64,000 nt of DNA from Bacteroidota bacterium (lineage in GTDB: Bacteria > Bacteroidota > Ignavibacteria > Tepidaquicellales > Tepidaquicellaceae): the NCBI GenBank assembly GCA_018266835.1, contig JAFDZP010000002.1, forward strand, positions 1,587,302 to 1,651,301, written 5' to 3'. Position 1 is the stretch's first letter, and each line of letters begins with the position of its first letter. The notes beneath the pieces were generated by a model, which saw only the letters and a list, made by a program, of their open reading frames with translations, made no database searches and was not told the origin of the DNA. Made by a program: the position numbers and the translations under genes. Of this stretch, positions 1 to 64,000 are shown one piece after another.

Positions 1-417
1 GATATTGTTATTAAAATTTTTCATACAAATAAGGAAAAAATAATCAACGCCTTTAAGAATGATTATGGAGTCTCCGAGGAAGATATTGATTTTGCTCTTC
101 AACATAATCTGATGTTCAATTTTTTTCATAAGGGTACAAAAGCAAAAGTTGATTTTATTGTTCAAAAAAGAACTGAGTACAGATTGAATGAGTTTGACAG
201 AAGAAAGTTCTTTGAGTCTGAAACCTATAAGGGGTATGTTGTTTCTAAGGAAGATTTGATTATTTCTAAGGTTGAATGGGCTAAAGATTCATTTTCTGAG
301 CAGCAAAAAATTGATATTAAATATTTGCTGCAAACAGGTGTTGATGAACAATACCTTCGCCATTGGTTAAGTGAATTAAACTTATCAGAAATTTTTAATA
401 AGTTAGCATATGAATGA
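1..417 (+). CDS. Nucleotidyltransferase-like protein (5' partial)
   Basis: The reading frame is open from the first base of the window, so the gene starts upstream and only about 138 C-terminal codons are visible. The first residues, DIVIK, resemble the second Asp strand of the DxD motif of pol-beta type nucleotidyltransferases, and KAKVDFIV (about residues 50-57 of the visible part) resembles the strand with the third catalytic Asp. The remainder is helical and charged. This arrangement is familiar from AbiEii/DUF6036-like nucleotidyltransferases. The stop codon overlaps the next gene by 8 bases, which suggests coupled translation. The family call is an inference from motif spacing because the GS motif lies outside the window. 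It could instead be a non-catalytic member. Confidence 0.5.
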   Translation, partial: DIVIKIFHTNKEKIINAFKNDYGVSEEDIDFALQHNLMFNFFHKGTKAKVDFIVQKRTEYRLNEFDRRKFFESETYKGYVVSKEDLIISKVEWAKDSFSEQQKIDIKYLLQTGVDEQYLRHWLSELNLSEIFNKLAYE

Positions 418-667
418 CACATTACCGCACATACAGAAACGATATGAGGATATGATCATGGAATTACCATGGGAAAAGCGACTTGAAATGGGAGCAGAAA
501 TGTTCGATACAGGTTTAGCTTTATTGAGAATGGGTTTACCAGATGGACTTACTGAAAAAGAAAAAGAATTAGAGATTTTTAAAAGAATGTATCAGCCGGA
601 TTTCAATTCTGAAAAACTTGAAAAATGGATGAAGATGTACAAAGAATATTTAGATTCAATCGAATAA
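410..667 (+). CDS. Small helical partner protein of the nucleotidyltransferase-like gene
   Basis: This 85-residue acidic, mostly helical protein contains WEKRLEMGAEMFDTGLALL (residues about 21-39) and an EIFKRMYQPDF segment. Small proteins of this general pattern often sit beside nucleotidyltransferase-like genes in bacteria and have no assigned function. The start codon overlaps the end of the upstream gene by 8 bases, so the two probably form a two-gene unit. A toxin-antitoxin or AbiE-like role is possible by layout only. There is no signal peptide, membrane helix or cysteine. Confidence 0.55.
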   Translation: MNDTLPHIQKRYEDMIMELPWEKRLEMGAEMFDTGLALLRMGLPDGLTEKEKELEIFKRMYQPDFNSEKLEKWMKMYKEYLDSIE

Positions 668-701
668 GTTATTATTAATTACAAATTATTAATTATATAA
701 A

Positions 702-1889
702 ATGCCTTTCTATCATAAGCTGGGAAAATTCCCGCAAAAAAGACATACACAGTTCCGTCAGCCCGACGGCTCTTTGTATAAAGAAGAATTGTTTTCTACT
801 ATAGGCTTTGATAGCATTTACTCAAATGCTTATCACATAAATTCTCCCGCTAAAATAAACGGTGTAGAAGATAAAGTAGAAGTGTTTCATATTGAAGAAT
901 GGGAAAACGCTCCGCTAAAACCGTATCACTTCAAAACAAAACCGCTTACACCAGAAAGCGATATCATCTATGGCAGAAAGCCCGTGATGTATAACAACGA
1001 TGTTATAATGAGCATGTGTCTTCCTGCATCGCAGCCCGATGCATTTTTTAAAAATGCATTGTATGATGAAGTTTATTTTGTGCATGAAGGCGAAGGAACA
1101 CTTGAAACTCAGTTAGGATTTATGAAATTCAGAAGAGGAGATTATATTGTTATTCCAAGAGGAATAATTTATAAATTTAATTATACAACTCAGCCGAGAC
1201 TTTTAATATTTGAATCTAACGGACCGGTTGAAACTCCGCGCAGATACAGAAATCATTTCGGACAGCTTCTTGAACACTCTCCTTATTGCGAGAGAGATAT
1301 CAGAGTTCCCGAAGAGATGGTTACAATAGATGAGAAGGGTGACTTTGTAATTAAGATTAAAAAAGGAAAACAGATGACGGCTATTCATTATGATTTCCAT
1401 CCTTTCGATGTTGTCGGTTATGACGGATATTACTTCCCTTGGATTTTCAACATAGAAGATTTTATGCCTATCACAGGTAAAATTCATATGCCGCCGCCTA
1501 TTCATCAGACTTTCCATGCGCCGGGATTTGTAATCTGTTCGTTCTGCCCGCGACTTCTTGATTATCATCCGCTTGCTGTACCGATTCCTTACAATCACAG
1601 TAACATTGATTCAGATGAAATGCTTTATTATGTTGACGGAAATTTTTCAAGCAGAAAAGGTGTTGAGTATGCTTCAATAAGTCTGCACCCCAACGGTATT
1701 CCGCACGGCCCGCATCCCGGAACTGTTGATGCTGCATTGGGCAAAACAGAAACTCTTGAAACTGCTGTTATGATGGATACGTTCAGACCGTTAAAGCTTA
1801 CAAACTTTGCAAAAGACTGGAGCGCTGAAGAATATTACTTAAGCTGGAGAGAAGCAGAGCCGAGTGAACTGATTAACGAAGGACAGTAA
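702..1889 (+). CDS. hmgA: Homogentisate 1,2-dioxygenase
   Basis: The enzyme opens the ring of homogentisate to maleylacetoacetate in tyrosine and phenylalanine breakdown, in the cytoplasm. The 395-residue protein is somewhat shorter than the roughly 430-445 residues usual for the family. Iron-ligand candidates are His299 in PYNHSNIDSDEM, the adjacent Asp305/Glu306, and His335 in GIPHGPHPGT, with spacing close to the human His335/Glu341/His371 triad. His268 or His272 in IHQTFHAPG could serve as the catalytic base. No fumarylacetoacetase or HPPD gene is nearby, so the rest of the pathway must be elsewhere if present. A strong terminator follows directly. Confidence 0.88.
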   Translation: MPFYHKLGKFPQKRHTQFRQPDGSLYKEELFSTIGFDSIYSNAYHINSPAKINGVEDKVEVFHIEEWENAPLKPYHFKTKPLTPESDIIYGRKPVMYNNDVIMSMCLPASQPDAFFKNALYDEVYFVHEGEGTLETQLGFMKFRRGDYIVIPRGIIYKFNYTTQPRLLIFESNGPVETPRRYRNHFGQLLEHSPYCERDIRVPEEMVTIDEKGDFVIKIKKGKQMTAIHYDFHPFDVVGYDGYYFPWIFNIEDFMPITGKIHMPPPIHQTFHAPGFVICSFCPRLLDYHPLAVPIPYNHSNIDSDEMLYYVDGNFSSRKGVEYASISLHPNGIPHGPHPGTVDAALGKTETLETAVMMDTFRPLKLTNFAKDWSAEEYYLSWREAEPSELINEGQ

Positions 1890-1913
1890 ATATAATTTTC
1901 ATATTATTATACT

Positions 1914-1947
1914 AAAGGCGGTTTCATTTAATGATGCCGCCTTTTTT
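1914..1947 (+). terminator. Rho-independent terminator after hmgA
   Basis: An 8-bp GC-rich stem AAAGGCGG/CCGCCTTT (1914-1921 with 1937-1944) is followed by a run of T, 25 bases after the hmgA stop. Confidence 0.85.
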
Positions 1948-2140
1948 GTTGTCATATATTTTAAAACCCCATTCTATTATACTAAAATATTAATACTTAT
2001 TTAAGTTGACAATGTAGTTTTATTTAATTAAGTTATAATAAGAAAAAAAACATTATTCATATCTCTACAATTCTTCTAAACAACTCCGGAATCTTGAACA
2101 AATAATATACCTCCTTCAAATTAAACTACAAGGAGTAACT

Positions 2141-3796
2141 ATGTTGTCAAAAAAATGTTTCAAGTATTTTTTACTGTACATTCAAAAAATTCTTATAAGC
2201 CTTTCATTCTTAATTACACTTACTCAAATTGTCTGTGCTCAGGTTAACCAGGAATGGGTCAGTCTTTATGACAGAACCGGAAACGGAAACTTAGGAATTA
2301 TTGCAATGAAAACTGATAACGCCGGAAATATTTACATTACCGGAGCAACTTATTTTACTCAATTCAGTCCGGACTATGTAACTATAAAATATAATTCTGC
2401 AGGTGTTCAACAGTGGACTGCTACGTATAACGGCCCGGGAAATTTCAATGATGAACCGTCCTCTATAGCTATTGACTTAGCAGGTAATGTATATGTTACG
2501 GGTGGAAGTTATGGGAATAACTCTAATTATGATTATGCAACTATTAAATATAATTCAAGCGGCGTTGAACAATGGGTTGCAAGATACAACGGATCCGGCA
2601 ATAATATAGATGAGGCAACCTCGATAGCTGTGGATAATAGCGGAAGTGTTTATGTTACAGGTTGGAGCAGGGGAAGTAATTCTAATGATGATTATGTTAC
2701 AATTAAATATAATTCTTCAGGTGTTCAGCAATGGGTCGCCTTATATAATGGTCCTGCTAATAGTAGTGATCAGGCGTCAAGTCTTATAGTAGATCAATCA
2801 GGAAATATATATGTTACAGGAGGAAGTGTTACTTCGGGAAAATTTGTAGATTGTGTGACCATTAAATATAACTCAGCGGGTGTTCAGCAATGGAGAGCTG
2901 TTTATGATGGAGCAGTAAATCAACCGGAAACGGGAAAATTTGTAGGACTGGACATAGCAGGAAATGTGTATGTAACGGGTTCAAGTTTTGATACAACTAC
3001 CGGTCCAGATATTTTAACTATTAAATACAATAGTTCAGGAATTGAACAATGGGTAAGAAAATATAATAGAACCGGAAATATGATAGACGAAGCTGCGGGG
3101 ATGGTAGTTGATGGCTTGGGAAATACCTATATTACAGGAAATAGCGTTGATGATTACATTACTCTCAAATATAATTCGGCAGGCGTTCAGCAATGGGCTT
3201 CATTTTATAATGGAACCGGAAACTTTATAGATGAAGCTAAGTCGATAGCTACTGATAAAATCGGGAATGTATATGTTACGGGCGAAAGCCTGTTAACAGG
3301 CTCAACATCAGAGTTTGCTACACTTAAATATAATTCCAACGGAACTCAGCAATGGATTAAAAAATATTCAGGAACAGGAATGTTTTTTAATAGAGTGCCC
3401 ATCCTAAGTGCTGATACCTCCGGAAATGTAGTGATTTCAGGAATAAGTAATGGAATAAATAATAGCTCATATTATACGACCATAAAGTATTCTCAGTTTG
3501 TAGGGATATCGCCGGTTTCGTCGAATCTACCTTCCGGATTCTCATTATCGCAAAACTATCCTAACCCGTTCAATCCTTCAACTAAAATAAATTTTTCGTT
3601 ACCGTTCAAGACATTAGTTAAATTATCTGTCTTTAATTCACTTGGTAAGGAAGTAAGTTCTTTGGTAAACGAAAATCTACCCGCAGGAAATTATGAATAT
3701 CAGTTTAATGCAGAAAATTATCCCAGTGGAATATTTTTTTACAAGCTTGAAACTGAAAGTTTTACAGAAACAAGGAAAATGATTTTGTTAAAATAA
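2141..3796 (+). CDS. Secreted SBBP-repeat protein with type IX sorting domain
   Basis: This 551-residue protein starts with a signal peptide (basic start, hydrophobic residues about 13-30, then VCAQ). The body has seven full and one partial repeat of about 50 residues, each with a DYVTIKYNSAGVQQW-like core and an AGNVYVTG-like segment; these are SBBP (beta-propeller) repeats. The last 90 residues form a type IX secretion sorting domain: NYPNPFNPSTKI near residue 475, VFNSLGKEV, and a C-terminal MILLK. It is probably exported and attached to or released from the outer membrane. The start is supported by AAGGAG five bases before ATG. Substrate and role are unknown. Confidence 0.88.
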   Translation: MLSKKCFKYFLLYIQKILISLSFLITLTQIVCAQVNQEWVSLYDRTGNGNLGIIAMKTDNAGNIYITGATYFTQFSPDYVTIKYNSAGVQQWTATYNGPGNFNDEPSSIAIDLAGNVYVTGGSYGNNSNYDYATIKYNSSGVEQWVARYNGSGNNIDEATSIAVDNSGSVYVTGWSRGSNSNDDYVTIKYNSSGVQQWVALYNGPANSSDQASSLIVDQSGNIYVTGGSVTSGKFVDCVTIKYNSAGVQQWRAVYDGAVNQPETGKFVGLDIAGNVYVTGSSFDTTTGPDILTIKYNSSGIEQWVRKYNRTGNMIDEAAGMVVDGLGNTYITGNSVDDYITLKYNSAGVQQWASFYNGTGNFIDEAKSIATDKIGNVYVTGESLLTGSTSEFATLKYNSNGTQQWIKKYSGTGMFFNRVPILSADTSGNVVISGISNGINNSSYYTTIKYSQFVGISPVSSNLPSGFSLSQNYPNPFNPSTKINFSLPFKTLVKLSVFNSLGKEVSSLVNENLPAGNYEYQFNAENYPSGIFFYKLETESFTETRKMILLK

Positions 3797-3824
3797 TTTA
3801 ATATCGGGGTGTAAATCAAAATCT

Positions 3825-3859
3825 AACCTGAGAGGATTAAAATCCTTTCAGGTTTTTTT
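3825..3859 (+). terminator. Terminator between convergent genes
   Basis: A 13-bp stem (3825-3837 with 3842-3854, one G-U pair, loop TAAA) is followed by seven T. It ends the SBBP gene and overlaps the last bases of the converging gene at 3858. Confidence 0.85.
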
Positions 3860-4157
3860 ATTTATCAGAGGCAAAAGCAAGTCCTACACCTTTAAGTGCA
3901 TTTTCAAGTTTGGGAATTGTGCTTGGTCCGAAACCGTGAAGCTTTAACAAATCTTTCTTAGAGTATTTTGAAAGTATTTTAAGAGTTGTAATCTTCTCTC
4001 TTTCAAGTGCTCTTCTTGCAGGCGCACTGATAGTAGATAAAAATCCTTCCTTAGGCTTCTTTTCTTTTTCACATATGGGGCAAACAGGGCAGTCACTGCT
4101 TTTATAATAAGTGTGTCCTTTACTGCATATTCTTTTATTCTTTGATTCCTGTTTCAT
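3858..4157 (-). CDS. Zinc-ribbon plus RNA polymerase alpha C-terminal-domain-like protein
   Basis: This 99-residue protein has an N-terminal zinc ribbon (ICSKGHTYYKSSDCPVC followed by PIC) and a C-terminal helix-hairpin-helix region with ISAPARRALE, LSKYSKKDLLKLHGFG and STIPKLENAL. The second part matches the core of the RNA polymerase alpha C-terminal domain (PF03118). It lacks the rest of RpoA, so it is a stand-alone DNA- or protein-contacting module, perhaps a transcription modulator. It is the last gene of a minus-strand run and starts at the base where the upstream YCII gene stops. Domain identity is fairly clear; function is unknown. Confidence 0.72.
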   Translation of the reverse strand: MKQESKNKRICSKGHTYYKSSDCPVCPICEKEKKPKEGFLSTISAPARRALEREKITTLKILSKYSKKDLLKLHGFGPSTIPKLENALKGVGLAFASDK

Positions 4158-4447
4158 TATTTTCGGAAAAAAGTTACTCTGTAATTTTTTATTTCAACCG
4201 AAATTATTCCTGCTTTTACGGCGGGGTCGCTATAAATCATTTCTTCAGCTTCTTCACGTGTATCGGCTTCCCATACACTTACTCCCATACTGCGGTCTTC
4301 GCAGGGACCTGCAATTAAAACTTTTCCTTCGTTAAATTTCTGCTCAAGATAAAGAAAATGATCGCTCATTAACTCCTGCTCGCGTTCAGTCATTTCGTTG
4401 ATGGTCCAGTCATTGAGGGGTCTGATAATTCTCAGAAAGTGCGGCAT
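4157..4447 (-). CDS. YCII-family protein (copy 1)
   Basis: This 96-residue protein of the YCII/YciI fold has the family features: HFLYLEQKFNEGKVLIAGP with a conserved His, then SVWEADTREEAEEMIYSDP. YCII proteins are small ferredoxin-like-fold proteins, some with hydrolase or lyase activity, often unassigned. It is a close paralogue of the gene immediately upstream, which argues for a local tandem duplication. It is transcribed with the neighbouring minus-strand genes. Confidence 0.8.
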   Translation of the reverse strand: MPHFLRIIRPLNDWTINEMTEREQELMSDHFLYLEQKFNEGKVLIAGPCEDRSMGVSVWEADTREEAEEMIYSDPAVKAGIISVEIKNYRVTFFRK

Positions 4448-4497
4448 GTTTGTAAATTAAATTTTATGCGGCTGTACAGGAATATGTGAAAGAATAT

Positions 4498-4806
4498 TTA
4501 TTTTGAATTACGCCACAATGAAACTCTGTAATCTTTTATTTCAAGAGTTACAATTCCTGCTTTTACTGCGGGGTCATTGTTTCCGATTTCCTCGGCTTCT
4601 TCGGGTGTATCCGTCTCAAGTATTCCTATGCCCATGGTAGTATCAACGCAGGGACCGACCATCATAACTTTTCCTTCATCAAATTTTTGCTTGAGGTAAG
4701 CGAAATGCTCTCCCATAAGTCTTCCTTCTTCTTCCGTGAAGTTGCCTGTGCTCCAGTCGTTTACAGGTTTTATTAAATATAAAAAGTGGGGCATGATGTT
4801 TTTCAA
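4498..4806 (-). CDS. YCII-family protein (copy 2)
   Basis: This 102-residue YCII-fold protein is alignable to the neighbouring copy over its whole length (HFAYLKQKFDEGKVMMVGP, ILETDTPEEAEEIGNNDP). The paralogue begins at MPHFL, so the true start here may be the Met at residue 5 rather than the first Met. Its stop is 50 bases before the next gene, and its start abuts the receiver-domain gene upstream (4807), so the genes are probably co-transcribed. Confidence 0.8.
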   Translation of the reverse strand: MKNIMPHFLYLIKPVNDWSTGNFTEEEGRLMGEHFAYLKQKFDEGKVMMVGPCVDTTMGIGILETDTPEEAEEIGNNDPAVKAGIVTLEIKDYRVSLWRNSK

Positions 4807-5178
4807 TTAAAATTGAAGAATGTTTGAAACAACTCTTTTGAACTCTGATGCTTCCATTATACTATCACAGCCAGCCTTAAAAACTTCATCACGGTTTATC
4901 TCTCTGCTATAAAAGCAGAGTATTTTTTTCTTTTTAGAGAGCTCATTGCTTCTCACATTTCTGATAAGCCCAAGCGGCTCAGTTTTTGTAAAATCCAGGT
5001 CTAAAAAAATTGTATCTAAGTTCTGGTCAGTTGAGTTTTTTTCTATAACTGCTAAGTTATCGGAGATTATTAACTCTACCTGTACATTCAGTTTTGTAAG
5101 TGTGAGAGCGGAGATGCGCACGTATTCGGATATCTCTCTGTTATCCGTTACGAGTAAAATTTTTCTTGTCATATTCAT
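4807..5178 (-). CDS. Divergent response-regulator receiver domain protein
   Basis: This 123-residue single-domain protein has the alternating hydrophobic strands of a CheY-like receiver: KILLVTDN at residues 6-13, TIFLDLDF at 57-63 with likely phosphoacceptor Asp60, and ILCFYS at about 86-91. The usual pair of acidic residues after strand 1 is reduced to Asp12-Asn13. The conserved Lys of the KP motif near the end is missing (SIMEASEF). It may therefore bind partners without normal phosphorylation control. There is no output domain and no kinase beside it. It is the first gene of the minus-strand run that continues into the YCII genes. Confidence 0.6.
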   Translation of the reverse strand: MNMTRKILLVTDNREISEYVRISALTLTKLNVQVELIISDNLAVIEKNSTDQNLDTIFLDLDFTKTEPLGLIRNVRSNELSKKKKILCFYSREINRDEVFKAGCDSIMEASEFKRVVSNILQF

Positions 5179-5185
5179 AGCATGA

Positions 5186-5647
5186 ATTTACCTATATTTC
5201 ATCCCTATAAAAATAAAAATATATTTCCCAATTCGCGGCAAAAGCAGAATGTATTGTGTCAAGAAATATTTTTTTTGCAGCCACTACTAATAGGGAGGAT
5301 ATTCTTTGAAAAAAGTTTTTAACTTTGTATTTTGTGTAAGTTCTTTCTTATAGAATAAAATTTTTTCTCAGCAAAATTTACCGACTGGATCTATTCTAAA
5401 TTATATAAATTAAACGAAATATCCGGTATTAATAAATCAATAATTTGACTCAGAACTTACGAGGGGGCGTAAGTTTCACCTTATGTTTTTACATTATTTA
5501 TAACTCACAAAATTTTTTTATAAATATCTGAACAGGATTAAAAAAGTGGAAAATAATGACGGGAATTCTGAATTGAAAAACCCTCTAAATAATACTAACT
5601 TAAAACCACTAAAAAATCGATAAAATTTTCTTCATTTTTATACCAAT
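5186..5647. other. Intergenic region of 462 bases with a palindromic repeat
   Basis: I see no gene here. The region holds a short motif CTACTAATAGGGAGGAT (5284-5300) that recurs at 47908. It also has a near-consensus promoter (TTTG at 5305, TATTTTG at 5328-5334, one base short) and a palindrome at 5454-5477 that recurs upstream of dnaG. The rest is very AT-rich. Confidence 0.5.
5454..5477 (+). repeat. Palindromic repeat, copy A
   Basis: AACTTACG and CGTAAGTT flank a G-rich loop. The same 24 bases, with one mismatch, occur on the minus strand at 22257-22280. Both copies point the same way relative to the downstream gene and lie about 170 bases before its start codon. Confidence 0.6.
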
Positions 5648-7282
5648 ATGCCTAAATTAACAATTGATAATCAGGAAATAGAGTTTAAACCGGGACAGAC
5701 TATAATAGAAGCTGCGCGTCAGGCCGCAATTGATATTCCACATTTTTGCTGGCACCCTGCGCTTTCGGTTTCAGGAAACTGCCGTATTTGTTTAGTTGAA
5801 GTTGAAAAAATGCCGAAGCTTGTGATTGCATGCTCTACTCCCGCCACTGACGGAATGGTTGTGCACACAAAATCAGAAAAAACTATTCACGGACAAAATG
5901 CCGTAATGGAATTTCTTCTGATAAACCATCCGCTTGATTGTCCTATCTGTGATGAGGCAGGCGAGTGTAAGCTTCAGGATTATGCTTATAAATATTCTGT
6001 AGGAACCTCACGCTATGATGAAGAAAAAAATCATAAAGAGAAAAGAGTTTCACTAGGACCGAATGTAATGTTCGATGCAGAAAGATGTATATCATGCTCA
6101 CGCTGCATAAGATACTGCGATGAAGTTGTAAAAAATCCACAGCTCACTTTTGTTCAAAGAGGCGAGCACGTTACGATTGAAACTTTCCCCGGAAAAGAGC
6201 TTGATAATCCTTACTCAATGAATGTGATTGAGATCTGTCCTGTAGGAGCGTTGACTTCAAAGGAATTCAGATTCAAAGCAAGAGTATGGGATATGTCGTT
6301 CACAGATACAGTATGCCCGGGCTGCGCAAGAGGATGTAACACAAGAATGGGTGTAAGAAATAATCAGGTGCTCAGAATTGAGCCGCGCGAAAATTTAGGA
6401 GTGAATGACTACTGGTTATGCGATTACGGAAGACTTGAAACAATAAAAGATATAAACAACAAAGATTTAAGAGTTAACTCTCCAATGTTAAGAACCGATT
6501 CCGCCAATGAATTACTTGCTGTTGACTGGGATGAAGCAGTTTCACATTCGCTATCAGAATTAAAAAAATATCAGAGTTCAGAGATTTTATTCTTAGCTTC
6601 TCCGTACTCAACACTTGAAGATAATTATGCATTAAAGAAATTTGCAAAGGACGTATTTGGTTCAGAAAATATTTTTTACATTCCGAACATTGATGAAAAA
6701 TTCGGGGATGATATGCTGAAGAAATCAGATATGACTCCGAACTCAAACGGATTAAAGTTACTCGGAATAAATCCTATAGGCGGCAATGCTTCATCTGCAA
6801 AAGCAGTTGTAGTTTTAAATGATGATTTAAAAAGATTAGCGGGAGCTGCAAACTTTGAAACAATAATTGAACTGGCTTCTTATAAATCAGAACAGGCGAA
6901 TACAAAAGTAGTAATGCCTGTCTCGACCTATGCAGAAATTAACGGAACGTTTGTAAACTTCCAGAACAGAGTTCAGAGAATAAGACCTGCAGTTGCTTCA
7001 CTTGAGCAGGAAAGACTGCCGGGTGAATTCTCTATGTCACGCTTAGATAAATTCGGCGCGCATAACGACAGATGGACTCACGGCACAAGATTCAATTCAA
7101 GACCGGGATGGAAAGTAATTAAGCAGCTTGCAAAGGCATTCGGCAGCAGCTTCGCTTTTGAAAATTCAGAGGAAGTATTTATGGAGCTTGCCAATACAAT
7201 AGAAGGTATGAACGGTTATGATTATGATTCAGTAGGTCATGAAGGTGTGGTAGTCGGTTCAACTCCGCTTGTAACAGCATAA
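5648..7282 (+). CDS. nuoG: NADH-quinone oxidoreductase subunit G-like iron-sulfur protein
   Basis: This 544-residue electron-carrier subunit of respiratory complex I, or of a related NAD-dependent enzyme, carries ligands for several clusters. There is a [2Fe-2S] ferredoxin domain (Cys34, Cys45, Cys48, Cys62), then His94, Cys98, Cys101 and Cys107. Next come Cys147, Cys150, Cys153 and Cys157 with Cys197, then a Mo/4Fe4S-type site (Cys223, Cys226, Cys230, Cys258). The molybdopterin-like C-terminal part is short compared with Escherichia coli NuoG (about 900 residues), but the frame ends cleanly before a terminator, so this is probably a natural short form. No other nuo gene is in the window, so it is an orphan subunit here. 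Confidence 0.82.
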   Translation: MPKLTIDNQEIEFKPGQTIIEAARQAAIDIPHFCWHPALSVSGNCRICLVEVEKMPKLVIACSTPATDGMVVHTKSEKTIHGQNAVMEFLLINHPLDCPICDEAGECKLQDYAYKYSVGTSRYDEEKNHKEKRVSLGPNVMFDAERCISCSRCIRYCDEVVKNPQLTFVQRGEHVTIETFPGKELDNPYSMNVIEICPVGALTSKEFRFKARVWDMSFTDTVCPGCARGCNTRMGVRNNQVLRIEPRENLGVNDYWLCDYGRLETIKDINNKDLRVNSPMLRTDSANELLAVDWDEAVSHSLSELKKYQSSEILFLASPYSTLEDNYALKKFAKDVFGSENIFYIPNIDEKFGDDMLKKSDMTPNSNGLKLLGINPIGGNASSAKAVVVLNDDLKRLAGAANFETIIELASYKSEQANTKVVMPVSTYAEINGTFVNFQNRVQRIRPAVASLEQERLPGEFSMSRLDKFGAHNDRWTHGTRFNSRPGWKVIKQLAKAFGSSFAFENSEEVFMELANTIEGMNGYDYDSVGHEGVVVGSTPLVTA

Positions 7283-7318
7283 GATTTTTTATTAAAGTTA
7301 TATAGATGTATAAAAGAA

Positions 7319-7346
7319 AAGGCGGGTGATTAACCCGCCTTCTTTA
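7319..7346. terminator. Bidirectional terminator between nuoG and the Nudix gene
   Basis: A 9-bp stem AAGGCGGGT/ACCCGCCTT (7319-7327 with 7333-7341) with a 5-base loop sits between converging genes and has T-rich or A-rich flanks on both sides. Confidence 0.8.
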
Positions 7347-7775
7347 TTTTCTGTTTGAAAGTATTGTCTGAAGCGTCCACTTAGCCCATCCGTGATGGGA
7401 GATTTCCTTGTCAGGGGGCAAAACATTTACATCGAACCAATTAAGTTCGGCAATATTATCTCCTGGCTTAAAATCATAATTCTCACCTGTATAAACATAA
7501 TGAAAAATCACATGCCAGCTTTTATCCATACCTGTGAATGATTCGACGTGGTCAATCTTAACGGATTCAGTTTCAATTCCCAGCTGCTCTTTCAAGATTC
7601 GAATTGCAGCATCATCGGGGTGTTCACCTGTGTTAATCAAATCATCGGGAATAAACCATCCCTGCTGTCCATTGTAGTTATCTGAGTTTTTGTATTGTAC
7701 CAGTACAGTTTTGTTGTTAGATGACTCTCCCGATAAAATTGTAACGTCGGCAACAAGTTTGATTTTTTGCTCCAT
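7344..7775 (-). CDS. Nudix-fold protein with a degenerate catalytic box
   Basis: This 143-residue protein has the Nudix fold signature around residues 45-67 (TGEHPDDAAIRILKEQLGI). Against the consensus GX5EX7REUXEEXGU it keeps Glu51, Arg59, Glu63 and Gly66. The Glu after Arg is Ile60 and the last catalytic Glu is Gln64. These are residues needed for metal-dependent hydrolysis in MutT-type enzymes, so the protein may be inactive as a hydrolase or act as a binding protein. It is 10 bases downstream of the M3 peptidase gene on the same strand, which suggests one transcript. Confidence 0.72.
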   Translation of the reverse strand: MEQKIKLVADVTILSGESSNNKTVLVQYKNSDNYNGQQGWFIPDDLINTGEHPDDAAIRILKEQLGIETESVKIDHVESFTGMDKSWHVIFHYVYTGENYDFKPGDNIAELNWFDVNVLPPDKEISHHGWAKWTLQTILSNRK

Positions 7776-7785
7776 AGAAATTTAT

Positions 7786-9492
7786 TTATAATGCTGTATC
7801 ATCCACTGAATCAAGATAAGCAATGATTGGCTTGATAGCTTTCTTCACTGTATCTTTTTTGAATGGTGATTCAAGGTTTGCATATTTTAATAAATCTAAA
7901 AAGGACTGGCTTCCGCCTGCTTTGCAAAGCTTAATGTAATCTTTAAGCGCAGCTGTGTTTTCTTTTTTTGAACCTGCGTTAACTTTTTTCCAGAACTGAA
8001 ATGCGCATACCTGAGCTAAACCGTAATCAATGTAGTAAAAAGGTTTTTCGTAGATATGTCTTTGCTGCTGCCAGTATCTTCCTTCTTCAAGGAAAGCATT
8101 ATCATCGTAATCTTTGTTCGGTAAATATTTGCGCTCAATCTCTCTCCACTTTGCATTACGCTCTGCAGGAGTTACGTTAACGTTTTCATAAACCCAGTGC
8201 TGGAATTCATCCACTGAAACACAGTAAGGTAAAAATTCAAGCGACCTGACCAAATGAAAATATTTGAATTTATCTGTATCTTCTTTAAAGAATAAATCCA
8301 TCCAGTCCCATGTAATAAACTCCATACTCATAGAATGGATTTCACATGCTTCTAAAGTTGGATTTAAGTATTCGGGTATTTCAAAGTCCCTGCTTGAGTA
8401 TGCCTGAAATGCATGACCGGCTTCATGGGTAAGAACTCTTATATCGTCTTCAGTTCCATTGAAATTTGAAAATATGAACGGGCTGCCGAACAACTTTAAG
8501 AATGTACAATATCCACCAACTGCTTTACCTTTTTTGTTTTCAAGGTCCATCAATTCACTTGAGTACATCAGCTGAAAAAATTCTCCGGTCTCAGGTGAAA
8601 GTTCTTCATACATCTTTAAAGTACTATCAAGAGTTTCCTGTAATGTTCCTTTTGGAGTAGCGTTACCGGTCGGGAAGTGAATGCTCTCATCGTAATAATG
8701 AAGTTTATCCAGTCCAAGTCTTTTCTCCTGTTTTTCTCTGAGCTTCTGAGTTACAGGAACAATTGTTTCCAGAATTTGTTTTCTGTATGCTGCAACATCG
8801 TCTGCATTGTAATCAGTTCTTCTGAGATTTGTATACGCCAGCTCTATATAATTTTTATAACCGAGCTTCTTTGCCATAGCATCACGGACTTTTACTAAAT
8901 CGTCATATATTCTGTCGAACTTCTCCGTATTATCTTTAAAGAAACTCCATTTAGCTTCAGAGGCTTTTTTTCTCATGGCTCTATCTTTAGATGTTGTGAA
9001 AGGTCCGAATCCTGATAGGTTCCTTTCTTCACCTTCAAACATAATTTTTGCAGAAGCCATCAGCTGTTTGTATTCAGTGGTAAGGTCGCTGGCTTTTATC
9101 ATATCACTCTGAATTTCAGGAGAGAATGTTTTAATTGCTGCTTCGGCGAGATTAAATAAGTGCTTGCCGATTTTCTCTTCGAGTTTCTTTCTGAACTTGG
9201 AATTTAAAAGAATTTTATAAAATCTTGTATCGTAATCTTTAAGTAACGGCATCACAGAGTCCAGAAATTTTCTTTCATTCTGATAAAATTCATCGTTGGT
9301 ATTAATTGTATATCTTACATTCGCAAGTCTTCCCATTGTATCGAATTCATCTCGCAAAATATTTATTTCATGTAATGCTTCTACCTGTGCTTCGAGGTTC
9401 ATTGCATTTTCAAGTTTTATCAGCTGGTTGTCAAAATGCTCTTTGTATTTTTCTATATCCGGTCTCTGGTAAGTAAAGTCTTTAAATTTCAT
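7786..9492 (-). CDS. M3-family oligoendopeptidase
   Basis: This 568-residue cytoplasmic zinc peptidase probably trims short peptides. The HEXXH motif is HEAGH at residues 356-360, in VLTHEAGHAFQAYSS, and Glu384 lies 28 residues downstream, as expected for the third zinc ligand. The length and C-terminal half (KPFYYIDYGLAQVCAFQFW) fit the oligoendopeptidase F/M3 clade. There is no signal peptide. The next gene upstream on the same strand is an M29-type aminopeptidase, so the two may act in sequence on peptides. Confidence 0.88.
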   Translation of the reverse strand: MKFKDFTYQRPDIEKYKEHFDNQLIKLENAMNLEAQVEALHEINILRDEFDTMGRLANVRYTINTNDEFYQNERKFLDSVMPLLKDYDTRFYKILLNSKFRKKLEEKIGKHLFNLAEAAIKTFSPEIQSDMIKASDLTTEYKQLMASAKIMFEGEERNLSGFGPFTTSKDRAMRKKASEAKWSFFKDNTEKFDRIYDDLVKVRDAMAKKLGYKNYIELAYTNLRRTDYNADDVAAYRKQILETIVPVTQKLREKQEKRLGLDKLHYYDESIHFPTGNATPKGTLQETLDSTLKMYEELSPETGEFFQLMYSSELMDLENKKGKAVGGYCTFLKLFGSPFIFSNFNGTEDDIRVLTHEAGHAFQAYSSRDFEIPEYLNPTLEACEIHSMSMEFITWDWMDLFFKEDTDKFKYFHLVRSLEFLPYCVSVDEFQHWVYENVNVTPAERNAKWREIERKYLPNKDYDDNAFLEEGRYWQQQRHIYEKPFYYIDYGLAQVCAFQFWKKVNAGSKKENTAALKDYIKLCKAGGSQSFLDLLKYANLESPFKKDTVKKAIKPIIAYLDSVDDTAL

Positions 9493-9538
9493 AGGTAAAT
9501 GTAATTAGAATAGATTCTGTTATTAAATATTATTTAGA

Positions 9539-11578
9539 TTAATTTAAAAGCGCATGGTTTAATTCTTCCGTGCCCTCTACGACAAATATTCCGTCTTTAA
9601 TTATATAATTTCTTGTTCCGTCTTTTTGAACTGATGCAATGTACTCAATGCTTTCATAAGGTAACGTCATATCGGTGTGAACGTTAGTATATGCCTGCAT
9701 GATATCTTCTTTTCTCAAGATAGATTTTTCATTATCTTTTGCAATCATTTCTTTATGATCAATAACGTTGTAAACTTTGTGGTCTTCCTGCCACATGAAG
9801 CATGTATCACCAATGGCAAAGTGCGGTCCCATTTTTTCAATGATAAGAATAGGAAGGATATTAAGTATATCAAATTCTTTAGCAAGTTTGTAAGCTACAG
9901 TATTAGTTCCGATAGCAAATTCTCCTATAGGAAGTGTTTTATGCGGGAAGAGTAAATTCTCTTCAACAAATTTTTTGTTCTCTTCTTCGTTATCAAAATT
10001 TGTGCAGCTGTATTCTTCGATGAATCCGTCTTTGAATTTTAATCTTAAGTTTTCAAACTTCAGACTTCTTAAGAAGATTTCTTCAAAGTGAAGTATTCCA
10101 TTTGTTCCGCTGAGTTTAGGAGATGTGAAAACTTCTCCAACCGGAATATTCTTATCGGCTCCGATATTTAAGAAGTTTGTTTCCTTCTCAGGATTTTTTA
10201 ATTCATGCATGCTTACGCGAATAAACGTCTCATTGTTATCTTTTCCTTTTACTTCTACATATTCAGCAGTATCAAGAACATCTATAATATTTTTCTGAAT
10301 TCTTTCCTGGTGGTCTGTATCCATCATGTTGATTTCTACAATGCCGTCGAATATCTTTTCAAAATCTTTACCGATTTCAGGAGAAGGCAGCGAAACAGCT
10401 GTAAAGCTTGTTTCGTTTGACCTCACATATTTATCCATGCTTGCTCTGAAATTCGTAACGAAAGTTCTGAACAACTTTGTCTTTTCTCCGTCAAGTTTTA
10501 TTGTAGAAGGTTTGTTTACAGGTGCAAATGGTTTCTCACCGAACCTGTCGAACATAATTACACCTGAAAATTCGCTCAGCAAATCCTTAACGGATTCTGA
10601 TGCGCTTTCATATGCTCTTTTATTGTTCTCTATATATTCTTCAGTGAGATATAGTGCAATATCAAATCTGTGATCATAACGGTACTGTTTATTTGAAGAT
10701 GTTGTCTGTATACTTGAAAGAAGAGCAGTCAGGTTATTTTTCTCCAGCTCTTTAATTATTTCAACAGATAGTCTTTCCATTCCGATATTTGAAATGTAGT
10801 TGACAGTCTTCTTCTTTGATAAATCTTTTTCTTCGAGTTCAAATCCGCGCAGGTAAGCTTTTACAATTGAATGCGCCTGAGCTTTTATCTTTTCATCGGG
10901 ATATTCTAATAAGTGCTGAGCAGTTTTTATTTCGTTATCCGTAATGTGTTTGCCGTATCTGAATAAATATCTTAAGTCAGAAAAATCACTCTGAGAAAAA
11001 ATATCTCTCAAAGGATTCATTTCCGGGTCGTATTCCTGATTCAAATTGAATTTATAATTCTCAGTCTTATCGTTTGTTTCGGGTGAAGTCATCACAGCAT
11101 ATAATTCATCATAAGAGAAATTATCTTTTAATAAAATTTCTGCTGCCTTTATAAATACTGAGTTGTATTTGTGAAGCTGAAGCAGCCTGTGCTCAAATGC
11201 GTACTCTATGTATAATTTGAAATAGGTAGAAAAGAAAGTAATAAGCTGTCCTGTCTTCACACCGAAAGTATTAACTGCAAACTGAGGATTAACATAGCTG
11301 CACACGTAATTATCAGGGTGAAGATCCGAATACAGGTCTTTATTTATTTCGTAAAGTTCATCGAAGCTTTTTTCTGTAAAATATTTTTCGTCTTTTATGT
11401 CTTCCTCAAGCTTTGCTATTTTTAATATCCAGCTGCTTATAGTATTAACATAAGCTTCATATTCATTTTTTCTTCCGGAAGTTTTTGAGTTTAGTCCGGA
11501 AATCTTATCTAATGTTTCAAGATAGCCGCCCCTTATTGCTTCGTTTTTTTTAGTATATTCTTCTTTGTATTCAGACAT
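9539..11578 (-). CDS. M29-type aminopeptidase with a long N-terminal extension
   Basis: The C-terminal third of this 679-residue protein resembles M29 (thermophilic AmpT/AmpS) metalloaminopeptidases: LPIGEFAIGTN, IEKMGPHFAIGDTC and NVHTDMTLPYESIEY contain the Glu, His and Asp metal-ligand positions of that family. The first 350 or so residues are helical and charged, with no recognised motif, and make the protein much longer than classic M29 enzymes (about 410 residues). Similar long forms occur in Firmicutes. No secretion signal is visible. It lies 46 bases upstream of the M3 peptidase gene on the same strand. Confidence 0.75.
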   Translation of the reverse strand: MSEYKEEYTKKNEAIRGGYLETLDKISGLNSKTSGRKNEYEAYVNTISSWILKIAKLEEDIKDEKYFTEKSFDELYEINKDLYSDLHPDNYVCSYVNPQFAVNTFGVKTGQLITFFSTYFKLYIEYAFEHRLLQLHKYNSVFIKAAEILLKDNFSYDELYAVMTSPETNDKTENYKFNLNQEYDPEMNPLRDIFSQSDFSDLRYLFRYGKHITDNEIKTAQHLLEYPDEKIKAQAHSIVKAYLRGFELEEKDLSKKKTVNYISNIGMERLSVEIIKELEKNNLTALLSSIQTTSSNKQYRYDHRFDIALYLTEEYIENNKRAYESASESVKDLLSEFSGVIMFDRFGEKPFAPVNKPSTIKLDGEKTKLFRTFVTNFRASMDKYVRSNETSFTAVSLPSPEIGKDFEKIFDGIVEINMMDTDHQERIQKNIIDVLDTAEYVEVKGKDNNETFIRVSMHELKNPEKETNFLNIGADKNIPVGEVFTSPKLSGTNGILHFEEIFLRSLKFENLRLKFKDGFIEEYSCTNFDNEEENKKFVEENLLFPHKTLPIGEFAIGTNTVAYKLAKEFDILNILPILIIEKMGPHFAIGDTCFMWQEDHKVYNVIDHKEMIAKDNEKSILRKEDIMQAYTNVHTDMTLPYESIEYIASVQKDGTRNYIIKDGIFVVEGTEELNHALLN

Positions 11579-11640
11579 ATGTTAATTTCTTTTGATTACC
11601 TTATTTTTGTTTACCGTATTAAATTTGTTTTTGTTGCGTT

Positions 11641-13485
11641 TTACTCTATAGGATTTGCAAATGCTTTTCCTCTCATTGTGTGTCTCTTCTGAGATGATAA
11701 AACAAGTTTTCTCAATCTTATATTTTCAGGTGTAACTTCAATAATCTCATCGTCTTTAATGAACTCAATTGCTTTTTCAAGGGACATTGGAATTACCGGA
11801 GTAAGGATCATGCTTTCATCTTTTCCCGATGCTCTCATATTTGAAAGCTTCTTTCCTTTTGTTGCATTCACGTCTAAATCGTTATCTCTGTTATGTTCAC
11901 CGACAATCATACCTTCGTAAACCTGAGCATTCGGAACTACGAATAATGTTCCGCGCGGCTCAAGATTGTACAGTGAGTATGAAAGCGCAACTCCGTCTCT
12001 GTCTGAAACGAGTGAACCTGTTAATCTTGTCTGGAAATCTCCTCTGTATTCTTCGTATCCCTGCAGATAAGAATTCATTAATCCCGTACCTTTTGTATCG
12101 GTAAGGAATTCGTTTCTGTATCCGATAAGTGAACGTGAAGGGATAGAGAATTCAATTCTCACTCTACCTGTTCCGTGATTAACTAAGTTAATCATTCTTC
12201 CTTTTTTGCGAGAAAGCTTTTCGGAAACTATTCCGATAAACTCTTCATCGCAGTCGATGAATAAATGTTCGATTGGCTCTAGAGTTTTTCCATCCTGTTT
12301 TCTGAAAATAACCTGAGGTCTTCCAACGCTAAGCTCATATCCTTCTCTTCTCATAGTTTCGATTAAGATAACCATCTGAAACTCGCCTCTTCCTTTTACG
12401 ATAAAGCTTTCGCCGTCTTCGGAATCTTCGACTTTTAATGCAACGTTTCTTAATGTTTCTTTATGAAGTCTTTCTTTAATTTTATTTCCCTGTACAATTT
12501 TTCCTTCTCTTCCAGAGAGAGGTGAAGTGTTCAATGAGAATTTCATTGAGATAGTCGGCTCATCTATTGCAATTCTTTTTAATGCCTTCGGACTTTCCTT
12601 TGTACAAATCGTATCGCCGATATGAACATCTTCAATACCCGCTATGATAATAATATCACCCGGATCTGCCTGCTGAATATCGCCGTACTTCACGCCTTCA
12701 TAAGCCTGAATTTTTGTAACTCTTAAATTCTTTGCTTCACCCGCTTCATTGAGACATACCATTTCCTGATTTCCTTTTACTGTACCGTTAACAACTTTAC
12801 CAATAGCAAGTCTTCCCAGAAATTCCGAGTAACTTAAGTCAGCAACCAACATCTGGAACGGCTCATTTTCATCGTACATAGGTCCGGGAATCTGGTCAAT
12901 GATAGTCTCAAACAAAACTGAAAGGTCTTTGCCCGGTTCTTCCAAAGTTTTCTGAGCAATTCCTTCTCTTCCGATTGCATACAAAACAGGAAATTCAATC
13001 TGCTCTTCAGTTGCGTCAAGGTCGATGAATAAGTCGTAAACTTCGTTCAATACTTCCTGCGGACGCGCATCTTTTCTATCGATTTTGTTTACTACAACTA
13101 TAATCTTTAATCCGCCTTCGAGGGCTTTTTTCAATACGAATCTTGTCTGCGGCAATGGACCTTCTGATGAATCGACAAGAAGCACTACTCCGTCAACCAT
13201 CATAAGAGCTCTTTCAACTTCGCCCCCGAAGTCTGCGTGGCCCGGAGTATCAAGAATGTTGATTTTTGTATCTCCCCATTTTACAGAGCAGTTTTTTGCA
13301 GCAATAGTAATACCTCTTTCTCTTTCGAGGTCCATATTATCCATAAGTCTGTCTTCAACTTCCTGGTTTTCTCTGAACATACCGCTTTGTCTGAACATAT
13401 GGTCAACAAGCGTAGTCTTTCCGTGGTCAACGTGAGCTATAATAGCTATATTTCTAAGGTTTTTGTTTTGTGTTAAGTTTTTCAT
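11641..13485 (-). CDS. typA: Ribosome-associated translational GTPase TypA/BipA
   Basis: This 614-residue GTPase binds the 70S ribosome and aids 50S assembly and stress or cold growth. G1 is [10 protein letters not shown] (about residues 17-26), G3 is DTPGHADF, and G4 is NKIDR. EF-G-like domains III and V and the TypA-specific C-terminal domain follow ([26 protein letters not shown]). The length matches the family. The gene stands alone on the minus strand, with a long repeat-filled region upstream. Confidence 0.96.
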
Positions 13486-13708
13486 TAAATGAATTTATTT
13501 ATATAAAAGTCTGATTGTTGTTCGCAAGATGCTCCCTGAATTTCCAACTTTACCAACGGGGGTATAAAAGCGGTAATATTTATAACGGGGAAAAAATGGA
13601 TATTTAAGTTACCTAATTTATGCCTTAACATAAATGTAATTTCTTCCCCTTTTCACTGCAAATTAAGAGGGAAAATGGGTCTTTTTTGAATACAAAATGT
13701 TATTGTTT
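13486..13708. other. Upstream region of typA
   Basis: AT-rich non-coding sequence between typA and the MITE-like element. I could not place a convincing promoter or conserved structure. Confidence 0.4.
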
Positions 13709-14029
13709 AGGAACACAGATAATTATGATTTTTATGATGACACAGATTTTTTAATATTATTCGGTTTGAATTAACCCCATCCTTCAGGATGGGGACCAGT
13801 ACACAAACAAATAGAGCCCCCTCCTTACTAAGGAGGGGGAAGGGGGTGGTTAACAATTAAATTTAGCGCAATCATTTTGGTTATCAAGTGCCGATACTCA
13901 TGCGTCAGAATTTACACCTAAATTTTATGATTCAAACCGCCCCCTCAGTCCCCCTCCTTCGTAAGGAGGGGGAAGCAGTATAAGAAAATTTTCTGTGACA
14001 CCATAAAAATCATAGCTATCTGTGTTCCT
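13709..14029. mobile_element. MITE-like element with 38-base terminal inverted repeats
   Basis: Bases 13709-13746 and 13992-14029 are inverted repeats matching at 34 of 38 positions, starting with AGGAACACAGATA. The roughly 320 bases between hold no gene but three palindromes: 13775-13794 (CCCCATCC stem), 13817-13839 and 13950-13972 (both CCCCCTCCTT/AAGGAGGGGG). I see no clear target-site duplication. A partial second copy lies at 47999-48179. Confidence 0.7.
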
Positions 14030-14120
14030 TATAATCATAAAAAATTAAGGTCATTTTGCAACTTTTACCTATGAAATTCGTTCATATAAAATGAAAGTCT
14101 CGCGCTAAAATCTCCTGCTG

Positions 14121-14152
14121 TTTGACATTACCAAAAAAAATTTATATTTTTG
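14121..14152 (+). promoter_or_regulatory. Bacteroidota-type promoter of the ABC exporter leader
   Basis: TTTG at 14121-14124 and TATTTTTG at 14145-14152 match TTTG-N20-TAnnTTTG. Transcription would start near 14159, about 285 bases before the first ABC gene. Confidence 0.72.
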
Positions 14153-14195
14153 TAAACCATGAAAATCTAAATCACGGAGATATTACTTTTCAAAA

Positions 14196-14303
14196 ATGAC
14201 AAAAAATAATTTACATATTATCTCAATGTTTGTAGCAGTCGCCCCGCAAGGATGCGATAGAGCGCAAAGTCCGTGGTTTAAGAGGAGGAATTTAGTCAGC
14301 TAA
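14196..14303 (+). CDS. Putative 35-codon leader ORF of the ABC exporter
   Basis: An ATG at 14196 opens a 35-residue frame (begins MTKNNLHIISMFVAVAP, ends KRRNLVS) that stops at 14301-14303. The stop codon falls inside a 7-bp hairpin (14288-14294 with 14301-14307) nested in the possible antiterminator. There is only a weak GGAG 17 bases before the start. The position relative to the two competing helices is what a translated leader in ribosome-mediated attenuation requires. It could also be an incidental frame through a structured RNA. Confidence 0.42.
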   Translation: MTKNNLHIISMFVAVAPQGCDRAQSPWFKRRNLVS

Positions 14304-14336
14304 ATTCAGAACATACCCAACAAGTTTAAACCGCGG
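14271..14336 (+). promoter_or_regulatory. Possible antiterminator helix competing with the downstream terminator
   Basis: CCGTGGTTTAA (14271-14281) can pair with TTAAACCGCGG (14326-14336): 11 pairs with one G-U. The helix encloses a perfect 7-bp hairpin at 14288-14307. Its 3' arm is the same DNA that forms the 5' arm of the terminator, so the two structures exclude each other. Confidence 0.65.
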
Positions 14337-14367
14337 CATTTGAAAAAAGTGACCGCGGTTTTTTTTT
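14328..14367 (+). terminator. Rho-independent terminator in the ABC exporter leader
   Basis: A 9-bp stem AAACCGCGG/CCGCGGTTT (14328-14336 with 14353-14361) is extended inside by CATTT/AAGTG and followed by nine T (14359-14367). It lies 75 bases before the exporter start codon, so it would stop transcription before the genes unless prevented. Confidence 0.88.
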
Positions 14368-14442
14368 ACCCTCCGCGGCACAACAAGACAAAATACGATT
14401 TCTAACTATATTTTATAACAGTAGTTTAAATTCATAAGTTTT

Positions 14443-16362
14443 ATGGAAAACCTGAAAAGACTTTTCGGAATTCTTGGCAAATGGAAGGGATATTATATTC
14501 TTTCAGGGCTGCTTCTTATTCTTTCAACACTCATAAGAATGCTCGAACCCAAAGTTTTGCAAATCACAGTTGATAAGCTCGTGCTTTTATTGCAAGGGGC
14601 AAACGGAAACATAAAGGTCTCCGGAGATTCAATTTCAAAATATTTATTTGATCTGCTTCCGAAAATGACCGGCAATAATGTTGTGAACGTTCTGATGACT
14701 ATTGCCGGAATATTTTTAATTCTTTCTTTTTTCCGCGCAGCGTTCTGGTTTATATCAAGCACGATAACGGCTTCTTCAACTGAGAATGCAATTAAAGAGC
14801 TGAAGGATAAATTGTTCACGCACATTCAGTTTCTGCCGATGACTTATCATTCGCAGATATCAACAGGACAGCTTATTCAGCGATGTACCGGTGACGTGGA
14901 AACAATCAGAAAATTTGCCTCGATGCAGGTAGTTGAAGCTTTAAGAATGGCAGTGTTGTTTATCGGGGCGTTTGTAATGATGCTTTATATCAACGTTCCT
15001 TTTGCATTCATAGCAATAGCGCTTTGCCCCCTGATAATTATAGGCGCAATTTTCTTCTTCAAAAAAGAAATGTTCATCTGGGATGAACACGAAAAAAGGC
15101 AGGACAAGCTTGCAGTAACTGTGCAGGAAAATTTATCAGGCATCAGAGTTGTAAAAGCATTTGCTAAAGAAAAATTTGAGATTGATAAATTCACTGAGCA
15201 GAACGAAGAGAAAAGACAATGGGGATTTAAGCTGCTTAAGCTTCACTCCTACTTCTGGCCTTATTCAGATATTGTAATGTACACTCAGCTTGCAATATGT
15301 ATTTTCATGGGGGGATATTACACTCTTAACGGAATTATTTCAGTCGGTGAGCTTACGGCATTCTACACTTATTCAATGTTTGTTATCTGGCCTTTAAGAA
15401 GACTCGGCCAGCTTGTTAGTGAAATGGGAATGACATCGGTTGCAATCGACAGAATTTATTCGATACTCGGAAGCATCCGTGAAGAAGATAACGGTGAAAT
15501 AAAAGAAGCTGAAAAATTAAAAGGCGAGATAGTTTTTGAGAACGTTACTTTTAATTATGAAGGGCACGATAAGAGTGCGCTCGAAAATATTTCGTTTACT
15601 GTGAAACCCGGAGAGAAAGTTGCGTTGCTCGGTCCTACGGGAGCAGGGAAATCAACAATAATCTCACTGCTTGTAAGATTCTTTGATATTCAGAAGGGAA
15701 AAATTCTTTTAGACGGCAAAGATATTAAAAGCTATACGAAAGAATTACTTAGAAAAAGAATCGGAGTTGTGTTACAAAAGCCGTTCTTGTTCTCGACTTC
15801 GATAAAAGAGAACATTGCATACGGCAACAGAGATGCAGAGACAGAGGACATTATTGACTCTGCAAAAACTGCAAGCATACATGAAATTATCAACGATATT
15901 TTTCCTGATGCTTATAAGACTGTCATAGGAGAAAAAGGAATAAATCTCTCCGGCGGTCAGAAGCAGAGAGTGACGATTGCGAGAACATTGCTAACTAAAC
16001 CTGATATACTTGTGCTTGACGATTCTACTTCAGCAGTTGATACTGAAACTGAATATGAAATCCGCCATGCGCTTGATAAAAAAATGAAAGGCAAAACAAC
16101 TTTCGTTATCACACACAGGATTAACGCAGCAATGGACTGCGATAAAATAATCGTTCTGAACAAAGGTCATATTGTTGAGATGGGAAATCACGAAGAGCTG
16201 ATAAAAAATAACGGCTTCTATAAAAAGATACATGATATACAAATCACACTTGAAGAAGATATCACAGATGAAATAGAAGCAATAAAAGAAGACAAAGATG
16301 ACGATAATGATATTGATGAATTTGACGGACGACAGGAAAAACTTGAAACAGAATTAGTATAA
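14443..16362 (+). CDS. Heterodimeric ABC exporter, subunit with degenerate ATP site
   Basis: This 639-residue half-transporter has an N-terminal six-helix membrane domain (about residues 15-320) and a C-terminal ATPase. Walker A is GPTGAGKS at 397-404, the signature LSGGQ is at 502-506, and the H-loop is His558. Walker B reads ILVLDDSTS: the catalytic Glu is Asp527, so its own ATP site is degenerate, as in one subunit of BmrCD and TM287/288. An acidic tail (about 604-632) is unusual. The partner gene follows after 58 bases. Together they probably export drugs or lipids at the inner membrane. An attenuator-like leader precedes the gene. Confidence 0.9.
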   Translation: MENLKRLFGILGKWKGYYILSGLLLILSTLIRMLEPKVLQITVDKLVLLLQGANGNIKVSGDSISKYLFDLLPKMTGNNVVNVLMTIAGIFLILSFFRAAFWFISSTITASSTENAIKELKDKLFTHIQFLPMTYHSQISTGQLIQRCTGDVETIRKFASMQVVEALRMAVLFIGAFVMMLYINVPFAFIAIALCPLIIIGAIFFFKKEMFIWDEHEKRQDKLAVTVQENLSGIRVVKAFAKEKFEIDKFTEQNEEKRQWGFKLLKLHSYFWPYSDIVMYTQLAICIFMGGYYTLNGIISVGELTAFYTYSMFVIWPLRRLGQLVSEMGMTSVAIDRIYSILGSIREEDNGEIKEAEKLKGEIVFENVTFNYEGHDKSALENISFTVKPGEKVALLGPTGAGKSTIISLLVRFFDIQKGKILLDGKDIKSYTKELLRKRIGVVLQKPFLFSTSIKENIAYGNRDAETEDIIDSAKTASIHEIINDIFPDAYKTVIGEKGINLSGGQKQRVTIARTLLTKPDILVLDDSTSAVDTETEYEIRHALDKKMKGKTTFVITHRINAAMDCDKIIVLNKGHIVEMGNHEELIKNNGFYKKIHDIQITLEEDITDEIEAIKEDKDDDNDIDEFDGRQEKLETELV

Positions 16363-16420
16363 AATTATTTATTACTTGTCCTGCTTTAGCAGGATTCTTT
16401 ACTAATTATTAATTGATAAA

Positions 16421-18247
16421 ATGAGTAAGCTTAAAGAAGTTAAGTTTGAGAAAAAGGAATCGATATTTCCTTTTCTATTCAGGATGTTAAAATACAGCAT
16501 GCGCTACAGGAAGAATCTGTATTTATTTATTTTCTTCGTTATGTTAGTAGCAGGCATTGAGGCGCTTTTTCCTATAGTATGGATGAAATTTCTGGACACT
16601 GTAATAGTGCCGGGGATTGAAAGTCACAACGGCGGGAATCCGTTTGATAACTCAGGCCTCGTAAAATTTTTTGGGATATATATGCTTTTAGCATTATGCT
16701 TATCTACCTTCGTTCATTTATTTATAAAGAACTGTGGGAAGATACAGGAAAATGTTATGTTCGATATAAGACAGGATATATTCAGAAAATTTCAGGAGCT
16801 TTCATTTTCATACTACGATAAATCTGCCGTAGGCTGGCTGATGACGAGAATTACCTCCGATACTATCAAAGTAACGGAACTTATCTCATGGAACTTCATC
16901 GAAGTTGTCTGGGGAACATTTATGATAATCTTCTGCCTTACTGCAATGTTCATTTACAACTGGAAACTTGCAATGATAGTAGCAGTTACAATTCCCGTGC
17001 TTGTACTGGTATCTACTAAGATAAGAGAGCTGATATTAAAATATTCCAGAGAGTCAAGAATGTATAACTCTATCATCACAGCCGCATACAATGAGCACAT
17101 TAACGGAGTAGAAGTAAATAAATCTCTTGTGCAGGAAGAAGTAGCAAGCAGGGAGTTTGAAAAGCTTTCACAAAAAATGAAAGTTGCTTCATACAAATCT
17201 GCTTACTACAATGCAATGTTTCTGCCATTGGTAATATTTATCGGTTCGATAGCAGCTGCGCTGATAATTTACTATGGAGGATTCATGGTTCTAACTCCTG
17301 AGTCAGGCGTAACGGTTGGTATACTTGCAGCATTCTTCGGATATGCTACATTAATATACGAGCCGATTACAGACCTCTCAAGATTTTATTCACAGGCGCA
17401 GGCATGTATGTCTGCAGGTGAAAGAATTTTCACTTTGCTTGATACAAAGCCGGAGATTCTTGACAGAAAAGATTCGAAAGAATTTGAAAGAATTAACGGT
17501 GAGATTGAATTTGAGAACGTTACTTTCTACTATGAAAAAGATAAGCCGGTTCTTGAAAGCATCGATTTAAAAATCAAAGCCGGACAGTCAGTCGCACTTG
17601 TCGGTGAAACAGGAGGAGGAAAATCTACATTCATTAATCTGATATGCAGATTTTACGAGCCTAAAGGTGGTAAAATAAAAATTGACGGAATAGATTATAT
17701 GGATATGACTGTGGAAAGTCTGCGAAGCCAGCTTGGTGTAGTATTGCAAACTCCGCATTTATTCTCAGGCACAATTCGCGAGAATATTCAATACGGAAGA
17801 GAACTTGCAAGCGAAGCAGAAATAATCGAAGCATTGCGCTTAGCAGGCGGAGAGGAATTTGCAGATAAGCTTGATGAAGATGTCGGCGAAGCAGGCGAGA
17901 ATTTATCACTCGGTGAAAAGCAGCTGATATCTTTTGCAAGGGCAATACTTGCCAATCCGAGAATTTTTATAATGGATGAAGCGACATCATCGGTTGATAC
18001 TTTGACGGAAGCAAAAATCCAGAACGGTATTCACGGAATTATGGAAGGCAGAACGTCGCTTATAATTGCTCACAGACTTTCCACAATTAAGAACTGCGAT
18101 AGAATTCTCGTGGTGAAAAAAGGAAAGATAGTAGAAGACGGAACGCATAGAGAGCTAATGAAAAAGAAAGGTTATTACTATCAGCTTTATACAAAGCAAT
18201 TGCGTGATGAAAAGGAAAAGGAATTTGAAATGCAGGAACAACAATAA
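16421..18247 (+). CDS. Heterodimeric ABC exporter, catalytic subunit
   Basis: This 608-residue half-transporter has a six-helix membrane domain and an ATPase with Walker A GETGGGKS at 395-402, a complete Walker B IFIMDEATS with catalytic Glu520, and H-loop His551. The signature is altered to LSLGEKQ (495-501). In the dimer its signature pairs with the degenerate Walker site of the upstream subunit, while its own intact Walker site pairs with the partner's normal LSGGQ. The two subunits therefore complement each other and give one active ATP site. A small hairpin (TCCTGC/GCAGGA, near 16380) lies between the two genes. Confidence 0.9.
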   Translation: MSKLKEVKFEKKESIFPFLFRMLKYSMRYRKNLYLFIFFVMLVAGIEALFPIVWMKFLDTVIVPGIESHNGGNPFDNSGLVKFFGIYMLLALCLSTFVHLFIKNCGKIQENVMFDIRQDIFRKFQELSFSYYDKSAVGWLMTRITSDTIKVTELISWNFIEVVWGTFMIIFCLTAMFIYNWKLAMIVAVTIPVLVLVSTKIRELILKYSRESRMYNSIITAAYNEHINGVEVNKSLVQEEVASREFEKLSQKMKVASYKSAYYNAMFLPLVIFIGSIAAALIIYYGGFMVLTPESGVTVGILAAFFGYATLIYEPITDLSRFYSQAQACMSAGERIFTLLDTKPEILDRKDSKEFERINGEIEFENVTFYYEKDKPVLESIDLKIKAGQSVALVGETGGGKSTFINLICRFYEPKGGKIKIDGIDYMDMTVESLRSQLGVVLQTPHLFSGTIRENIQYGRELASEAEIIEALRLAGGEEFADKLDEDVGEAGENLSLGEKQLISFARAILANPRIFIMDEATSSVDTLTEAKIQNGIHGIMEGRTSLIIAHRLSTIKNCDRILVVKKGKIVEDGTHRELMKKKGYYYQLYTKQLRDEKEKEFEMQEQQ

Positions 18248-18274
18248 TACACATCTACAATAAACTAATTCGCA

Positions 18275-18308
18275 CCCTTCCTGCTATAGTTTTGCAGGGA
18301 GGGATTTT
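18275..18308 (+). terminator. Probable terminator after the ABC exporter
   Basis: A 10-bp stem with one G-U pair (CCCTTCCTGC with GCAGGGAGGG, 18275-18284 and 18294-18303) is followed by ATTTT, 27 bases after the stop. Confidence 0.6.
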
Positions 18309-18330
18309 ATAAACAACTAAATAAAAGCTT

Positions 18331-19107
18331 ATGCTGGAAAACTACAACGAAAGAAATTACAATGAGTACCCTGAGACGATGGCTAAGTTTTATGATATAG
18401 TTTATGCAGGAATAAGAGACGGCGTGGATAAAAAATTTTACGTAGATAGAATTCTATCTGCTGAGGGACCTGTGCTTGAAGTCGGTGTGGGTACCGGAAG
18501 ACTATTCCTTGAAGCGCTTAACAAAGGCGCAGATGTTTATGGAATAGATATCAGCGATAATATGTTGAATGTATTGAAGAGTAAGCTTGAAGAGCATGAG
18601 CATTACAGGGTTACCCGCGCAGATATGAGGGATTTTGAGCTGGATAAAAAATTTAAGTTAATTATTTCTCCGTTCAGAGTTTTCTCACATATGTACACAG
18701 TTGAAGATCAGCTTGCTGCTTTGCAATGCATTAAAAACCATTTAGATGATGACGGCATTTTTATTTTTGATTTGTTTGTTCCGAACCCTTATATGATTTC
18801 AAAAGACATTGATGAGTTTCTTGATTTTGAGGGTGAATACGAGCAAGGAAAAATGCTTCAGCGATTAGCTTCAGTGAAAACGGATTATATTAACCAGACA
18901 AATCACATCACCATGAAATTAAAATGGGAAGATGATAATGGTTATAACATTGTAGATAATAAATTCAGCATGAGGTACTACTTCCGCTATGAACTTGAGC
19001 ATTTAATTAAGGAAAGCGGAATGAAAATAAAAAATATGTACGGAGATTATAATTACTCTCCACTGACAAATAAATCAAATGATTTTGTTACTGAATGTAC
19101 AAAATAG
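18331..19107 (+). CDS. Class I SAM-dependent methyltransferase
   Basis: This 258-residue cytoplasmic enzyme has motif I VLEVGVGTGR at residues 48-57, an acidic residue after strand 2 in VYGIDISDNM, and a motif resembling ITRADMRDF (here VTRADMRDF) near 95-103. This is a Rossmann-fold methyltransferase of the Methyltransf_11/25 type. Its substrate cannot be read from the sequence. It is followed by rsgA after 31 bases on the same strand, with no obvious functional link. Confidence 0.82.
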   Translation: MLENYNERNYNEYPETMAKFYDIVYAGIRDGVDKKFYVDRILSAEGPVLEVGVGTGRLFLEALNKGADVYGIDISDNMLNVLKSKLEEHEHYRVTRADMRDFELDKKFKLIISPFRVFSHMYTVEDQLAALQCIKNHLDDDGIFIFDLFVPNPYMISKDIDEFLDFEGEYEQGKMLQRLASVKTDYINQTNHITMKLKWEDDNGYNIVDNKFSMRYYFRYELEHLIKESGMKIKNMYGDYNYSPLTNKSNDFVTECTK

Positions 19108-19138
19108 TTGATTTAATTTTACAAACTTAATTCATTGA

Positions 19139-20230
19139 ATGAATTTAAACAAACTTGGTTACAATTCTTTTTTTGAAGCTTACTTTAACGAATATGCTTC
19201 AGAGGGACAAATTCCCGGAAGAATAGCTATACAGAATTTATCAAACTTCATAGTCTATACGGAGCTTGGCGAACTTCTCGGAGAGGTATCCGGCAAGTTC
19301 CGTTTTGAAGTGGAGAACGGTACGGCAGAAGTAAACGGTTTCCCCGCTGTAGGTGACTGGGTATTGCTTCGCGCTTTCCCTGAAGAAAATAAAGCTATCA
19401 TAGATAAAATTCTTCCTCGTAAAAATAAATTTTCGCGAAAGGAAGCGGGCGAGAAAACTGTTGAGCAAATCGTTGCTGCTAATATTGATATTGTATTCAT
19501 TGTGAATGCTCTGAATCATGATTTTAATCTCCGTCGACTTGAGCGTTATCTTACAACTGTAATGGATAATGAAATAAGACCTGTTATTATTTTAAGCAAG
19601 GCTGATCTGGCTTCTGACTTGGACACAAAGATTGAAGAAGTAAAAGATGTTGTTGGCGTAATTCCTATTCACGCAATCAGCGTAAAAGAAAATTTCGGAC
19701 TTGAAGAGCTTGAACAATACTTTGTTAACAATAACACCGTGGCAGTACTTGGTTCATCAGGTGTCGGTAAGTCTACTCTGATAAACACTCTAGCCGGCGA
19801 AGAAAAATTCTTTGTTCAGGAAGTGAGTGACTTCTCCAATAAAGGAAAGCATACAACTACTCACAGGGAAATGATAATTCTTGCAAACGGCGGACTTATA
19901 ATCGACACGCCCGGAATGCGTGAGTTGCAGCTTTGGGACGGCGGCGAAGGTGTTGCCGAAACATTCGATGACCTGGAAGAGCTTGCGCTCCAATGTAAAT
20001 TTTCAAACTGCCTTCATGCAGATGAGCCCGGGTGCGCAATCCGTGCTGCAATAAATAACGGGGAAATAGATGAAACAAGATTAAAAAGTTATTTAAAGCT
20101 TATGCGTGAAGTAAAGTATATCGAATCAAAGCAGAATGTAAAAACGGCAATTGAAAATAAAAAGAAGTGGAAACAGGTTCACAAATCGTTGAAGGATTTT
20201 GATAAGAAGAATAAGGGAAAGCGTGGTTAA
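19139..20230 (+). CDS. rsgA: Ribosome small-subunit-dependent GTPase A
   Basis: This 363-residue circularly permuted GTPase helps late maturation of the 30S subunit. An N-terminal OB-fold domain (residues 1-95) is followed by the permuted G motifs: a degenerate G4 SKAD at 153-156, then G1 GSSGVGKST at 205-213, and G3 DTPG at 256-259. The C-terminal zinc site has Cys286, Cys291, His293 and Cys299, the CX4-5CXHX5C pattern of the family. The length is normal. It converges with dnaG, with only six bases between the stops. Confidence 0.94.
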   Translation: MNLNKLGYNSFFEAYFNEYASEGQIPGRIAIQNLSNFIVYTELGELLGEVSGKFRFEVENGTAEVNGFPAVGDWVLLRAFPEENKAIIDKILPRKNKFSRKEAGEKTVEQIVAANIDIVFIVNALNHDFNLRRLERYLTTVMDNEIRPVIILSKADLASDLDTKIEEVKDVVGVIPIHAISVKENFGLEELEQYFVNNNTVAVLGSSGVGKSTLINTLAGEEKFFVQEVSDFSNKGKHTTTHREMIILANGGLIIDTPGMRELQLWDGGEGVAETFDDLEELALQCKFSNCLHADEPGCAIRAAINNGEIDETRLKSYLKLMREVKYIESKQNVKTAIENKKKWKQVHKSLKDFDKKNKGKRG

Positions 20231-20236
20231 AAGAAA

Positions 20237-22090
20237 TTAATGAACGGTCTCTAACTTTATCATCTGATCAAGTTTTCTTTTTAGGTCAACATATTCCTGC
20301 AGGCGTTCTTTATCTTTTTTAATTTCATCAAGTTCGCGTTCGATTTGTTTGATCTTAAATTTACGTATTACTCCCATAGCTTTCTCCATGAAATTAATTT
20401 TCATGTTTGAGTTGCGGGCAATAAGACTGTTCTTATCCGCCTTTACTAAAGGACTTATCTCGTCCTTCTCTAAAACGGCAAGAGTTATTATATATTGTAC
20501 CTCTTCATCTTCAATATCGTTAAGCGCTTTTGAAGGATTGATTTTCCCTTCCTGAATAAATTCATCAAGGAAGTAATGCACTGCCTTCATTATCTGCTGC
20601 GTTGTAATAAAATCAATTTCAAGATTCGATTCAAGATATCCTATAACATCATCGCCGCCTCTTACAAAAATTTCAATAAGTTCAAGTTCTTCCTGCGGAA
20701 TTCTTTTTCTCTCAACATCATTTTTTATTTTTGCTCTTTCGGGCAGTACAATCGATGACTGAGGAAATGAAGGCTTCTTATCGTTCTTTAAAAATTTGTT
20801 AAGCTCGACTTGCAAATCACTTTCACGAAGCTCATACAATGAGGCAATTTCTTTTAAATATAATGAGCGTTTAATAGCATCTGGAATCTTTCCTATGTAT
20901 GTAATAATCTCTTTTATAAAATCCGTCTTCTGCGCAATTGTGTTCAGCTTATTCTCTTTGGTATATAATTCTCCTATAAAATTTATAATCGACTTCTTTT
21001 CAAATATTACATTCTTAAACTCTTCGACACCTTTCTTAGTTATAAAGCTATCGGGGTCATCTCCTTCGGGAAGGGTAACAATATCTACATCAAGTCCGCC
21101 TTCAAGAATTAATTCTATACCACGCTTTGCTGCTTTTATTCCTGCAGCGTCAGCATCAAATAAGAATATAATATTTTTTGTATAGCGTGAAATTAATTTT
21201 ACTTGTTCTTCAGTCATTGCAGTGCCACTTGTTGCAACAACGTTTTCCACTCCTGCCTGGAAGAGTGAAATCATATCCATGTAACCTTCTACAAACAGCG
21301 CATAGTTGTTTGCTATAATGCTGTCCTTAGCAAAATTCAATCCGTAAAGGACTTTGCTCTTGCTGTATATTTTTGTCTCAGGTGAGTTAAGATACTTTCC
21401 TGTCTTATCGTCTTCAAATAATTGTCTTCCGCCGAAGCCTACAACTTTCCCTGACTCGTTAAAAATCGGAAACATAAGTCTGCCTCGGAATCTGTCATAA
21501 ACTCTGTTCTCATCGTTATCACTTTTGCGGACTAGCCCCGCATTCTCAAGATCTTCATTGGTAAATAAGTCCTCTTCTCTGAAGTAACTGAGCAGACCGT
21601 CCCAGCGATTATAAGCGTAGCCGATACCAAATCTTGTAAGTGTGCCCGGTTTGAGTTTTCTTTTCTTTATATAATCATGAACAACTTTGCCTTCGTTGCC
21701 GCTCACATCTTTAAGCGCTTCTACATAAAATCTTGCTGCCTTAACATTTATATCGTAAAGCTTTGCGTACTCATCGTAATTGGCAATTTCTTTTTTATTG
21801 TACTGAATATCTATACCTGCGCGTGATGCAAGTTTTTGAGCAGATTCGAAGAAGGAGATTTTTTCAAAATCCTGAATGAAGCGAAACATATTGCCGCTGG
21901 CTCCGCAGGAAAAGCAATGATATACTTTTTTTTCCTGTGAGATATTCATTGACGGATTTTTATCGGGATGGAAAGGGCAGAGCGCAAGGAAATTTTTCCC
22001 GCGTCTTTTAACGTTTATGTATGTTGAAATAACATCTACTATATCGTTAGCATTATTAATTTCGTCAATCTTTTCGGGTGGTATTCGCAT
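20237..22090 (-). CDS. dnaG: DNA primase
   Basis: This 617-residue enzyme makes RNA primers at the replication fork and binds DnaB helicase. The N-terminal CHC2 zinc domain has Cys38, His41, Cys59 and Cys62 (LCPFHPDKNPS, YHCFSCGASG). The TOPRIM core includes LFVEGYMDMISLFQAG and FLFDADAAG. The C-terminal part is helical and fits a helicase-binding domain. The length is typical. The 500 bases upstream hold palindromic repeats but no gene. Confidence 0.95.
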   Translation of the reverse strand: MRIPPEKIDEINNANDIVDVISTYINVKRRGKNFLALCPFHPDKNPSMNISQEKKVYHCFSCGASGNMFRFIQDFEKISFFESAQKLASRAGIDIQYNKKEIANYDEYAKLYDINVKAARFYVEALKDVSGNEGKVVHDYIKKRKLKPGTLTRFGIGYAYNRWDGLLSYFREEDLFTNEDLENAGLVRKSDNDENRVYDRFRGRLMFPIFNESGKVVGFGGRQLFEDDKTGKYLNSPETKIYSKSKVLYGLNFAKDSIIANNYALFVEGYMDMISLFQAGVENVVATSGTAMTEEQVKLISRYTKNIIFLFDADAAGIKAAKRGIELILEGGLDVDIVTLPEGDDPDSFITKKGVEEFKNVIFEKKSIINFIGELYTKENKLNTIAQKTDFIKEIITYIGKIPDAIKRSLYLKEIASLYELRESDLQVELNKFLKNDKKPSFPQSSIVLPERAKIKNDVERKRIPQEELELIEIFVRGGDDVIGYLESNLEIDFITTQQIMKAVHYFLDEFIQEGKINPSKALNDIEDEEVQYIITLAVLEKDEISPLVKADKNSLIARNSNMKINFMEKAMGVIRKFKIKQIERELDEIKKDKERLQEYVDLKRKLDQMIKLETVH

Positions 22091-22519
22091 TATTCAATTT
22101 AACGTTTCTAAGAAATATTATTAATATATAAAAAATCCCATTGTGTTTACTTTAATGTTACGAAGCCGGAGCATCGTAATGAGTTATGGAAATTTAATTT
22201 TCGGTCAAATATATGAGCAATTTTTAACAGCTATAAGTTCTGAAAAAACATATACCGAAACTTACGCCCTCTCGTAAGTTATGAGCTAAAAGATTGTTTT
22301 TACAGTTATGATTTTTTGCGAAACGAGGAGTTATATCTTGTCAAAAGCTATTCATATTTCTTAAAATCAACCAAGATTTTTCATATAAAAGAACCTATAC
22401 AAGATAGTAAGTAATAAACTTTTTTCAAACAGAAGTTTTATTATTTCCCTATATGTGAGTACAATTTTTATTATTGGCTTGACAGAATTTTCCTGTTATA
22501 AAAATATTTTTAAAGAAGG
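22091..22519. other. Upstream region of dnaG with palindromes
   Basis: No gene is visible. The region holds the palindrome at 22257-22280 and a related hairpin TTACGA/TCGTAA at 22158-22179. The remainder is AT-rich. Confidence 0.5.
22257..22280 (-). repeat. Palindromic repeat, copy B
   Basis: Read on the minus strand, this matches the palindrome at 5454-5477 in 23 of 24 bases and lies 167 bases before the dnaG start codon. Confidence 0.6.
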
Positions 22520-22553
22520 AAGGACATAATTCCGGCGAAAGAATTATGTCCTT
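22520..22553 (-). terminator. Hairpin after the second secreted protein gene
   Basis: A perfect 13-bp stem (22520-22532 with 22541-22553, loop CGGCGAAA) lies 40 bases beyond the stop of the minus-strand gene at 22593. On the minus strand it is followed by CCTTCTTT rather than a pure T run, so termination is likely but not certain. Confidence 0.65.
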
Positions 22554-22592
22554 TAGCAGATGCTTAAGCAAGGCAGGGTATAAAATACACTT

Positions 22593-23906
22593 TTATTTTA
22601 CAAGTACCATTGATTTTGTAATTGTTGTGCCGTTAGTCATAAGTTTATAGAAATAAATTCCGCTGTTTAGACTTGCACCATCGAATTTTAGCTGATAGCT
22701 TCCGGCTTCTTTTACTCCATTGAATAAATTTTGAACTTCTTTTCCTGTCATATCATAGACCTTCAGAGAAATATATCCTGATTTAGTTAAATCGAATTTA
22801 ATTGTTGTTTCAGGATTGAAAGGATTAGGATAATTCTGATATAAATTTATTGAAGATGGTACTGTTGTGCTGATTTGAGTGACTGCAACTATGTTGTCTT
22901 TTTTGTAGATGACTCCGTTTGCCCCAACGGCAAAACCTTTCAGGTTACTGTTTTTAATATCTGAAAGGGGAATAGACGCAGGAATATTCTCATTGTTCCA
23001 GGTAACACCTCCATTAGTTGTTTTAATAATGAACCCACGGTTTTGAGATGAAGGAGCACCATTAACTGAACCGCTTGCATAAATTACCGATTCGTTTACA
23101 ACCGTGATAGAATTAATCATTGTTGCGGAATTATCATTTAAAATATAATTCCAGTTTGCTCCTGAATTAGTTGTCTTTATCACAAATCTATTCTTGTTAA
23201 GAGTATCAAGATAATATCCTCCTGCGGCAAAACCTGTAACTCCATTTATAAAGACAATATCAGAAACTACATTGTAATAACTTCCTAAATTCTGATAAAC
23301 AAGATTCCAGTTATTTCCGCCGTTTGGAGTTTTATATATACAATTCATAACACCTATATATCCGATTTCATAGTTGATAAATTTCTGTGAGGTAATAGAG
23401 CCATTTATACCGGTCGGAATTTCCACCCAGGAGTTTCCGTCATTTGTAGATTTAAAGAATTTATTCGGACCAACAGAATAAAGTCCGCCCGACATATAAC
23501 CCACTCCGTCTGCAAACTCAATATTTTTTAAAAAAACATTATTAATCCGTGGATTATCAACAAACCAGTTATTTCCGCCGTTTGTAGTTTTATAAATTTT
23601 TGAATATAGAGTGTCATCCGGGATAGGACTGTTTGCTAAAATAAATCCTGTTGACTGGTCCTTGAAGTAAATTTTTTTAAATGTAAAGGTAGGATTATTA
23701 AGATCTATGTTCTGCCAGCTTGCTCCCGTATTCCGTGTTATTAAAAGTGTTCCTCCGGTACCCGTACTAAACCCTGTATTAAGGTTTGTAAAAAAAACAG
23801 ATGTCAGTAAATTACTTGTTCCTGAATTCACCTGATACCACCCTGTTTGGGAAAAGCACAGATTTGAGAATAGAAAAATGAAGAGAATTACCCTGATATT
23901 TTTCAT
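22593..23906 (-). CDS. Secreted BNR/YCF48-repeat protein with type IX sorting domain
   Basis: This 437-residue protein has a signal peptide (hydrophobic residues 5-18, then CFSQ). Four or more repeats resemble the BNR/YCF48 beta-propeller type, with cores such as YKTTNGGNNWF and IKTTNGGVTWNNE. The C-terminus is a type IX sorting domain: YQNYPNPFNPETTIKFDL near residue 350, VYDMTGKEV, and a final MVLVK. It is probably exported across the outer membrane. It stands alone, with AT-rich gaps on both sides. It is not related to the SBBP protein outside the sorting domain. Confidence 0.86.
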   Translation of the reverse strand: MKNIRVILFIFLFSNLCFSQTGWYQVNSGTSNLLTSVFFTNLNTGFSTGTGGTLLITRNTGASWQNIDLNNPTFTFKKIYFKDQSTGFILANSPIPDDTLYSKIYKTTNGGNNWFVDNPRINNVFLKNIEFADGVGYMSGGLYSVGPNKFFKSTNDGNSWVEIPTGINGSITSQKFINYEIGYIGVMNCIYKTPNGGNNWNLVYQNLGSYYNVVSDIVFINGVTGFAAGGYYLDTLNKNRFVIKTTNSGANWNYILNDNSATMINSITVVNESVIYASGSVNGAPSSQNRGFIIKTTNGGVTWNNENIPASIPLSDIKNSNLKGFAVGANGVIYKKDNIVAVTQISTTVPSSINLYQNYPNPFNPETTIKFDLTKSGYISLKVYDMTGKEVQNLFNGVKEAGSYQLKFDGASLNSGIYFYKLMTNGTTITKSMVLVK

Positions 23907-24295
23907 TTTAATTTTATTTAGGTTAATAAATAAGAGACTAAAGAATAAAACTAAAATGTAGAGTTATTTCGTATATTATGTGTATTTGATAAAGTAGAGT
24001 GTGGAGTTATAGTGTGTTTTTTACGTAGAAAACGTGTATGGGCTTATGATTTTTATAAACTTACATAAAGTTTGCCTGCACATTAAAGGTAAAATTCCGT
24101 CCCCATCAAAAACAGGAACATTTTTCAGCCCCGATTGTTTATAAATACTGAAAGTGGATTATTTGGTATATAATTGAAATTCTTGAAAACTATTATTAAG
24201 TTCTAAACGTAGAGATTTTTAGCTGAAATACAATACTTGTTAACATTTATTTAACGTCTTTTTCGTATTGTTGTAAAACCCTCAATATTGAGCCA
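23907..24295. other. Intergenic region of 389 bases, nothing recognised
   Basis: AT-rich sequence between divergent genes. It contains a loosely repeated phrase (GTAGAGTTAT near 23960, GTGGAGTTATA near 24001). I found no convincing promoter, hairpin or short gene. Confidence 0.4.
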
Positions 24296-25312
24296 ATGAA
24301 GAAAAAAATTTTGTTTATCTGCGGGTCAATCAATCAGACATCTATGATGTACAAGATTTCCAAACAGCTGCCTGAATACGACCAATATTTCACTCCTTAT
24401 TATGCCGACGGTTTTTTAAAAATGCTTTTAAAAGCAGGCCTGGTTGAATACACCGTGCTGGGCGGCAAATTCAGAAAAAATACAGAAAAATTTCTTTCCG
24501 AACATAATTTAAAAATGGATTACGAAGGCAAACAGAATGATTACGATTACGTCTTCACCTGCAGTGATTTGTATATTCAAAAAAATATAAAAAAGAAAAA
24601 AATAGTACTGGTTCAGGAAGGGATGACTGACCCTGAAAAACTTAATTATTATATAGTAAGATATCTCGGCTTGCCCCGCTATCTGGGCGCAACTTCACTT
24701 ACGGGACTCTCACATGCTTATGATTTATTCTGCGTTGCCTCAGAGGGATACAAAGACTTTTTTGTAAAGAAAGGCTGCAATCCCGATAAAATTGTTGTGA
24801 CGGGAATACCTAACTTCGATAACTGCAAAGAAAGTCTTAACAACAACTTCCCCCATAAAAATTATGTATTAGTCTGCACATCCGATGCCCGCGAGACTAT
24901 CAGCTATGAGAACAGAAAGAAAACGATTCTTGATGCTGTGAAAATTGCAGACGGCAGACCAATGATTTTCAAGCTTCACCCGAATGAAAAAGTCGAACGC
25001 GCAACAGAAGAAATAAATAAATATGCTCCGGGAGCATTGGTGTTCGATTCCGGAAATACTAATGAAATGATTGCAAACTGCGATGTGCTTATTACAAGAT
25101 ATTCAACGGTAGTTTACGTAGGCCTTGCGCTCGGTAAAGAATGTTATTCATATTTTGATATTAATATGCTGAAGCGTTTAACTCCTATGCAAAACGGAGG
25201 AAACTCGCACAGGAATATTGCAGATGCATTCCGAAAAAGAATTGTGCAGGAAGAACATGGAGATTTCGTACCTGATTATGCAGGAGATTATGAAACTGCC
25301 GGTACCATGTAA
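24296..25312 (+). CDS. GT-B-fold glycosyltransferase-like protein
   Basis: The C-terminal half of this 338-residue protein resembles CDP-glycerol glycerophosphotransferases and UDP-GlcNAc 2-epimerase-like GT-B proteins: PDKIVVTGIPNFD, then MIFKLHPNEK and CDVLITRYSTVVYVGLALG. The last motif places a Ser/Thr at the donor-binding loop. The N-terminal strand KILFICGSINQTS fits the first Rossmann domain. It begins a plus-strand cluster of sugar-activation genes, so it may transfer or modify the cluster's product. A GT role is inferred; an epimerase is possible. Confidence 0.5.
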   Translation: MKKKILFICGSINQTSMMYKISKQLPEYDQYFTPYYADGFLKMLLKAGLVEYTVLGGKFRKNTEKFLSEHNLKMDYEGKQNDYDYVFTCSDLYIQKNIKKKKIVLVQEGMTDPEKLNYYIVRYLGLPRYLGATSLTGLSHAYDLFCVASEGYKDFFVKKGCNPDKIVVTGIPNFDNCKESLNNNFPHKNYVLVCTSDARETISYENRKKTILDAVKIADGRPMIFKLHPNEKVERATEEINKYAPGALVFDSGNTNEMIANCDVLITRYSTVVYVGLALGKECYSYFDINMLKRLTPMQNGGNSHRNIADAFRKRIVQEEHGDFVPDYAGDYETAGTM

Positions 25313-25441
25313 TAAAATTCTGATTTTACCTGTTTTTACCTCCGAATGCAGATATATTCAGTTATCTCTTTGGATTTTTAATATCAATAGAAATCATTAA
25401 TTTGTGTGCTTAGTTCGTTTATTATTTTAGATAATTTTTAA

Positions 25442-26263
25442 TTGGATTCCGACGGTAGTTTAAATATATTGATTGTTGTACAGGCACGAACAGGTTCATC
25501 CAGACTGCCTGATAAAGTTATGCTCCCCCTTTCCGGCGAACCTCTCCTGGTCAGAATGATGGAAAGAGTAAAGGCTTCTAAAGCTGCTACAAATTTCGTT
25601 GTTGCAACTTCAACCGATGATGAAGATGATATTATTGAAGAGCTTTGCGATGATTATGATTTTAATTGTTTCAGAGGCAGCCTCGAAAATCTTCTCGAAA
25701 GACATTACCTTGCAGGGCTTAAATACAATGCAGACGTTGTTGTAAAAATTCCATCTGATTGTCCTTTAATAGACCCTGCTATAATAGATAAAGTAATTAA
25801 TTTTTATGTCCGTAATAAAGATAAGTATGACTTTGTAAGTAATTTACATCCGCCTACATATCCTGACGGAAATGATGTTGAAGTTATTCCGATGCCGGTA
25901 CTTAAAATCACCTATGAAAATGCGCTGCTGAACATGGAGCTTGAACATACAACGCCTTACATATGGGAGCGTCCCGATGAATTCAGAATAGGGAATGTTC
26001 TCTGGGAAACAGGGCTGGATTATTCCATGACATACAGATTTACAATTGACTACAGGGAGGATTACGAATTTATAAAAGCTGTTTACGATGAGCTGTATGA
26101 GGAAAATCCTTTGTTCGGGCTTGATGATATTTTAAAACTGCTTGAAGAAAAACCTGAGTTAAAAAAAATAAATGAGAAATACGTAGGTGTTAACTGGTAC
26201 AGAAATCATTTAGACGATCTGAAAACAATTTCACCTGATGATACAAAACATATAGAATTTTAA
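25442..26263 (+). CDS. SpsF/NeuA-type cytidylyltransferase
   Basis: This 273-residue protein has the nucleotide-binding start of the CMP-KDO/CMP-sialate synthetase superfamily: VVQARTGSSRLPDKVM at residues 12-27, then VVKIPSDCPLIDPAII with the acidic metal site. It probably activates an acidic sugar with CTP, in keeping with the NeuB-type gene downstream. The frame starts at TTG; there is no earlier ATG and no clear Shine-Dalgarno sequence, so the start is provisional. It is followed after 14 bases by the transketolase N-terminal gene. Confidence 0.75.
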   Translation: MDSDGSLNILIVVQARTGSSRLPDKVMLPLSGEPLLVRMMERVKASKAATNFVVATSTDDEDDIIEELCDDYDFNCFRGSLENLLERHYLAGLKYNADVVVKIPSDCPLIDPAIIDKVINFYVRNKDKYDFVSNLHPPTYPDGNDVEVIPMPVLKITYENALLNMELEHTTPYIWERPDEFRIGNVLWETGLDYSMTYRFTIDYREDYEFIKAVYDELYEENPLFGLDDILKLLEEKPELKKINEKYVGVNWYRNHLDDLKTISPDDTKHIEF

Positions 26264-26277
26264 AGTTCAAAAATTTA

Positions 26278-27135
26278 ATGGATTCAAAAAAACTTAACGA
26301 ATTAAAACAACGCGCTTACAATGTCCGTGAACATATAATAAGAATGTCCACAGACGGCGGATGTTTCATAGGAGCATCGCTTTCATGCGCAGACCTAATT
26401 GTGTATTTATATGATTCATATCTTAATGTTACTAAAGATACTTTAAAAGACCCGAACAGAGATTATTTTTTCTTATCAAAAGGGCATGACGTTCCTGCGC
26501 TTTACGGAACGTTTGCTGAAATAGGATGGATTGAAAAAGACCGATTAAAAAATCATCTTAAGCCTAACGATTTCATTTACTGGCATCCGAACAGAAATAT
26601 TCCCGGTATTGAATTTCATTCAGGTTCACTCGGACACTTATTAAGCGTTGCCATAGGTGTAGCTCTTGATTGTAAGATGAGAAAGCAGACTAACAAAGTT
26701 GTAGTAGTATTGGGAGACGGTGAGCTTAATGAAGGCACAATATGGGAAGGCGCTTTAGTCGCCGCGGCAAAAAAACTTGATAACTTAGTTGCAGTTGTAG
26801 ACAGGAATCAGTTTCAGGCAAATATAAGAACGGAAGAACTGATACCGCTGGAATCCATCGAAAAGAAATTTGAAGCTTTCGGATGGAATGCGCACAGAGT
26901 TGACGGACATGATTTTGAAGCAATGGATAGCGCTTTCAAATCAGTAAAACAAGGCGAAGGTAAACCAAACGTAGTTATCGCAGATACAGTAAGGGGCAAA
27001 GGTCTTCCTAGCATTGAAGCGAGAGCTGACAGATGGTTTGTAAATTTCAAGCATGATGAAATTGATATGCTTTTAAAAGAGTTACACGGGGAAGAGGCAG
27101 CAAAGCTGACTTCCGAAACCATTGTGGCGAGATAA
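26278..27135 (+). CDS. Transketolase, N-terminal (thiamine-diphosphate) subunit
   Basis: This 285-residue protein is the first half of a split transketolase. It carries the thiamine-diphosphate motif GDGELNEG at residues 146-153, ending in the conserved Asn, and the substrate-site His residues in LSKGHDVPALYG and EFHSGSLGH. The matching second half is encoded at 29300, separated by a histidine kinase gene. Split transketolases act as two-chain complexes and move a two-carbon unit between sugar phosphates. Location in a sugar-activation cluster suggests a dedicated role in building an unusual sugar rather than the pentose phosphate pathway. Confidence 0.86.
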   Translation: MDSKKLNELKQRAYNVREHIIRMSTDGGCFIGASLSCADLIVYLYDSYLNVTKDTLKDPNRDYFFLSKGHDVPALYGTFAEIGWIEKDRLKNHLKPNDFIYWHPNRNIPGIEFHSGSLGHLLSVAIGVALDCKMRKQTNKVVVVLGDGELNEGTIWEGALVAAAKKLDNLVAVVDRNQFQANIRTEELIPLESIEKKFEAFGWNAHRVDGHDFEAMDSAFKSVKQGEGKPNVVIADTVRGKGLPSIEARADRWFVNFKHDEIDMLLKELHGEEAAKLTSETIVAR

Positions 27136-27150
27136 TACCAACAAAAAAAT

Positions 27151-29283
27151 TTGATTCAAAACCCCCTGAATATTGAAACTGATGATGGTGCAGTCACCAT
27201 TGAAAAAATCTATGCTCTGAATAAATCGGCATGGGATTTAAAAAACAGTGACGTACGCCTTGCAATGGATAATGCTCAAAAAGCTGTGCGTATGGCATTG
27301 GGTTTAAAAGCTGATGATGATATTTATACTGCAATTATTAAGAATACAATTTCTCCTATAGAAAACAAAAAACTGCTGGGAGATTGTCTGCACATTTTAG
27401 CATGGCTCGATGTAGAGTTTTCTAAATTTGATAACGCGATTGTTTCTCTTTTATTTGCAAAAAAATTATTTGAAGAGATTGATGATAAAGATGCCTTGTG
27501 TAGAGTACATGTAATACTTGGAAGTGTTTATGTTTTAAAGGGAGAATTTAAAACTGCAATACAATATAATCTTGAAGGGTTAAAAATAGCTGAAGAAGAT
27601 AATAATAAGGAAAATGCTACTGTCCTTTTAAGCAATGCAGGACTTACATACTGGAACCTTGGAGATAATAAAAAAGCATTTGAATTTATTTCAAAGAGTC
27701 TCAGAAATAAACGTGAGAAGGGTGATAAACTTGATATAGCAAAATCTCTTAATAACATCGGACTAGTTTATAATGCGATGGGAGATTACTATAAGGCGCT
27801 TGAGGCATACAATGAAGCATATAGAATTGTTGAAGAGCTGGATGAAAAAAAAGGAGTCGGTATTCTTTATATGAATATCGGTCTTATATATGAAAGACTT
27901 GGCGAGCCGGATAAAGCAGAAAGTTTTCTTTATAAAGCGCTTGAATCATACAAGGCTGTTGATTACAAAAAAGGAATAGGCGAGTGTCTTGTAAATTTAG
28001 CTCTTGTAACGCGCATTGCCGGCAGAACTGAAACAGCATTAAGATATGCGTATGAAAGTTTTGAAGTCGCAATCGCTATAGGAGATAAGAAAGTAATTGC
28101 ATTCACTTATCAGGAGATAATGAATGTCTTCAAAGATAAAAAAGATTACAAAAAAGCTTTAGATTTTGCACTGAAATGTTATGACTTACGAAGAGATATT
28201 GAGCATAAGGCAGGAGTAATGGGTATCTGCGGAGATATTGGTGAGATTTTAATTGAGATGAATGAAATTGAAAAAGCGCTGAAATATTTAGACGAAGGAA
28301 TTACTTTAGGAAATGAAGTCGGTTCAAAAGCAGAGTTGTTAAATCTTTATAAAAATATTTCAAAGTGCTATGAACTTACAGGAAATTTTGAAAAAGCTGT
28401 TGAGTCTTTAAAAAAACACATCGAGCTAAGGGATATTGTTTCCAACGAGGAAACGAAAAGAAGGATACAGAATGTACAGGCACAGTTTGAAGTTGTACAG
28501 GCGCAAAGGGAATCGGAAATTTACAAACTAAAAAACATTGATTTAGCCGAAGCGAATAAGAAGCTTGAGGATATGAATCAGGAGAAGAATGAATTTTTAA
28601 ATTTAGTCTCTCACGATTTAAAAAATCCTCTGAATTCCATTTACGGTTTTTCAAATCTTCTTGTTGAAGATATTAATACTTTATCGATGGAAGAAATTTC
28701 GGATTTTGCTTCGAACATTAATATAAGTTCGATGGCAATGCTTGACCTTGTGAATGAAATTCTTAATTCTGAAATGATGGACTCAGGCAGATATGAACTG
28801 AACAACGAGCTGATCGATTTAAACGTGCTGATAAAATCTCTTATAAGTATGAATAAATTTCAGCTAAGACAAAAAGAGATTAAAATTATTTTTGACGAGA
28901 AGATTGTTTCTCATGTGTTTAACGATTCAAATGTAATAAAGCAGATTATTAGCAATCTGCTTTCAAATGCTATAAAGTTTTCACCCGAAGGCAAAAGCAT
29001 TTTTATAACAGTAGCTCATAACAAATCTGATTCTTCTACATGGGTTGGAATTCAGGATGAAGGACCAGGGCTAACTGAAGAAGACAGAAAAAAATTGTTT
29101 ACGAAATTTGCAAGACTTTCGGCAAAGCCCACTGCAGGGGAATCGTCAACGGGACTCGGGCTTTCAATCGTAAAAAAACTTGCAGATATAATCGGCGCAA
29201 AAGTTGTATGCGAATCTGAACCGGGCAAAGGCGCAAAGTTTATTTTACAAATACCTACTACACCATTAAAAATTAAAAAATAA
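27151..29283 (+). CDS. Soluble TPR-repeat sensor histidine kinase
   Basis: This 710-residue protein has eight or more TPR repeats in residues 1-430 (for example NNIGLVYNAMGDYYKALEA) and a coiled coil to about 475. A HisKA domain has phosphoacceptor His488 in VSHDLKNPLNS. The HATPase_c domain has the N box SNLLSNAIKFS, then DEGPGL and STGLGLSIVKKL. No membrane helix or signal peptide is present, so it senses something in the cytoplasm. No response regulator is adjacent. It starts at TTG 15 bases after one transketolase half and ends 16 bases before the other, which is an odd place for a kinase. Confidence 0.88.
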   Translation: MIQNPLNIETDDGAVTIEKIYALNKSAWDLKNSDVRLAMDNAQKAVRMALGLKADDDIYTAIIKNTISPIENKKLLGDCLHILAWLDVEFSKFDNAIVSLLFAKKLFEEIDDKDALCRVHVILGSVYVLKGEFKTAIQYNLEGLKIAEEDNNKENATVLLSNAGLTYWNLGDNKKAFEFISKSLRNKREKGDKLDIAKSLNNIGLVYNAMGDYYKALEAYNEAYRIVEELDEKKGVGILYMNIGLIYERLGEPDKAESFLYKALESYKAVDYKKGIGECLVNLALVTRIAGRTETALRYAYESFEVAIAIGDKKVIAFTYQEIMNVFKDKKDYKKALDFALKCYDLRRDIEHKAGVMGICGDIGEILIEMNEIEKALKYLDEGITLGNEVGSKAELLNLYKNISKCYELTGNFEKAVESLKKHIELRDIVSNEETKRRIQNVQAQFEVVQAQRESEIYKLKNIDLAEANKKLEDMNQEKNEFLNLVSHDLKNPLNSIYGFSNLLVEDINTLSMEEISDFASNINISSMAMLDLVNEILNSEMMDSGRYELNNELIDLNVLIKSLISMNKFQLRQKEIKIIFDEKIVSHVFNDSNVIKQIISNLLSNAIKFSPEGKSIFITVAHNKSDSSTWVGIQDEGPGLTEEDRKKLFTKFARLSAKPTAGESSTGLGLSIVKKLADIIGAKVVCESEPGKGAKFILQIPTTPLKIKK

Positions 29284-29299
29284 TTTATTAAATATATTA

Positions 29300-30196
29300 A
29301 TGACTTACGAAGAAATACTTAAAAAACTTGTTGACGAAGACGAACGGTTTATAGTAATGACTGCTGAAAACAGAGCAGCAATAAGAAATCTTCCAAATCA
29401 GATAGGTGACAGATTTATAGATACAGGAATTACAGAGCAGACGTTAGTCGGTTCTGCTGCGGGGCTTGCGTTTAGAGGAAGAATTCCTGTGATACACGCG
29501 CTTGCAACATTTTTAACAATGCGCGCTTTTGAATTTATAAGAACAGATGTGGGTATAGGCAATTTACCTGTGAAAATAGTAGGCGGTTTTTCGGGATTTA
29601 TGTCCGACGGTAACGGAGCAACACACCAGTCACTCGAAGATGTATCTTTAATGCGATGCATTCCAAATGTAAATGTATGGTGTCCTTCAGATGAAGAAGA
29701 TATGCTTATCGGACTGGAGACAGTTTTAAAAAGTGAATCACCCTTTTATATCCGTTATAATAATACCAAGCCTTCAGTTTCTCATAATAAAAATTTTGAG
29801 ATAGGGAAAGCCGAAGTGATTTCAGAAGGGACTGATGTTGCAATATTAGTTTACGGATTTTTACTCGGTGAAGCAGTTAAAGCAAAAGAAATACTTGAAT
29901 CTCAGGGAAAATCTGTAAGACTTATAAATCTCAGAACAGTAAAACCTATTGATGAAGAGGCAATTTTAAAAGCAGCAAAAGAATGTAAAATGATTCTCAC
30001 GCTTGAAGACCATTTTTTAACAGGAGGATTGTATTCTATTGTTGCTGAGATATTTTTGCGAAATCAAATCACAGCTAAAGTCGTTCCTGTAGCTATGGAT
30101 AATAAGTGGTTCAAACCGGTACTTGGCCAGGACTTGCTTGAATACGAAGGCTTTACAGGAAAACAGATTGCAGAGAAAGTTTTAAAAAATTTATAA
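29300..30196 (+). CDS. Transketolase, C-terminal (pyrimidine-binding) subunit
   Basis: This 298-residue protein is the second half of the split transketolase. FIDTGITEQTLVGSAAGLA contains the conserved Glu that activates thiamine. ATFLTMRAFEFIRTDVG and GATHQSLEDVSLMRCIPN follow, with the His of the active site. The C-terminal domain (about 175-298) includes LRTVKPIDEEAI. It pairs with the product of the gene at 26278. The intervening kinase gene is in the same strand and tight spacing, so all three are probably on one transcript. Confidence 0.86.
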   Translation: MTYEEILKKLVDEDERFIVMTAENRAAIRNLPNQIGDRFIDTGITEQTLVGSAAGLAFRGRIPVIHALATFLTMRAFEFIRTDVGIGNLPVKIVGGFSGFMSDGNGATHQSLEDVSLMRCIPNVNVWCPSDEEDMLIGLETVLKSESPFYIRYNNTKPSVSHNKNFEIGKAEVISEGTDVAILVYGFLLGEAVKAKEILESQGKSVRLINLRTVKPIDEEAILKAAKECKMILTLEDHFLTGGLYSIVAEIFLRNQITAKVVPVAMDNKWFKPVLGQDLLEYEGFTGKQIAEKVLKNL

Positions 30197-30245
30197 AAAT
30201 TTTAACATTAACTAAACATACGATTCTCATATTTATTTTATTAAT

Positions 30246-31589
30246 ATGCCAAACAAAGTAGAATTTAATAACAGCTATCCCGATATATCTAAATCAAACG
30301 AAATTTTTTCACGAAGCGAAGGATTGATTCCTGCACATACACAGACACTTGCTAAAGGTCCCGGACAATGGATAAAAGGCGTTGCCCCCAAATATCTTGT
30401 GAAAGGTAAAGGCTCGCATGTATGGGATGCTGACGGCAATGAGTATATAGATTACAACATGGGCATTGGTCCTATTTCATTGGGATATTGCTACGATAAA
30501 GTTGACGAAGCGATTAAGAAGCAGCTTGAAGACGGAATAACATTTTCATTAATGCATCCGCTTGAAGTTGAAGTTGCCGAGCTTGTGAAGTCAGTTGTTC
30601 CCAATACAGAATCAGTCCGTTACTCAAAAACAGGATGCGATATTACAACAGCGGCTGTTCGCTTAGCGAGAGCATTTACGGGAAGAGAAAAAGTTTTATG
30701 CTGTGGTTATCACGGCTGGCATGACTGGTATATTTCAGTTACCGATAGAAATAAAGGAATCCCTGAAGCAGTGAAAGATTTAACATACACAATAAGCTAC
30801 AATGATATTCAGTCCGTTATAGATTCTATTGATAAAGATACTGCATGCGTAATACTAGAACCGTTTGTATTTGAAGAAGAGAAAGATAACTTTTTGCAGG
30901 ATTTAAGAAAAGTCTGCGATGAACACGGAACACTTCTGATCTTCGATGAAATGTGGACGGGATTCAGAATTGCAAAAGGAGGCGCGCAGGAATATTTCAA
31001 TGTGAAAGCTGACTTAGCATGCTTCTCAAAAGCAGTCGCCAACGGTATGCCGATTTCAATATTAACAGGAAGAGCAGATGTTATGAAGTTACTCGAAAAA
31101 GATGTTTTCTTTTTCACAACTTTCGGAGGGGAAGCATTATCACTTGCCGCAACAAAAGCGACTCTGAATGAAATTGTTGAAAAAAATCTTCCCGATGTTT
31201 TAGACAGACAGGGAAAGAAATTAAAAGACGGATATAATAAAATTGCTTTAGAGCTTGGAATGAATTACACATCATGTTCAGGATATAACTGCAGAACGAT
31301 AATGACTTTCAACGGAGATTTATCAGGATGCAATCCACTTGAAATGAAATCACTCGTTCAGCAGGAAATGATTAAGCGGGGAGTATTATGGGGAGGATTT
31401 CACAACATGTGCCTTTCACACACAGATGAAGATATTGAATATACATTGAAGGCTTATAAAGAAGTTCTTCCAATTCTGAAAAAAGCCGTAGATGAAAAAA
31501 ATGTTAAAGGGTATCTGAAAGGCGAAGCAGTTGAACCGGTATTCAGAAAGACAACGAACTTCAATATGAAACCAAAAAAGGCAAGCTAA
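30246..31589 (+). CDS. Class III PLP aminotransferase (glutamate-1-semialdehyde aminomutase-like)
   Basis: This 447-residue protein has the fold-type I features of class III aminotransferases: CGYHGWHDWY, LIFDEMWTGFR with the Asp that contacts the PLP nitrogen, and FSKAVANGMPIS with Schiff-base Lys262. It resembles HemL-like enzymes, but the setting between transketolase and SDR/NeuB genes argues for amino-sugar synthesis instead of tetrapyrrole synthesis. It probably transfers an amino group to a keto-sugar intermediate. The next gene starts one base after its stop. Confidence 0.82.
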   Translation: MPNKVEFNNSYPDISKSNEIFSRSEGLIPAHTQTLAKGPGQWIKGVAPKYLVKGKGSHVWDADGNEYIDYNMGIGPISLGYCYDKVDEAIKKQLEDGITFSLMHPLEVEVAELVKSVVPNTESVRYSKTGCDITTAAVRLARAFTGREKVLCCGYHGWHDWYISVTDRNKGIPEAVKDLTYTISYNDIQSVIDSIDKDTACVILEPFVFEEEKDNFLQDLRKVCDEHGTLLIFDEMWTGFRIAKGGAQEYFNVKADLACFSKAVANGMPISILTGRADVMKLLEKDVFFFTTFGGEALSLAATKATLNEIVEKNLPDVLDRQGKKLKDGYNKIALELGMNYTSCSGYNCRTIMTFNGDLSGCNPLEMKSLVQQEMIKRGVLWGGFHNMCLSHTDEDIEYTLKAYKEVLPILKKAVDEKNVKGYLKGEAVEPVFRKTTNFNMKPKKAS

Positions 31590-31590
31590 G

Positions 31591-32397
31591 ATGTCAGATT
31601 TATTTTCATTAAACGATAAAGTTGCGATTGTAACAGGCGCGCTGGGGCTCATAGGGAAAAATCATTGCTTTGCGCTTGCCGAAGCGGGCGCAAATGTTGT
31701 TGCGTGCGATCTGAACGGAGAGATGTGTGACGAGTTTGCAAAAAATTTACAGAATGATTCCATTGGTGTTGGAGTAGATATAACATCACCTGACTCTTTA
31801 AAAAATTTACGTGATGAAGTTTTAAACAAATTCGGAAAGATAGATGTGCTTGTAAATAATGCTGCGATAAACGACATGTTTGAAAATCCTTTGGCTGCAC
31901 TTGAACAATCAAAGTTTGAAAATTATCCGCTTGAGATGTGGAAGAAATCTTTAGAGGTAAATGTTACCGGAATGTTTTTATGCTCGCAGATAATAGGAAC
32001 TGAAATGGCTATGAGGAAATACGGAAGCATTATTAATGTTGCTTCCACTTACGGAATAGTTGCCCCTGACCAGTCACTTTACAAAAACGAAGAGGGTGAG
32101 CAGACGTTTTATAAATCGCCTGCATACCCAGCTACAAAAGGCGCAGTGATTTCATTCACAAAATTTCTCGCTGCCTATTGGGGAAATGTTGGTGTACGGG
32201 TGAATACATTATCTCCCGGCGGAGTAGAAAATTCACAAAATGAGTTTTTCATTAAAAATTATTCTAAACGAACTCCACTTGGAAGAATGGCTGCTCCCAC
32301 AGATTATAAAGGTGCAGTAGTGTATCTTGCGTCAGATGCGTCAGCATACATGACAGGAGCAAATTTAGTTATTGACGGCGGCTGGACTGCCTGGTAA
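31591..32397 (+). CDS. Short-chain dehydrogenase/reductase
   Basis: This 268-residue NAD(P)-dependent oxidoreductase of the classical SDR type has a cofactor loop TGALGLIGK at residues 15-23, NNAA at 89-92, and catalytic residues Ser152, Tyr179 and Lys183. The C-terminal GANLVIDGGWTAW is typical. It follows the aminotransferase gene by one base, so the two are probably translated together. Oxidation or reduction of a sugar hydroxyl/keto group is inferred from the cluster; the substrate is unknown. Confidence 0.87.
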   Translation: MSDLFSLNDKVAIVTGALGLIGKNHCFALAEAGANVVACDLNGEMCDEFAKNLQNDSIGVGVDITSPDSLKNLRDEVLNKFGKIDVLVNNAAINDMFENPLAALEQSKFENYPLEMWKKSLEVNVTGMFLCSQIIGTEMAMRKYGSIINVASTYGIVAPDQSLYKNEEGEQTFYKSPAYPATKGAVISFTKFLAAYWGNVGVRVNTLSPGGVENSQNEFFIKNYSKRTPLGRMAAPTDYKGAVVYLASDASAYMTGANLVIDGGWTAW

Positions 32398-32433
32398 CAA
32401 TTTGTTAATGCGAATTTAATGAAACATTATTTG

Positions 32434-32441
32434 TATTTTTG
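32434..32441 (+). promoter_or_regulatory. Possible -7 promoter element before neuB-like gene
   Basis: TATTTTTG matches TAnnTTTG and lies 40 bases before the start codon in the only sizeable gap of the cluster. No TTTG is found at the usual upstream distance, so this is weak. Confidence 0.35.
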
Positions 32442-32480
32442 CAGTTTAAGTTATAGGTTATTTTAAATAAGGAGAATATC

Positions 32481-33353
32481 ATGGCGAAAGTTAAAATAGC
32501 AGAGAGATATATCGGTGACGGCGAAAAAGTTTTTGTGATTGCCGAGATAGGCATAAACCATAACGGCTCATTGGAAAATGCTCTGAAGTTAATTGACGGA
32601 GCAAAATATGCGGGATGCGATGCTGTGAAGTTTCAGAAAAGAACTCCCGAGCTATGTGTACCTAAAGACCAATGGCTTATAGAGCGAGAAACTCCATGGG
32701 GAAGAATGACCTATATAGACTATCGCCACAGAGTGGAATTTTCGAATGATGAATACAAAATTATTGATGCATACTGCAAAGAAAAAAATATTTTATGGCT
32801 GGCTTCCTGCTGGGATGAGCTTTCAGTAGATTTTATGGAGCAGTTCAATCCGCCTTTTTACAAAGCAGGCTCGGCATCATTAACAGATATTAATTTACTC
32901 AAAAAGAAAAAATCCACAGGCAGACCATTGATGATTTCAACTGGTATGTCAACAATCGATGAAATAAAAAAAGCTGTTGATATAATCGGCACTGATAATT
33001 TAATGATTGCCCACTCAACATCAACTTACCCTTGCAAGCTTGAAGAGCTTAACATAAAAGTAATTACTACATTGAAAGAAATGTATCCTGAAGTTCCGAT
33101 TGGCTACTCAGGTCATGAAACAGGACTTGCGCCAACATGGGCTGCAGTATCTTTGGGAGCTACGTTTGTTGAAAGACACATTACATTAGATAGAGCAATG
33201 TGGGGAACTGACCAGGCAGCATCAGTTGAAGTTGTCGGCTTTAAACGCCTTGTAGAAAATATCCGCGATATAGAAGTAAGCTTAGGTGACGGAGTGAAAA
33301 AACTTTACGAATCCGAACTGGCACCAAGGAAAAAATTAAGAAGAGTTTCTTAA
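32481..33353 (+). CDS. NeuB-type N-acylneuraminate/nonulosonate synthase
   Basis: This 290-residue TIM-barrel enzyme of the NeuB family condenses phosphoenolpyruvate with a sugar. Key segments are VIAEIGINHNG at about residues 19-29, DAVKFQKRTPE, MISTGMSTIDEI and IGYSGHETG. Usual sialate synthases have about 340-350 residues with a C-terminal antifreeze-like SAF domain; that domain is missing here, so the protein is a catalytic barrel only. GGAG precedes the start by several bases. With the cytidylyltransferase, aminotransferase and SDR it suggests a CMP-activated nonulosonic-acid-like sugar for surface glycans. Confidence 0.82.
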   Translation: MAKVKIAERYIGDGEKVFVIAEIGINHNGSLENALKLIDGAKYAGCDAVKFQKRTPELCVPKDQWLIERETPWGRMTYIDYRHRVEFSNDEYKIIDAYCKEKNILWLASCWDELSVDFMEQFNPPFYKAGSASLTDINLLKKKKSTGRPLMISTGMSTIDEIKKAVDIIGTDNLMIAHSTSTYPCKLEELNIKVITTLKEMYPEVPIGYSGHETGLAPTWAAVSLGATFVERHITLDRAMWGTDQAASVEVVGFKRLVENIRDIEVSLGDGVKKLYESELAPRKKLRRVS

Positions 33354-33365
33354 TTTGATTTAACA

Positions 33366-34817
33366 TTAAATAAGCTCTTCCATTTTTTCGATAAACCAGT
33401 CCTTACTCCAGAAGTTTGCATGTTCATCTTTTGCTTCTTTATAAACTGCGTAATCTAATTTCTTGTTATTAATTTTTGCCGATGTAATTTTTGCAGCAAA
33501 GTATAAAGCAAGCTTTGCCCTGTTTGCCAGCATATCCGGTATATCTTTGTTTTCAGATAGAAAGTGTTTGAAGGAATCAATTAAAGAGTTTACTGATTCG
33601 AATGAGTTCGTTTCAAAATAATTCATAAAATAGTACATTCGCACCCGCATTTTTGTAACCACATCTTTTAATTCCACTTTGCTCAGAGTATTCAAAGATT
33701 TATGATAATTTTTTTTATAAAAATATATGATAGCTCTGCATAAATTTATTGTGTTCTCCTGTTCTTCAGGCGAAAGCTTTGTGTAGTTCTCTTCTGCAAA
33801 TTTCTCAGCGAAATCAAACTCTTTACAGGTAATAGCTATAGTAAAAATGTTCTCAAATTTACTTGTGAAAAAATATCCGCCTTTCTCCAAAGGCAAGATA
33901 TTCAATTCCAGAAAAAACTTATTCAGTTCAAATGCTTCGCGTATATATTTAGCGTCCTTAAAACGAAGCCCGCCGTTAATTGCGTTTATAAGTGCAGTCC
34001 ATATATTAAACTTTTCAAGCTTGCTTAAGTTTTTATGATATTTATATGCCAGCTCTTTAAGGTTAAAAAAGTTTTCATCGTTTCCATAATCTGTCCTGGC
34101 AACGTACATATAATAAAAAAGCGCCAGGTATGGATAGTGGGAATATTCTTTTTCTTTGGCTTTATTTAAAAATTGTTTAACATCAAACGTCTTAAGGAAT
34201 TCCTCAGTAACTTCGTAATCAGATTTGAAATTGAAAACTTCTTTTTCATATGAAATTTCATTCACGGCAACGAATAATTCACGGTAGAAAAAATTAAATA
34301 AACTATCACCCAGCTCAATTGAGTACTTTGAATAATTTTTCATTTTTGAAATTCTATAAACGTCTATCAGTTCTTTCACTAAACTGAGTTTTTCATAATA
34401 ATCTATTTCAGTATCTCTTTTGTTTTCAATCTTCTGCATCATTTCCAGAATATATTTTTCGGCGAGCTTGTATTTTTTTCTCATTTTTAATTCCGAAATT
34501 ATATTAAGTCTGCTGTGAAATTCATCCTTTTCAAAATGGCTAATTGAAAAATATTTTTTTATAAGTTCGGTTAATTCTGACATTCTTGTACGCAGGCTTG
34601 TCTGGCTGAAACTCTTTCCGGGATATAGTTTTTTAAAAAGTTGTTCCCTGTAAAGTGCTTTATCTTCAAATTCAGGAGCATATTTTTTTAGTATGTCAAA
34701 TAAACTGCCAACGGTTTTATTTGTATTGTGAAAAGGAGATTTTATAAAGCTTTCAAATCTTTTCAACTCATCTTTATCTAATGTCTTTAAAAGCTCAATT
34801 GCAATATTGTTATGCAT
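33366..34817 (-). CDS. Uncharacterised helical repeat protein (paralogue 1)
   Basis: This 483-residue protein of a family I know only as conserved hypothetical in Bacteroidota/Ignavibacteria has an N-terminal signature LLKTLDKDELKRFESFIKS then PFHNTN and KLYPGK, followed by a long all-helical body that looks like TPR-type helices. The C-terminal NFWSKDWFIEKMEELI is shared with its two relatives. It starts one base after the stop of its tandem paralogue, which indicates duplication and co-transcription. There is no signal peptide or membrane helix. Function is unknown. Confidence 0.75.
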   Translation of the reverse strand: MHNNIAIELLKTLDKDELKRFESFIKSPFHNTNKTVGSLFDILKKYAPEFEDKALYREQLFKKLYPGKSFSQTSLRTRMSELTELIKKYFSISHFEKDEFHSRLNIISELKMRKKYKLAEKYILEMMQKIENKRDTEIDYYEKLSLVKELIDVYRISKMKNYSKYSIELGDSLFNFFYRELFVAVNEISYEKEVFNFKSDYEVTEEFLKTFDVKQFLNKAKEKEYSHYPYLALFYYMYVARTDYGNDENFFNLKELAYKYHKNLSKLEKFNIWTALINAINGGLRFKDAKYIREAFELNKFFLELNILPLEKGGYFFTSKFENIFTIAITCKEFDFAEKFAEENYTKLSPEEQENTINLCRAIIYFYKKNYHKSLNTLSKVELKDVVTKMRVRMYYFMNYFETNSFESVNSLIDSFKHFLSENKDIPDMLANRAKLALYFAAKITSAKINNKKLDYAVYKEAKDEHANFWSKDWFIEKMEELI

Positions 34818-36272
34818 TTAAATTAACTCTCCCATCTTTTTAATTATCCATTCCCTGCTCCAATAGCCTGTTTTATTTCCATTTGCTTCCTTGTAAATAG
34901 CATAATCCAGCTTTTTATTATTAATCCGGGCATTAATAATAGAACTGCAATATTTTAAAGTTGAATTAACCCGTTCGATCAGATATTCCGGGATTTTTTT
35001 GTTTGACTTTAAAAAATGTTTAAAGGAATCCATGAGTGAGAGACATGCCTCAAAAGATTCTGTCTCATAATAATTTATGAAATAATATAGTCTCACCCGT
35101 ATTTTTAGAACTGTATCTGTGAGTTTAACTTTGCTAAGATAATTTAATGATGCATCGTAATTTTTTTTGTTTAATTCCAATATTGCCTTACAATACATTT
35201 CTGAGTTTTCCCTCATCTCCGGCTGCAGCAAATGTAAATATTCTTCCAAAAATTTTTCGGCAAAATCAATTTCTTTACATGTAATCATGTTTGTAAAAAT
35301 ATTGTCAAAAAAGCTTTGAAAAAAATAAGACCCCGGATACAACGGAAATATTTTTAAACCTACAAAAAATTTGTTTACTTCAAACAGCTCATAATTATAC
35401 TTTGAATCAATATATTGAAGGCTTCCGTTTATTGCATTGGATAAAAACACCCATAGATTAAACAAACCGATTTTATCAAACTTTCGATAATGTTCAAAAG
35501 AAAGTTCTTTCAGGATCTTAAAATGTTCAGGATTATTTTTATCAATTCTTGACATGTACATCCTGTAATACATTTCCATTATCGGCTGATTCTCATAATT
35601 GTGCTTTTTAAGCCGCATTAAAAAATTTTGAAAATCAAAAGCGTTTATGAATTCTTCTATAATGTTAAATTCAGGTTTGTGTTTGAAGATAGCTTCATTG
35701 TAAAGCATATCATTTGCAATCTGAAAAAAATATGAATAGAAATAATTCAGCAATGCATCACCTAGTTCCATATTTCTTTCGGACGTATCTCTGTTCGCAT
35801 CGCCTCTGTAAGTTGTCATAAGTTCGTTTACAAGTTCGCTTTTTTCAAAAAAAACAGGAGGGTCAACATTATTTCGTTTCTTATTCTCATCCAGAAGCTC
35901 GAGTAAAAATTTTTCAGCTATTTTATATTTTTCTCTTTTATTCATTTCCCTGGCAAAATAAAATTTCTTGTAAAAGTCATCCTGCTCAAAATACTGAATA
36001 GAGATAAATTTTCTAAGCAAGTCGGTAAGTTCTGATAATCTGGTCCGCAAACTAAGTTCACTATAATCTTTCCCCGGATATACTTTAGTGAATAGTTTTT
36101 CTCTCGTCAAAGACTTATCAATAAAATCCGGAGCATGTTTTTTAATTGCATTAAAGAGGCGTACAACTGCTGCATTTGTATTGAAATAAGGCGAGTTTAA
36201 GAAGACATCGAACTTTTTTAATTCCTCCTTGCTGAGAGTTTTCAGCAGGTCTATTGCAATATTGGAAAACAT
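34818..36272 (-). CDS. Uncharacterised helical repeat protein (paralogue 2)
   Basis: This 484-residue protein is collinear with the neighbour at 33366: LLKTLSKEELKKFDVFLNS, PYFNTN and VYPGK at the N-terminus, and GYWSREWIIKKMGELI at the end. A third, more distant relative is at 49885. The conserved N-terminal 100 residues may form a separate folding unit and the rest a helical scaffold. It is the first gene of the pair. No catalytic motif is seen. Confidence 0.75.
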   Translation of the reverse strand: MFSNIAIDLLKTLSKEELKKFDVFLNSPYFNTNAAVVRLFNAIKKHAPDFIDKSLTREKLFTKVYPGKDYSELSLRTRLSELTDLLRKFISIQYFEQDDFYKKFYFAREMNKREKYKIAEKFLLELLDENKKRNNVDPPVFFEKSELVNELMTTYRGDANRDTSERNMELGDALLNYFYSYFFQIANDMLYNEAIFKHKPEFNIIEEFINAFDFQNFLMRLKKHNYENQPIMEMYYRMYMSRIDKNNPEHFKILKELSFEHYRKFDKIGLFNLWVFLSNAINGSLQYIDSKYNYELFEVNKFFVGLKIFPLYPGSYFFQSFFDNIFTNMITCKEIDFAEKFLEEYLHLLQPEMRENSEMYCKAILELNKKNYDASLNYLSKVKLTDTVLKIRVRLYYFINYYETESFEACLSLMDSFKHFLKSNKKIPEYLIERVNSTLKYCSSIINARINNKKLDYAIYKEANGNKTGYWSREWIIKKMGELI

Positions 36273-36411
36273 TGGAGAAGATTTTTACAAAGATATGGTT
36301 TTTAAGTGAGAGTGTAAAATAAAATTTATCAAAATTGTTAGATAAATAATCGAAGGAATTTATGATTTAATTTTCAGTTTTTCATTATAAATTATCTTTA
36401 CATATTTCGTA

Positions 36412-36939
36412 ATGAAAATCGAAGCAATCACAAGAAATACACTCAATCTTGTTAATGAAATTGATTCTGCATTCACAGTAGATTCAAAGCTGAACATAAA
36501 GTTATCTGATAATACATTTGCTTACGAAATTGAGAAAGTAACACCCTATGAAAAATCATACGGATATGATAAGACTGATTATTCGACATACATAAATAAC
36601 AAAGAAAAAATAATTTTCTTATCGTTTGCGGATAATGAGTTAGCAGGACAGGTTATTATTGTAAAAAACTGGAATTATTACGCCCGCATAGATGATATCA
36701 GAGTTGAAAAAAAATACAGAGGAATGGGAGCCGGCTCTGCACTGGTTAAGAAAACGATTGAATGGGCTAAAGCAAATAATTGCATCGGTGTAGAAGTTGA
36801 AACACAGAATGTGAATGTTAACGCATGTTTATTTTACAGGAAGAATGGATTTGTTTTGGGCGGAGCAAACACCTTTATTTACAGAGCTTCCGAATTAGAA
36901 AAAAATGAAATACTTCTGAACTGGTATTTGTTGTTTTAG
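36412..36939 (+). CDS. GNAT acetyltransferase, streptothricin-acetyltransferase-like
   Basis: This 175-residue N-acetyltransferase has the acetyl-CoA loop RVEKKYRGMGAGSALV near residues 99-114, followed by IGVEVETQNVNVNACLFY and RKNGFVLGGANTFIY. The ETQ-NVNAC-FY-KNGF-LGG pattern is that of the Sat-type streptothricin acetyltransferases, though a resistance role cannot be claimed from this alone. It stands alone between minus-strand and plus-strand genes. Confidence 0.75.
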   Translation: MKIEAITRNTLNLVNEIDSAFTVDSKLNIKLSDNTFAYEIEKVTPYEKSYGYDKTDYSTYINNKEKIIFLSFADNELAGQVIIVKNWNYYARIDDIRVEKKYRGMGAGSALVKKTIEWAKANNCIGVEVETQNVNVNACLFYRKNGFVLGGANTFIYRASELEKNEILLNWYLLF

Positions 36940-37011
36940 CAGTGCACGTTTTGAATTTCAAGATAAATATATTTAAGTTTCCACTCTCACTGCAACTTCA
37001 CATATTGTTCT

Positions 37012-37935
37012 ATGAAAATTAAAAAATTTACCTGCATTAACTGCGGAGCGCCAAAAGTAAATGAATACACCGAGCCATACATAATGTGCGATTACTGCGG
37101 TTCGTTCACGGATATAGATTATACCCTTGGTTTGAAATTCTGGACTGCAGCACCCAAAAAGACTCAGCGATATATGAAGGAGAAAATTGATTTTACTCAG
37201 AAGCTCGATGCCGCTTTCAAAAAGAAAGATAAAGTCACTTATAAAAATTTGCAGTACGCCTACTGGGATGAGTACTATAAATTCTATCCTGAATACATAC
37301 CACCTACAATAGATAATGACGAAAAATATAAAAAATATCTTGAAGTCTGCGCTGACTCAACAACAAACTATTCATTTGATCCTGAGTGGAAAGGAAAAGA
37401 AAAAGAACTTGCCATAACTCAGCAGAAGCTTTCTTACTATGCAGAAAAAGACGGTTCGTCTAAGGTAACAACTGCTTCGTTTTTTCCTATGGCAGAGTTT
37501 TATATTAATTATATAAAAGATTCTTTCAAAGATTTTTATGAAAATCCTGATTATGCTATCATGTACGACTTACTTCCTCCTGCCGTACATCTAAAAATGA
37601 AAATATCCATGTTTGTGCAGTTATGGCTGCCGTATCTCAGTAAACAGGATGGCGAAAGATTTTTATCAATGACAGGATTTACCTTGCAATATGTAGAGCT
37701 CGAGAAGCCAAACGGTGATAAGGCAAAATGCGAACATTGCAGCGCTGAGATTTTCGTTCCTGAAGGTTCATACAAAGTTTATTGTGAGAAGTGCCATAAG
37801 ACAACCAGAGTCCAATCGAAATTCAAATGCATGTCATGCGGCGCGGAAAACGATGTGCCTGAAAATCCGGGCAAGCCGATTGACTGCGCTTTCTGCGGAG
37901 TGGAAAACCGATTAATACAGCCTCTGTTCGGGTAA
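37012..37935 (+). CDS. Multi-zinc-ribbon protein of unknown function
   Basis: This 307-residue cytoplasmic protein has a zinc ribbon at each end. Residues 8-29 have CINCG and CDYCG. The C-terminal 75 residues have CEHC, CEKC, CMSC and CAFC pairs, enough for two more ribbons. The middle 200 residues are helical, charged and have no recognised motif. Proteins like this often bind nucleic acids or act as adaptors, but nothing here fixes a role. The neighbour on the same strand is a lipid hydroxylase-like gene 63 bases downstream. Confidence 0.7.
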   Translation: MKIKKFTCINCGAPKVNEYTEPYIMCDYCGSFTDIDYTLGLKFWTAAPKKTQRYMKEKIDFTQKLDAAFKKKDKVTYKNLQYAYWDEYYKFYPEYIPPTIDNDEKYKKYLEVCADSTTNYSFDPEWKGKEKELAITQQKLSYYAEKDGSSKVTTASFFPMAEFYINYIKDSFKDFYENPDYAIMYDLLPPAVHLKMKISMFVQLWLPYLSKQDGERFLSMTGFTLQYVELEKPNGDKAKCEHCSAEIFVPEGSYKVYCEKCHKTTRVQSKFKCMSCGAENDVPENPGKPIDCAFCGVENRLIQPLFG

Positions 37936-37998
37936 GTCCTTTTTGCATTTTACATTTTTTGCATTTTAAAAGGGATGAAAAATTTTTAATTTTCATCC

Positions 37999-38964
37999 AT
38001 GTCATTACAAATCGCTTCCACTATTATAATTGTTTTAGCAGGGCTGCTAATGGTAATTCTTGAACGACTCTTTCCGTACACCAAAGGGCAAAGATTTTTC
38101 CGCGAAGGCTTTTTTAATGATTTTATTCTCTACACAATTGTTCAGAGTTATGTGCTCGGGCTCATAATTTTCGCATTCCTCAATTACATAAAAACACATA
38201 CAGGTTTATACGAGTACAGCGTTGTCGGTAACTGGCCTGTGTGGCTTCAGGTTATATTCTTTCTTGTTATTCACGATTTTTATATCTACTGGTTCCATCG
38301 CTGGATGCATAACAATGCTACACTATGGAGAATCCATGAAGCGCATCACTCACCGCGCACTGTTGACTGGCTCTCGGGTTCACGTTCGCATGCACTTGAG
38401 ATTTTAATCAATCAAACCGTTGAGTTCGCTCCGATAATCCTCCTTGGCGCCGCGCCTGAAGTTGCTATCTACAAAGGAATGATAAGCGCAATATGGGGAA
38501 TGTTCATTCACTCTAATATAGATGTCCGACTTGGAAAGCTGCAGTATATTATCAACGGACCCGAAATGCATCGCTGGCATCACTCAGATGATGAAGGCAG
38601 GGAATATCAGAATAACTACGCAACTAAATTTGCTTTCTGGGACTGGATGTTCGGCACAGGATTTTTACCGAACCCCGATGAAAAAAAACCGAAGCAATAC
38701 GGACTTCGCGATACACCTGATTATCCGCTTTCTCCTATAGAATACGATAAGGCTCATCCTAAACATATCGCAAAAGTTACGTGGGTAGATACCGTTGCAT
38801 ATTTCAAGCAGCATTATTTTGCTTTCAGAAGAAGAACATCTTCAGATGCCATTAAGGAATATATGAAAGATAAAAAAACTGAGAAGGAAAGTGCGAGAGA
38901 AATGCAAAGAGGAATTGAAATAGAAAAGGGAGCGAAAAATCTTAAACACGCTCCCCAGAAATAA
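37999..38964 (+). CDS. Fatty acid hydroxylase / sterol desaturase family membrane enzyme
   Basis: This 321-residue di-iron membrane protein has four or five hydrophobic segments in the first 180 residues. The histidine clusters of the superfamily are present: HDFYIYWFHRWMHN, HEAHHS and HRWHHSDD. Such enzymes use oxygen to hydroxylate or desaturate lipids at the inner membrane. The C-terminal 50 residues are soluble and charged. It converges with pntB, with 12 bases between stops. Confidence 0.85.
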   Translation: MSLQIASTIIIVLAGLLMVILERLFPYTKGQRFFREGFFNDFILYTIVQSYVLGLIIFAFLNYIKTHTGLYEYSVVGNWPVWLQVIFFLVIHDFYIYWFHRWMHNNATLWRIHEAHHSPRTVDWLSGSRSHALEILINQTVEFAPIILLGAAPEVAIYKGMISAIWGMFIHSNIDVRLGKLQYIINGPEMHRWHHSDDEGREYQNNYATKFAFWDWMFGTGFLPNPDEKKPKQYGLRDTPDYPLSPIEYDKAHPKHIAKVTWVDTVAYFKQHYFAFRRRTSSDAIKEYMKDKKTEKESAREMQRGIEIEKGAKNLKHAPQK

Positions 38965-38976
38965 TAAATATAAATT

Positions 38977-40386
38977 TTAATTTGCTTTTACTTCTGCAAC
39001 TAATTTCTGCAGAACACTTTTCGCATCGCCGAAAAGCATTTTTGTTTTCGGATCGTAGAATAACTCGTTATCTATACCTGCATATCCTGCATTCATACTT
39101 CTTTTATTGATAATAATATTCTTTGCATTTTCTACGTCAAGAATCGGCATTCCGTATATTGGTGAATCTTTATCATTCTTGGCAGCAGGATTTACAACGT
39201 CGTTCGCACCGATTACAAGAGCAACATCAGTTGTAGAAAACTCAGGATTTATCTCATCCATTTCAAGAAGCTTAGGATAAGGAACATCTGCTTCAGCTAA
39301 TAACACATTCATATGTCCCGGCATTCTTCCCGCAACAGGGTGAATAGCATAAAGCACTTCAACACCTTTTTCTTCAAGAGTTTTTTCAAGCTCATGGCAG
39401 ATATGCTGTGCCTGCGCAACTGCAAGTCCGTAACCCGGTACAATAATAACTTTCTTACTGTAGCTCATAAGCACTGCGCAATCGGTAACAGAAATTTCTT
39501 TTACAACTTTCTGCTCGCCGCCTGCATCAGCTTTTTTAGTCTTCGGATTAGAGAATGCGCCTATGATTACATTCGTTAACGAACGGTTCATAGCTTTGCA
39601 CATTAATATTGTAAGTATCGTTCCTGATGAACCAACGAGAATACCGCCCGTAAGCATTGCCTGATTATTATATAAAAATCCGCCGCATGCCGCTGCAACA
39701 CCTGTGAATGAATTCAGCAGGGAAATTACAACAGGCATATCTGCACCACCTATAGGGAATACAAAGAGAATTCCATAGATAAGCGATATTGCGCTGATGA
39801 TTAATAATAAGTTAAGGTTTGCCGACGGCTGCATCATTAAATAAACAGAGACACCGATAATTGAAAGCATCAGCACAATGTTTATTAACTGATTAGCAGG
39901 TAAGTAAATATCTTTTATTTTTCCTTCAAGTTTTCCCCATGCAATAATACTTCCGGAAAACGAAATGCATCCGATTATTGAACCGAGAATTATTGTAAGT
40001 GTTAATCCGTTGAAAAGAGAATCACCTGTGTGAGTTGTATTGTAATGTGAGAATTCTACGACTGAAATTAAAGCTACGCATGCGGCGCCGACACCATTGA
40101 ACAATGAAACCATTTGAGGCATTGCCGTCATCTGAACTTTCTTTGCCATCAGAGTTCCGACTATGCTACCTATAATAATACCGCCAAATATCCAGACGTA
40201 GTTGCCGAGAGGTTTGCCCTCCGGACTTTTATATAAAAAAATTGTAGTGATAACAGCAATGAACATACCTATTGCTGCGATTATATTTCCTTTCCTTGCG
40301 GATTCAGGATGCCCTAAGAATTTAAGCCCGATTATAAATGCTATAGAAGCAATGAGGTACGAGATTTCTAAACTATACTGCGCCAT
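38977..40386 (-). CDS. pntB: Proton-translocating NAD(P) transhydrogenase subunit beta
   Basis: This 469-residue protein has about nine membrane helices (residues 1-270) followed by the NADP-binding domain III with VIIVPGYGLAVAQAQH and IHPVAGRMPGHMNVLLAEA. It couples hydride transfer from NADH to NADP with proton entry, supplying NADPH. It starts directly after the stop of the small membrane subunit gene, as part of a three-gene operon pntAA-pntAB-pntB. Confidence 0.95.
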   Translation of the reverse strand: MAQYSLEISYLIASIAFIIGLKFLGHPESARKGNIIAAIGMFIAVITTIFLYKSPEGKPLGNYVWIFGGIIIGSIVGTLMAKKVQMTAMPQMVSLFNGVGAACVALISVVEFSHYNTTHTGDSLFNGLTLTIILGSIIGCISFSGSIIAWGKLEGKIKDIYLPANQLINIVLMLSIIGVSVYLMMQPSANLNLLLIISAISLIYGILFVFPIGGADMPVVISLLNSFTGVAAACGGFLYNNQAMLTGGILVGSSGTILTILMCKAMNRSLTNVIIGAFSNPKTKKADAGGEQKVVKEISVTDCAVLMSYSKKVIIVPGYGLAVAQAQHICHELEKTLEEKGVEVLYAIHPVAGRMPGHMNVLLAEADVPYPKLLEMDEINPEFSTTDVALVIGANDVVNPAAKNDKDSPIYGMPILDVENAKNIIINKRSMNAGYAGIDNELFYDPKTKMLFGDAKSVLQKLVAEVKAN

Positions 40387-40701
40387 TTAATTTTTAGGTT
40401 TTTTCTTAAACATTTCAAGCATTCTGTCAGTTACAACAAATCCACCGACTACATTTAATGTACCGAGTATAACTGCAATGAATCCGAGAACAAGAGATAA
40501 ATAATCATTGCTGTCTGCCAGTCCCATCACGATTACTGCGCCTACTATAACAACGCCGTGGATTGCATTTGCTCCCGACATTAAAGGTGTGTGAAGGATG
40601 GATGGTACTTTAGAAATAACTTCTATGCCTAAAAATATTGAAAGGATAAGAATATAAAAAACTTTTATGTTTGCGCCTATAAAAGAAATTATAGTTTCCA
40701 T
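40387..40701 (-). CDS. pntAB: NAD(P) transhydrogenase subunit alpha part 2 (membrane)
   Basis: This 104-residue protein has three to four membrane helices: one near residues 11-31 and others in HTPLMSGANAIHGVVIVGAV and LSLVLGFIAVILGTLNVVGG. It supplies the alpha membrane helices that are fused to PntA in Escherichia coli but separate in many bacteria. It lies 28 bases after pntAA and abuts pntB. Confidence 0.93.
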   Translation of the reverse strand: METIISFIGANIKVFYILILSIFLGIEVISKVPSILHTPLMSGANAIHGVVIVGAVIVMGLADSNDYLSLVLGFIAVILGTLNVVGGFVVTDRMLEMFKKKPKN

Positions 40702-40729
40702 AAAGTAATTTAAAAAAGTAATTTTGAAT

Positions 40730-41833
40730 TTATTTTTTCAGGAAATTTTCACCGTTATGTGTTACACACATTCCCTTAATAATATCATCTTCGAAGTTGA
40801 TGTTAATATTGCCGTCTTTGATTAAAATTTTCAAAAGCGACAATGCATTCTTGCCGAACATCTTGCTTGCATCATAAGGCATGGTGGATTGTAAGTTGGA
40901 ATTTCCTATTATTGTAATACCGTTGTAGTTCACCGTTTCATTATCCTTAGTCATTTCGCAGTTGCCCCCTGTAGAGGAAGCTAAGTCAACTATCACAGAA
41001 CCTTTTTTCATGTTGTTCAGAGTCTCTGTTGTTATAAGCAGCGGAGCTTTTCTTCCCGGTATCTGTGCTGTTGTTACAATTACATCAGATGCCAGTGCAT
41101 GTTTTTGAATAAGTTCACTTTGTTTCTTTTTGTATTCCTCTGTTTGTTCCACAGCGTAACCGCCTGCTTTTGAGGCATCGGCTGCACCTTCTACTTCTAC
41201 AAATTTAGCGCCCAAGCTTTTTACTTCTTCCTTCACTGCAGGTCTTGTATCGAATGCCTCTACTACTCCGCCTAATCTTCTGGCAGTTGCAATTGCCATA
41301 AGTCCGGCAACGCCTGCGCCGATTATTAAAACTTTAGCAGGGGGAATACTTCCTGCGGCAGTTGTAAGCATCGGAAAAAATTTCGGCAAATGTGTTGAAG
41401 CAAGTAAAATAGATTTGTATCCCGCAATTGTAGCCTGTGAAGAGAGTACATCCATTGTCTGTGCGCGTGTTGTTCTGGGAATCATTTCAAAACTCAGTCC
41501 CGTAACTTTTTTCGCTGCAAGTTTATCAGTAATGTTCGGTTGTACCAATGGTTGTAAAAATGAAATCAGAGTCTGGCCTTCGCGTAATTTATCGATCTCA
41601 TCATCCGACGGAGGATTGATTTGTAAAACTATGTCGGCTTTTTTTAATAAATCTTCTCTTGAATATAGCTCTGCTCCCGCCGAAGAATACATCTCGTCGC
41701 TTGCATAGGCTCTTTCACCTGCGCTTTTTTCTACAATAACTTGAAGATTTAATTTTTTGATTTGGTCAACTAATTCAGGAAGGATAGAAACTCTATTATC
41801 GAATTGCGGCTCTTTTGTAATCCCTAGAATCAT
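40730..41833 (-). CDS. pntAA: NAD(P) transhydrogenase subunit alpha part 1 (NAD-binding)
   Basis: This 367-residue soluble domain I binds NAD(H). The Rossmann loop is IIGAGVAGLMAIATARRLG and is followed by VEAFDTRPAVKEEV; QIPGRKAPLLIT and IVDLASSTGGNCE are family landmarks related to alanine dehydrogenase. It is the first gene of the three-gene operon. A membrane-spanning alpha part is encoded separately by the next gene. Confidence 0.94.
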   Translation of the reverse strand: MILGITKEPQFDNRVSILPELVDQIKKLNLQVIVEKSAGERAYASDEMYSSAGAELYSREDLLKKADIVLQINPPSDDEIDKLREGQTLISFLQPLVQPNITDKLAAKKVTGLSFEMIPRTTRAQTMDVLSSQATIAGYKSILLASTHLPKFFPMLTTAAGSIPPAKVLIIGAGVAGLMAIATARRLGGVVEAFDTRPAVKEEVKSLGAKFVEVEGAADASKAGGYAVEQTEEYKKKQSELIQKHALASDVIVTTAQIPGRKAPLLITTETLNNMKKGSVIVDLASSTGGNCEMTKDNETVNYNGITIIGNSNLQSTMPYDASKMFGKNALSLLKILIKDGNININFEDDIIKGMCVTHNGENFLKK

Positions 41834-41910
41834 ATCATTTTAAAAATAGTGACATTTTTGTCGAATAAAAATGTATTTATCGGTACGGACTATTTTACAG
41901 AATAATCAGA

Positions 41911-43743
41911 TTAAACTCTTTCTGTCTTTTGATTTATTTCTTTTAAAACTTTATGCACATTTTTTTTCTTAAGCTGCTCAAGTGAGTAAGGCATTCTTAA
42001 TCTCCAGTTGTTATCTGACATCAAGCCCGGATAATTTATCCTGTTCTCTCTTAATTCTTTACTGTTAAAAATATCTTCGTCGAGATTTAAATATTCATTC
42101 ATTAACTGAATTGAAAATATTGACGAACTGAAACCGACGGCTTCAAATGTTTTTTTAATTATCTCCATATTGAGCTGCTGGCTTCTTTCAGTATAACCTA
42201 TCATTTTCAGAAACTTTCCTTTTTCATCAAACGAGCTTAAGTATATATCAATAAAATTCCAAGCTTCATGCCACTGCAAACGAAGGATACCAATCATTAC
42301 GTAAACATCACTTATCTCTTTTTTCCAGCAGAGTTTATGCTCAGTGCATTTTTCCTTATCACAGAAAATTTCTATAATTTTTTCAATGCTGCTTTCCGGG
42401 TATTCCTTGCTTCTGCATATCTGAATAAATCCTTCTTTGTCAATCATCCCTGCTTCATTGCTGTACCAGTCGCAAAGAGTGCTGGAGTCATGCGTTGAAA
42501 TCATAGCTGCGGAGTTTGCTCTGTACTTGAACGGATTTATAAAATCATAGTTGCCATTGTACTCACGCATCCATCGCATAACGTCTGTTCCGGGAATTCC
42601 GTATTCTTCTAACACTCTATAAGATACGGGAGGAACTGTACCCAAATCCTCTGCAACGGGAAGCATTTCGTTTCCGCTCGTCATAGCATTAATTATTTTC
42701 TCTGCCTGCTCAACCCACTTGCCTTCATCTTCGGGATAAAATTTTCCTTTCATTCCGCCGAATTCTTCAGGCGTATCTTTATCTATCGTCCACACTCTGA
42801 ATAATCCCACGAAGTGGTCGATGCGGTACATGTCGTAAAAATTGGTAGCGTACTTTAAGCGTTCTTTAATATATTTGAATTTCTCTTTCTCAATTACTTC
42901 CCAGTTGTAAACGGGCATTCCCCATCGTTGTCCCTTTGCAAAATACATATCGGGCGGCGCGCCGGAGAGCTTATCCATCTTAAAATATTTTTTCTTCTGA
43001 AAACACCATACATCTGCGCTATCGCGTGAAACAAGAAAAGGAATATCTCCCATCAAAAAAACTTTCTTTTCAGCGGCATATTTTTTTACTTTTGTAAATT
43101 GTTCATACAGCTGCCACTGAATCCAGAAATAAAATCTTAATCTCTCTTTATATTCTACTTCAATTTTATCTAATTCTTTTTTATCGGCGCGTTTATGTTT
43201 CGGCTGCCACTCTTCAAATCCTTTTAAACGATTTACTTCTTTCAGGACTTTATACATCGCATAATGCTTCAGCCAGAAAACATTTTTCTTTCTGTAGCTT
43301 TGGAAATCATCCGAGTCCTTAAAGTCAGTCTGAAATATTTTCCAGAGCAGATTTATTTTTTCATCCTTAATATTATAATCAACTTTATAATTTCCTTTGG
43401 GGAATTTTCTTTTTAATTTTTTTATGTCCGGTTTATATTTATCAGTATCTATATTTTTTAAATCAGATAAGCGGAGATACATCGGTTCAAGAGCGAATGT
43501 GCTTATAGAATTATAAGGCGAATGGTCATAACCTGTTTCATTCATAGGAAGAAGCTGCACAATACTAAGCCCCGACTTTTTGCACCAGTCTATTAATAAT
43601 TTCAGATCCGGAATTTCGCCTATACCCGTGCTTTTTCGTGAGTATAAATAAAAAAGCGGCAGAGCAGTTCCTGCTCTCCGCTTAATCCCAATCTTAGCCC
43701 ATTTATCAGATGTTTTAGAAGTATGAAATGAGTTGTAAGCCAA
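41911..43743 (-). CDS. malQ: 4-alpha-glucanotransferase (GH77)
   Basis: This 610-residue amylomaltase transfers alpha-1,4-glucan segments in maltodextrin/glycogen metabolism. The nucleophile is Asp309 in MYRIDHFVGLFRVW, the acid/base is Glu365 in VAEDLGTVP, and STHDSSTLCDWY holds the third carboxylate. The early LLPMNETGYDHSPYNS matches the family. It is 21 bases downstream of a GH57 gene and completes the glgB-GH57-malQ operon. Confidence 0.92.
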   Translation of the reverse strand: MAYNSFHTSKTSDKWAKIGIKRRAGTALPLFYLYSRKSTGIGEIPDLKLLIDWCKKSGLSIVQLLPMNETGYDHSPYNSISTFALEPMYLRLSDLKNIDTDKYKPDIKKLKRKFPKGNYKVDYNIKDEKINLLWKIFQTDFKDSDDFQSYRKKNVFWLKHYAMYKVLKEVNRLKGFEEWQPKHKRADKKELDKIEVEYKERLRFYFWIQWQLYEQFTKVKKYAAEKKVFLMGDIPFLVSRDSADVWCFQKKKYFKMDKLSGAPPDMYFAKGQRWGMPVYNWEVIEKEKFKYIKERLKYATNFYDMYRIDHFVGLFRVWTIDKDTPEEFGGMKGKFYPEDEGKWVEQAEKIINAMTSGNEMLPVAEDLGTVPPVSYRVLEEYGIPGTDVMRWMREYNGNYDFINPFKYRANSAAMISTHDSSTLCDWYSNEAGMIDKEGFIQICRSKEYPESSIEKIIEIFCDKEKCTEHKLCWKKEISDVYVMIGILRLQWHEAWNFIDIYLSSFDEKGKFLKMIGYTERSQQLNMEIIKKTFEAVGFSSSIFSIQLMNEYLNLDEDIFNSKELRENRINYPGLMSDNNWRLRMPYSLEQLKKKNVHKVLKEINQKTERV

Positions 43744-43764
43744 TACGTTTTTAATTTTATATAT

Positions 43765-45318
43765 CTAAATAATACCTTTAAAATAATCGAACTTAATTTT
43801 TCCTGCCAGCGGCTTAATTTCTTTTAAATACATTACAGCTGCATCAGGATATTTTTTATCGTTCGGAATTGCATTCTTTAATATTGCAAGGAAACTCTCT
43901 TCGTAATCTACTCCCGTAATATCATTCAGGTATTCAAGTGTACGGCAGGCGTATTTTAAAATTTGTTTTGCTTCAAGCCCTGCAATATCACTGAAGAACC
44001 ATCCGCAGCTTGAGAACATCAGCAGGGAATATTTTTCCATCTCGAGCATTTTGAATACAAGCTCGATGCCCTTATTATCAACGTTTACCCGCCCGTGTCT
44101 TGCAAAAAATTTTATTATGTTGTGATGACTTTTCTCGTGCATTAAATCAATGTAATCGTTTCGTGCGCTCCAGACATCTTTCAGATATTTATTTCCCTCT
44201 GCTTCAAAAACTTTTGTACATTCATCGCGAAGCCAGTTAAGAGAGTCTCTCAATGGAGTTCTCCATTTCTGATTCCATCCTGCTTCTCCTCCGGTAGAGT
44301 CGCCGCAATCCTCTTTCCATCTTTTTACACCGTGGCCGCAGCTCCAGGAAGTGCCTAAACCTTCGGGACCTTTTTTAATTTTTACTTCCCATTTCGGAGG
44401 ATGAGATTTGAGGTACTCGCCGTAGTTACAGATTTTAATTCCATTCTGAGGCGCAAGTTCTGAAAGTAAATACGCTATAGTTCTGTCTGCAAATTTTTTG
44501 TGATGACCAAACGTCTCTCCGTCAGTAGCTATGCTTATAAGCTGAGGCTCGCTTCTGTTTTTATCGCGCGACTCGTTTATTTTGTCAAGCAGCTTGCCTG
44601 CATCGTTCAATAAATCTTCGAATGCAATTGTCTTTGATAGCGGACCGTCGTAGAAAAATATATCAATATGTTTTTTATGATTAAGCTGTGAGTAACATCT
44701 GTAAGGGCGTTTTGTATCAATGCTGTTATCTGATACATCGTGCCATCTTCTTTCGCCGATACTTCGCACACACTCTGCCTGACTTGCATCGAGGATAATA
44801 TATTTTATTCCTTCATGTATAAGGACTTCTATTGTTTCGTAATCGCAGGCAGTTTCGGCAAGCCACATGCCTTCAGGTCTGCGATGAAAATTCAATTCAA
44901 AATCTCTTAAGCCCCATTTTATTTGTGTAAGCTTATCACGGAGATTTGCAAGCGGCATTATAATATGATTATACACCTGGGCAATTGCGTTGCCGTGACC
45001 GTGTCTGCGTTCAACACTTTTTTTATCGGCGTCAATAATTCTGTGATAAAGGTTGATGTGCTTCTCTTTGATCCAGTTGAAAAGCGTGGGACCGAAATTG
45101 AAATTTAAAAGCTCGTAATTATTTACTTCGCGGATGAGAGTTGTATAGTTTTCATAAATTCCCGCTTCTGAGTTCGGCAGATAGCACTCAGAATAAATTC
45201 TCTCGTTCCAGTTATGGAAAGGTGCTGCGCTTGGTTCATCGTCAATTTCATTAGTCCATGGATTTTCACGCGGCGGCTGATAAAAGTGCCCGTGAATACA
45301 TAAATATACTTCTGACAT
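43765..45318 (-). CDS. GH57-family alpha-glucan-active glycoside hydrolase
   Basis: This 517-residue protein has the GH57 conserved regions: HGHFYQPPRENPW at the N-terminus, GNAIAQVYNHIIMP, GMWLAETACDYET with likely nucleophile Glu155, and IATDGETFGHH with likely acid Asp266. The C-terminal half resembles DUF3536, which is often found in longer GH57 proteins. It is probably an amylase or glucan transferase in the cytoplasm; there is no signal peptide. It is flanked by branching enzyme and malQ, which supports a role in glycogen turnover. Confidence 0.84.
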   Translation of the reverse strand: MSEVYLCIHGHFYQPPRENPWTNEIDDEPSAAPFHNWNERIYSECYLPNSEAGIYENYTTLIREVNNYELLNFNFGPTLFNWIKEKHINLYHRIIDADKKSVERRHGHGNAIAQVYNHIIMPLANLRDKLTQIKWGLRDFELNFHRRPEGMWLAETACDYETIEVLIHEGIKYIILDASQAECVRSIGERRWHDVSDNSIDTKRPYRCYSQLNHKKHIDIFFYDGPLSKTIAFEDLLNDAGKLLDKINESRDKNRSEPQLISIATDGETFGHHKKFADRTIAYLLSELAPQNGIKICNYGEYLKSHPPKWEVKIKKGPEGLGTSWSCGHGVKRWKEDCGDSTGGEAGWNQKWRTPLRDSLNWLRDECTKVFEAEGNKYLKDVWSARNDYIDLMHEKSHHNIIKFFARHGRVNVDNKGIELVFKMLEMEKYSLLMFSSCGWFFSDIAGLEAKQILKYACRTLEYLNDITGVDYEESFLAILKNAIPNDKKYPDAAVMYLKEIKPLAGKIKFDYFKGII

Positions 45319-45348
45319 TTTATTTCTTACTTCCTTCCTTCTAAAATT

Positions 45349-47832
45349 TTAATTTGGCTGTTCAGTTTCTTTGTTAATTGTTTCCGGAGCGTCAGTTTCA
45401 TTACTAACTTCTTTTTGAGTTTCTGTTTGAATTTCTTCCGGGGATATAGTTTGTGTTTCTTCGTTTGTTGTTTCGTTTACTTCTTTGTTTATTTCTTCTT
45501 GCTTCTCTTCATTTGTCTCTTCACCTGTTTCTTGTTTAGTATCTTCTATCTGTTCCGTTTTGTTTTCATCTGTTTTAACTTCCTGAGTAAATTCATCTTC
45601 CAGTTCATGTATAAAAATATTTACGGCAAGAGGAGGAAGATTTACTTTAATAGTATAGGGCCATTGAAATTTGTATCTGTCTTCTGTGTGAATTCCTCCC
45701 AAGTTTCCTTCACCTGTCCCGCCGTATTCAACTGCATCGCTGTTTAGAATCTCCCTATAAAAACCTGCACGCGGTGTGCCGAATTCATAATCTTTTCTGT
45801 GTACGGGAGTCATATTAAATGTAAAGAGCAGCATTTGTTTTTTATCTGCCGAGTATCTTACAAAGCTTAAAACACTGTTATCGGAGTCCGTAAAATCCAG
45901 CCAGTGAAATCCGTCGCTTCTGAAATCAATTTCGTAAAACGCCCTGTATTGATGATAAATTCCCGATAAGTCTTTAAAATATTTCTGCAGCTTTACATTT
46001 AGGTCTTCATTCAATACATCCCATTGCATAGCAGTATCGGCATTCCATTCGTGAAACTGCCCAATATCATTCGTCATAAAATTTAATTTCTTTCCCGGAT
46101 GACCGAACATAAATCCGAAGAAAGTTCTCATGTTAGAAAACATACTCTTAAGCTGTCCCGGCATTTTGCTTACCAATGCTTTTTTCAGATGAACAACTTC
46201 ATCGTGTGAGATTGGCAGCAGATAGTTTTCATTGAACGAATACCAGAGAGAAAATGTAATTTTATTATGAAAATATTTTCTGTAGATGGGGTCTTTTGAA
46301 AAATATTCAAGCACGTCATGCATCCAGCCCATATTCCATTTCATGTCGAACCCGAGTCCGCCCAGGTAAGTAGGCTTTGTAACTCCCTGCCAGTCAGTGG
46401 ATTCCTCTGCAATCATCAAAGTGCCTTTGTGATATTTATGCACCGTGTCGTTCAGCTTTTTTAAAAAAGCGACTGCTTCAAGATTTTCTTTTCCGCCAAG
46501 TTCATTCGGTTCCCATTCGCCTTCATTCCTGCAGTAATCTAAGTACAGCATAGAAGCAACTGCATCAACGCGTAAGCCGTCAATATGATAAACCTTCAGC
46601 CAGAAGAGAGCGTTTGCGATTAAAAAATTTGTAACCTCAGTCTTTGCATAATCAAAAACATAAGTGCCCCATCCGTTATGAAATCCTTTTTTAGGATTTG
46701 TGTAAGCGTAAATTTGTTTACCGTTAAAATTGTTTAAGCCGTGTTCATCGGAGGGGAAATGTCCGGGTACCCAGTCGAGTATCACTCCGATATTATTCTG
46801 GTGGCAATGGTCAACGAAAAGCATAAAATCTTCGGGTGAGCCGTAGCGGCTTGTTGGAGCAAAAAATCCCGTAACCTGATATCCCCATGAAGCATCAAGC
46901 GGATGCTCCATTATAGGAAGCAATTCTATATGGGTGTAACCGTAAGTTTTGCAGTGCTCAACAAGTTCGTATGCAAGCTGCTTGTAGCTTTTATATCCCC
47001 AGTCATTTTTGAAATCGGGATTATCGTAATCTTTTTTCCATGAGCCGAGATGAACTTCGTAAATATTCATGGGCTGATTTCTGTAATCATATTTTCTTCG
47101 CGTCTTCATCCATTCGTTGTCTTTCCATTTGTATCTATCTATGGCGGCAACTTTAGAAGCATTGCCCGGTCTTAGCTCTGCACTGAATGCATACGGGTCG
47201 GATTTATAAATTACTTTTGTTGGTGATTTTGTTTTGATAGCATATTTATAGAGGTCGCCTTCTTTTACTCCGGGGAGAAACAAAGTCCAGTAACCTGTAT
47301 CGCGGCAGTTTTCCATAGGAAGAAGCCCCTCAGTCCAGTCATTGAATTCACCTGTAATGCTCACAGCTTTCACATCGGGAACCCATACACGAAAGATAGT
47401 ACCTCTTACTCCTTTAATGCTTGTTTTATGCGCGCCGAGTTTTTCATAGCTCTTAAAATGATTTCCTTCTCCCAGCAGATAAACATCCATATCGGTTATT
47501 TCAGTGCGGTAATAGTAGGGATCTTCGAACTCAGATTTGTTTCCGTTTGATTCAATTACAATTTTATAGGGAAAGAGTTCAGTGGTATTTTCAAATTTGG
47601 CTGAGAATATTCCTGAAGAGTTTACTTTTTCCGCTTCAGTTAATTTTTTGCCTTTGCGTTTAATCCATACTTTTTCAGCAAAAGGGAGATAACAATTTAT
47701 TGACAATTCTTTTTTATCTTCATCTAGCTGCGGACCGAGAACGGAATACGGCTTATCTTCTTCAAAAGAAATTATTCTCTGAAAAGGATTTGCTGCTTTT
47801 TTATTTGACTTAACTGCGCTTTGCTTTGCCAT
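45349..47832 (-). CDS. glgB: 1,4-alpha-glucan branching enzyme with acidic tail
   Basis: This 827-residue enzyme introduces alpha-1,6 branches into glycogen. CBM48 modules lie in the first 230 residues and a GH13 barrel follows. Catalytic residues are Asp423 in LRVDAVASM, Glu476 in MIAEEST and Asp544 in PISHDEVVH. The C-terminal beta domain ends near residue 748. The last 75-80 residues are a low-complexity tail of Glu, Thr, Gln, Asn and Lys not found in ordinary branching enzymes. It is the first gene of the alpha-glucan operon. Confidence 0.93.
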   Translation of the reverse strand: MAKQSAVKSNKKAANPFQRIISFEEDKPYSVLGPQLDEDKKELSINCYLPFAEKVWIKRKGKKLTEAEKVNSSGIFSAKFENTTELFPYKIVIESNGNKSEFEDPYYYRTEITDMDVYLLGEGNHFKSYEKLGAHKTSIKGVRGTIFRVWVPDVKAVSITGEFNDWTEGLLPMENCRDTGYWTLFLPGVKEGDLYKYAIKTKSPTKVIYKSDPYAFSAELRPGNASKVAAIDRYKWKDNEWMKTRRKYDYRNQPMNIYEVHLGSWKKDYDNPDFKNDWGYKSYKQLAYELVEHCKTYGYTHIELLPIMEHPLDASWGYQVTGFFAPTSRYGSPEDFMLFVDHCHQNNIGVILDWVPGHFPSDEHGLNNFNGKQIYAYTNPKKGFHNGWGTYVFDYAKTEVTNFLIANALFWLKVYHIDGLRVDAVASMLYLDYCRNEGEWEPNELGGKENLEAVAFLKKLNDTVHKYHKGTLMIAEESTDWQGVTKPTYLGGLGFDMKWNMGWMHDVLEYFSKDPIYRKYFHNKITFSLWYSFNENYLLPISHDEVVHLKKALVSKMPGQLKSMFSNMRTFFGFMFGHPGKKLNFMTNDIGQFHEWNADTAMQWDVLNEDLNVKLQKYFKDLSGIYHQYRAFYEIDFRSDGFHWLDFTDSDNSVLSFVRYSADKKQMLLFTFNMTPVHRKDYEFGTPRAGFYREILNSDAVEYGGTGEGNLGGIHTEDRYKFQWPYTIKVNLPPLAVNIFIHELEDEFTQEVKTDENKTEQIEDTKQETGEETNEEKQEEINKEVNETTNEETQTISPEEIQTETQKEVSNETDAPETINKETEQPN

Positions 47833-47998
47833 ATTGTGTAATCATAAAATTGTTAATTCTTTTTTAAAGTTAAATACATTAATGTTGTATTGAATAATTA
47901 CATATTCCTACTAATAGGGAAGATTTAATTGCTTAAGGAATTAGTAATAATTATTTTGTGTGTGTAATAATGCGATGTGGCGCCGCGACCACAAGCTT
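47833..47998. other. Upstream region of glgB
   Basis: No gene is visible. CTACTAATAGGGAAGAT at 47908-47924 repeats a motif found at 5284-5300 with one mismatch. The rest is AT-rich. Confidence 0.4.
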
Positions 47999-48179
47999 CC
48001 CCCTCCTTTACAAGGAGGAGGATTGAGGGAGTGGTTAAATTTATCTAAAGCTATGATGAATTTTAAAAACTCTCAGTATTGTTTTTACAATACCGGGTTG
48101 AACAAAATCCGTCAAAAATCCGTCATTTCAAAGAAATTTTTCAATCGTGTCATCATATTAAATCATAAAAATCTGTGTT
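47999..48179. mobile_element. Partial MITE-like element abutting the LOG gene
   Basis: The palindrome CCCCCTCCTT/AAGGAGGAGG (47999-48021), the following GTGGTTAAATTTA, and an end sequence at about 48147-48179 match the internal part and terminal repeat of the element at 13709-14029. No left terminal repeat is found, so it is truncated. Its right end is the base before the LOG start codon. Confidence 0.6.
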
Positions 48180-48716
48180 ATGAAATCTATCTGTGTATTC
48201 TGCGGCTCAAGTATGGGAAACAATCCTGACTTCAAAAATACGGCTGTACAAATCGGAAAATATTTTGCTGAAAATGATATTATGCTTGTTTACGGCGGGG
48301 GCAATGTAGGGCTAATGGGTGTGCTCTCGCATTCAGTCATGAATAACGGCGGGAAGGTAACGGGAGTAATTCCCAATTTCATGATGGAAAAAGAATGGGG
48401 CGACGAATCTGTAACAAAGCTGCACAGAGTCGGTTCGATGCACGAGAGAAAAAAACTGATGTCAGATATTGCTGACGGATTCATTGCAATCCCGGGAGGA
48501 ATAGGAACGCTTGATGAACTTTTTGAAATTTTTACATGGAAGCAGTTGAATCTTCATTCAAAGCCGATTGGTTTACTTAATACAAACGGTTACTATAATT
48601 CAATGATTGAGTTTCTGAATAACGTTGTTGCGAATGGATTTATGAAAAAGGAAATCCTTGACTACTTAATTATAAAAGATAATATTGAAGATTTAATTGA
48701 GTCGTTATTTAACTGA
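48180..48716 (+). CDS. LOG-family protein (cytokinin riboside 5'-monophosphate phosphoribohydrolase-like)
   Basis: This 178-residue protein has the lysine-decarboxylase-like LOG fold: YGGGNVGLMG near residues 38-47, SMHERKKLM at 86-94, and PGGIGTLDE at 105-113 (PGGxGTxxE). These motifs define nucleotide 5'-monophosphate phosphoribohydrolases, which release free base from AMP-like or cytokinin nucleotides; the true bacterial substrate is often unknown. The start codon directly follows a MITE-like terminal repeat, so its promoter may lie in the element. Confidence 0.9.
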   Translation: MKSICVFCGSSMGNNPDFKNTAVQIGKYFAENDIMLVYGGGNVGLMGVLSHSVMNNGGKVTGVIPNFMMEKEWGDESVTKLHRVGSMHERKKLMSDIADGFIAIPGGIGTLDELFEIFTWKQLNLHSKPIGLLNTNGYYNSMIEFLNNVVANGFMKKEILDYLIIKDNIEDLIESLFN

Positions 48717-48733
48717 GTTATTTCAGAAGTGGC

Positions 48734-48770
48734 TTTCACGGGAGCTACTGTTTTGCCAGCTCCCGTGAAA
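48734..48770 (+). terminator. Strong hairpin after the LOG gene
   Basis: A perfect 13-bp stem TTTCACGGGAGCT/AGCTCCCGTGAAA (48734-48746 with 48758-48770), 17 bases after the stop. No T run follows, so the terminator role is likely but unproven. Confidence 0.6.
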
Positions 48771-48870
48771 GATTTGGAAGGTATTACATGAGGTAATAAG
48801 TTTTTGCGTATTGGCAGATACACACTCTTTTTTTAATGAACGTTGTAGTTCTAAACTTTTATGGTTTCCC

Positions 48871-48922
48871 CCGGGATGAGCCCTTATTACCTATTCCTAT
48901 AATAAGCGTCACCCCGGATTTT
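48871..48922 (+). terminator. Two-part hairpin with T tract
   Basis: CCGGGATGA/TCACCCCGG (48871-48879 with 48909-48917, one G-U) encloses CTTATTA/TAATAAG (48883-48889 with 48900-48906). It is followed by ATTTTT. It could end a transcript from the LOG side or be part of an unknown RNA. Confidence 0.5.
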
Positions 48923-49018
48923 TAAGGAATTCTCTTTTCCTGCAGGCATCCCGTTTCCGGCTCCCTTGATACCATACAGAAACTCTTATAAACTTCTTAA
49001 ACTTTTTGAGATATATTC

Positions 49019-49061
49019 CTCACCGGAAAAATTCTGTTCGGCTCGCTTGTATTCCGGTGAG
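49019..49061 (-). terminator. Hairpin downstream of the microprotein operon
   Basis: A 10-bp stem CTCACCGGAA/TTCCGGTGAG (49019-49028 with 49052-49061), about 80 bases after the last microprotein stop on the minus strand. No T run is seen. Confidence 0.5.
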
Positions 49062-49139
49062 CATATATTTGGCTTTAGTTAATGCTAACTCTTTTGCTCA
49101 TTTTTTTAGCCGATTTATTGAGCTATATAAAATTTAATT

Positions 49140-49250
49140 TTACCTGACAAAACAACCCACTAAAACCATAACAAGTAATAAGCCCATTCCCGTAAATCCG
49201 ATGTATTCAAATTTTGTTAATTCTGCTTTGTTGTTTTTGGAGTTTTTCAT
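49140..49250 (-). CDS. 36-residue single-pass membrane microprotein (third of operon)
   Basis: A 36-residue frame, MKNSKNNKAELTKFEYIG..., has a basic start (five Lys in 13 residues) and one hydrophobic helix (about residues 16-35, YIGFTGMGLLLVMVLVG), ending CFVR. It is preceded on the same strand by two frames of the same design, and all three share a short (K/R)-F/L-x-x-I-G/T pattern just before the helix. It starts 58 bases after the stop of the middle gene and has no clear Shine-Dalgarno sequence. It is probably an inner membrane peptide of unknown function. Confidence 0.62.
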   Translation of the reverse strand: MKNSKNNKAELTKFEYIGFTGMGLLLVMVLVGCFVR

Positions 49251-49308
49251 AAAGTTAAATTAAAATTAATTTTTAAAATTATTGAACTTTTGTTTATCAG
49301 ATTAAGAA

Positions 49309-49410
49309 TCAGATTAAGAAAATTGATGTAGTCATGAGAACTAAGAATGCTGTATAGAATCCTATCACTTTTAAATCCTGACTATTGAACTTTCTGTTTT
49401 CTGATTTCAT
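49309..49410 (-). CDS. 33-residue single-pass membrane microprotein (second of operon)
   Basis: A 33-residue frame with a charged start MKSENRKFNSQDLK and a hydrophobic helix VIGFYTAFLVLMTTSIFLI. Its ATG overlaps the stop of the upstream microprotein gene in the sequence ATGA (49410-49407), a classic sign of translational coupling. The stop is followed by a direct repeat ATCAGATTAAGA. Same layout as its two neighbours. Confidence 0.68.
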   Translation of the reverse strand: MKSENRKFNSQDLKVIGFYTAFLVLMTTSIFLI

Positions 49411-49502
49411 TTTACTATTTGAAATAAGATTGTGAAAATAATTAAACCTGTTATCACTGCATCAAATCTGTTAAACTCTGTCTTTTTTATTTTCTGTATC
49501 AT
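49407..49502 (-). CDS. 31-residue single-pass membrane microprotein (first of operon)
   Basis: A 31-residue frame with a basic start MIQKIKKTEFNRFD and one hydrophobic helix AVITGLIIFTILFQIV, ending in Lys. AAGGA lies six bases before the ATG. A perfect Bacteroidota promoter sits just upstream, giving a 5' leader of about 20 bases. The stop overlaps the next ATG. Together these signals argue that this short frame is a real gene. Function is unknown; holin-like, toxin-like or enzyme-accessory peptides are options. Confidence 0.72.
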   Translation of the reverse strand: MIQKIKKTEFNRFDAVITGLIIFTILFQIVK

Positions 49503-49884
49503 TTTGTATCCTTGCTTTCAAATCTTAACAAAGTTACAAACTAATGTTTAGCTCAGCAAAGAGGTTTTAAAGGAAAAATCGGTAAGAAAAATATTGCATT
49601 TTCTTGTAAATCCCCTAAAATAGCACTTAAATGTACAATTCTATGCAGAGTTGCTTTGTTAAAAATCGGTAAAAAATACAACAGGAAATTTTGGTTTTAA
49701 AATCGAGCATATTTTTAATGAATTTTTTCAAAACATGATATAAAATGCTTGTTTATGGTGTTTTTTTACAGAAAATCCTTGGAAGCAAAACAGCAATAAT
49801 CGGTAATAAAAGGGTTGTATTATACATTTACAAAAAGTATCTTAGTCGAATAAAAATCTGCTGTTCAAACAAAAATTTACTCCC
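49503..49884. other. Divergent intergenic region
   Basis: Beyond the microprotein promoter at 49529-49560 I see no gene or clear structure. It separates the microprotein operon from the paralogue gene at 49885. Confidence 0.4.
49529..49560 (-). promoter_or_regulatory. Bacteroidota-type promoter of the microprotein operon
   Basis: On the minus strand TTTG (49560-49557) is followed after 20 bases by TAACTTTG (49536-49529), an exact match to TTTG-N20-TAnnTTTG. Transcription would start near 49522, about 20 bases before the first microprotein ATG. Confidence 0.78.
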
Positions 49885-51321
49885 TTGCTTCAGGAATTCA
49901 AATTTATAAGGATTTTAAAGACTCTATCTACAAAAGAACTGAAAGGATTTCGTGATTTTATTGAATGTGCTTACTTTAATAAGAATGAGAAGCTTGTAAA
50001 ATTCTATGATTATATATTGAAATTTAAACCTGACTTTGAAAGCAGAAATTTTACAAAAGAAAAACTTTTCAAATATACTTTTGGAAAAGAGGAATTTGAT
50101 TATGCAAAGCTTAAACATTATTTCAACTATGCTTTCGAACTTCTTGAAGATTACATTGTTTACAACCAGACAATCAAAAATGAAAAAGAGAGAGACTTTA
50201 CTCTTCTGACTTTTTACAGAGAGAGAAAGCTTAACAATTACTTCATTAACCTCACAACAAAAATTTCAAACGAACACAGCAACATAAAATATAAGGAGCC
50301 GGAAGATTTTAAATACGAGAACAGATTATCCAACGAACTTGAAATATTCTATTATCAGAATGAATTTAAAGAAGATAAAATTTTCAGCGCTCAATACAAA
50401 GATCTTTTCAGTATGCGTGATAATTTTTTCCTGGAATTCTTTTACAGACTGAGTACATTACTGGAGCAGAGACGCGGCTTCAGATATGAACTTGAGAAAA
50501 ATTTCCCGTATCTTCAGGGATTGCTTGATTACATTGAAAATAATTCAGCAGAGGTTGACAGGTCTCTGCTTCTGGTTTATAAAGTTTTTATGCTCGATTA
50601 TAAACGCGAAGAAAAAACATATTATGATCTGAAAGAAATTGCTGTCAATGAATATAAAGATATTCCTGATGTAATAAGGCGTCACATGTTTGAATCACTT
50701 GTTGATGTCGGATACAAAATTGTAATTAGCGGTAACAGTGAGTTTTATAAGGAGCTTTTTGATTATTACAAATTTTTTGTGGATAAGTATGATGAGGTCT
50801 TCGGCGATTCCTATCTTGACCACTCCAGGTATTTTTATATTACAACTCCCGCGCTTCATCTTAAAAAGTTTGAGTGGGCTAAAAATTTCATAGATAAGTT
50901 TAAAGAAAAACTGCCTCCTGTTCAGGAAGATTATCAGTATTTATATACTCTCGCAAATTATTATTTCAGTACTAAGGAATTTACTCATGCGCTGGAAGTC
51001 CTTGCAAAAATTAAGGATAATAAAAATCAGCATGCTCTCATTGCGAATAAACTTAAGATGCAAATACTGTACGAGCTGAAAGATTTTGAAACATTAATAT
51101 ATCTGATAGATTCTTACCGCCACTTCCTTAAAAATTATTGCAAGATTTTTATCGAGACAAACCCGAAAATTAATCTCAATTTTGTAAAATACTTAAAGAG
51201 ACTTGTAGATATTCAGTCAGGAAAAAAAATAAAACCGGATGAACTGAAATTTGAAATCGAACATGAAAAAGTAATTACAAGCAGAAACTGGCTTATTGAA
51301 AAAGCAAAAGAGCTAATCTGA
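49885..51321 (+). CDS. Uncharacterised helical repeat protein (paralogue 3)
   Basis: This 478-residue protein is related to the tandem pair at 33366-36272. Its N-terminus has ILKTLSTKELKGFRDFIE, YFNKNEKLVKF and FTKEKLFKYTFGKEEF, and its C-terminus ends ITSRNWLIEKAKELI, the same ending as the pair. It is more diverged than the two tandem copies are from each other. The frame starts at TTG; no ATG is placed better. The body is all-helical with no catalytic motif. Confidence 0.7.
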   Translation: MLQEFKFIRILKTLSTKELKGFRDFIECAYFNKNEKLVKFYDYILKFKPDFESRNFTKEKLFKYTFGKEEFDYAKLKHYFNYAFELLEDYIVYNQTIKNEKERDFTLLTFYRERKLNNYFINLTTKISNEHSNIKYKEPEDFKYENRLSNELEIFYYQNEFKEDKIFSAQYKDLFSMRDNFFLEFFYRLSTLLEQRRGFRYELEKNFPYLQGLLDYIENNSAEVDRSLLLVYKVFMLDYKREEKTYYDLKEIAVNEYKDIPDVIRRHMFESLVDVGYKIVISGNSEFYKELFDYYKFFVDKYDEVFGDSYLDHSRYFYITTPALHLKKFEWAKNFIDKFKEKLPPVQEDYQYLYTLANYYFSTKEFTHALEVLAKIKDNKNQHALIANKLKMQILYELKDFETLIYLIDSYRHFLKNYCKIFIETNPKINLNFVKYLKRLVDIQSGKKIKPDELKFEIEHEKVITSRNWLIEKAKELI

Positions 51322-51341
51322 TTTAAACGGTAAATATTAAT

Positions 51342-52055
51342 TTGAAGAATTTAAAAAACATAACACTTCTGGTCATTCTTCTTTTAGTACCTGCAATTTA
51401 TTTTATGAAGAAACCGGATAAATTTAATCCGATGCAAAACAACATAGAAAACAAATTAAATTATCTCGCGCTCGGCGATTCATACACAATAGGTGAATCT
51501 GTTCCGGATTCAGGGCGATTCCCTGTGCAGCTTGTAAATGCATTACAAAAAAACGGAGTTCTGTTTAACACTCCTGAAATTATTGCCACTACCGGCTGGA
51601 CAACGGACGAACTTGCCGCTGCAATCAAGAAAAAAGAATCGCAATTATTAACGAAATATAATTTAGTCTCTCTTCTTATAGGAGTAAACAATCAATACAG
51701 GGGAAGAGATGCGGAAGAATACAGAGCACAGTTCAAAGATTTACTGAAGACGGCAATTGTGTTTGCCGGCGGAGATAAATCAAGAGTCTTTGTTGTTTCG
51801 ATTCCTGACTGGGGAGTTACTCCTTTTGCCGAAGGAAGAGACAGAAAAAAAATCGGTGAGGAAATTGATTTGTATAATAAGATAAACAAAGAAGAGACAC
51901 AAAAAGAAGGAATTGCTTACGTTGACATCACTCCGGAATCACGGAATGCTGCGACTGATAAAACCTTAGTTGCTTCAGACGGATTACATCCATCTGAAAA
52001 AATGTATAAGGAATGGGTTGATATGATTCTTCCACACGTTAAAAAAATGTTTTAA
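51342..52055 (+). CDS. SGNH/GDSL-family hydrolase with N-terminal membrane anchor
   Basis: This 237-residue protein has an uncleaved-looking hydrophobic start (ITLLVILLLVPAIYF) and the SGNH blocks: LALGDSYTIGE with the catalytic Ser, GVNNQYRG with the Asn, and DGLHPSEKMY with Asp and His. It probably acts as an esterase or lipase at the cell envelope. It starts at TTG 20 bases after the upstream gene and is followed by a YjbR gene after 11 bases, so they may share a transcript. Confidence 0.85.
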   Translation: MKNLKNITLLVILLLVPAIYFMKKPDKFNPMQNNIENKLNYLALGDSYTIGESVPDSGRFPVQLVNALQKNGVLFNTPEIIATTGWTTDELAAAIKKKESQLLTKYNLVSLLIGVNNQYRGRDAEEYRAQFKDLLKTAIVFAGGDKSRVFVVSIPDWGVTPFAEGRDRKKIGEEIDLYNKINKEETQKEGIAYVDITPESRNAATDKTLVASDGLHPSEKMYKEWVDMILPHVKKMF

Positions 52056-52066
52056 TAAATTTACTT

Positions 52067-52420
52067 ATGGATTTAGAACAACTGCGTCAATATTGTTTGT
52101 CAAAAAAAGCATGCGAGGAAACAACTCCTTTTGGTCCTGAAAATCTTGTGTATAAAGTAATGGGAAAGGTTTTTGCTATTACATCATTTGCAATTCCCTG
52201 CACTGTTAATTTAAAATGTGACCCTGAGTATGCTGCAGAACTGCGTGAGCAATATGAAGATATAGAACCTGGTTATCATATGAATAAGAAACACTGGAAC
52301 ACAGTAAGAGTGGATGGCAAACTGAACAAAAAAATGGTTGAGAAGTTAATTGATCACTCTTATGATTTGATATTAAAAAGTCTTCCGAAAAAACTGCAAG
52401 AGGAGTACGAGAAGTTATAG
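52067..52420 (+). CDS. MmcQ/YjbR-family protein
   Basis: This 117-residue protein matches the YjbR/CyaY-like fold family: an early CLSKKACEETTPFG, VYKVMGKVFAI, NLKCDPEYAAELREQY, and PGYHMNKKHWNTVRVDG. Members are described as DNA-binding or of unknown role. It lies 11 bases downstream of the SGNH hydrolase gene. The length is normal for the family. Confidence 0.88.
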   Translation: MDLEQLRQYCLSKKACEETTPFGPENLVYKVMGKVFAITSFAIPCTVNLKCDPEYAAELREQYEDIEPGYHMNKKHWNTVRVDGKLNKKMVEKLIDHSYDLILKSLPKKLQEEYEKL

Positions 52421-52428
52421 CATGTGAA

Positions 52429-52546
52429 TTAACCACAGATAGCACAGATTATATTCACAAATTACACAGATAGTTTTAAAGGATATTTATACTTTATTAA
52501 GTCCTCTGTGAGCTCTGTGTGAAATCTCTGTGTAATCTGTGGTTAA
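52429..52546. repeat. Inverted-repeat element between convergent genes
   Basis: TTAACCACAGAT (52429-52440) and ATCTGTGGTTAA (52535-52546) bound about 118 bases built from imperfect CACAGA/TCTGTG words. It lies between converging genes and could act as a terminator. It shares the word CACAGATA with the ends of the MITE-like element but is not a copy. Confidence 0.55.
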
Positions 52547-52550
52547 AAAA

Positions 52551-52988
52551 TCAGTCCAACAGTTTTCTGTCTTCATCTCTCGGGAAGTTAATCCACAGAT
52601 AAAGCAGTCCGACGCCAACCCCAACAGAAGCCATCACAAGATTTGCATTTACAAAAAGATTAGTAGTAACGGAGAGCAGCGCTCCCATATCGCAAAGGAC
52701 AAATGCAGCGATGTGAGCATTAAAGTAAGCAGCAACGAAATTATCCTTATTAACTTTCTTCAGCATATTTTTTCTTACATACAAAGAGCCTGTACATAAT
52801 ATAATTCCTGCGATTGTGATAGGTGTATTTAAAAAAGATTTTTCCGAATGCACATTGCTTGATGAAACAATCATACCGATAATATAAACTAAGGCAAGTC
52901 CCGTAATAATAACATAACCGAGCAGCTTTATTCTTCTGCTTACAATTATAAAATCAATTTGTTTAACCATTTCTGATTTTTCTGCCAT
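52551..52988 (-). CDS. Four-helix membrane protein of unknown function
   Basis: This 145-residue protein has four predicted membrane segments: near residues 21-43, 55-70, 88-105 and 112-132. The N-terminus is charged (MAEKSEMVKQ) and the C-terminus is charged (FPRDEDRKLLD). No signature motif is recognised. It is divergent from ruvB, with about 80 bases between the starts. Confidence 0.65.
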   Translation of the reverse strand: MAEKSEMVKQIDFIIVSRRIKLLGYVIITGLALVYIIGMIVSSSNVHSEKSFLNTPITIAGIILCTGSLYVRKNMLKKVNKDNFVAAYFNAHIAAFVLCDMGALLSVTTNLFVNANLVMASVGVGVGLLYLWINFPRDEDRKLLD

Positions 52989-53068
52989 AGTTCTTCTTTT
53001 TACTAAATTGTTTATCTATAAAATTAGCATTATTTTTATTAACATTTAATTCCATATTATAATACTTT

Positions 53069-54097
53069 TTGCGAGAGAATTCATTAAATACATCCGAAAT
53101 TACCGATACAGATAAAGACTTCATTACTATCGTACGTCCACAGAATTTTTCAGAATTTTTAGGACAGGTTAAAGTAAAAGAAAATTTAAAAGTATTCATC
53201 GAGAGCTCAAAAATTCTCGGCGAATCGCTTGACCATGTTTTATTTACCGGTCCTCCCGGACTTGGTAAAACAACGCTTGCAAATATAATTGCAAACGAAC
53301 TTAACGCAACCATTGTATGCACTTCAGGTCCCGTAATTGAAAAGCCCGGCGATCTTGCAGGGATGCTTACAAAACTAAGAGCAGGTGAGATATTATTCAT
53401 AGATGAAATTCACAGAATACCAAAAGTAGTTGAAGAGTTTTTATATTCGGCAATGGAGGATTTTAAGCTTGATATAATGATTGATTCCGGTCCCGCTGCG
53501 CGAAGCATTCCGATCAAATTAGAAAAGTTTACATTAATAGGAGCAACAACCCGTCAGGGACTGCTTTCATCTCCGATGCTGGATAGGTTTGGTATCAACT
53601 GCCATCTCGATTATTATTCTTCAAACGAGTTAGTGAATATTGTTAAACGTTCTGCACGCTTAATGGGAATAGAAATATCGGACGACGGCGCAGAGGAAAT
53701 TGCGCAGCGCTCACGGGCAACTCCGCGAATTGCAAACAGATTATTAAGAAGAACACGCGACTTTGCAATAGTAAAAGAAGACGGCAAAATCTCGAAATCA
53801 ATTGCAGACTATGCGTTGACTTCGCTCGATATTGATAAATACGGTCTTGATAAAATGGATAAAAAAATCCTTGAGACAATCATTGTAAAATTCAACGGCG
53901 GTCCGGTGGGACTTTCTACTATAGCGGCATCTGTCGGTGAAGACCCCGGAACAATAGAAGATGTATATGAACCGTTCCTTATGATTGAAGGATTTATTAA
54001 GAGAACTCCGAAGGGAAGAGAGGCTACGCCGCTTGCATTTAAACATCTTGGGTTGAAATCAAATTCAAAAAAAGAATTGCCTTTATTTGATAATTAG
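53069..54097 (+). CDS. ruvB: Holliday junction branch-migration helicase RuvB
   Basis: This 342-residue AAA+ motor drives branch migration with RuvA. Walker A is GPPGLGKTT at residues 61-69, Walker B is ILFIDEIHR, sensor 1 is LIGATTRQG, and the arginine finger region follows in SPMLDRFG. The C-terminal winged-helix domain ends with FIKRTPKGREATPLA. The frame begins at TTG, and the coding match begins only at about residue 15 (RPQNFSEFLGQ), so the exact start is uncertain. No ruvA or ruvC is nearby. Confidence 0.95.
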   Translation: MRENSLNTSEITDTDKDFITIVRPQNFSEFLGQVKVKENLKVFIESSKILGESLDHVLFTGPPGLGKTTLANIIANELNATIVCTSGPVIEKPGDLAGMLTKLRAGEILFIDEIHRIPKVVEEFLYSAMEDFKLDIMIDSGPAARSIPIKLEKFTLIGATTRQGLLSSPMLDRFGINCHLDYYSSNELVNIVKRSARLMGIEISDDGAEEIAQRSRATPRIANRLLRRTRDFAIVKEDGKISKSIADYALTSLDIDKYGLDKMDKKILETIIVKFNGGPVGLSTIAASVGEDPGTIEDVYEPFLMIEGFIKRTPKGREATPLAFKHLGLKSNSKKELPLFDN

Positions 54098-54120
54098 TCT
54101 TATCAATTTTTATAATAACA

Positions 54121-55182
54121 ATGAAAAATTTTAAATTCATAACTGCGCTTTTAGTATTGTTTGTACTGGCAACAAGCTGTTCTTATTTTAAAAGCACTAC
54201 AACTAAGTCCAACGAAGAGTCACATAAAATAGAAGGCGAGGGCACGAAAGAAAAAGTACTTGAGAAAACTTCACAGGCAGATCTGAATTTTTACAATAAA
54301 TATATAGAGGTTTCAAATAAGATTTCAGAAACAGCGGATGAACTGAATAAAAATTTCTTAACAACGGTTCCTGACCCATCAACGATTTCAAAAGGTTCTT
54401 TTATACTTGTAGTAGGAATGGATATACAGGTTAATAATCTGGAAAGGTTGTTGAAGGAATACAGACGTTCATATTATGAGGGCGGCGAGTTATCAAAACT
54501 TACCTCTGATAATCCTGCTATGAAAGAAGAAATTGAAACTTCTTTCAGAGAGTTATTGAAAACACTTGAATCGTATTATTCTATATCATCGCGGGTGACA
54601 AAGTTCTATAAAGATAAAGAATACAAAGATAACGTTTCAAAGGCAGCAGGATTTGATAAAGAAATGAAAGACTCGTACAAGCAGTATGATTCATTGTACA
54701 CAAAGTTTAAAGAAACCGTTAAGAAGTATAAACCTGTAAAGGTAAGAAAGAATCCAGATGATTATACAAATAAGGATGAGAAAGCAGTTATTATAGTTCA
54801 GAACGCGTTAGAAAATACAATGGACGGCGCAGAAAATTTTTACAGCAAGTTTGAAAGCGTTAATAAGAATTCAAATGTTGACGGACTTCAGGCAGATATA
54901 GAAGAGTTTCAGAGAAAGTTCGACGCAGAGAAAAAGAAGATTGAATCAACGGAGTTTTCCGATAAAAGCCGTTATGTAAAATTCAGCTTTGAAGATTACT
55001 TCACAAAAATGACTCAGGGATTTATTGACGGAGTGATGAAATTTAACAAAGAGATGAAGAAGGGCAAAATGAACGACAGGGATTTCGGGCTTAGCTACGA
55101 TAATGTTATAAGAAGCTATAACTACATGATTAACGCATATAATTCATCCATTACAACTGTAAATACTTTTAAAGTTTATTGA
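54121..55182 (+). CDS. DUF3829-type lipoprotein
   Basis: This 353-residue protein has a lipoprotein signal peptide with lipobox LATSC (Cys20). The mature part is helical and charged; KYIEVSNKISETADELN and the long helices that follow resemble DUF3829 proteins such as YiiG-like lipoproteins. It is probably anchored to the inner or outer membrane on the periplasmic side. Function is unknown. It is 23 bases after ruvB but has no evident link with it. Confidence 0.65.
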   Translation: MKNFKFITALLVLFVLATSCSYFKSTTTKSNEESHKIEGEGTKEKVLEKTSQADLNFYNKYIEVSNKISETADELNKNFLTTVPDPSTISKGSFILVVGMDIQVNNLERLLKEYRRSYYEGGELSKLTSDNPAMKEEIETSFRELLKTLESYYSISSRVTKFYKDKEYKDNVSKAAGFDKEMKDSYKQYDSLYTKFKETVKKYKPVKVRKNPDDYTNKDEKAVIIVQNALENTMDGAENFYSKFESVNKNSNVDGLQADIEEFQRKFDAEKKKIESTEFSDKSRYVKFSFEDYFTKMTQGFIDGVMKFNKEMKKGKMNDRDFGLSYDNVIRSYNYMINAYNSSITTVNTFKVY

Positions 55183-55236
55183 TTTTTTTCGTGAACTTTA
55201 ACGAAAAAATTTAAGTTATTTTCATTAAACAATTTT

Positions 55237-55842
55237 ATGAATAAAAAACCTTCCGGTATTGCCCAGGCAATAATGATTTTTATAGTAGCTCTCGTAGTAG
55301 GGCTTACAATAAATGCCACGAGTGAAAAACGTGTTCCGTTGTTTACAAATTATACAGAGAAACTGAAAGCAGATAATACGGACAGTTTAACTAATTCTAT
55401 AAAAGCCACAGGTGATTTTAAAAATAATCCGTACGATACAACTCAAAAGAAAACACCATTAAGCTACAGCAATAATCCAAATCTTACCAAAGAAGGTTTT
55501 ATAAAACCTCAGAAAATAAAACTTGAGCTTGCCAAACTTCTTTATGATAAAAATGCTTTAATGATTGATGCAAGAAAGCCGGAAGATTATGCCCAGGGAC
55601 ATATAAAAGGCGCAATTAATATTTCGTACGAAGATTACCATTTTAAAGATAAGGATAAACTTCCTGAAAGACTTAAGGGCCTTAATAAAGACGGAATCAT
55701 AATCTGCTATTGTAACGGAGGCGACTGCGATATGAGCATTGACCTTGCCTATGATATAGCGAAGCTTGGTTTTAATGCTATGAATATTTATCTCGGCGGT
55801 TATAAAGAGTGGGAAGCAGCGGGATATCCCGTTGAAAAATAA
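55237..55842 (+). CDS. Membrane-anchored rhodanese-domain protein
   Basis: This 201-residue protein has one N-terminal membrane helix (about 7-25), a 70-residue linker, and a C-terminal rhodanese domain: LMIDARKPEDYAQGHIKGAI, then the active-site loop ICYCNGGDCDMS. The loop begins with the Cys pair and departs from the common CXXGXR form. It probably faces the periplasm and handles sulfur or thiol groups. It is first in a three-gene run with MauE/DoxX and DUF1573 genes, spaced by 19 and 5 bases. Confidence 0.82.
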   Translation: MNKKPSGIAQAIMIFIVALVVGLTINATSEKRVPLFTNYTEKLKADNTDSLTNSIKATGDFKNNPYDTTQKKTPLSYSNNPNLTKEGFIKPQKIKLELAKLLYDKNALMIDARKPEDYAQGHIKGAINISYEDYHFKDKDKLPERLKGLNKDGIIICYCNGGDCDMSIDLAYDIAKLGFNAMNIYLGGYKEWEAAGYPVEK

Positions 55843-55861
55843 TTTTAAAGTTAAATTTTAA

Positions 55862-56359
55862 ATGAGAGATTTTCTTTCTTCTAGATATGTTCAGTTCGCG
55901 CTGCAGTTTATAATCGGTGCAGTATTTTTATATGCGTCATATAATAAGCTGTTCGACCAGGTGGGTTTTGCAAAATCGGTTTATGCTTATAAATTTCTTC
56001 CTGACTTTCTCGTAAACATTACAGCCATTATTGTTCCTTCATTGGAATTCATTGCTGGACTTTTTTTGATGTTCGGTTTGTTTAGAAAGGGGAGTTCGCT
56101 TATTATAATAATACTGCTAAGTGTGTTTTTAATTGCGCTTGTTCAGGCATATTTAAGGGGATTGGATATCGATTGCGGCTGTTTCGGCTCAAATCCGGAA
56201 GATAAAGTTACTTCTGCGGATTTATTAATCAGAATATTCGAAGATATATTGTTATTGCTGGGAGCAATTATTATTTTTAAGTTTAGCCGTTCAAAATACT
56301 ATAAAAACGTAAATTATACGGATACTGAAATGAAAGTATCCCAAAATCAGGAGATATAA
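55862..56359 (+). CDS. MauE/DoxX-family membrane protein
   Basis: This 165-residue protein has four membrane helices (about residues 11-28, 50-70, 75-95 and 120-140). The core RGLDIDCGCFGSNPED carries a CxCF motif typical of MauE-like proteins linked to disulfide or quinone chemistry. SYNKLFDQVGFAKSVYAYKF is the DoxX/MauE signature. It probably transfers electrons or reducing power across the inner membrane for periplasmic proteins in the same operon. Confidence 0.82.
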   Translation: MRDFLSSRYVQFALQFIIGAVFLYASYNKLFDQVGFAKSVYAYKFLPDFLVNITAIIVPSLEFIAGLFLMFGLFRKGSSLIIIILLSVFLIALVQAYLRGLDIDCGCFGSNPEDKVTSADLLIRIFEDILLLLGAIIIFKFSRSKYYKNVNYTDTEMKVSQNQEI

Positions 56360-56364
56360 ATATT

Positions 56365-56799
56365 ATGAAATCAAAGGGTTCAAAAATATCGTTCTTCATG
56401 CTGGGACTTGTTGCGATATTTGCAATTATGTTTTCAGTCGTGAATAATTCCAAACTTGCTGCATCAATCAACGGACCGAGAATTGTGTTTGAAGAATCAA
56501 AACATGATTTCGGAAAAATCCCTTCGGGACCGCAGGTTGAATATATTTTTAAGTTCACCAATAAAGGTAATCAGTCACTTCACATCGAAAAAGTTCAGGC
56601 ATCATGCGGATGTACAGGAACTGCAATGGGTGAAAAAATGGATTATGCAAAGGGTGAGTCAGGTGAAATAAAAGTTACATTCAATACTCAGGGAAGAGAA
56701 GGCAAGCAGGAAAAAACAATTATGGTTTACTCCAACGATGCAAAAGAGCCTCAAAAAGTTCTTAGCTTCACTGCTGAAATAGATCCTAACATGCAGTAA
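56365..56799 (+). CDS. DUF1573-family exported protein
   Basis: This 144-residue protein has an N-terminal hydrophobic helix (MLGLVAIFAIMFSVV) and a DUF1573 Ig-like domain: FEESKHDFGKIPSG, FTNKGNQSLHIEKV, ASCGCTG with a CGC motif, and FNTQGREGKQEKTIMV. DUF1573 proteins are often periplasmic or outer membrane parts of Bacteroidota-type envelopes. Five bases separate it from the MauE gene, so it belongs to that redox cluster. A terminator follows. Confidence 0.86.
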   Translation: MKSKGSKISFFMLGLVAIFAIMFSVVNNSKLAASINGPRIVFEESKHDFGKIPSGPQVEYIFKFTNKGNQSLHIEKVQASCGCTGTAMGEKMDYAKGESGEIKVTFNTQGREGKQEKTIMVYSNDAKEPQKVLSFTAEIDPNMQ

Positions 56800-56827
56800 A
56801 AAATAAAATTTTAGTTTTACATTTCAG

Positions 56828-56856
56828 AGGCGGAGAAATTTTTCTTCGCCTTTTTT
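56828..56856. terminator. Terminator between DUF1573 and MATE genes
   Basis: A 10-bp stem AGGCGGAGAA/TTCTTCGCCT (56828-56837 with 56842-56851) with a 4-base loop, followed by five more T, sits between converging genes. Confidence 0.85.
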
Positions 56857-56867
56857 ATTTTATAAAA

Positions 56868-58271
56868 TTACTCACCTTCAACAAGCTTTAGAATATTTTC
56901 TTTCTTACTGCTAAGCTCAAAATTTCTTTCCTTCCATTTGCCCCGATAGAACCAATATGTAAGTACAAGACTTTTCAGTGCAACGGAGAGACATATTGCA
57001 ATCCATATTCCGTTTAGTCCCCATATAGGCGCAAAGAGTGCGCACAGTGGAATTCTTAAAGTATTAAATATAAGTCCGATTGTTACCGGAGGGATGGTAT
57101 CTCCCGCTCCCGAAAATGCTCCGTTTAATATTACATCAGCTGCGGAGAAAATCATAATCAGAGCATTGATTTTATTATAAGCTTCGGCAGCATCTATAAC
57201 TGCAAGATCAGTTGTAAAAAATGTTGCAATGGTGCGGGCGAAAATAAAAAGAAGTATTCCATAAACTGACATTGCGGCAGTTCCGATTCCGCAAATCCTC
57301 CAAGCCAGCCGTTCGGCTTTATCTTTATTCCCTGCACCGATATTCTGCCCGATCAAAACTGTTGCAGCAAGTGAAAGACCTACACATATCTGATATGAAA
57401 TTGACTCGGAACGATGACCGATACCCAGAGCTGCAAGTCCCGTTGTTCCAAACTCCGCAACAAATCTTGAAACGATTACATATATAAAAGAGAAAGCAAG
57501 ACCGTTCAATGAAACAGGTAATCCGATTTTAAATGTATGCTTTAAAATCTTTTTATCAAATTTATACTCTCTGAATTTACCTATAAGATTTCTTTTTCTG
57601 AGTAAAATATATCCTATTATAAAAGCGGTTAAGTATGAAACTAAAGTTGAAAGCGCAGCGCCTTCCATTTCGAACCGGAGAAATCCGTTTACTCCGAATA
57701 TAAACAGCGGTGCCAAAACAAAATTTAACGATACTGCCAGACTGATGAGATAGAACGGAGTCTTAGTATCACCCGTTCCTCTGTAAATAGCTGCAGTTGT
57801 TGAAAGTAAAGTAACACAAGGCATTCCTATAAGAAACGTAAGCAGGTAGTCATTTGTAAATCCTCTTTGTGCTGCATCGAGATTTATTATATCATATAGA
57901 AACGGCAGTACAGGTATTAAAAGAATTGTAATAAGTAATGTTTTGAAAAATGTATTGATGAGATTTTCAGTAGCAATTTTTCTTCCGGTATCACTTTCCT
58001 GAGCGCCGTATGACTGCGCAACAAGTGAGTTTGTACCTGTGGCTATTAGTTCACCTAAAGCAAGCGCTCCCCATACTAAAAAATTTGCAACAGTTATGGA
58101 TGCAAGCTGAGTACTGCCGAGCTTTCCCACCCAGTAAGTATCTATTAAGGAGAAGGAGGATTTTACCAGTGTTTGTAAAACAGCGGGACCTGCGATTGCG
58201 AGTATTAATCTGTTATCTGAAAGCTTGCTTGTCAATTTATGAAAGATGAGGCTGTTAAAAATATCAAACAT
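56868..58271 (-). CDS. MATE-family multidrug efflux transporter
   Basis: This 467-residue inner membrane protein has 12 hydrophobic segments arranged in two related halves (first half from about 20, second from about 240). Early LAIAGPAVLQTLVKSSFSLI and WVGKLGSTQLASI, and later SLAATVLIGQNIGAGNKD, are MATE landmarks. It probably exports cationic compounds in exchange for Na+ or H+. It diverges from the glycosyltransferase/deacetylase gene. Confidence 0.92.
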   Translation of the reverse strand: MFDIFNSLIFHKLTSKLSDNRLILAIAGPAVLQTLVKSSFSLIDTYWVGKLGSTQLASITVANFLVWGALALGELIATGTNSLVAQSYGAQESDTGRKIATENLINTFFKTLLITILLIPVLPFLYDIINLDAAQRGFTNDYLLTFLIGMPCVTLLSTTAAIYRGTGDTKTPFYLISLAVSLNFVLAPLFIFGVNGFLRFEMEGAALSTLVSYLTAFIIGYILLRKRNLIGKFREYKFDKKILKHTFKIGLPVSLNGLAFSFIYVIVSRFVAEFGTTGLAALGIGHRSESISYQICVGLSLAATVLIGQNIGAGNKDKAERLAWRICGIGTAAMSVYGILLFIFARTIATFFTTDLAVIDAAEAYNKINALIMIFSAADVILNGAFSGAGDTIPPVTIGLIFNTLRIPLCALFAPIWGLNGIWIAICLSVALKSLVLTYWFYRGKWKERNFELSSKKENILKLVEGE

Positions 58272-58344
58272 CTAAAATACCTCAATTAAAAACATTTGTA
58301 AATCTAAATTGATAATTGTTTTTATTCTTCTCATTTTTCGGTTA

Positions 58345-60183
58345 ATGAATATTCTTTACCTCTTATCGCAGGTAGAGATTACGGGGGCGGAAACCTACGT
58401 AGAATCTCTGGCAAATTATTTATCCAAGTACGGCAATAATATTTTTATTGCTTCGGATACCTTTTCCCGTAAGGCAGAGGCAAAGATATTTAAAGTCCCG
58501 CTGCACCAGAGGGATTTCAGCACACGCCGAAACAACATCACTGAGATACAGAAAATAATAAAAGAAAATAATATTGATATAGTGCATGCAAACTCTCGCG
58601 CATCGGCATGGGTGGGACACTTTGCATGCAAGAGAGAGAAGATTCCTTTTATAGTTACCATCCATGGACTTAGCGGAATGAGGTTTTCAAAGAAGTTAGT
58701 ACCTGCTCTCGGAGATAAAACGATTGCAGTCTCCGAGTATATTCGAGAAGTAACGATGAAGGATTTTAAAGTAAAGAAGAGCCAGATTGAACTGATACGC
58801 AACGGGCTTAACATTGATGAAATTATTGATAGAAGCAGGGAAGAAGTGAAGACTGTTTATAAAGACGAAAAGGATTTTCTTTTATCATATATAGGAAGGG
58901 GAACGGGTCCAAAAAAAGATATAGTTCTTGCTCTGGTGAATGAAATTATTCCTAAAGTAAAATCTGAGATTAAAAATTTAAAATTTCTTTTCATATGCCC
59001 CGGCACTCTGCACGATGAAATATTAAAGAGCATAGACAAAAAAAATAAAGAAGCGGGAGAGGAATATATAATAATTGATGACCATAAGAATGATGTTATG
59101 GCGACTCTTAATCAGACTGATATGGTAATTGCTGCAGGCAGAAGCGCAATTGAAAGTGTGCTGTTGAATAAGCCCGTCATTTTCTGGGGCGAGTCTTTAT
59201 TTGGGGGAGTATTGAATGAACAAAGTCTGCCGCTTGCCCTTGAATCGAATTTCGGTGACAGCCGTGATGTTGAAAAAGTCCGGACTGATAAAATTGCAAA
59301 AGAAGTAACGAGCGCTATTAAAGAAAATATTAAGCTTCAACCGGCTGTTAAAGAAAAAATTGAAGAAGAGTATGGATTGACCGGCAATGCGGAGAAAGTC
59401 CTTACTTTATATAAAGCGGAAATCCTCAGTCATAATAAAAATATACTTGAAAAACCGCTACCGATTGTTCTTTATCACCGGGTTGTAAAAGATAATATTA
59501 AAGATAGCGTTGTCGGGATTTATGTGACGGAAAAAATTTTTGAAGAGCAGCTTGCGCATCTGCAAAAGAGTAAATTCAAAACAATTACATTTATAGATGT
59601 AAGTAAGGCATTAAAAGGGAATAAGACTCTTTCAGAAAAAAATATAATACTTACATTTGATGACGGATACGAAGATAACTATGATTCGGCTTTTCCTTTA
59701 TTAAAGAAGTATAATTCAACTGCTGTAATTTTTTTAGTGACAGGTCAGGAAAGCAATGTTTGGGATTCGCATAAAAATGAGCCCGGAGCAAAGCTGCTTT
59801 CAAAAGGACAAGTTAAAGAAATGTATGAATATGGGATTGAATTCGGCGCGCATACATTAAATCATGCAAAACTGACAGAAGTAAAAAAAAACCAACTCTT
59901 AAAAGAAATATATAATTCCAAAGTATTCATTTGCAGAGAATTGCAGATTCCGGCCATTTCATTTGCCTATCCTTACGGTGAGTGTAATCAGATGACAAAA
60001 GAAGTCGTGAAGTCGTTGGGCTTTGAGTTTGGAGTTGCGACTGATTCCGGTCCTTTAAATTTCCTCAAAGATTTATACCAAATCCGCCGCCAGATTATTT
60101 TTTCACACACATCTTTATTCCAGTTCAAGAAGAAAATATCTAAGTGGTATCCCGCTTATAAAAAATTCAAATCAAAAAAATAG
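58345..60183 (+). CDS. Glycosyltransferase family 4 and polysaccharide deacetylase fusion
   Basis: The 612-residue protein is read from ATG at 58345; a TTG frame begins at 58309, but homology to GT4 proteins starts at MNILYLLSQ. Residues 1-360 form a GT-B glycosyltransferase (GAETYVESLANYL, HANSRASAWVGH, VSEYIREV). Residues about 373-612 form a CE4 deacetylase with IVLYHRVV, TFDDGYEDNY (metal Asp440), HTLNH (His503, His507) and FAYPYGECN. There is no signal peptide, so the deacetylase would act in the cytoplasm, perhaps on a lipid-linked sugar just added by the other half. A gene fusion is the simplest reading. Confidence 0.85.
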   Translation: MNILYLLSQVEITGAETYVESLANYLSKYGNNIFIASDTFSRKAEAKIFKVPLHQRDFSTRRNNITEIQKIIKENNIDIVHANSRASAWVGHFACKREKIPFIVTIHGLSGMRFSKKLVPALGDKTIAVSEYIREVTMKDFKVKKSQIELIRNGLNIDEIIDRSREEVKTVYKDEKDFLLSYIGRGTGPKKDIVLALVNEIIPKVKSEIKNLKFLFICPGTLHDEILKSIDKKNKEAGEEYIIIDDHKNDVMATLNQTDMVIAAGRSAIESVLLNKPVIFWGESLFGGVLNEQSLPLALESNFGDSRDVEKVRTDKIAKEVTSAIKENIKLQPAVKEKIEEEYGLTGNAEKVLTLYKAEILSHNKNILEKPLPIVLYHRVVKDNIKDSVVGIYVTEKIFEEQLAHLQKSKFKTITFIDVSKALKGNKTLSEKNIILTFDDGYEDNYDSAFPLLKKYNSTAVIFLVTGQESNVWDSHKNEPGAKLLSKGQVKEMYEYGIEFGAHTLNHAKLTEVKKNQLLKEIYNSKVFICRELQIPAISFAYPYGECNQMTKEVVKSLGFEFGVATDSGPLNFLKDLYQIRRQIIFSHTSLFQFKKKISKWYPAYKKFKSKK

Positions 60184-60507
60184 TTGTAAGACTTTCTTTA
60201 TTTCCTTTCATTCTAAAACCTGTTTATTGAATCTTAAACATCGTTTAATTTTGCAGATTTGCAGTTAAAACATAGTCTGTTTACTAAAATCTCTAAGTAA
60301 ACTATTTTCTGCAAAATAAAGTAAAAACTTTTCAAATCTATACAACCATTATATAAATATAATGGTTGTGCGGCGGCATATAAAACTTTCCTGCAAAATT
60401 ATCCTGCAAATTAGTACTTGCTTTATATATATAGTCTTTACATATTGTATGCAAATTAACACTGCAAAATAATCTGCATAATAATTAATTCTGCAAAATA
60501 AGAATTC
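60184..60507. promoter_or_regulatory. Regulatory region with repeated TGCAAAAT motifs and a palindrome
   Basis: Seven forward copies of a CTGCAAAATA-like motif lie at 60309, 60391, 60404, 60449, 60462, 60474 and 60491, and two inverted copies at 60248 and 60257. A perfect 12-bp palindrome (60342-60353 with 60358-60369) lies between them. The last motif ends seven bases before the next start codon. This looks like an operator or iteron array for a DNA-binding protein, most simply the product of the following gene. Confidence 0.65.
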
Positions 60508-61068
60508 ATGAAAGTAAGCAAATACTTTAAGATCAAAAAAATACCCGGCATCATTAAAAAACTGACCGGAGTAAGTGTTGAAAAATTTGAGGATCTCTTA
60601 AAGCACCTCACACCAATCTTTATTGATCTGGAAAAAAAGAGACTCTTCAAAAAATCCCGCAAGAGAGCCTTTGGCGGCGGAAGAAAACAGGACCTTGACC
60701 TTGACGACAAACTATTAATGCTTCTTATGTACAACCATTTATTTGTAACTCATGAATTTTTAGGCGCTCTCTTCAATCTGCATAACAGTAACGTAAGCAG
60801 ACAGATCAATCATCTAGAGCCGTTACTTTCAAAAGTATATCAGGTTCCTGAAAGAAAGATAAAGCTTGCAGACTCTGTTTTATCTCAGTCACAGATTTTA
60901 GAAATTTTTGTAAATCTTGATGAAGCTGATAAGAAGGAAATGAATTACAGTCCTGTAGGAACAGATTATCCGCCGGTAAAATCAACCGGAACAGGCGGCA
61001 GTGATTTAAGAATTAACACTGAAGATAAGATAATCACACAAATAAAAGTTATACCAATAAAAAAATAA
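60508..61068 (+). CDS. Transposase-derived helix-turn-helix protein without catalytic domain
   Basis: Residues 20-115 of this 186-residue protein match the helix-turn-helix domain of DDE superfamily transposases (HTH_Tnp_4, IS5-like): LTGVSVEKFEDLLKHLTPIF, LDDKLLMLLMYNHLFV, LGALFNLHNSNVSRQINHL. In intact enzymes the first catalytic Asp follows within about 30 residues; here the sequence turns into SPVGTDYPPVKSTGTGGSD and then ends, with no DDE residues. It may be a domesticated DNA-binding protein or a truncated IS remnant. Its intact frame, its own start context and its array of upstream motifs favour the first option. Confidence 0.68.
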   Translation: MKVSKYFKIKKIPGIIKKLTGVSVEKFEDLLKHLTPIFIDLEKKRLFKKSRKRAFGGGRKQDLDLDDKLLMLLMYNHLFVTHEFLGALFNLHNSNVSRQINHLEPLLSKVYQVPERKIKLADSVLSQSQILEIFVNLDEADKKEMNYSPVGTDYPPVKSTGTGGSDLRINTEDKIITQIKVIPIKK

Positions 61069-61228
61069 GAACTGAACTTATGAACACACAGAATACCATA
61101 GTGCACAAAGATTTACCGAATAAAGAGAAACTGAAAATAAATATTTAGCAGATAAAAATTTTATCAGGAAGTGTTAATAAGCTATATATAGAGTCGATGC
61201 TAAAAAAATTAACTCACATCTATAAAAA

Positions 61229-61507
61229 ATGAACAAAGATTCTTTAGTAAGCAAAGTGGCAAACTCCAGCAGCTTCAGCCGTCACAGAAGCGAGCAGATA
61301 TTCGACAGAATATTCGAGTTAATAAAGGAATCCCTTGTAAAGGATAAAGAATTCTCTGTTGATAATTTTGGAGAGTTCACGGTAGAGCACCGCGAAAGCA
61401 TGAAGATTATGAATACGAAAGAAAATCAGGAAGTTTTGCTTCCCCCTAAAGACTATATAAATTTTACTCCATCAAAAAATTTATTAGACATAATAAATAA
61501 AAAATGA
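61229..61507 (+). CDS. HU/IHF-superfamily DNA-binding-like protein
   Basis: This 92-residue protein of the HU/IHF size and pattern has MNKDSLVSKVANSSSFSRHR, FDRIFELIKESLVKDKEFS, VDNFGEFTVEHRES and YINFTPSKNLLDIIN. The FGEF and FTPSK positions match the GxF and F.PSK landmarks of HU proteins. It may bend or coat DNA. Its stop overlaps the next start by four bases (ATGA), so the two are translated together. Confidence 0.8.
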   Translation: MNKDSLVSKVANSSSFSRHRSEQIFDRIFELIKESLVKDKEFSVDNFGEFTVEHRESMKIMNTKENQEVLLPPKDYINFTPSKNLLDIINKK

Positions 61508-64000
61508 CTAAAGAGCAGATAATAAGGAGTATCTCCGATGAGTTTAAGATAAGTGAGCTGGAATCCATTCAGTTTTATGAGAATGTATTTCAGTACATCG
61601 AAGGCTCTTTCCGTAAGAGCAAGAACTTAAACATTTCAGAATTCGGTAAATTCAACGTGATTGAAAGAACCGGGACTGACGGAGGTAAAGTTAATTCTGT
61701 GAAGTTTTCCCCATCAAAAAAACTTGCCACAGAGGTTAACTATAACTACAATAATCTCGCCAAAATTCTGTTTCGTGATATTGAAAGGAACATGAACAAG
61801 GAAAGAATTCTCTCTTTAGGCGAAGAAAATATTTACAGAGAAGAAGCTCCGGTTGAATCAGCTGAAGTTTTTGACAGATATACAGAAGAAGAAAAAGATT
61901 TTATTGAAGAGCAGGTTAATTTAACTTCTGCGAATAATAAAAATGCGGGTTTAAGTGATTTAGAGCAGCGCGTAAGAAAAATTGAAGCGTTCATAAATGT
62001 AATAAAGAAATTTTTTGAAGACGAAAAGCTTGGCGAAACATTATCAAAAGCAAAAACAGAAATAGTTCCGCCGCAGGCAGATTATGTAAAACGCGCAGAA
62101 GAAGATAAATTAAAAGATGAACAGTACAAAGCATCTATTTCGTCGCTTGAAGCAAAAATAAAAGAACTTGAAGCAAAGTTCAAAGAGTCCGAAGCTAAGA
62201 AAGTTGAGACAAGAACAGAAACAAAAGTTGAGACTAACACTGAAGAAAAGATTGTTGCCAGAGAAGAGAAAAAAGAACCTAAGATAGAGCTTCCGCCGAT
62301 AGACGTTGTACCTCCTGTAATAGAAAAGACTATTGAGCCTGAAGCAAAAATTACACCTGAACCGATTGTTGAAGAGCCGAAAATTGAAGCTGAAGAAAAA
62401 ACAGTAGCACCTGACTTAGGAAATTTAGTTGTAGAATCAGAATATACCGAAGAAGTAAAAACCACTGAAGAAGATAAGCCTGAGTTTGTTTCTGCCATAG
62501 ATGTAATCGAGGAAAAAATTGCACCAGTTGAAGATTTTAAACTACCGGCTGAAGATTTTACAAAGCCGATTGAGGAATCACTTGACGCACCGGCAATTGA
62601 AAAGAAAATTGAAGAGAGACTTGCAGAGATAGTTAAAGCTCCGGGAAAGAAAACTCCTAAGGCAAAAGACCCGTCTACAAGCAATATTGATGATCTCTTA
62701 AAAACATTAGGAGTAGCAGATGAAGAAGAATACGAAGAAGAATACGAAGATGTAATAGAAGAAGAGCTGGTACAGGAAGTAAAGACAGAAGATATTGCAG
62801 ATAAGTACTTTATTAAAACTGAAGCACCTGAAGAAGTTCTTCCTGAAGTTATTGAAGAAAAAATTGCTCCGGTTATTGAAGAAGAAGTTACACCTGTAAT
62901 AGAAGAAAAAATTACACCTGTAATTGAAGAGAAAACGGAAGAAGTTGTTCCTGAAATAGTTGAGGGACAAAAGCTACCTGATACTCCTTTGGTAAGTGAG
63001 ATTACTGATACAGAACTTCATGCAAAGGTTGATTCGCTTATACAGGAATTCAGAACTGAATCTTCAAAAATAAAAGAAGAAGAAGAGGAAAAAGAAAAGC
63101 AGCAGGAAATTGAAGAAAAGAAAGAAGCAGAGCCTGAAGTAATTGCACCTGTACCTGCAATGGATTCTGAAGAAGCACAGCTTTCAACAGCTTTATCTTC
63201 TATCTTCAATTCGATTCTTACCTCTGAAAATATTAAGAAGGAAGAGCCGAAGCAGACACCTATAATAAAAGAAGAAGTACAAAATCTTCATAATGAAATA
63301 GTAAAAAGTGAGAAACATCCGGAAACAACTGAACCAACTATAGAAGCTTCACAGCCTCCTGCAGAAGAGAAGAAGGATTTAAGCAATTCTTCTATCAGTG
63401 ATATTTACTCAAGCGCAAAAAGCTTTAATGATATATTCGAACAGAAATCTGAAACAAAAGAAGAGAAAGAGCATGCAGAGGATTTAAACCAAATCCGTGA
63501 GATGCATGAAAAAACCGATACGAACGGCCACGATTTAACCGATACTTCAAACGGTCACAATTTACAAGATACCACAAATGGTCATAACTTAACTGATACA
63601 AACGGTCACGGTTTGAAAGATACAGCAGGTCTTGATATGTACGGACCGGGACTTACAGAAAGCGGAAAAGAGCACGACGTAAGAACATCAAAAATTTACA
63701 CAAACGGTAATCCGCTGAAGCCATACGCAAACGGCAACGGAAAGAACGGTAACGGTGCATCAACATTAAATCAGGTACTTGAAGATAACGGTCTTCATAA
63801 AGAATCCAAGACGAGCATTTTCATAATTGCAATTATTATTGTAATAGCGCTTGGACTTTTATTCTTCGCGATTTTCAACTCAGGTATTATGGGTAAAGAA
63901 AATCCTTCATTAAAAGAAAAGAACTACGGACTGGTAAAGGTGAAAGATGTAAAGAATGAAAAATATTTTTACGATAACGGAAAAGATAAAGTTTACTTCC
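61504..64000 (+). CDS. Membrane-anchored HU-like protein with long acidic linker (3' partial)
   Basis: The frame is open to the window end (832 codons seen). Residues 1-95 resemble HU/IHF domains: FQYIEGSFRKSKNLNISEFG, KFNVIERT, VKFSPSKKLATEV. A coiled coil (about 150-235) is followed by more than 400 residues rich in Glu, Pro, Val, Ile and Lys, with VIEEK-type repeats near 455-490. Four DTNGHDL-like repeats lie at 672-706, then a Gly/Asn-rich stretch. One membrane helix (771-792, SIFIIAIIIVIALGLLFF) is followed by the start of an outer domain. HU-like N-termini joined to membrane helices and SPOR domains are known in Bacteroidota (HU-CCDC81-type proteins). It may tether DNA or protein filaments to the envelope. 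Confidence 0.72.
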   Translation, partial: MTKEQIIRSISDEFKISELESIQFYENVFQYIEGSFRKSKNLNISEFGKFNVIERTGTDGGKVNSVKFSPSKKLATEVNYNYNNLAKILFRDIERNMNKERILSLGEENIYREEAPVESAEVFDRYTEEEKDFIEEQVNLTSANNKNAGLSDLEQRVRKIEAFINVIKKFFEDEKLGETLSKAKTEIVPPQADYVKRAEEDKLKDEQYKASISSLEAKIKELEAKFKESEAKKVETRTETKVETNTEEKIVAREEKKEPKIELPPIDVVPPVIEKTIEPEAKITPEPIVEEPKIEAEEKTVAPDLGNLVVESEYTEEVKTTEEDKPEFVSAIDVIEEKIAPVEDFKLPAEDFTKPIEESLDAPAIEKKIEERLAEIVKAPGKKTPKAKDPSTSNIDDLLKTLGVADEEEYEEEYEDVIEEELVQEVKTEDIADKYFIKTEAPEEVLPEVIEEKIAPVIEEEVTPVIEEKITPVIEEKTEEVVPEIVEGQKLPDTPLVSEITDTELHAKVDSLIQEFRTESSKIKEEEEEKEKQQEIEEKKEAEPEVIAPVPAMDSEEAQLSTALSSIFNSILTSENIKKEEPKQTPIIKEEVQNLHNEIVKSEKHPETTEPTIEASQPPAEEKKDLSNSSISDIYSSAKSFNDIFEQKSETKEEKEHAEDLNQIREMHEKTDTNGHDLTDTSNGHNLQDTTNGHNLTDTNGHGLKDTAGLDMYGPGLTESGKEHDVRTSKIYTNGNPLKPYANGNGKNGNGASTLNQVLEDNGLHKESKTSIFIIAIIIVIALGLLFFAIFNSGIMGKENPSLKEKNYGLVKVKDVKNEKYFYDNGKDKVYF

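Follow-up and report, generated by a model that had tools for sequence, protein, structure and literature searches.

A conserved leader upstream of a heterodimeric ABC exporter in Bacteroidota, most likely a ribosome-mediated transcription attenuator

Introduction

What decides whether the two ABC exporter genes at this locus are transcribed? In the window, by which we mean the whole stretch of 64,000 nucleotides analysed, from a Bacteroidota genome of 4.0 Mb (G000), these genes are preceded by a short open reading frame and by potential RNA structures that compete for the same bases. An earlier note had proposed an attenuator resembling that of bmrB-bmrCD from Bacillus subtilis, where a drug-stalled ribosome gives read-through and where the bmrB terminator is located within the coding region (PMC4191407). 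From a comparison with leaders of orthologous ABC genes, we conclude that this leader is a real, conserved attenuator, most likely one that acts by ribosome-mediated transcription attenuation.

Anatomy of the leader

The features of the locus are as follows.

14121..14152, forward strand: promoter, with TTTGACA at 14121 and TATATTTTTG at 14143-14152
14168..14178, forward strand: strand A (UAAAUCACGGA), anti-antiterminator predicted to pair with B, as judged by duplex energy against shuffles
14196..14303, forward strand: leader ORF of 35 codons (MTKNNLHIISMFVAVAPQGCDRAQSPWFKRRNLVS, then stop), in frame in all 33 leaders
14270..14281, forward strand: strand B (TCCGTGGTTTAA), within the leader ORF, where CCG TGG encodes Pro-Trp; its alternative partners are A and C
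14288..14307, forward strand: small hairpin around the leader stop codon, predicted in the window
14325..14336, forward strand: strand C (TTTAAACCGCGG), which pairs with B in the antiterminator and provides the 5' arm of the terminator
14353..14367, forward strand: strand D, 3' arm of the terminator, with U-tract; GCGG and T-run are invariant in the alignment
14443..16362, forward strand: ABC1, exporter half with degenerate Walker B (LVLDD, in LVLDDSTSAVD) and with LSGGQ
16421..18247, forward strand: ABC2, exporter half with catalytic Glu (IMDEA, in IMDEATSSVD) and signature LSLGE

Every element that the earlier note had named could be confirmed base by base at its given position. Both promoter boxes and the 35-codon frame were read at the positions listed. 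The Bacteroidota -7 consensus is TAnnTTTG, which TATATTTTTG also matches. Strands B and C form a continuous 11-pair helix (14271-14281 with 14326-14336) with one G-U pair. The strong terminator (ACCGCGG...CCGCGGT plus T-run, 14330-14367, -17.9 kcal/mol) starts 26 nt past the leader stop codon. As strand C is common to B:C and C:D, antiterminator and terminator are mutually exclusive, and both precede the first structural gene. The stop codon (14301-14303) is inside the small hairpin, which itself lies within the loop of B:C.

The two-structure account was correct for B:C and C:D but had overlooked a third helix. Strand A (14168-14178) forms 11 pairs with 14270-14280 and thus competes with B:C; this helix belongs to the minimum-energy fold of the window leader. 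The alternative states are A:B together with C:D, or B:C. The region 14155-14375 folds with -56 kcal/mol, compared to -37.6 +/- 3.6 for shuffles (z -5.06), and the A:B duplex alone reaches -15.1 kcal/mol, compared to -6.7 +/- 1.8.

Two further observations were made in the window. A mini-ORF (ATG AAA ATC TAA, 14159-14170) occurs near the expected transcript start and overlaps strand A; the leader from the same genus has ATG AAA ATT TAA, and translation of the mini-ORF would hinder A:B. In addition, a dispersed palindrome, CCCTCCTTnnnAAGGAGGG, has three copies in the window (13819-13837, 13952-13970, 48001-48019), while shuffles give none.

The exporter genes

As judged from their motifs and database relatives, ABC1 and ABC2 make up a heterodimeric exporter in which one ATP site is degenerate, as in BmrCD, TM287/288 and TmrAB: the genes are adjacent, one half has D in place of the catalytic E, and the other has a noncanonical signature. 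Among solved bacterial structures, ABC2 is nearest by sequence to TmrA, then to TM_0288 and only then to BmrD/YheH, and so is closer to the former two than to its counterpart in bmrB-bmrCD. ABC2 follows ABC1 in 12 of 12 loci examined.

In three of these loci, which include one from the same genus as the window, a gene for the RNA ligase RtcB intervenes between the two halves (L085, 3635-4831 on the reverse strand; L081, 2336-3532; L088). It is absent from this position in the window. The Rtc system is reported to support survival of E. coli exposed to ribosome-targeting antibiotics (PMC12606134), and an RtcB gene inside the operon of three relatives fits this theme. Genes for a class I methyltransferase and for the ribosome-assembly GTPase RsgA come after the ABC pair in the window (18331-20230) and in several relatives.

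Occurrence in relatives

Of 391 genomes of the class, 31 have an ABC1 ortholog: 15 of the 29 genomes of the window's own family (f1, window included), 13 of the neighbouring family f2 and three of another family, f30. No ABC1 ortholog turned up outside the order when proteins of 395 genomes from across the phylum were searched. A DNA similarity search in the relatives yielded only one clear match. This leader, from the same genus (G001; its contig corresponds to the MAG Bacteroidetes bacterium isolate SZAS-86), is 73% identical and precedes the same ABC gene. The other leaders were missed by this search because the body of the ORF diverges, and the regions upstream of the orthologs were used instead. 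This resulted in a comparison set of 33 leaders (that of the window and 32 others) from the three families.

The relatives have a common plan: a promoter, a short ATG-initiated ORF that contains B, strand C, a terminator with a long T-run, and ABC1. Most promoters have a -7 box of the TTTG type, and the TTG and TAnnTTTG boxes resemble those of the window. A terminator is present in every one of the 33 leaders, and ABC1 begins 26-249 nt beyond it. This plan was read from the DNA upstream of 32 ABC1 genes, and one more copy, in G042, conforms to it as well. G042 has four copies of leader plus ABC1 in all (L032, L035, L037, L086), each with an intact leader ORF.

Conservation of the helices

Because MAFFT misplaced B in the long leaders when 30 leaders were aligned, pairs were counted for each family separately. 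In f2, both sides of B:C have changed in concert, from U-A to C-G in five leaders and from C-G to G-C in one, and the covariation score exceeds all 500 shuffles and all slid controls. In the diverged leader L038, B:C pairs GUCUGUCGGC with GCCGCAGAC, a different sequence with further double changes. The B:C core is invariant in f1, which makes this family silent on covariation. In four long leaders (L011, L016-L018) the segments used to fold terminator and antiterminator stopped short of B and are uninformative on B:C. The f2 equivalent of the stop-codon hairpin has 90% of its cells paired.

Strand A differs by lineage, being CACGGA in most f1 leaders and CUAACC-like in f2. Matched pairs of UTR and B reach -13.2 and -12.6 kcal/mol, compared to -7.8 and -9.1 when swapped between the families. 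In 25 of the 33 leaders, A:B is stronger than in 190 or more of 200 shuffles; in the other eight it is not clearly above chance. The covariation check that the earlier note had called for thus came out in favour of an attenuator: A:B and B:C covary between the lineages and, on this comparative evidence, both helices are under selection.

Coding evidence for the leader ORF

A conserved short ORF in leaders of orthologous ABC genes had also been set as a test, and it is found throughout, with strand B being read in the identical codon phase in 33 of 33 leaders. The peptides have 33 to 48 codons and are strongly divergent, yet the frame stays open. By shuffling, the chance that the phase of B stays open over 24 codons or more is 1-8% per locus; L038 falls just under this length threshold. 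Substitutions at codon positions 1, 2 and 3 number 35, 43 and 76 in f2A and 249, 203 and 333 in f2B. Column shuffles reached the observed conservativeness in 1 of 500 cases in f2A and in 20 of 500 in f2B, a test that is moderate when taken alone. The leader ORF is thus conserved as a coding sequence, and is predicted to be translated.

This bears on the ligand-binding riboswitch, which the earlier note had named as the main alternative. In such a device A:B would close an aptamer, and the ligand would choose between A:B, which goes with the terminator, and B:C, the antiterminator. The layout of A:B, B:C and C:D is indeed common among riboswitches too, and the region from A to B folds well in the window. 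However, the body of the f1 ORF between A and B has 41% identity, compared to 78% in B and 82% in C-D; its length varies, and in every leader it carries an open frame in phase with B. Rfam gave nothing relevant for the leader, at the gathering score or at a relaxed threshold. The riboswitch is weakened because the region from A to B is poorly conserved in f1 and is coding, and we regard it as quite unlikely.

Proposed mechanism

The conserved helices and the predicted translation of the ORF are best accounted for by ribosome-mediated attenuation. Upon free translation, the ribosome would cross B, reach the stop codon and sit between B and C. There it would block B:C, so that C:D forms and transcription ends. 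A ribosome stalled within about the first 20 codons would leave B free ahead of it; B:C would form before D is made, and RNA polymerase would read through into the ABC exporter genes. The natural signal would be a ribosome-targeting inhibitor that is removed by the exporter.

In the folding calculations, the RNA extended up to C, so that D did not yet exist, and the ribosome covered the transcript as far as 15 nt past the first base of its P-site codon. P(B:C) then averages 0.92-0.97 for ribosomes located 15-48 nt upstream of B, drops to about 0.06 at -9 nt and is about 0 from B to the stop codon. B and the stop codon are separated by 25-34 nt in most leaders (46-49 in one subgroup, 13 in L040), and the stop codon and C by 25-37 nt; it is by these spacings that a terminating ribosome would be placed between B and C. 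Taken together, pre-D folding and spacing predict termination upon free translation and read-through upon an early stall. The earlier note had expected a ribosome at the stop codon to break the helix and an earlier stall to permit read-through, and the geometry computed before D exists agrees with this.

When the full leader with D is folded at equilibrium, the terminator wins nearly always, even with B free, and the ribosome positions are not discriminated. Since the terminator is the equilibrium winner once D is present, the switch must be a kinetic one, governed by the order of folding. In the untranslated leader of the window, P(A:B) is 0.95 before C is made, and the pre-D equilibrium without a ribosome also permits B:C in many leaders, that of the window included. 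The untranslated state is thus ambiguous in the model: A:B would form first, and C could displace A. We infer that the operon is off unless ribosomes stall, and the ABC genes are likely to be induced by translation inhibitors.

Alternatively, the leader might be an attenuator that senses charged tRNA, e.g. for Trp, Pro or Arg. Pro occurs in 32 of the 33 leaders and Trp in 17. Arg-Arg codons, mostly CGG AGG (AGG AGG in the window), follow B in most leaders, and CGG does not occur among the 3778 codons of seven window genes. However, Pro-Trp is located in B and Arg-Arg after B, where a stall hides B and favours termination, which is the wrong sign. Trp is also missing from most f2 leaders, single-codon runs before B are absent, and the target is an exporter rather than a biosynthesis gene. 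We consider amino-acid sensing very unlikely. A ribosome slowed at the Arg-Arg codons would sit over B and so hold the operon in its off state. These bases also build one side of the hairpin at the stop codon, a possible reason for their presence.

Within ribosome-mediated attenuation, the peptides might represent a new family of drug-specific arrest peptides. A pair consisting of a hydrophobic residue and D or G occurs 3-4 codons before B in 21 of the 33 leaders, many of which are close relatives, and RNA constraints may also account for it. A stall at or near this pair would put the ribosome front just at B, and the rare CGG-AGG codons would park a normally translating ribosome over B, with the operon kept tightly off. 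We offer this reading tentatively and consider it doubtful. If it were true, the fast changes of the peptide would track the local spectrum of ribosome-targeting natural products. The macrolide arrest motif is K/R-x-K/R. The Arg-Arg codons were considered as a sensing site of this type, which is unsupported as they lie after B, where stalling favours termination.

Link to the ABC gene

Ten f1 leaders were used to build a covariance model for the 3' half of the element. This model matches 30 of the 391 genomes of the class, and each of these is one of the 31 that carry an ABC1 ortholog; the remaining one (G040) carries the diverged leader L038. There is no match in the 360 genomes without an ABC1 ortholog, in a search with stricter filters that lose weak matches. 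At the loci read in detail, the leader is directly upstream of the ABC gene, while genes further upstream vary. By this co-occurrence, the leader element is tied to the ABC gene. That it is instead an independent small RNA with its end at the terminator, unrelated to the ABC gene, is very unlikely: although the default product should be a terminated RNA of about 200 nt, all model-matched genomes carry the ABC gene, the loci read in detail have the leader directly upstream of it, and a conserved antiterminator would serve no purpose.

Comparison with known systems

The leader shares with bmrB-bmrCD a short ORF, here predicted to be translated, upstream of a heterodimeric ABC exporter, and a terminator, an antiterminator and an anti-antiterminator in the leader (PMC4191407). 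It differs from bmrB, which has 53 codons and the terminator in the coding region, in having 35 codons, a terminator past the stop codon and a strand A that precedes the ORF. The resemblance that the earlier note had seen is one of logic and target; by its layout the leader is set apart from the bmrB family.

A terminator that follows the stop codon is the layout of ermK- or trp-type attenuators. In ermK from Bacillus, which controls a 23S rRNA methylase and to which the likeness is by description, a leader ORF likewise comes before an antiterminator/terminator choice (PMC5418344). The mode proposed here is also that of the mef-msr leaders (PMC5418344, PMC10314930). The msrD leader MsrDL also combines a peptide with an intrinsic terminator before a macrolide-resistance gene, and a drug stall gives read-through, but the peptide has six residues, the stalled ribosome directly obstructs the terminator, and the product is an ABC-F factor rather than an exporter (PMC10314930). 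At the toiL uORF of E. coli topAI, several antibiotic classes are sensed by ribosomes that stall at positions differing between them, something for which the long stretch before B would leave room here; toiL acts via the ribosome-binding site and Rho, without an intrinsic terminator (PMC12121999). The tetQ attenuator of Bacteroides, likewise from Bacteroidota and attenuating an antibiotic-resistance gene, controls translation, and its target is a ribosomal protection gene (PMC5418344).

We found no earlier description of this leader family in the open-access literature. The family is new, while the logic of ribosome attenuation is already known from Bacillus. Most documented cases in which drug-resistance and exporter genes are under transcription attenuation that senses the ribosome come from Firmicutes. 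A conserved family in an order of Bacteroidota suggests that a distant phylum has either arrived at this logic independently or kept it. The mode of regulation hints that the ABC pair may export ribosome inhibitors, and the 33 natural leader peptides are a resource for finding out which drugs stall them.
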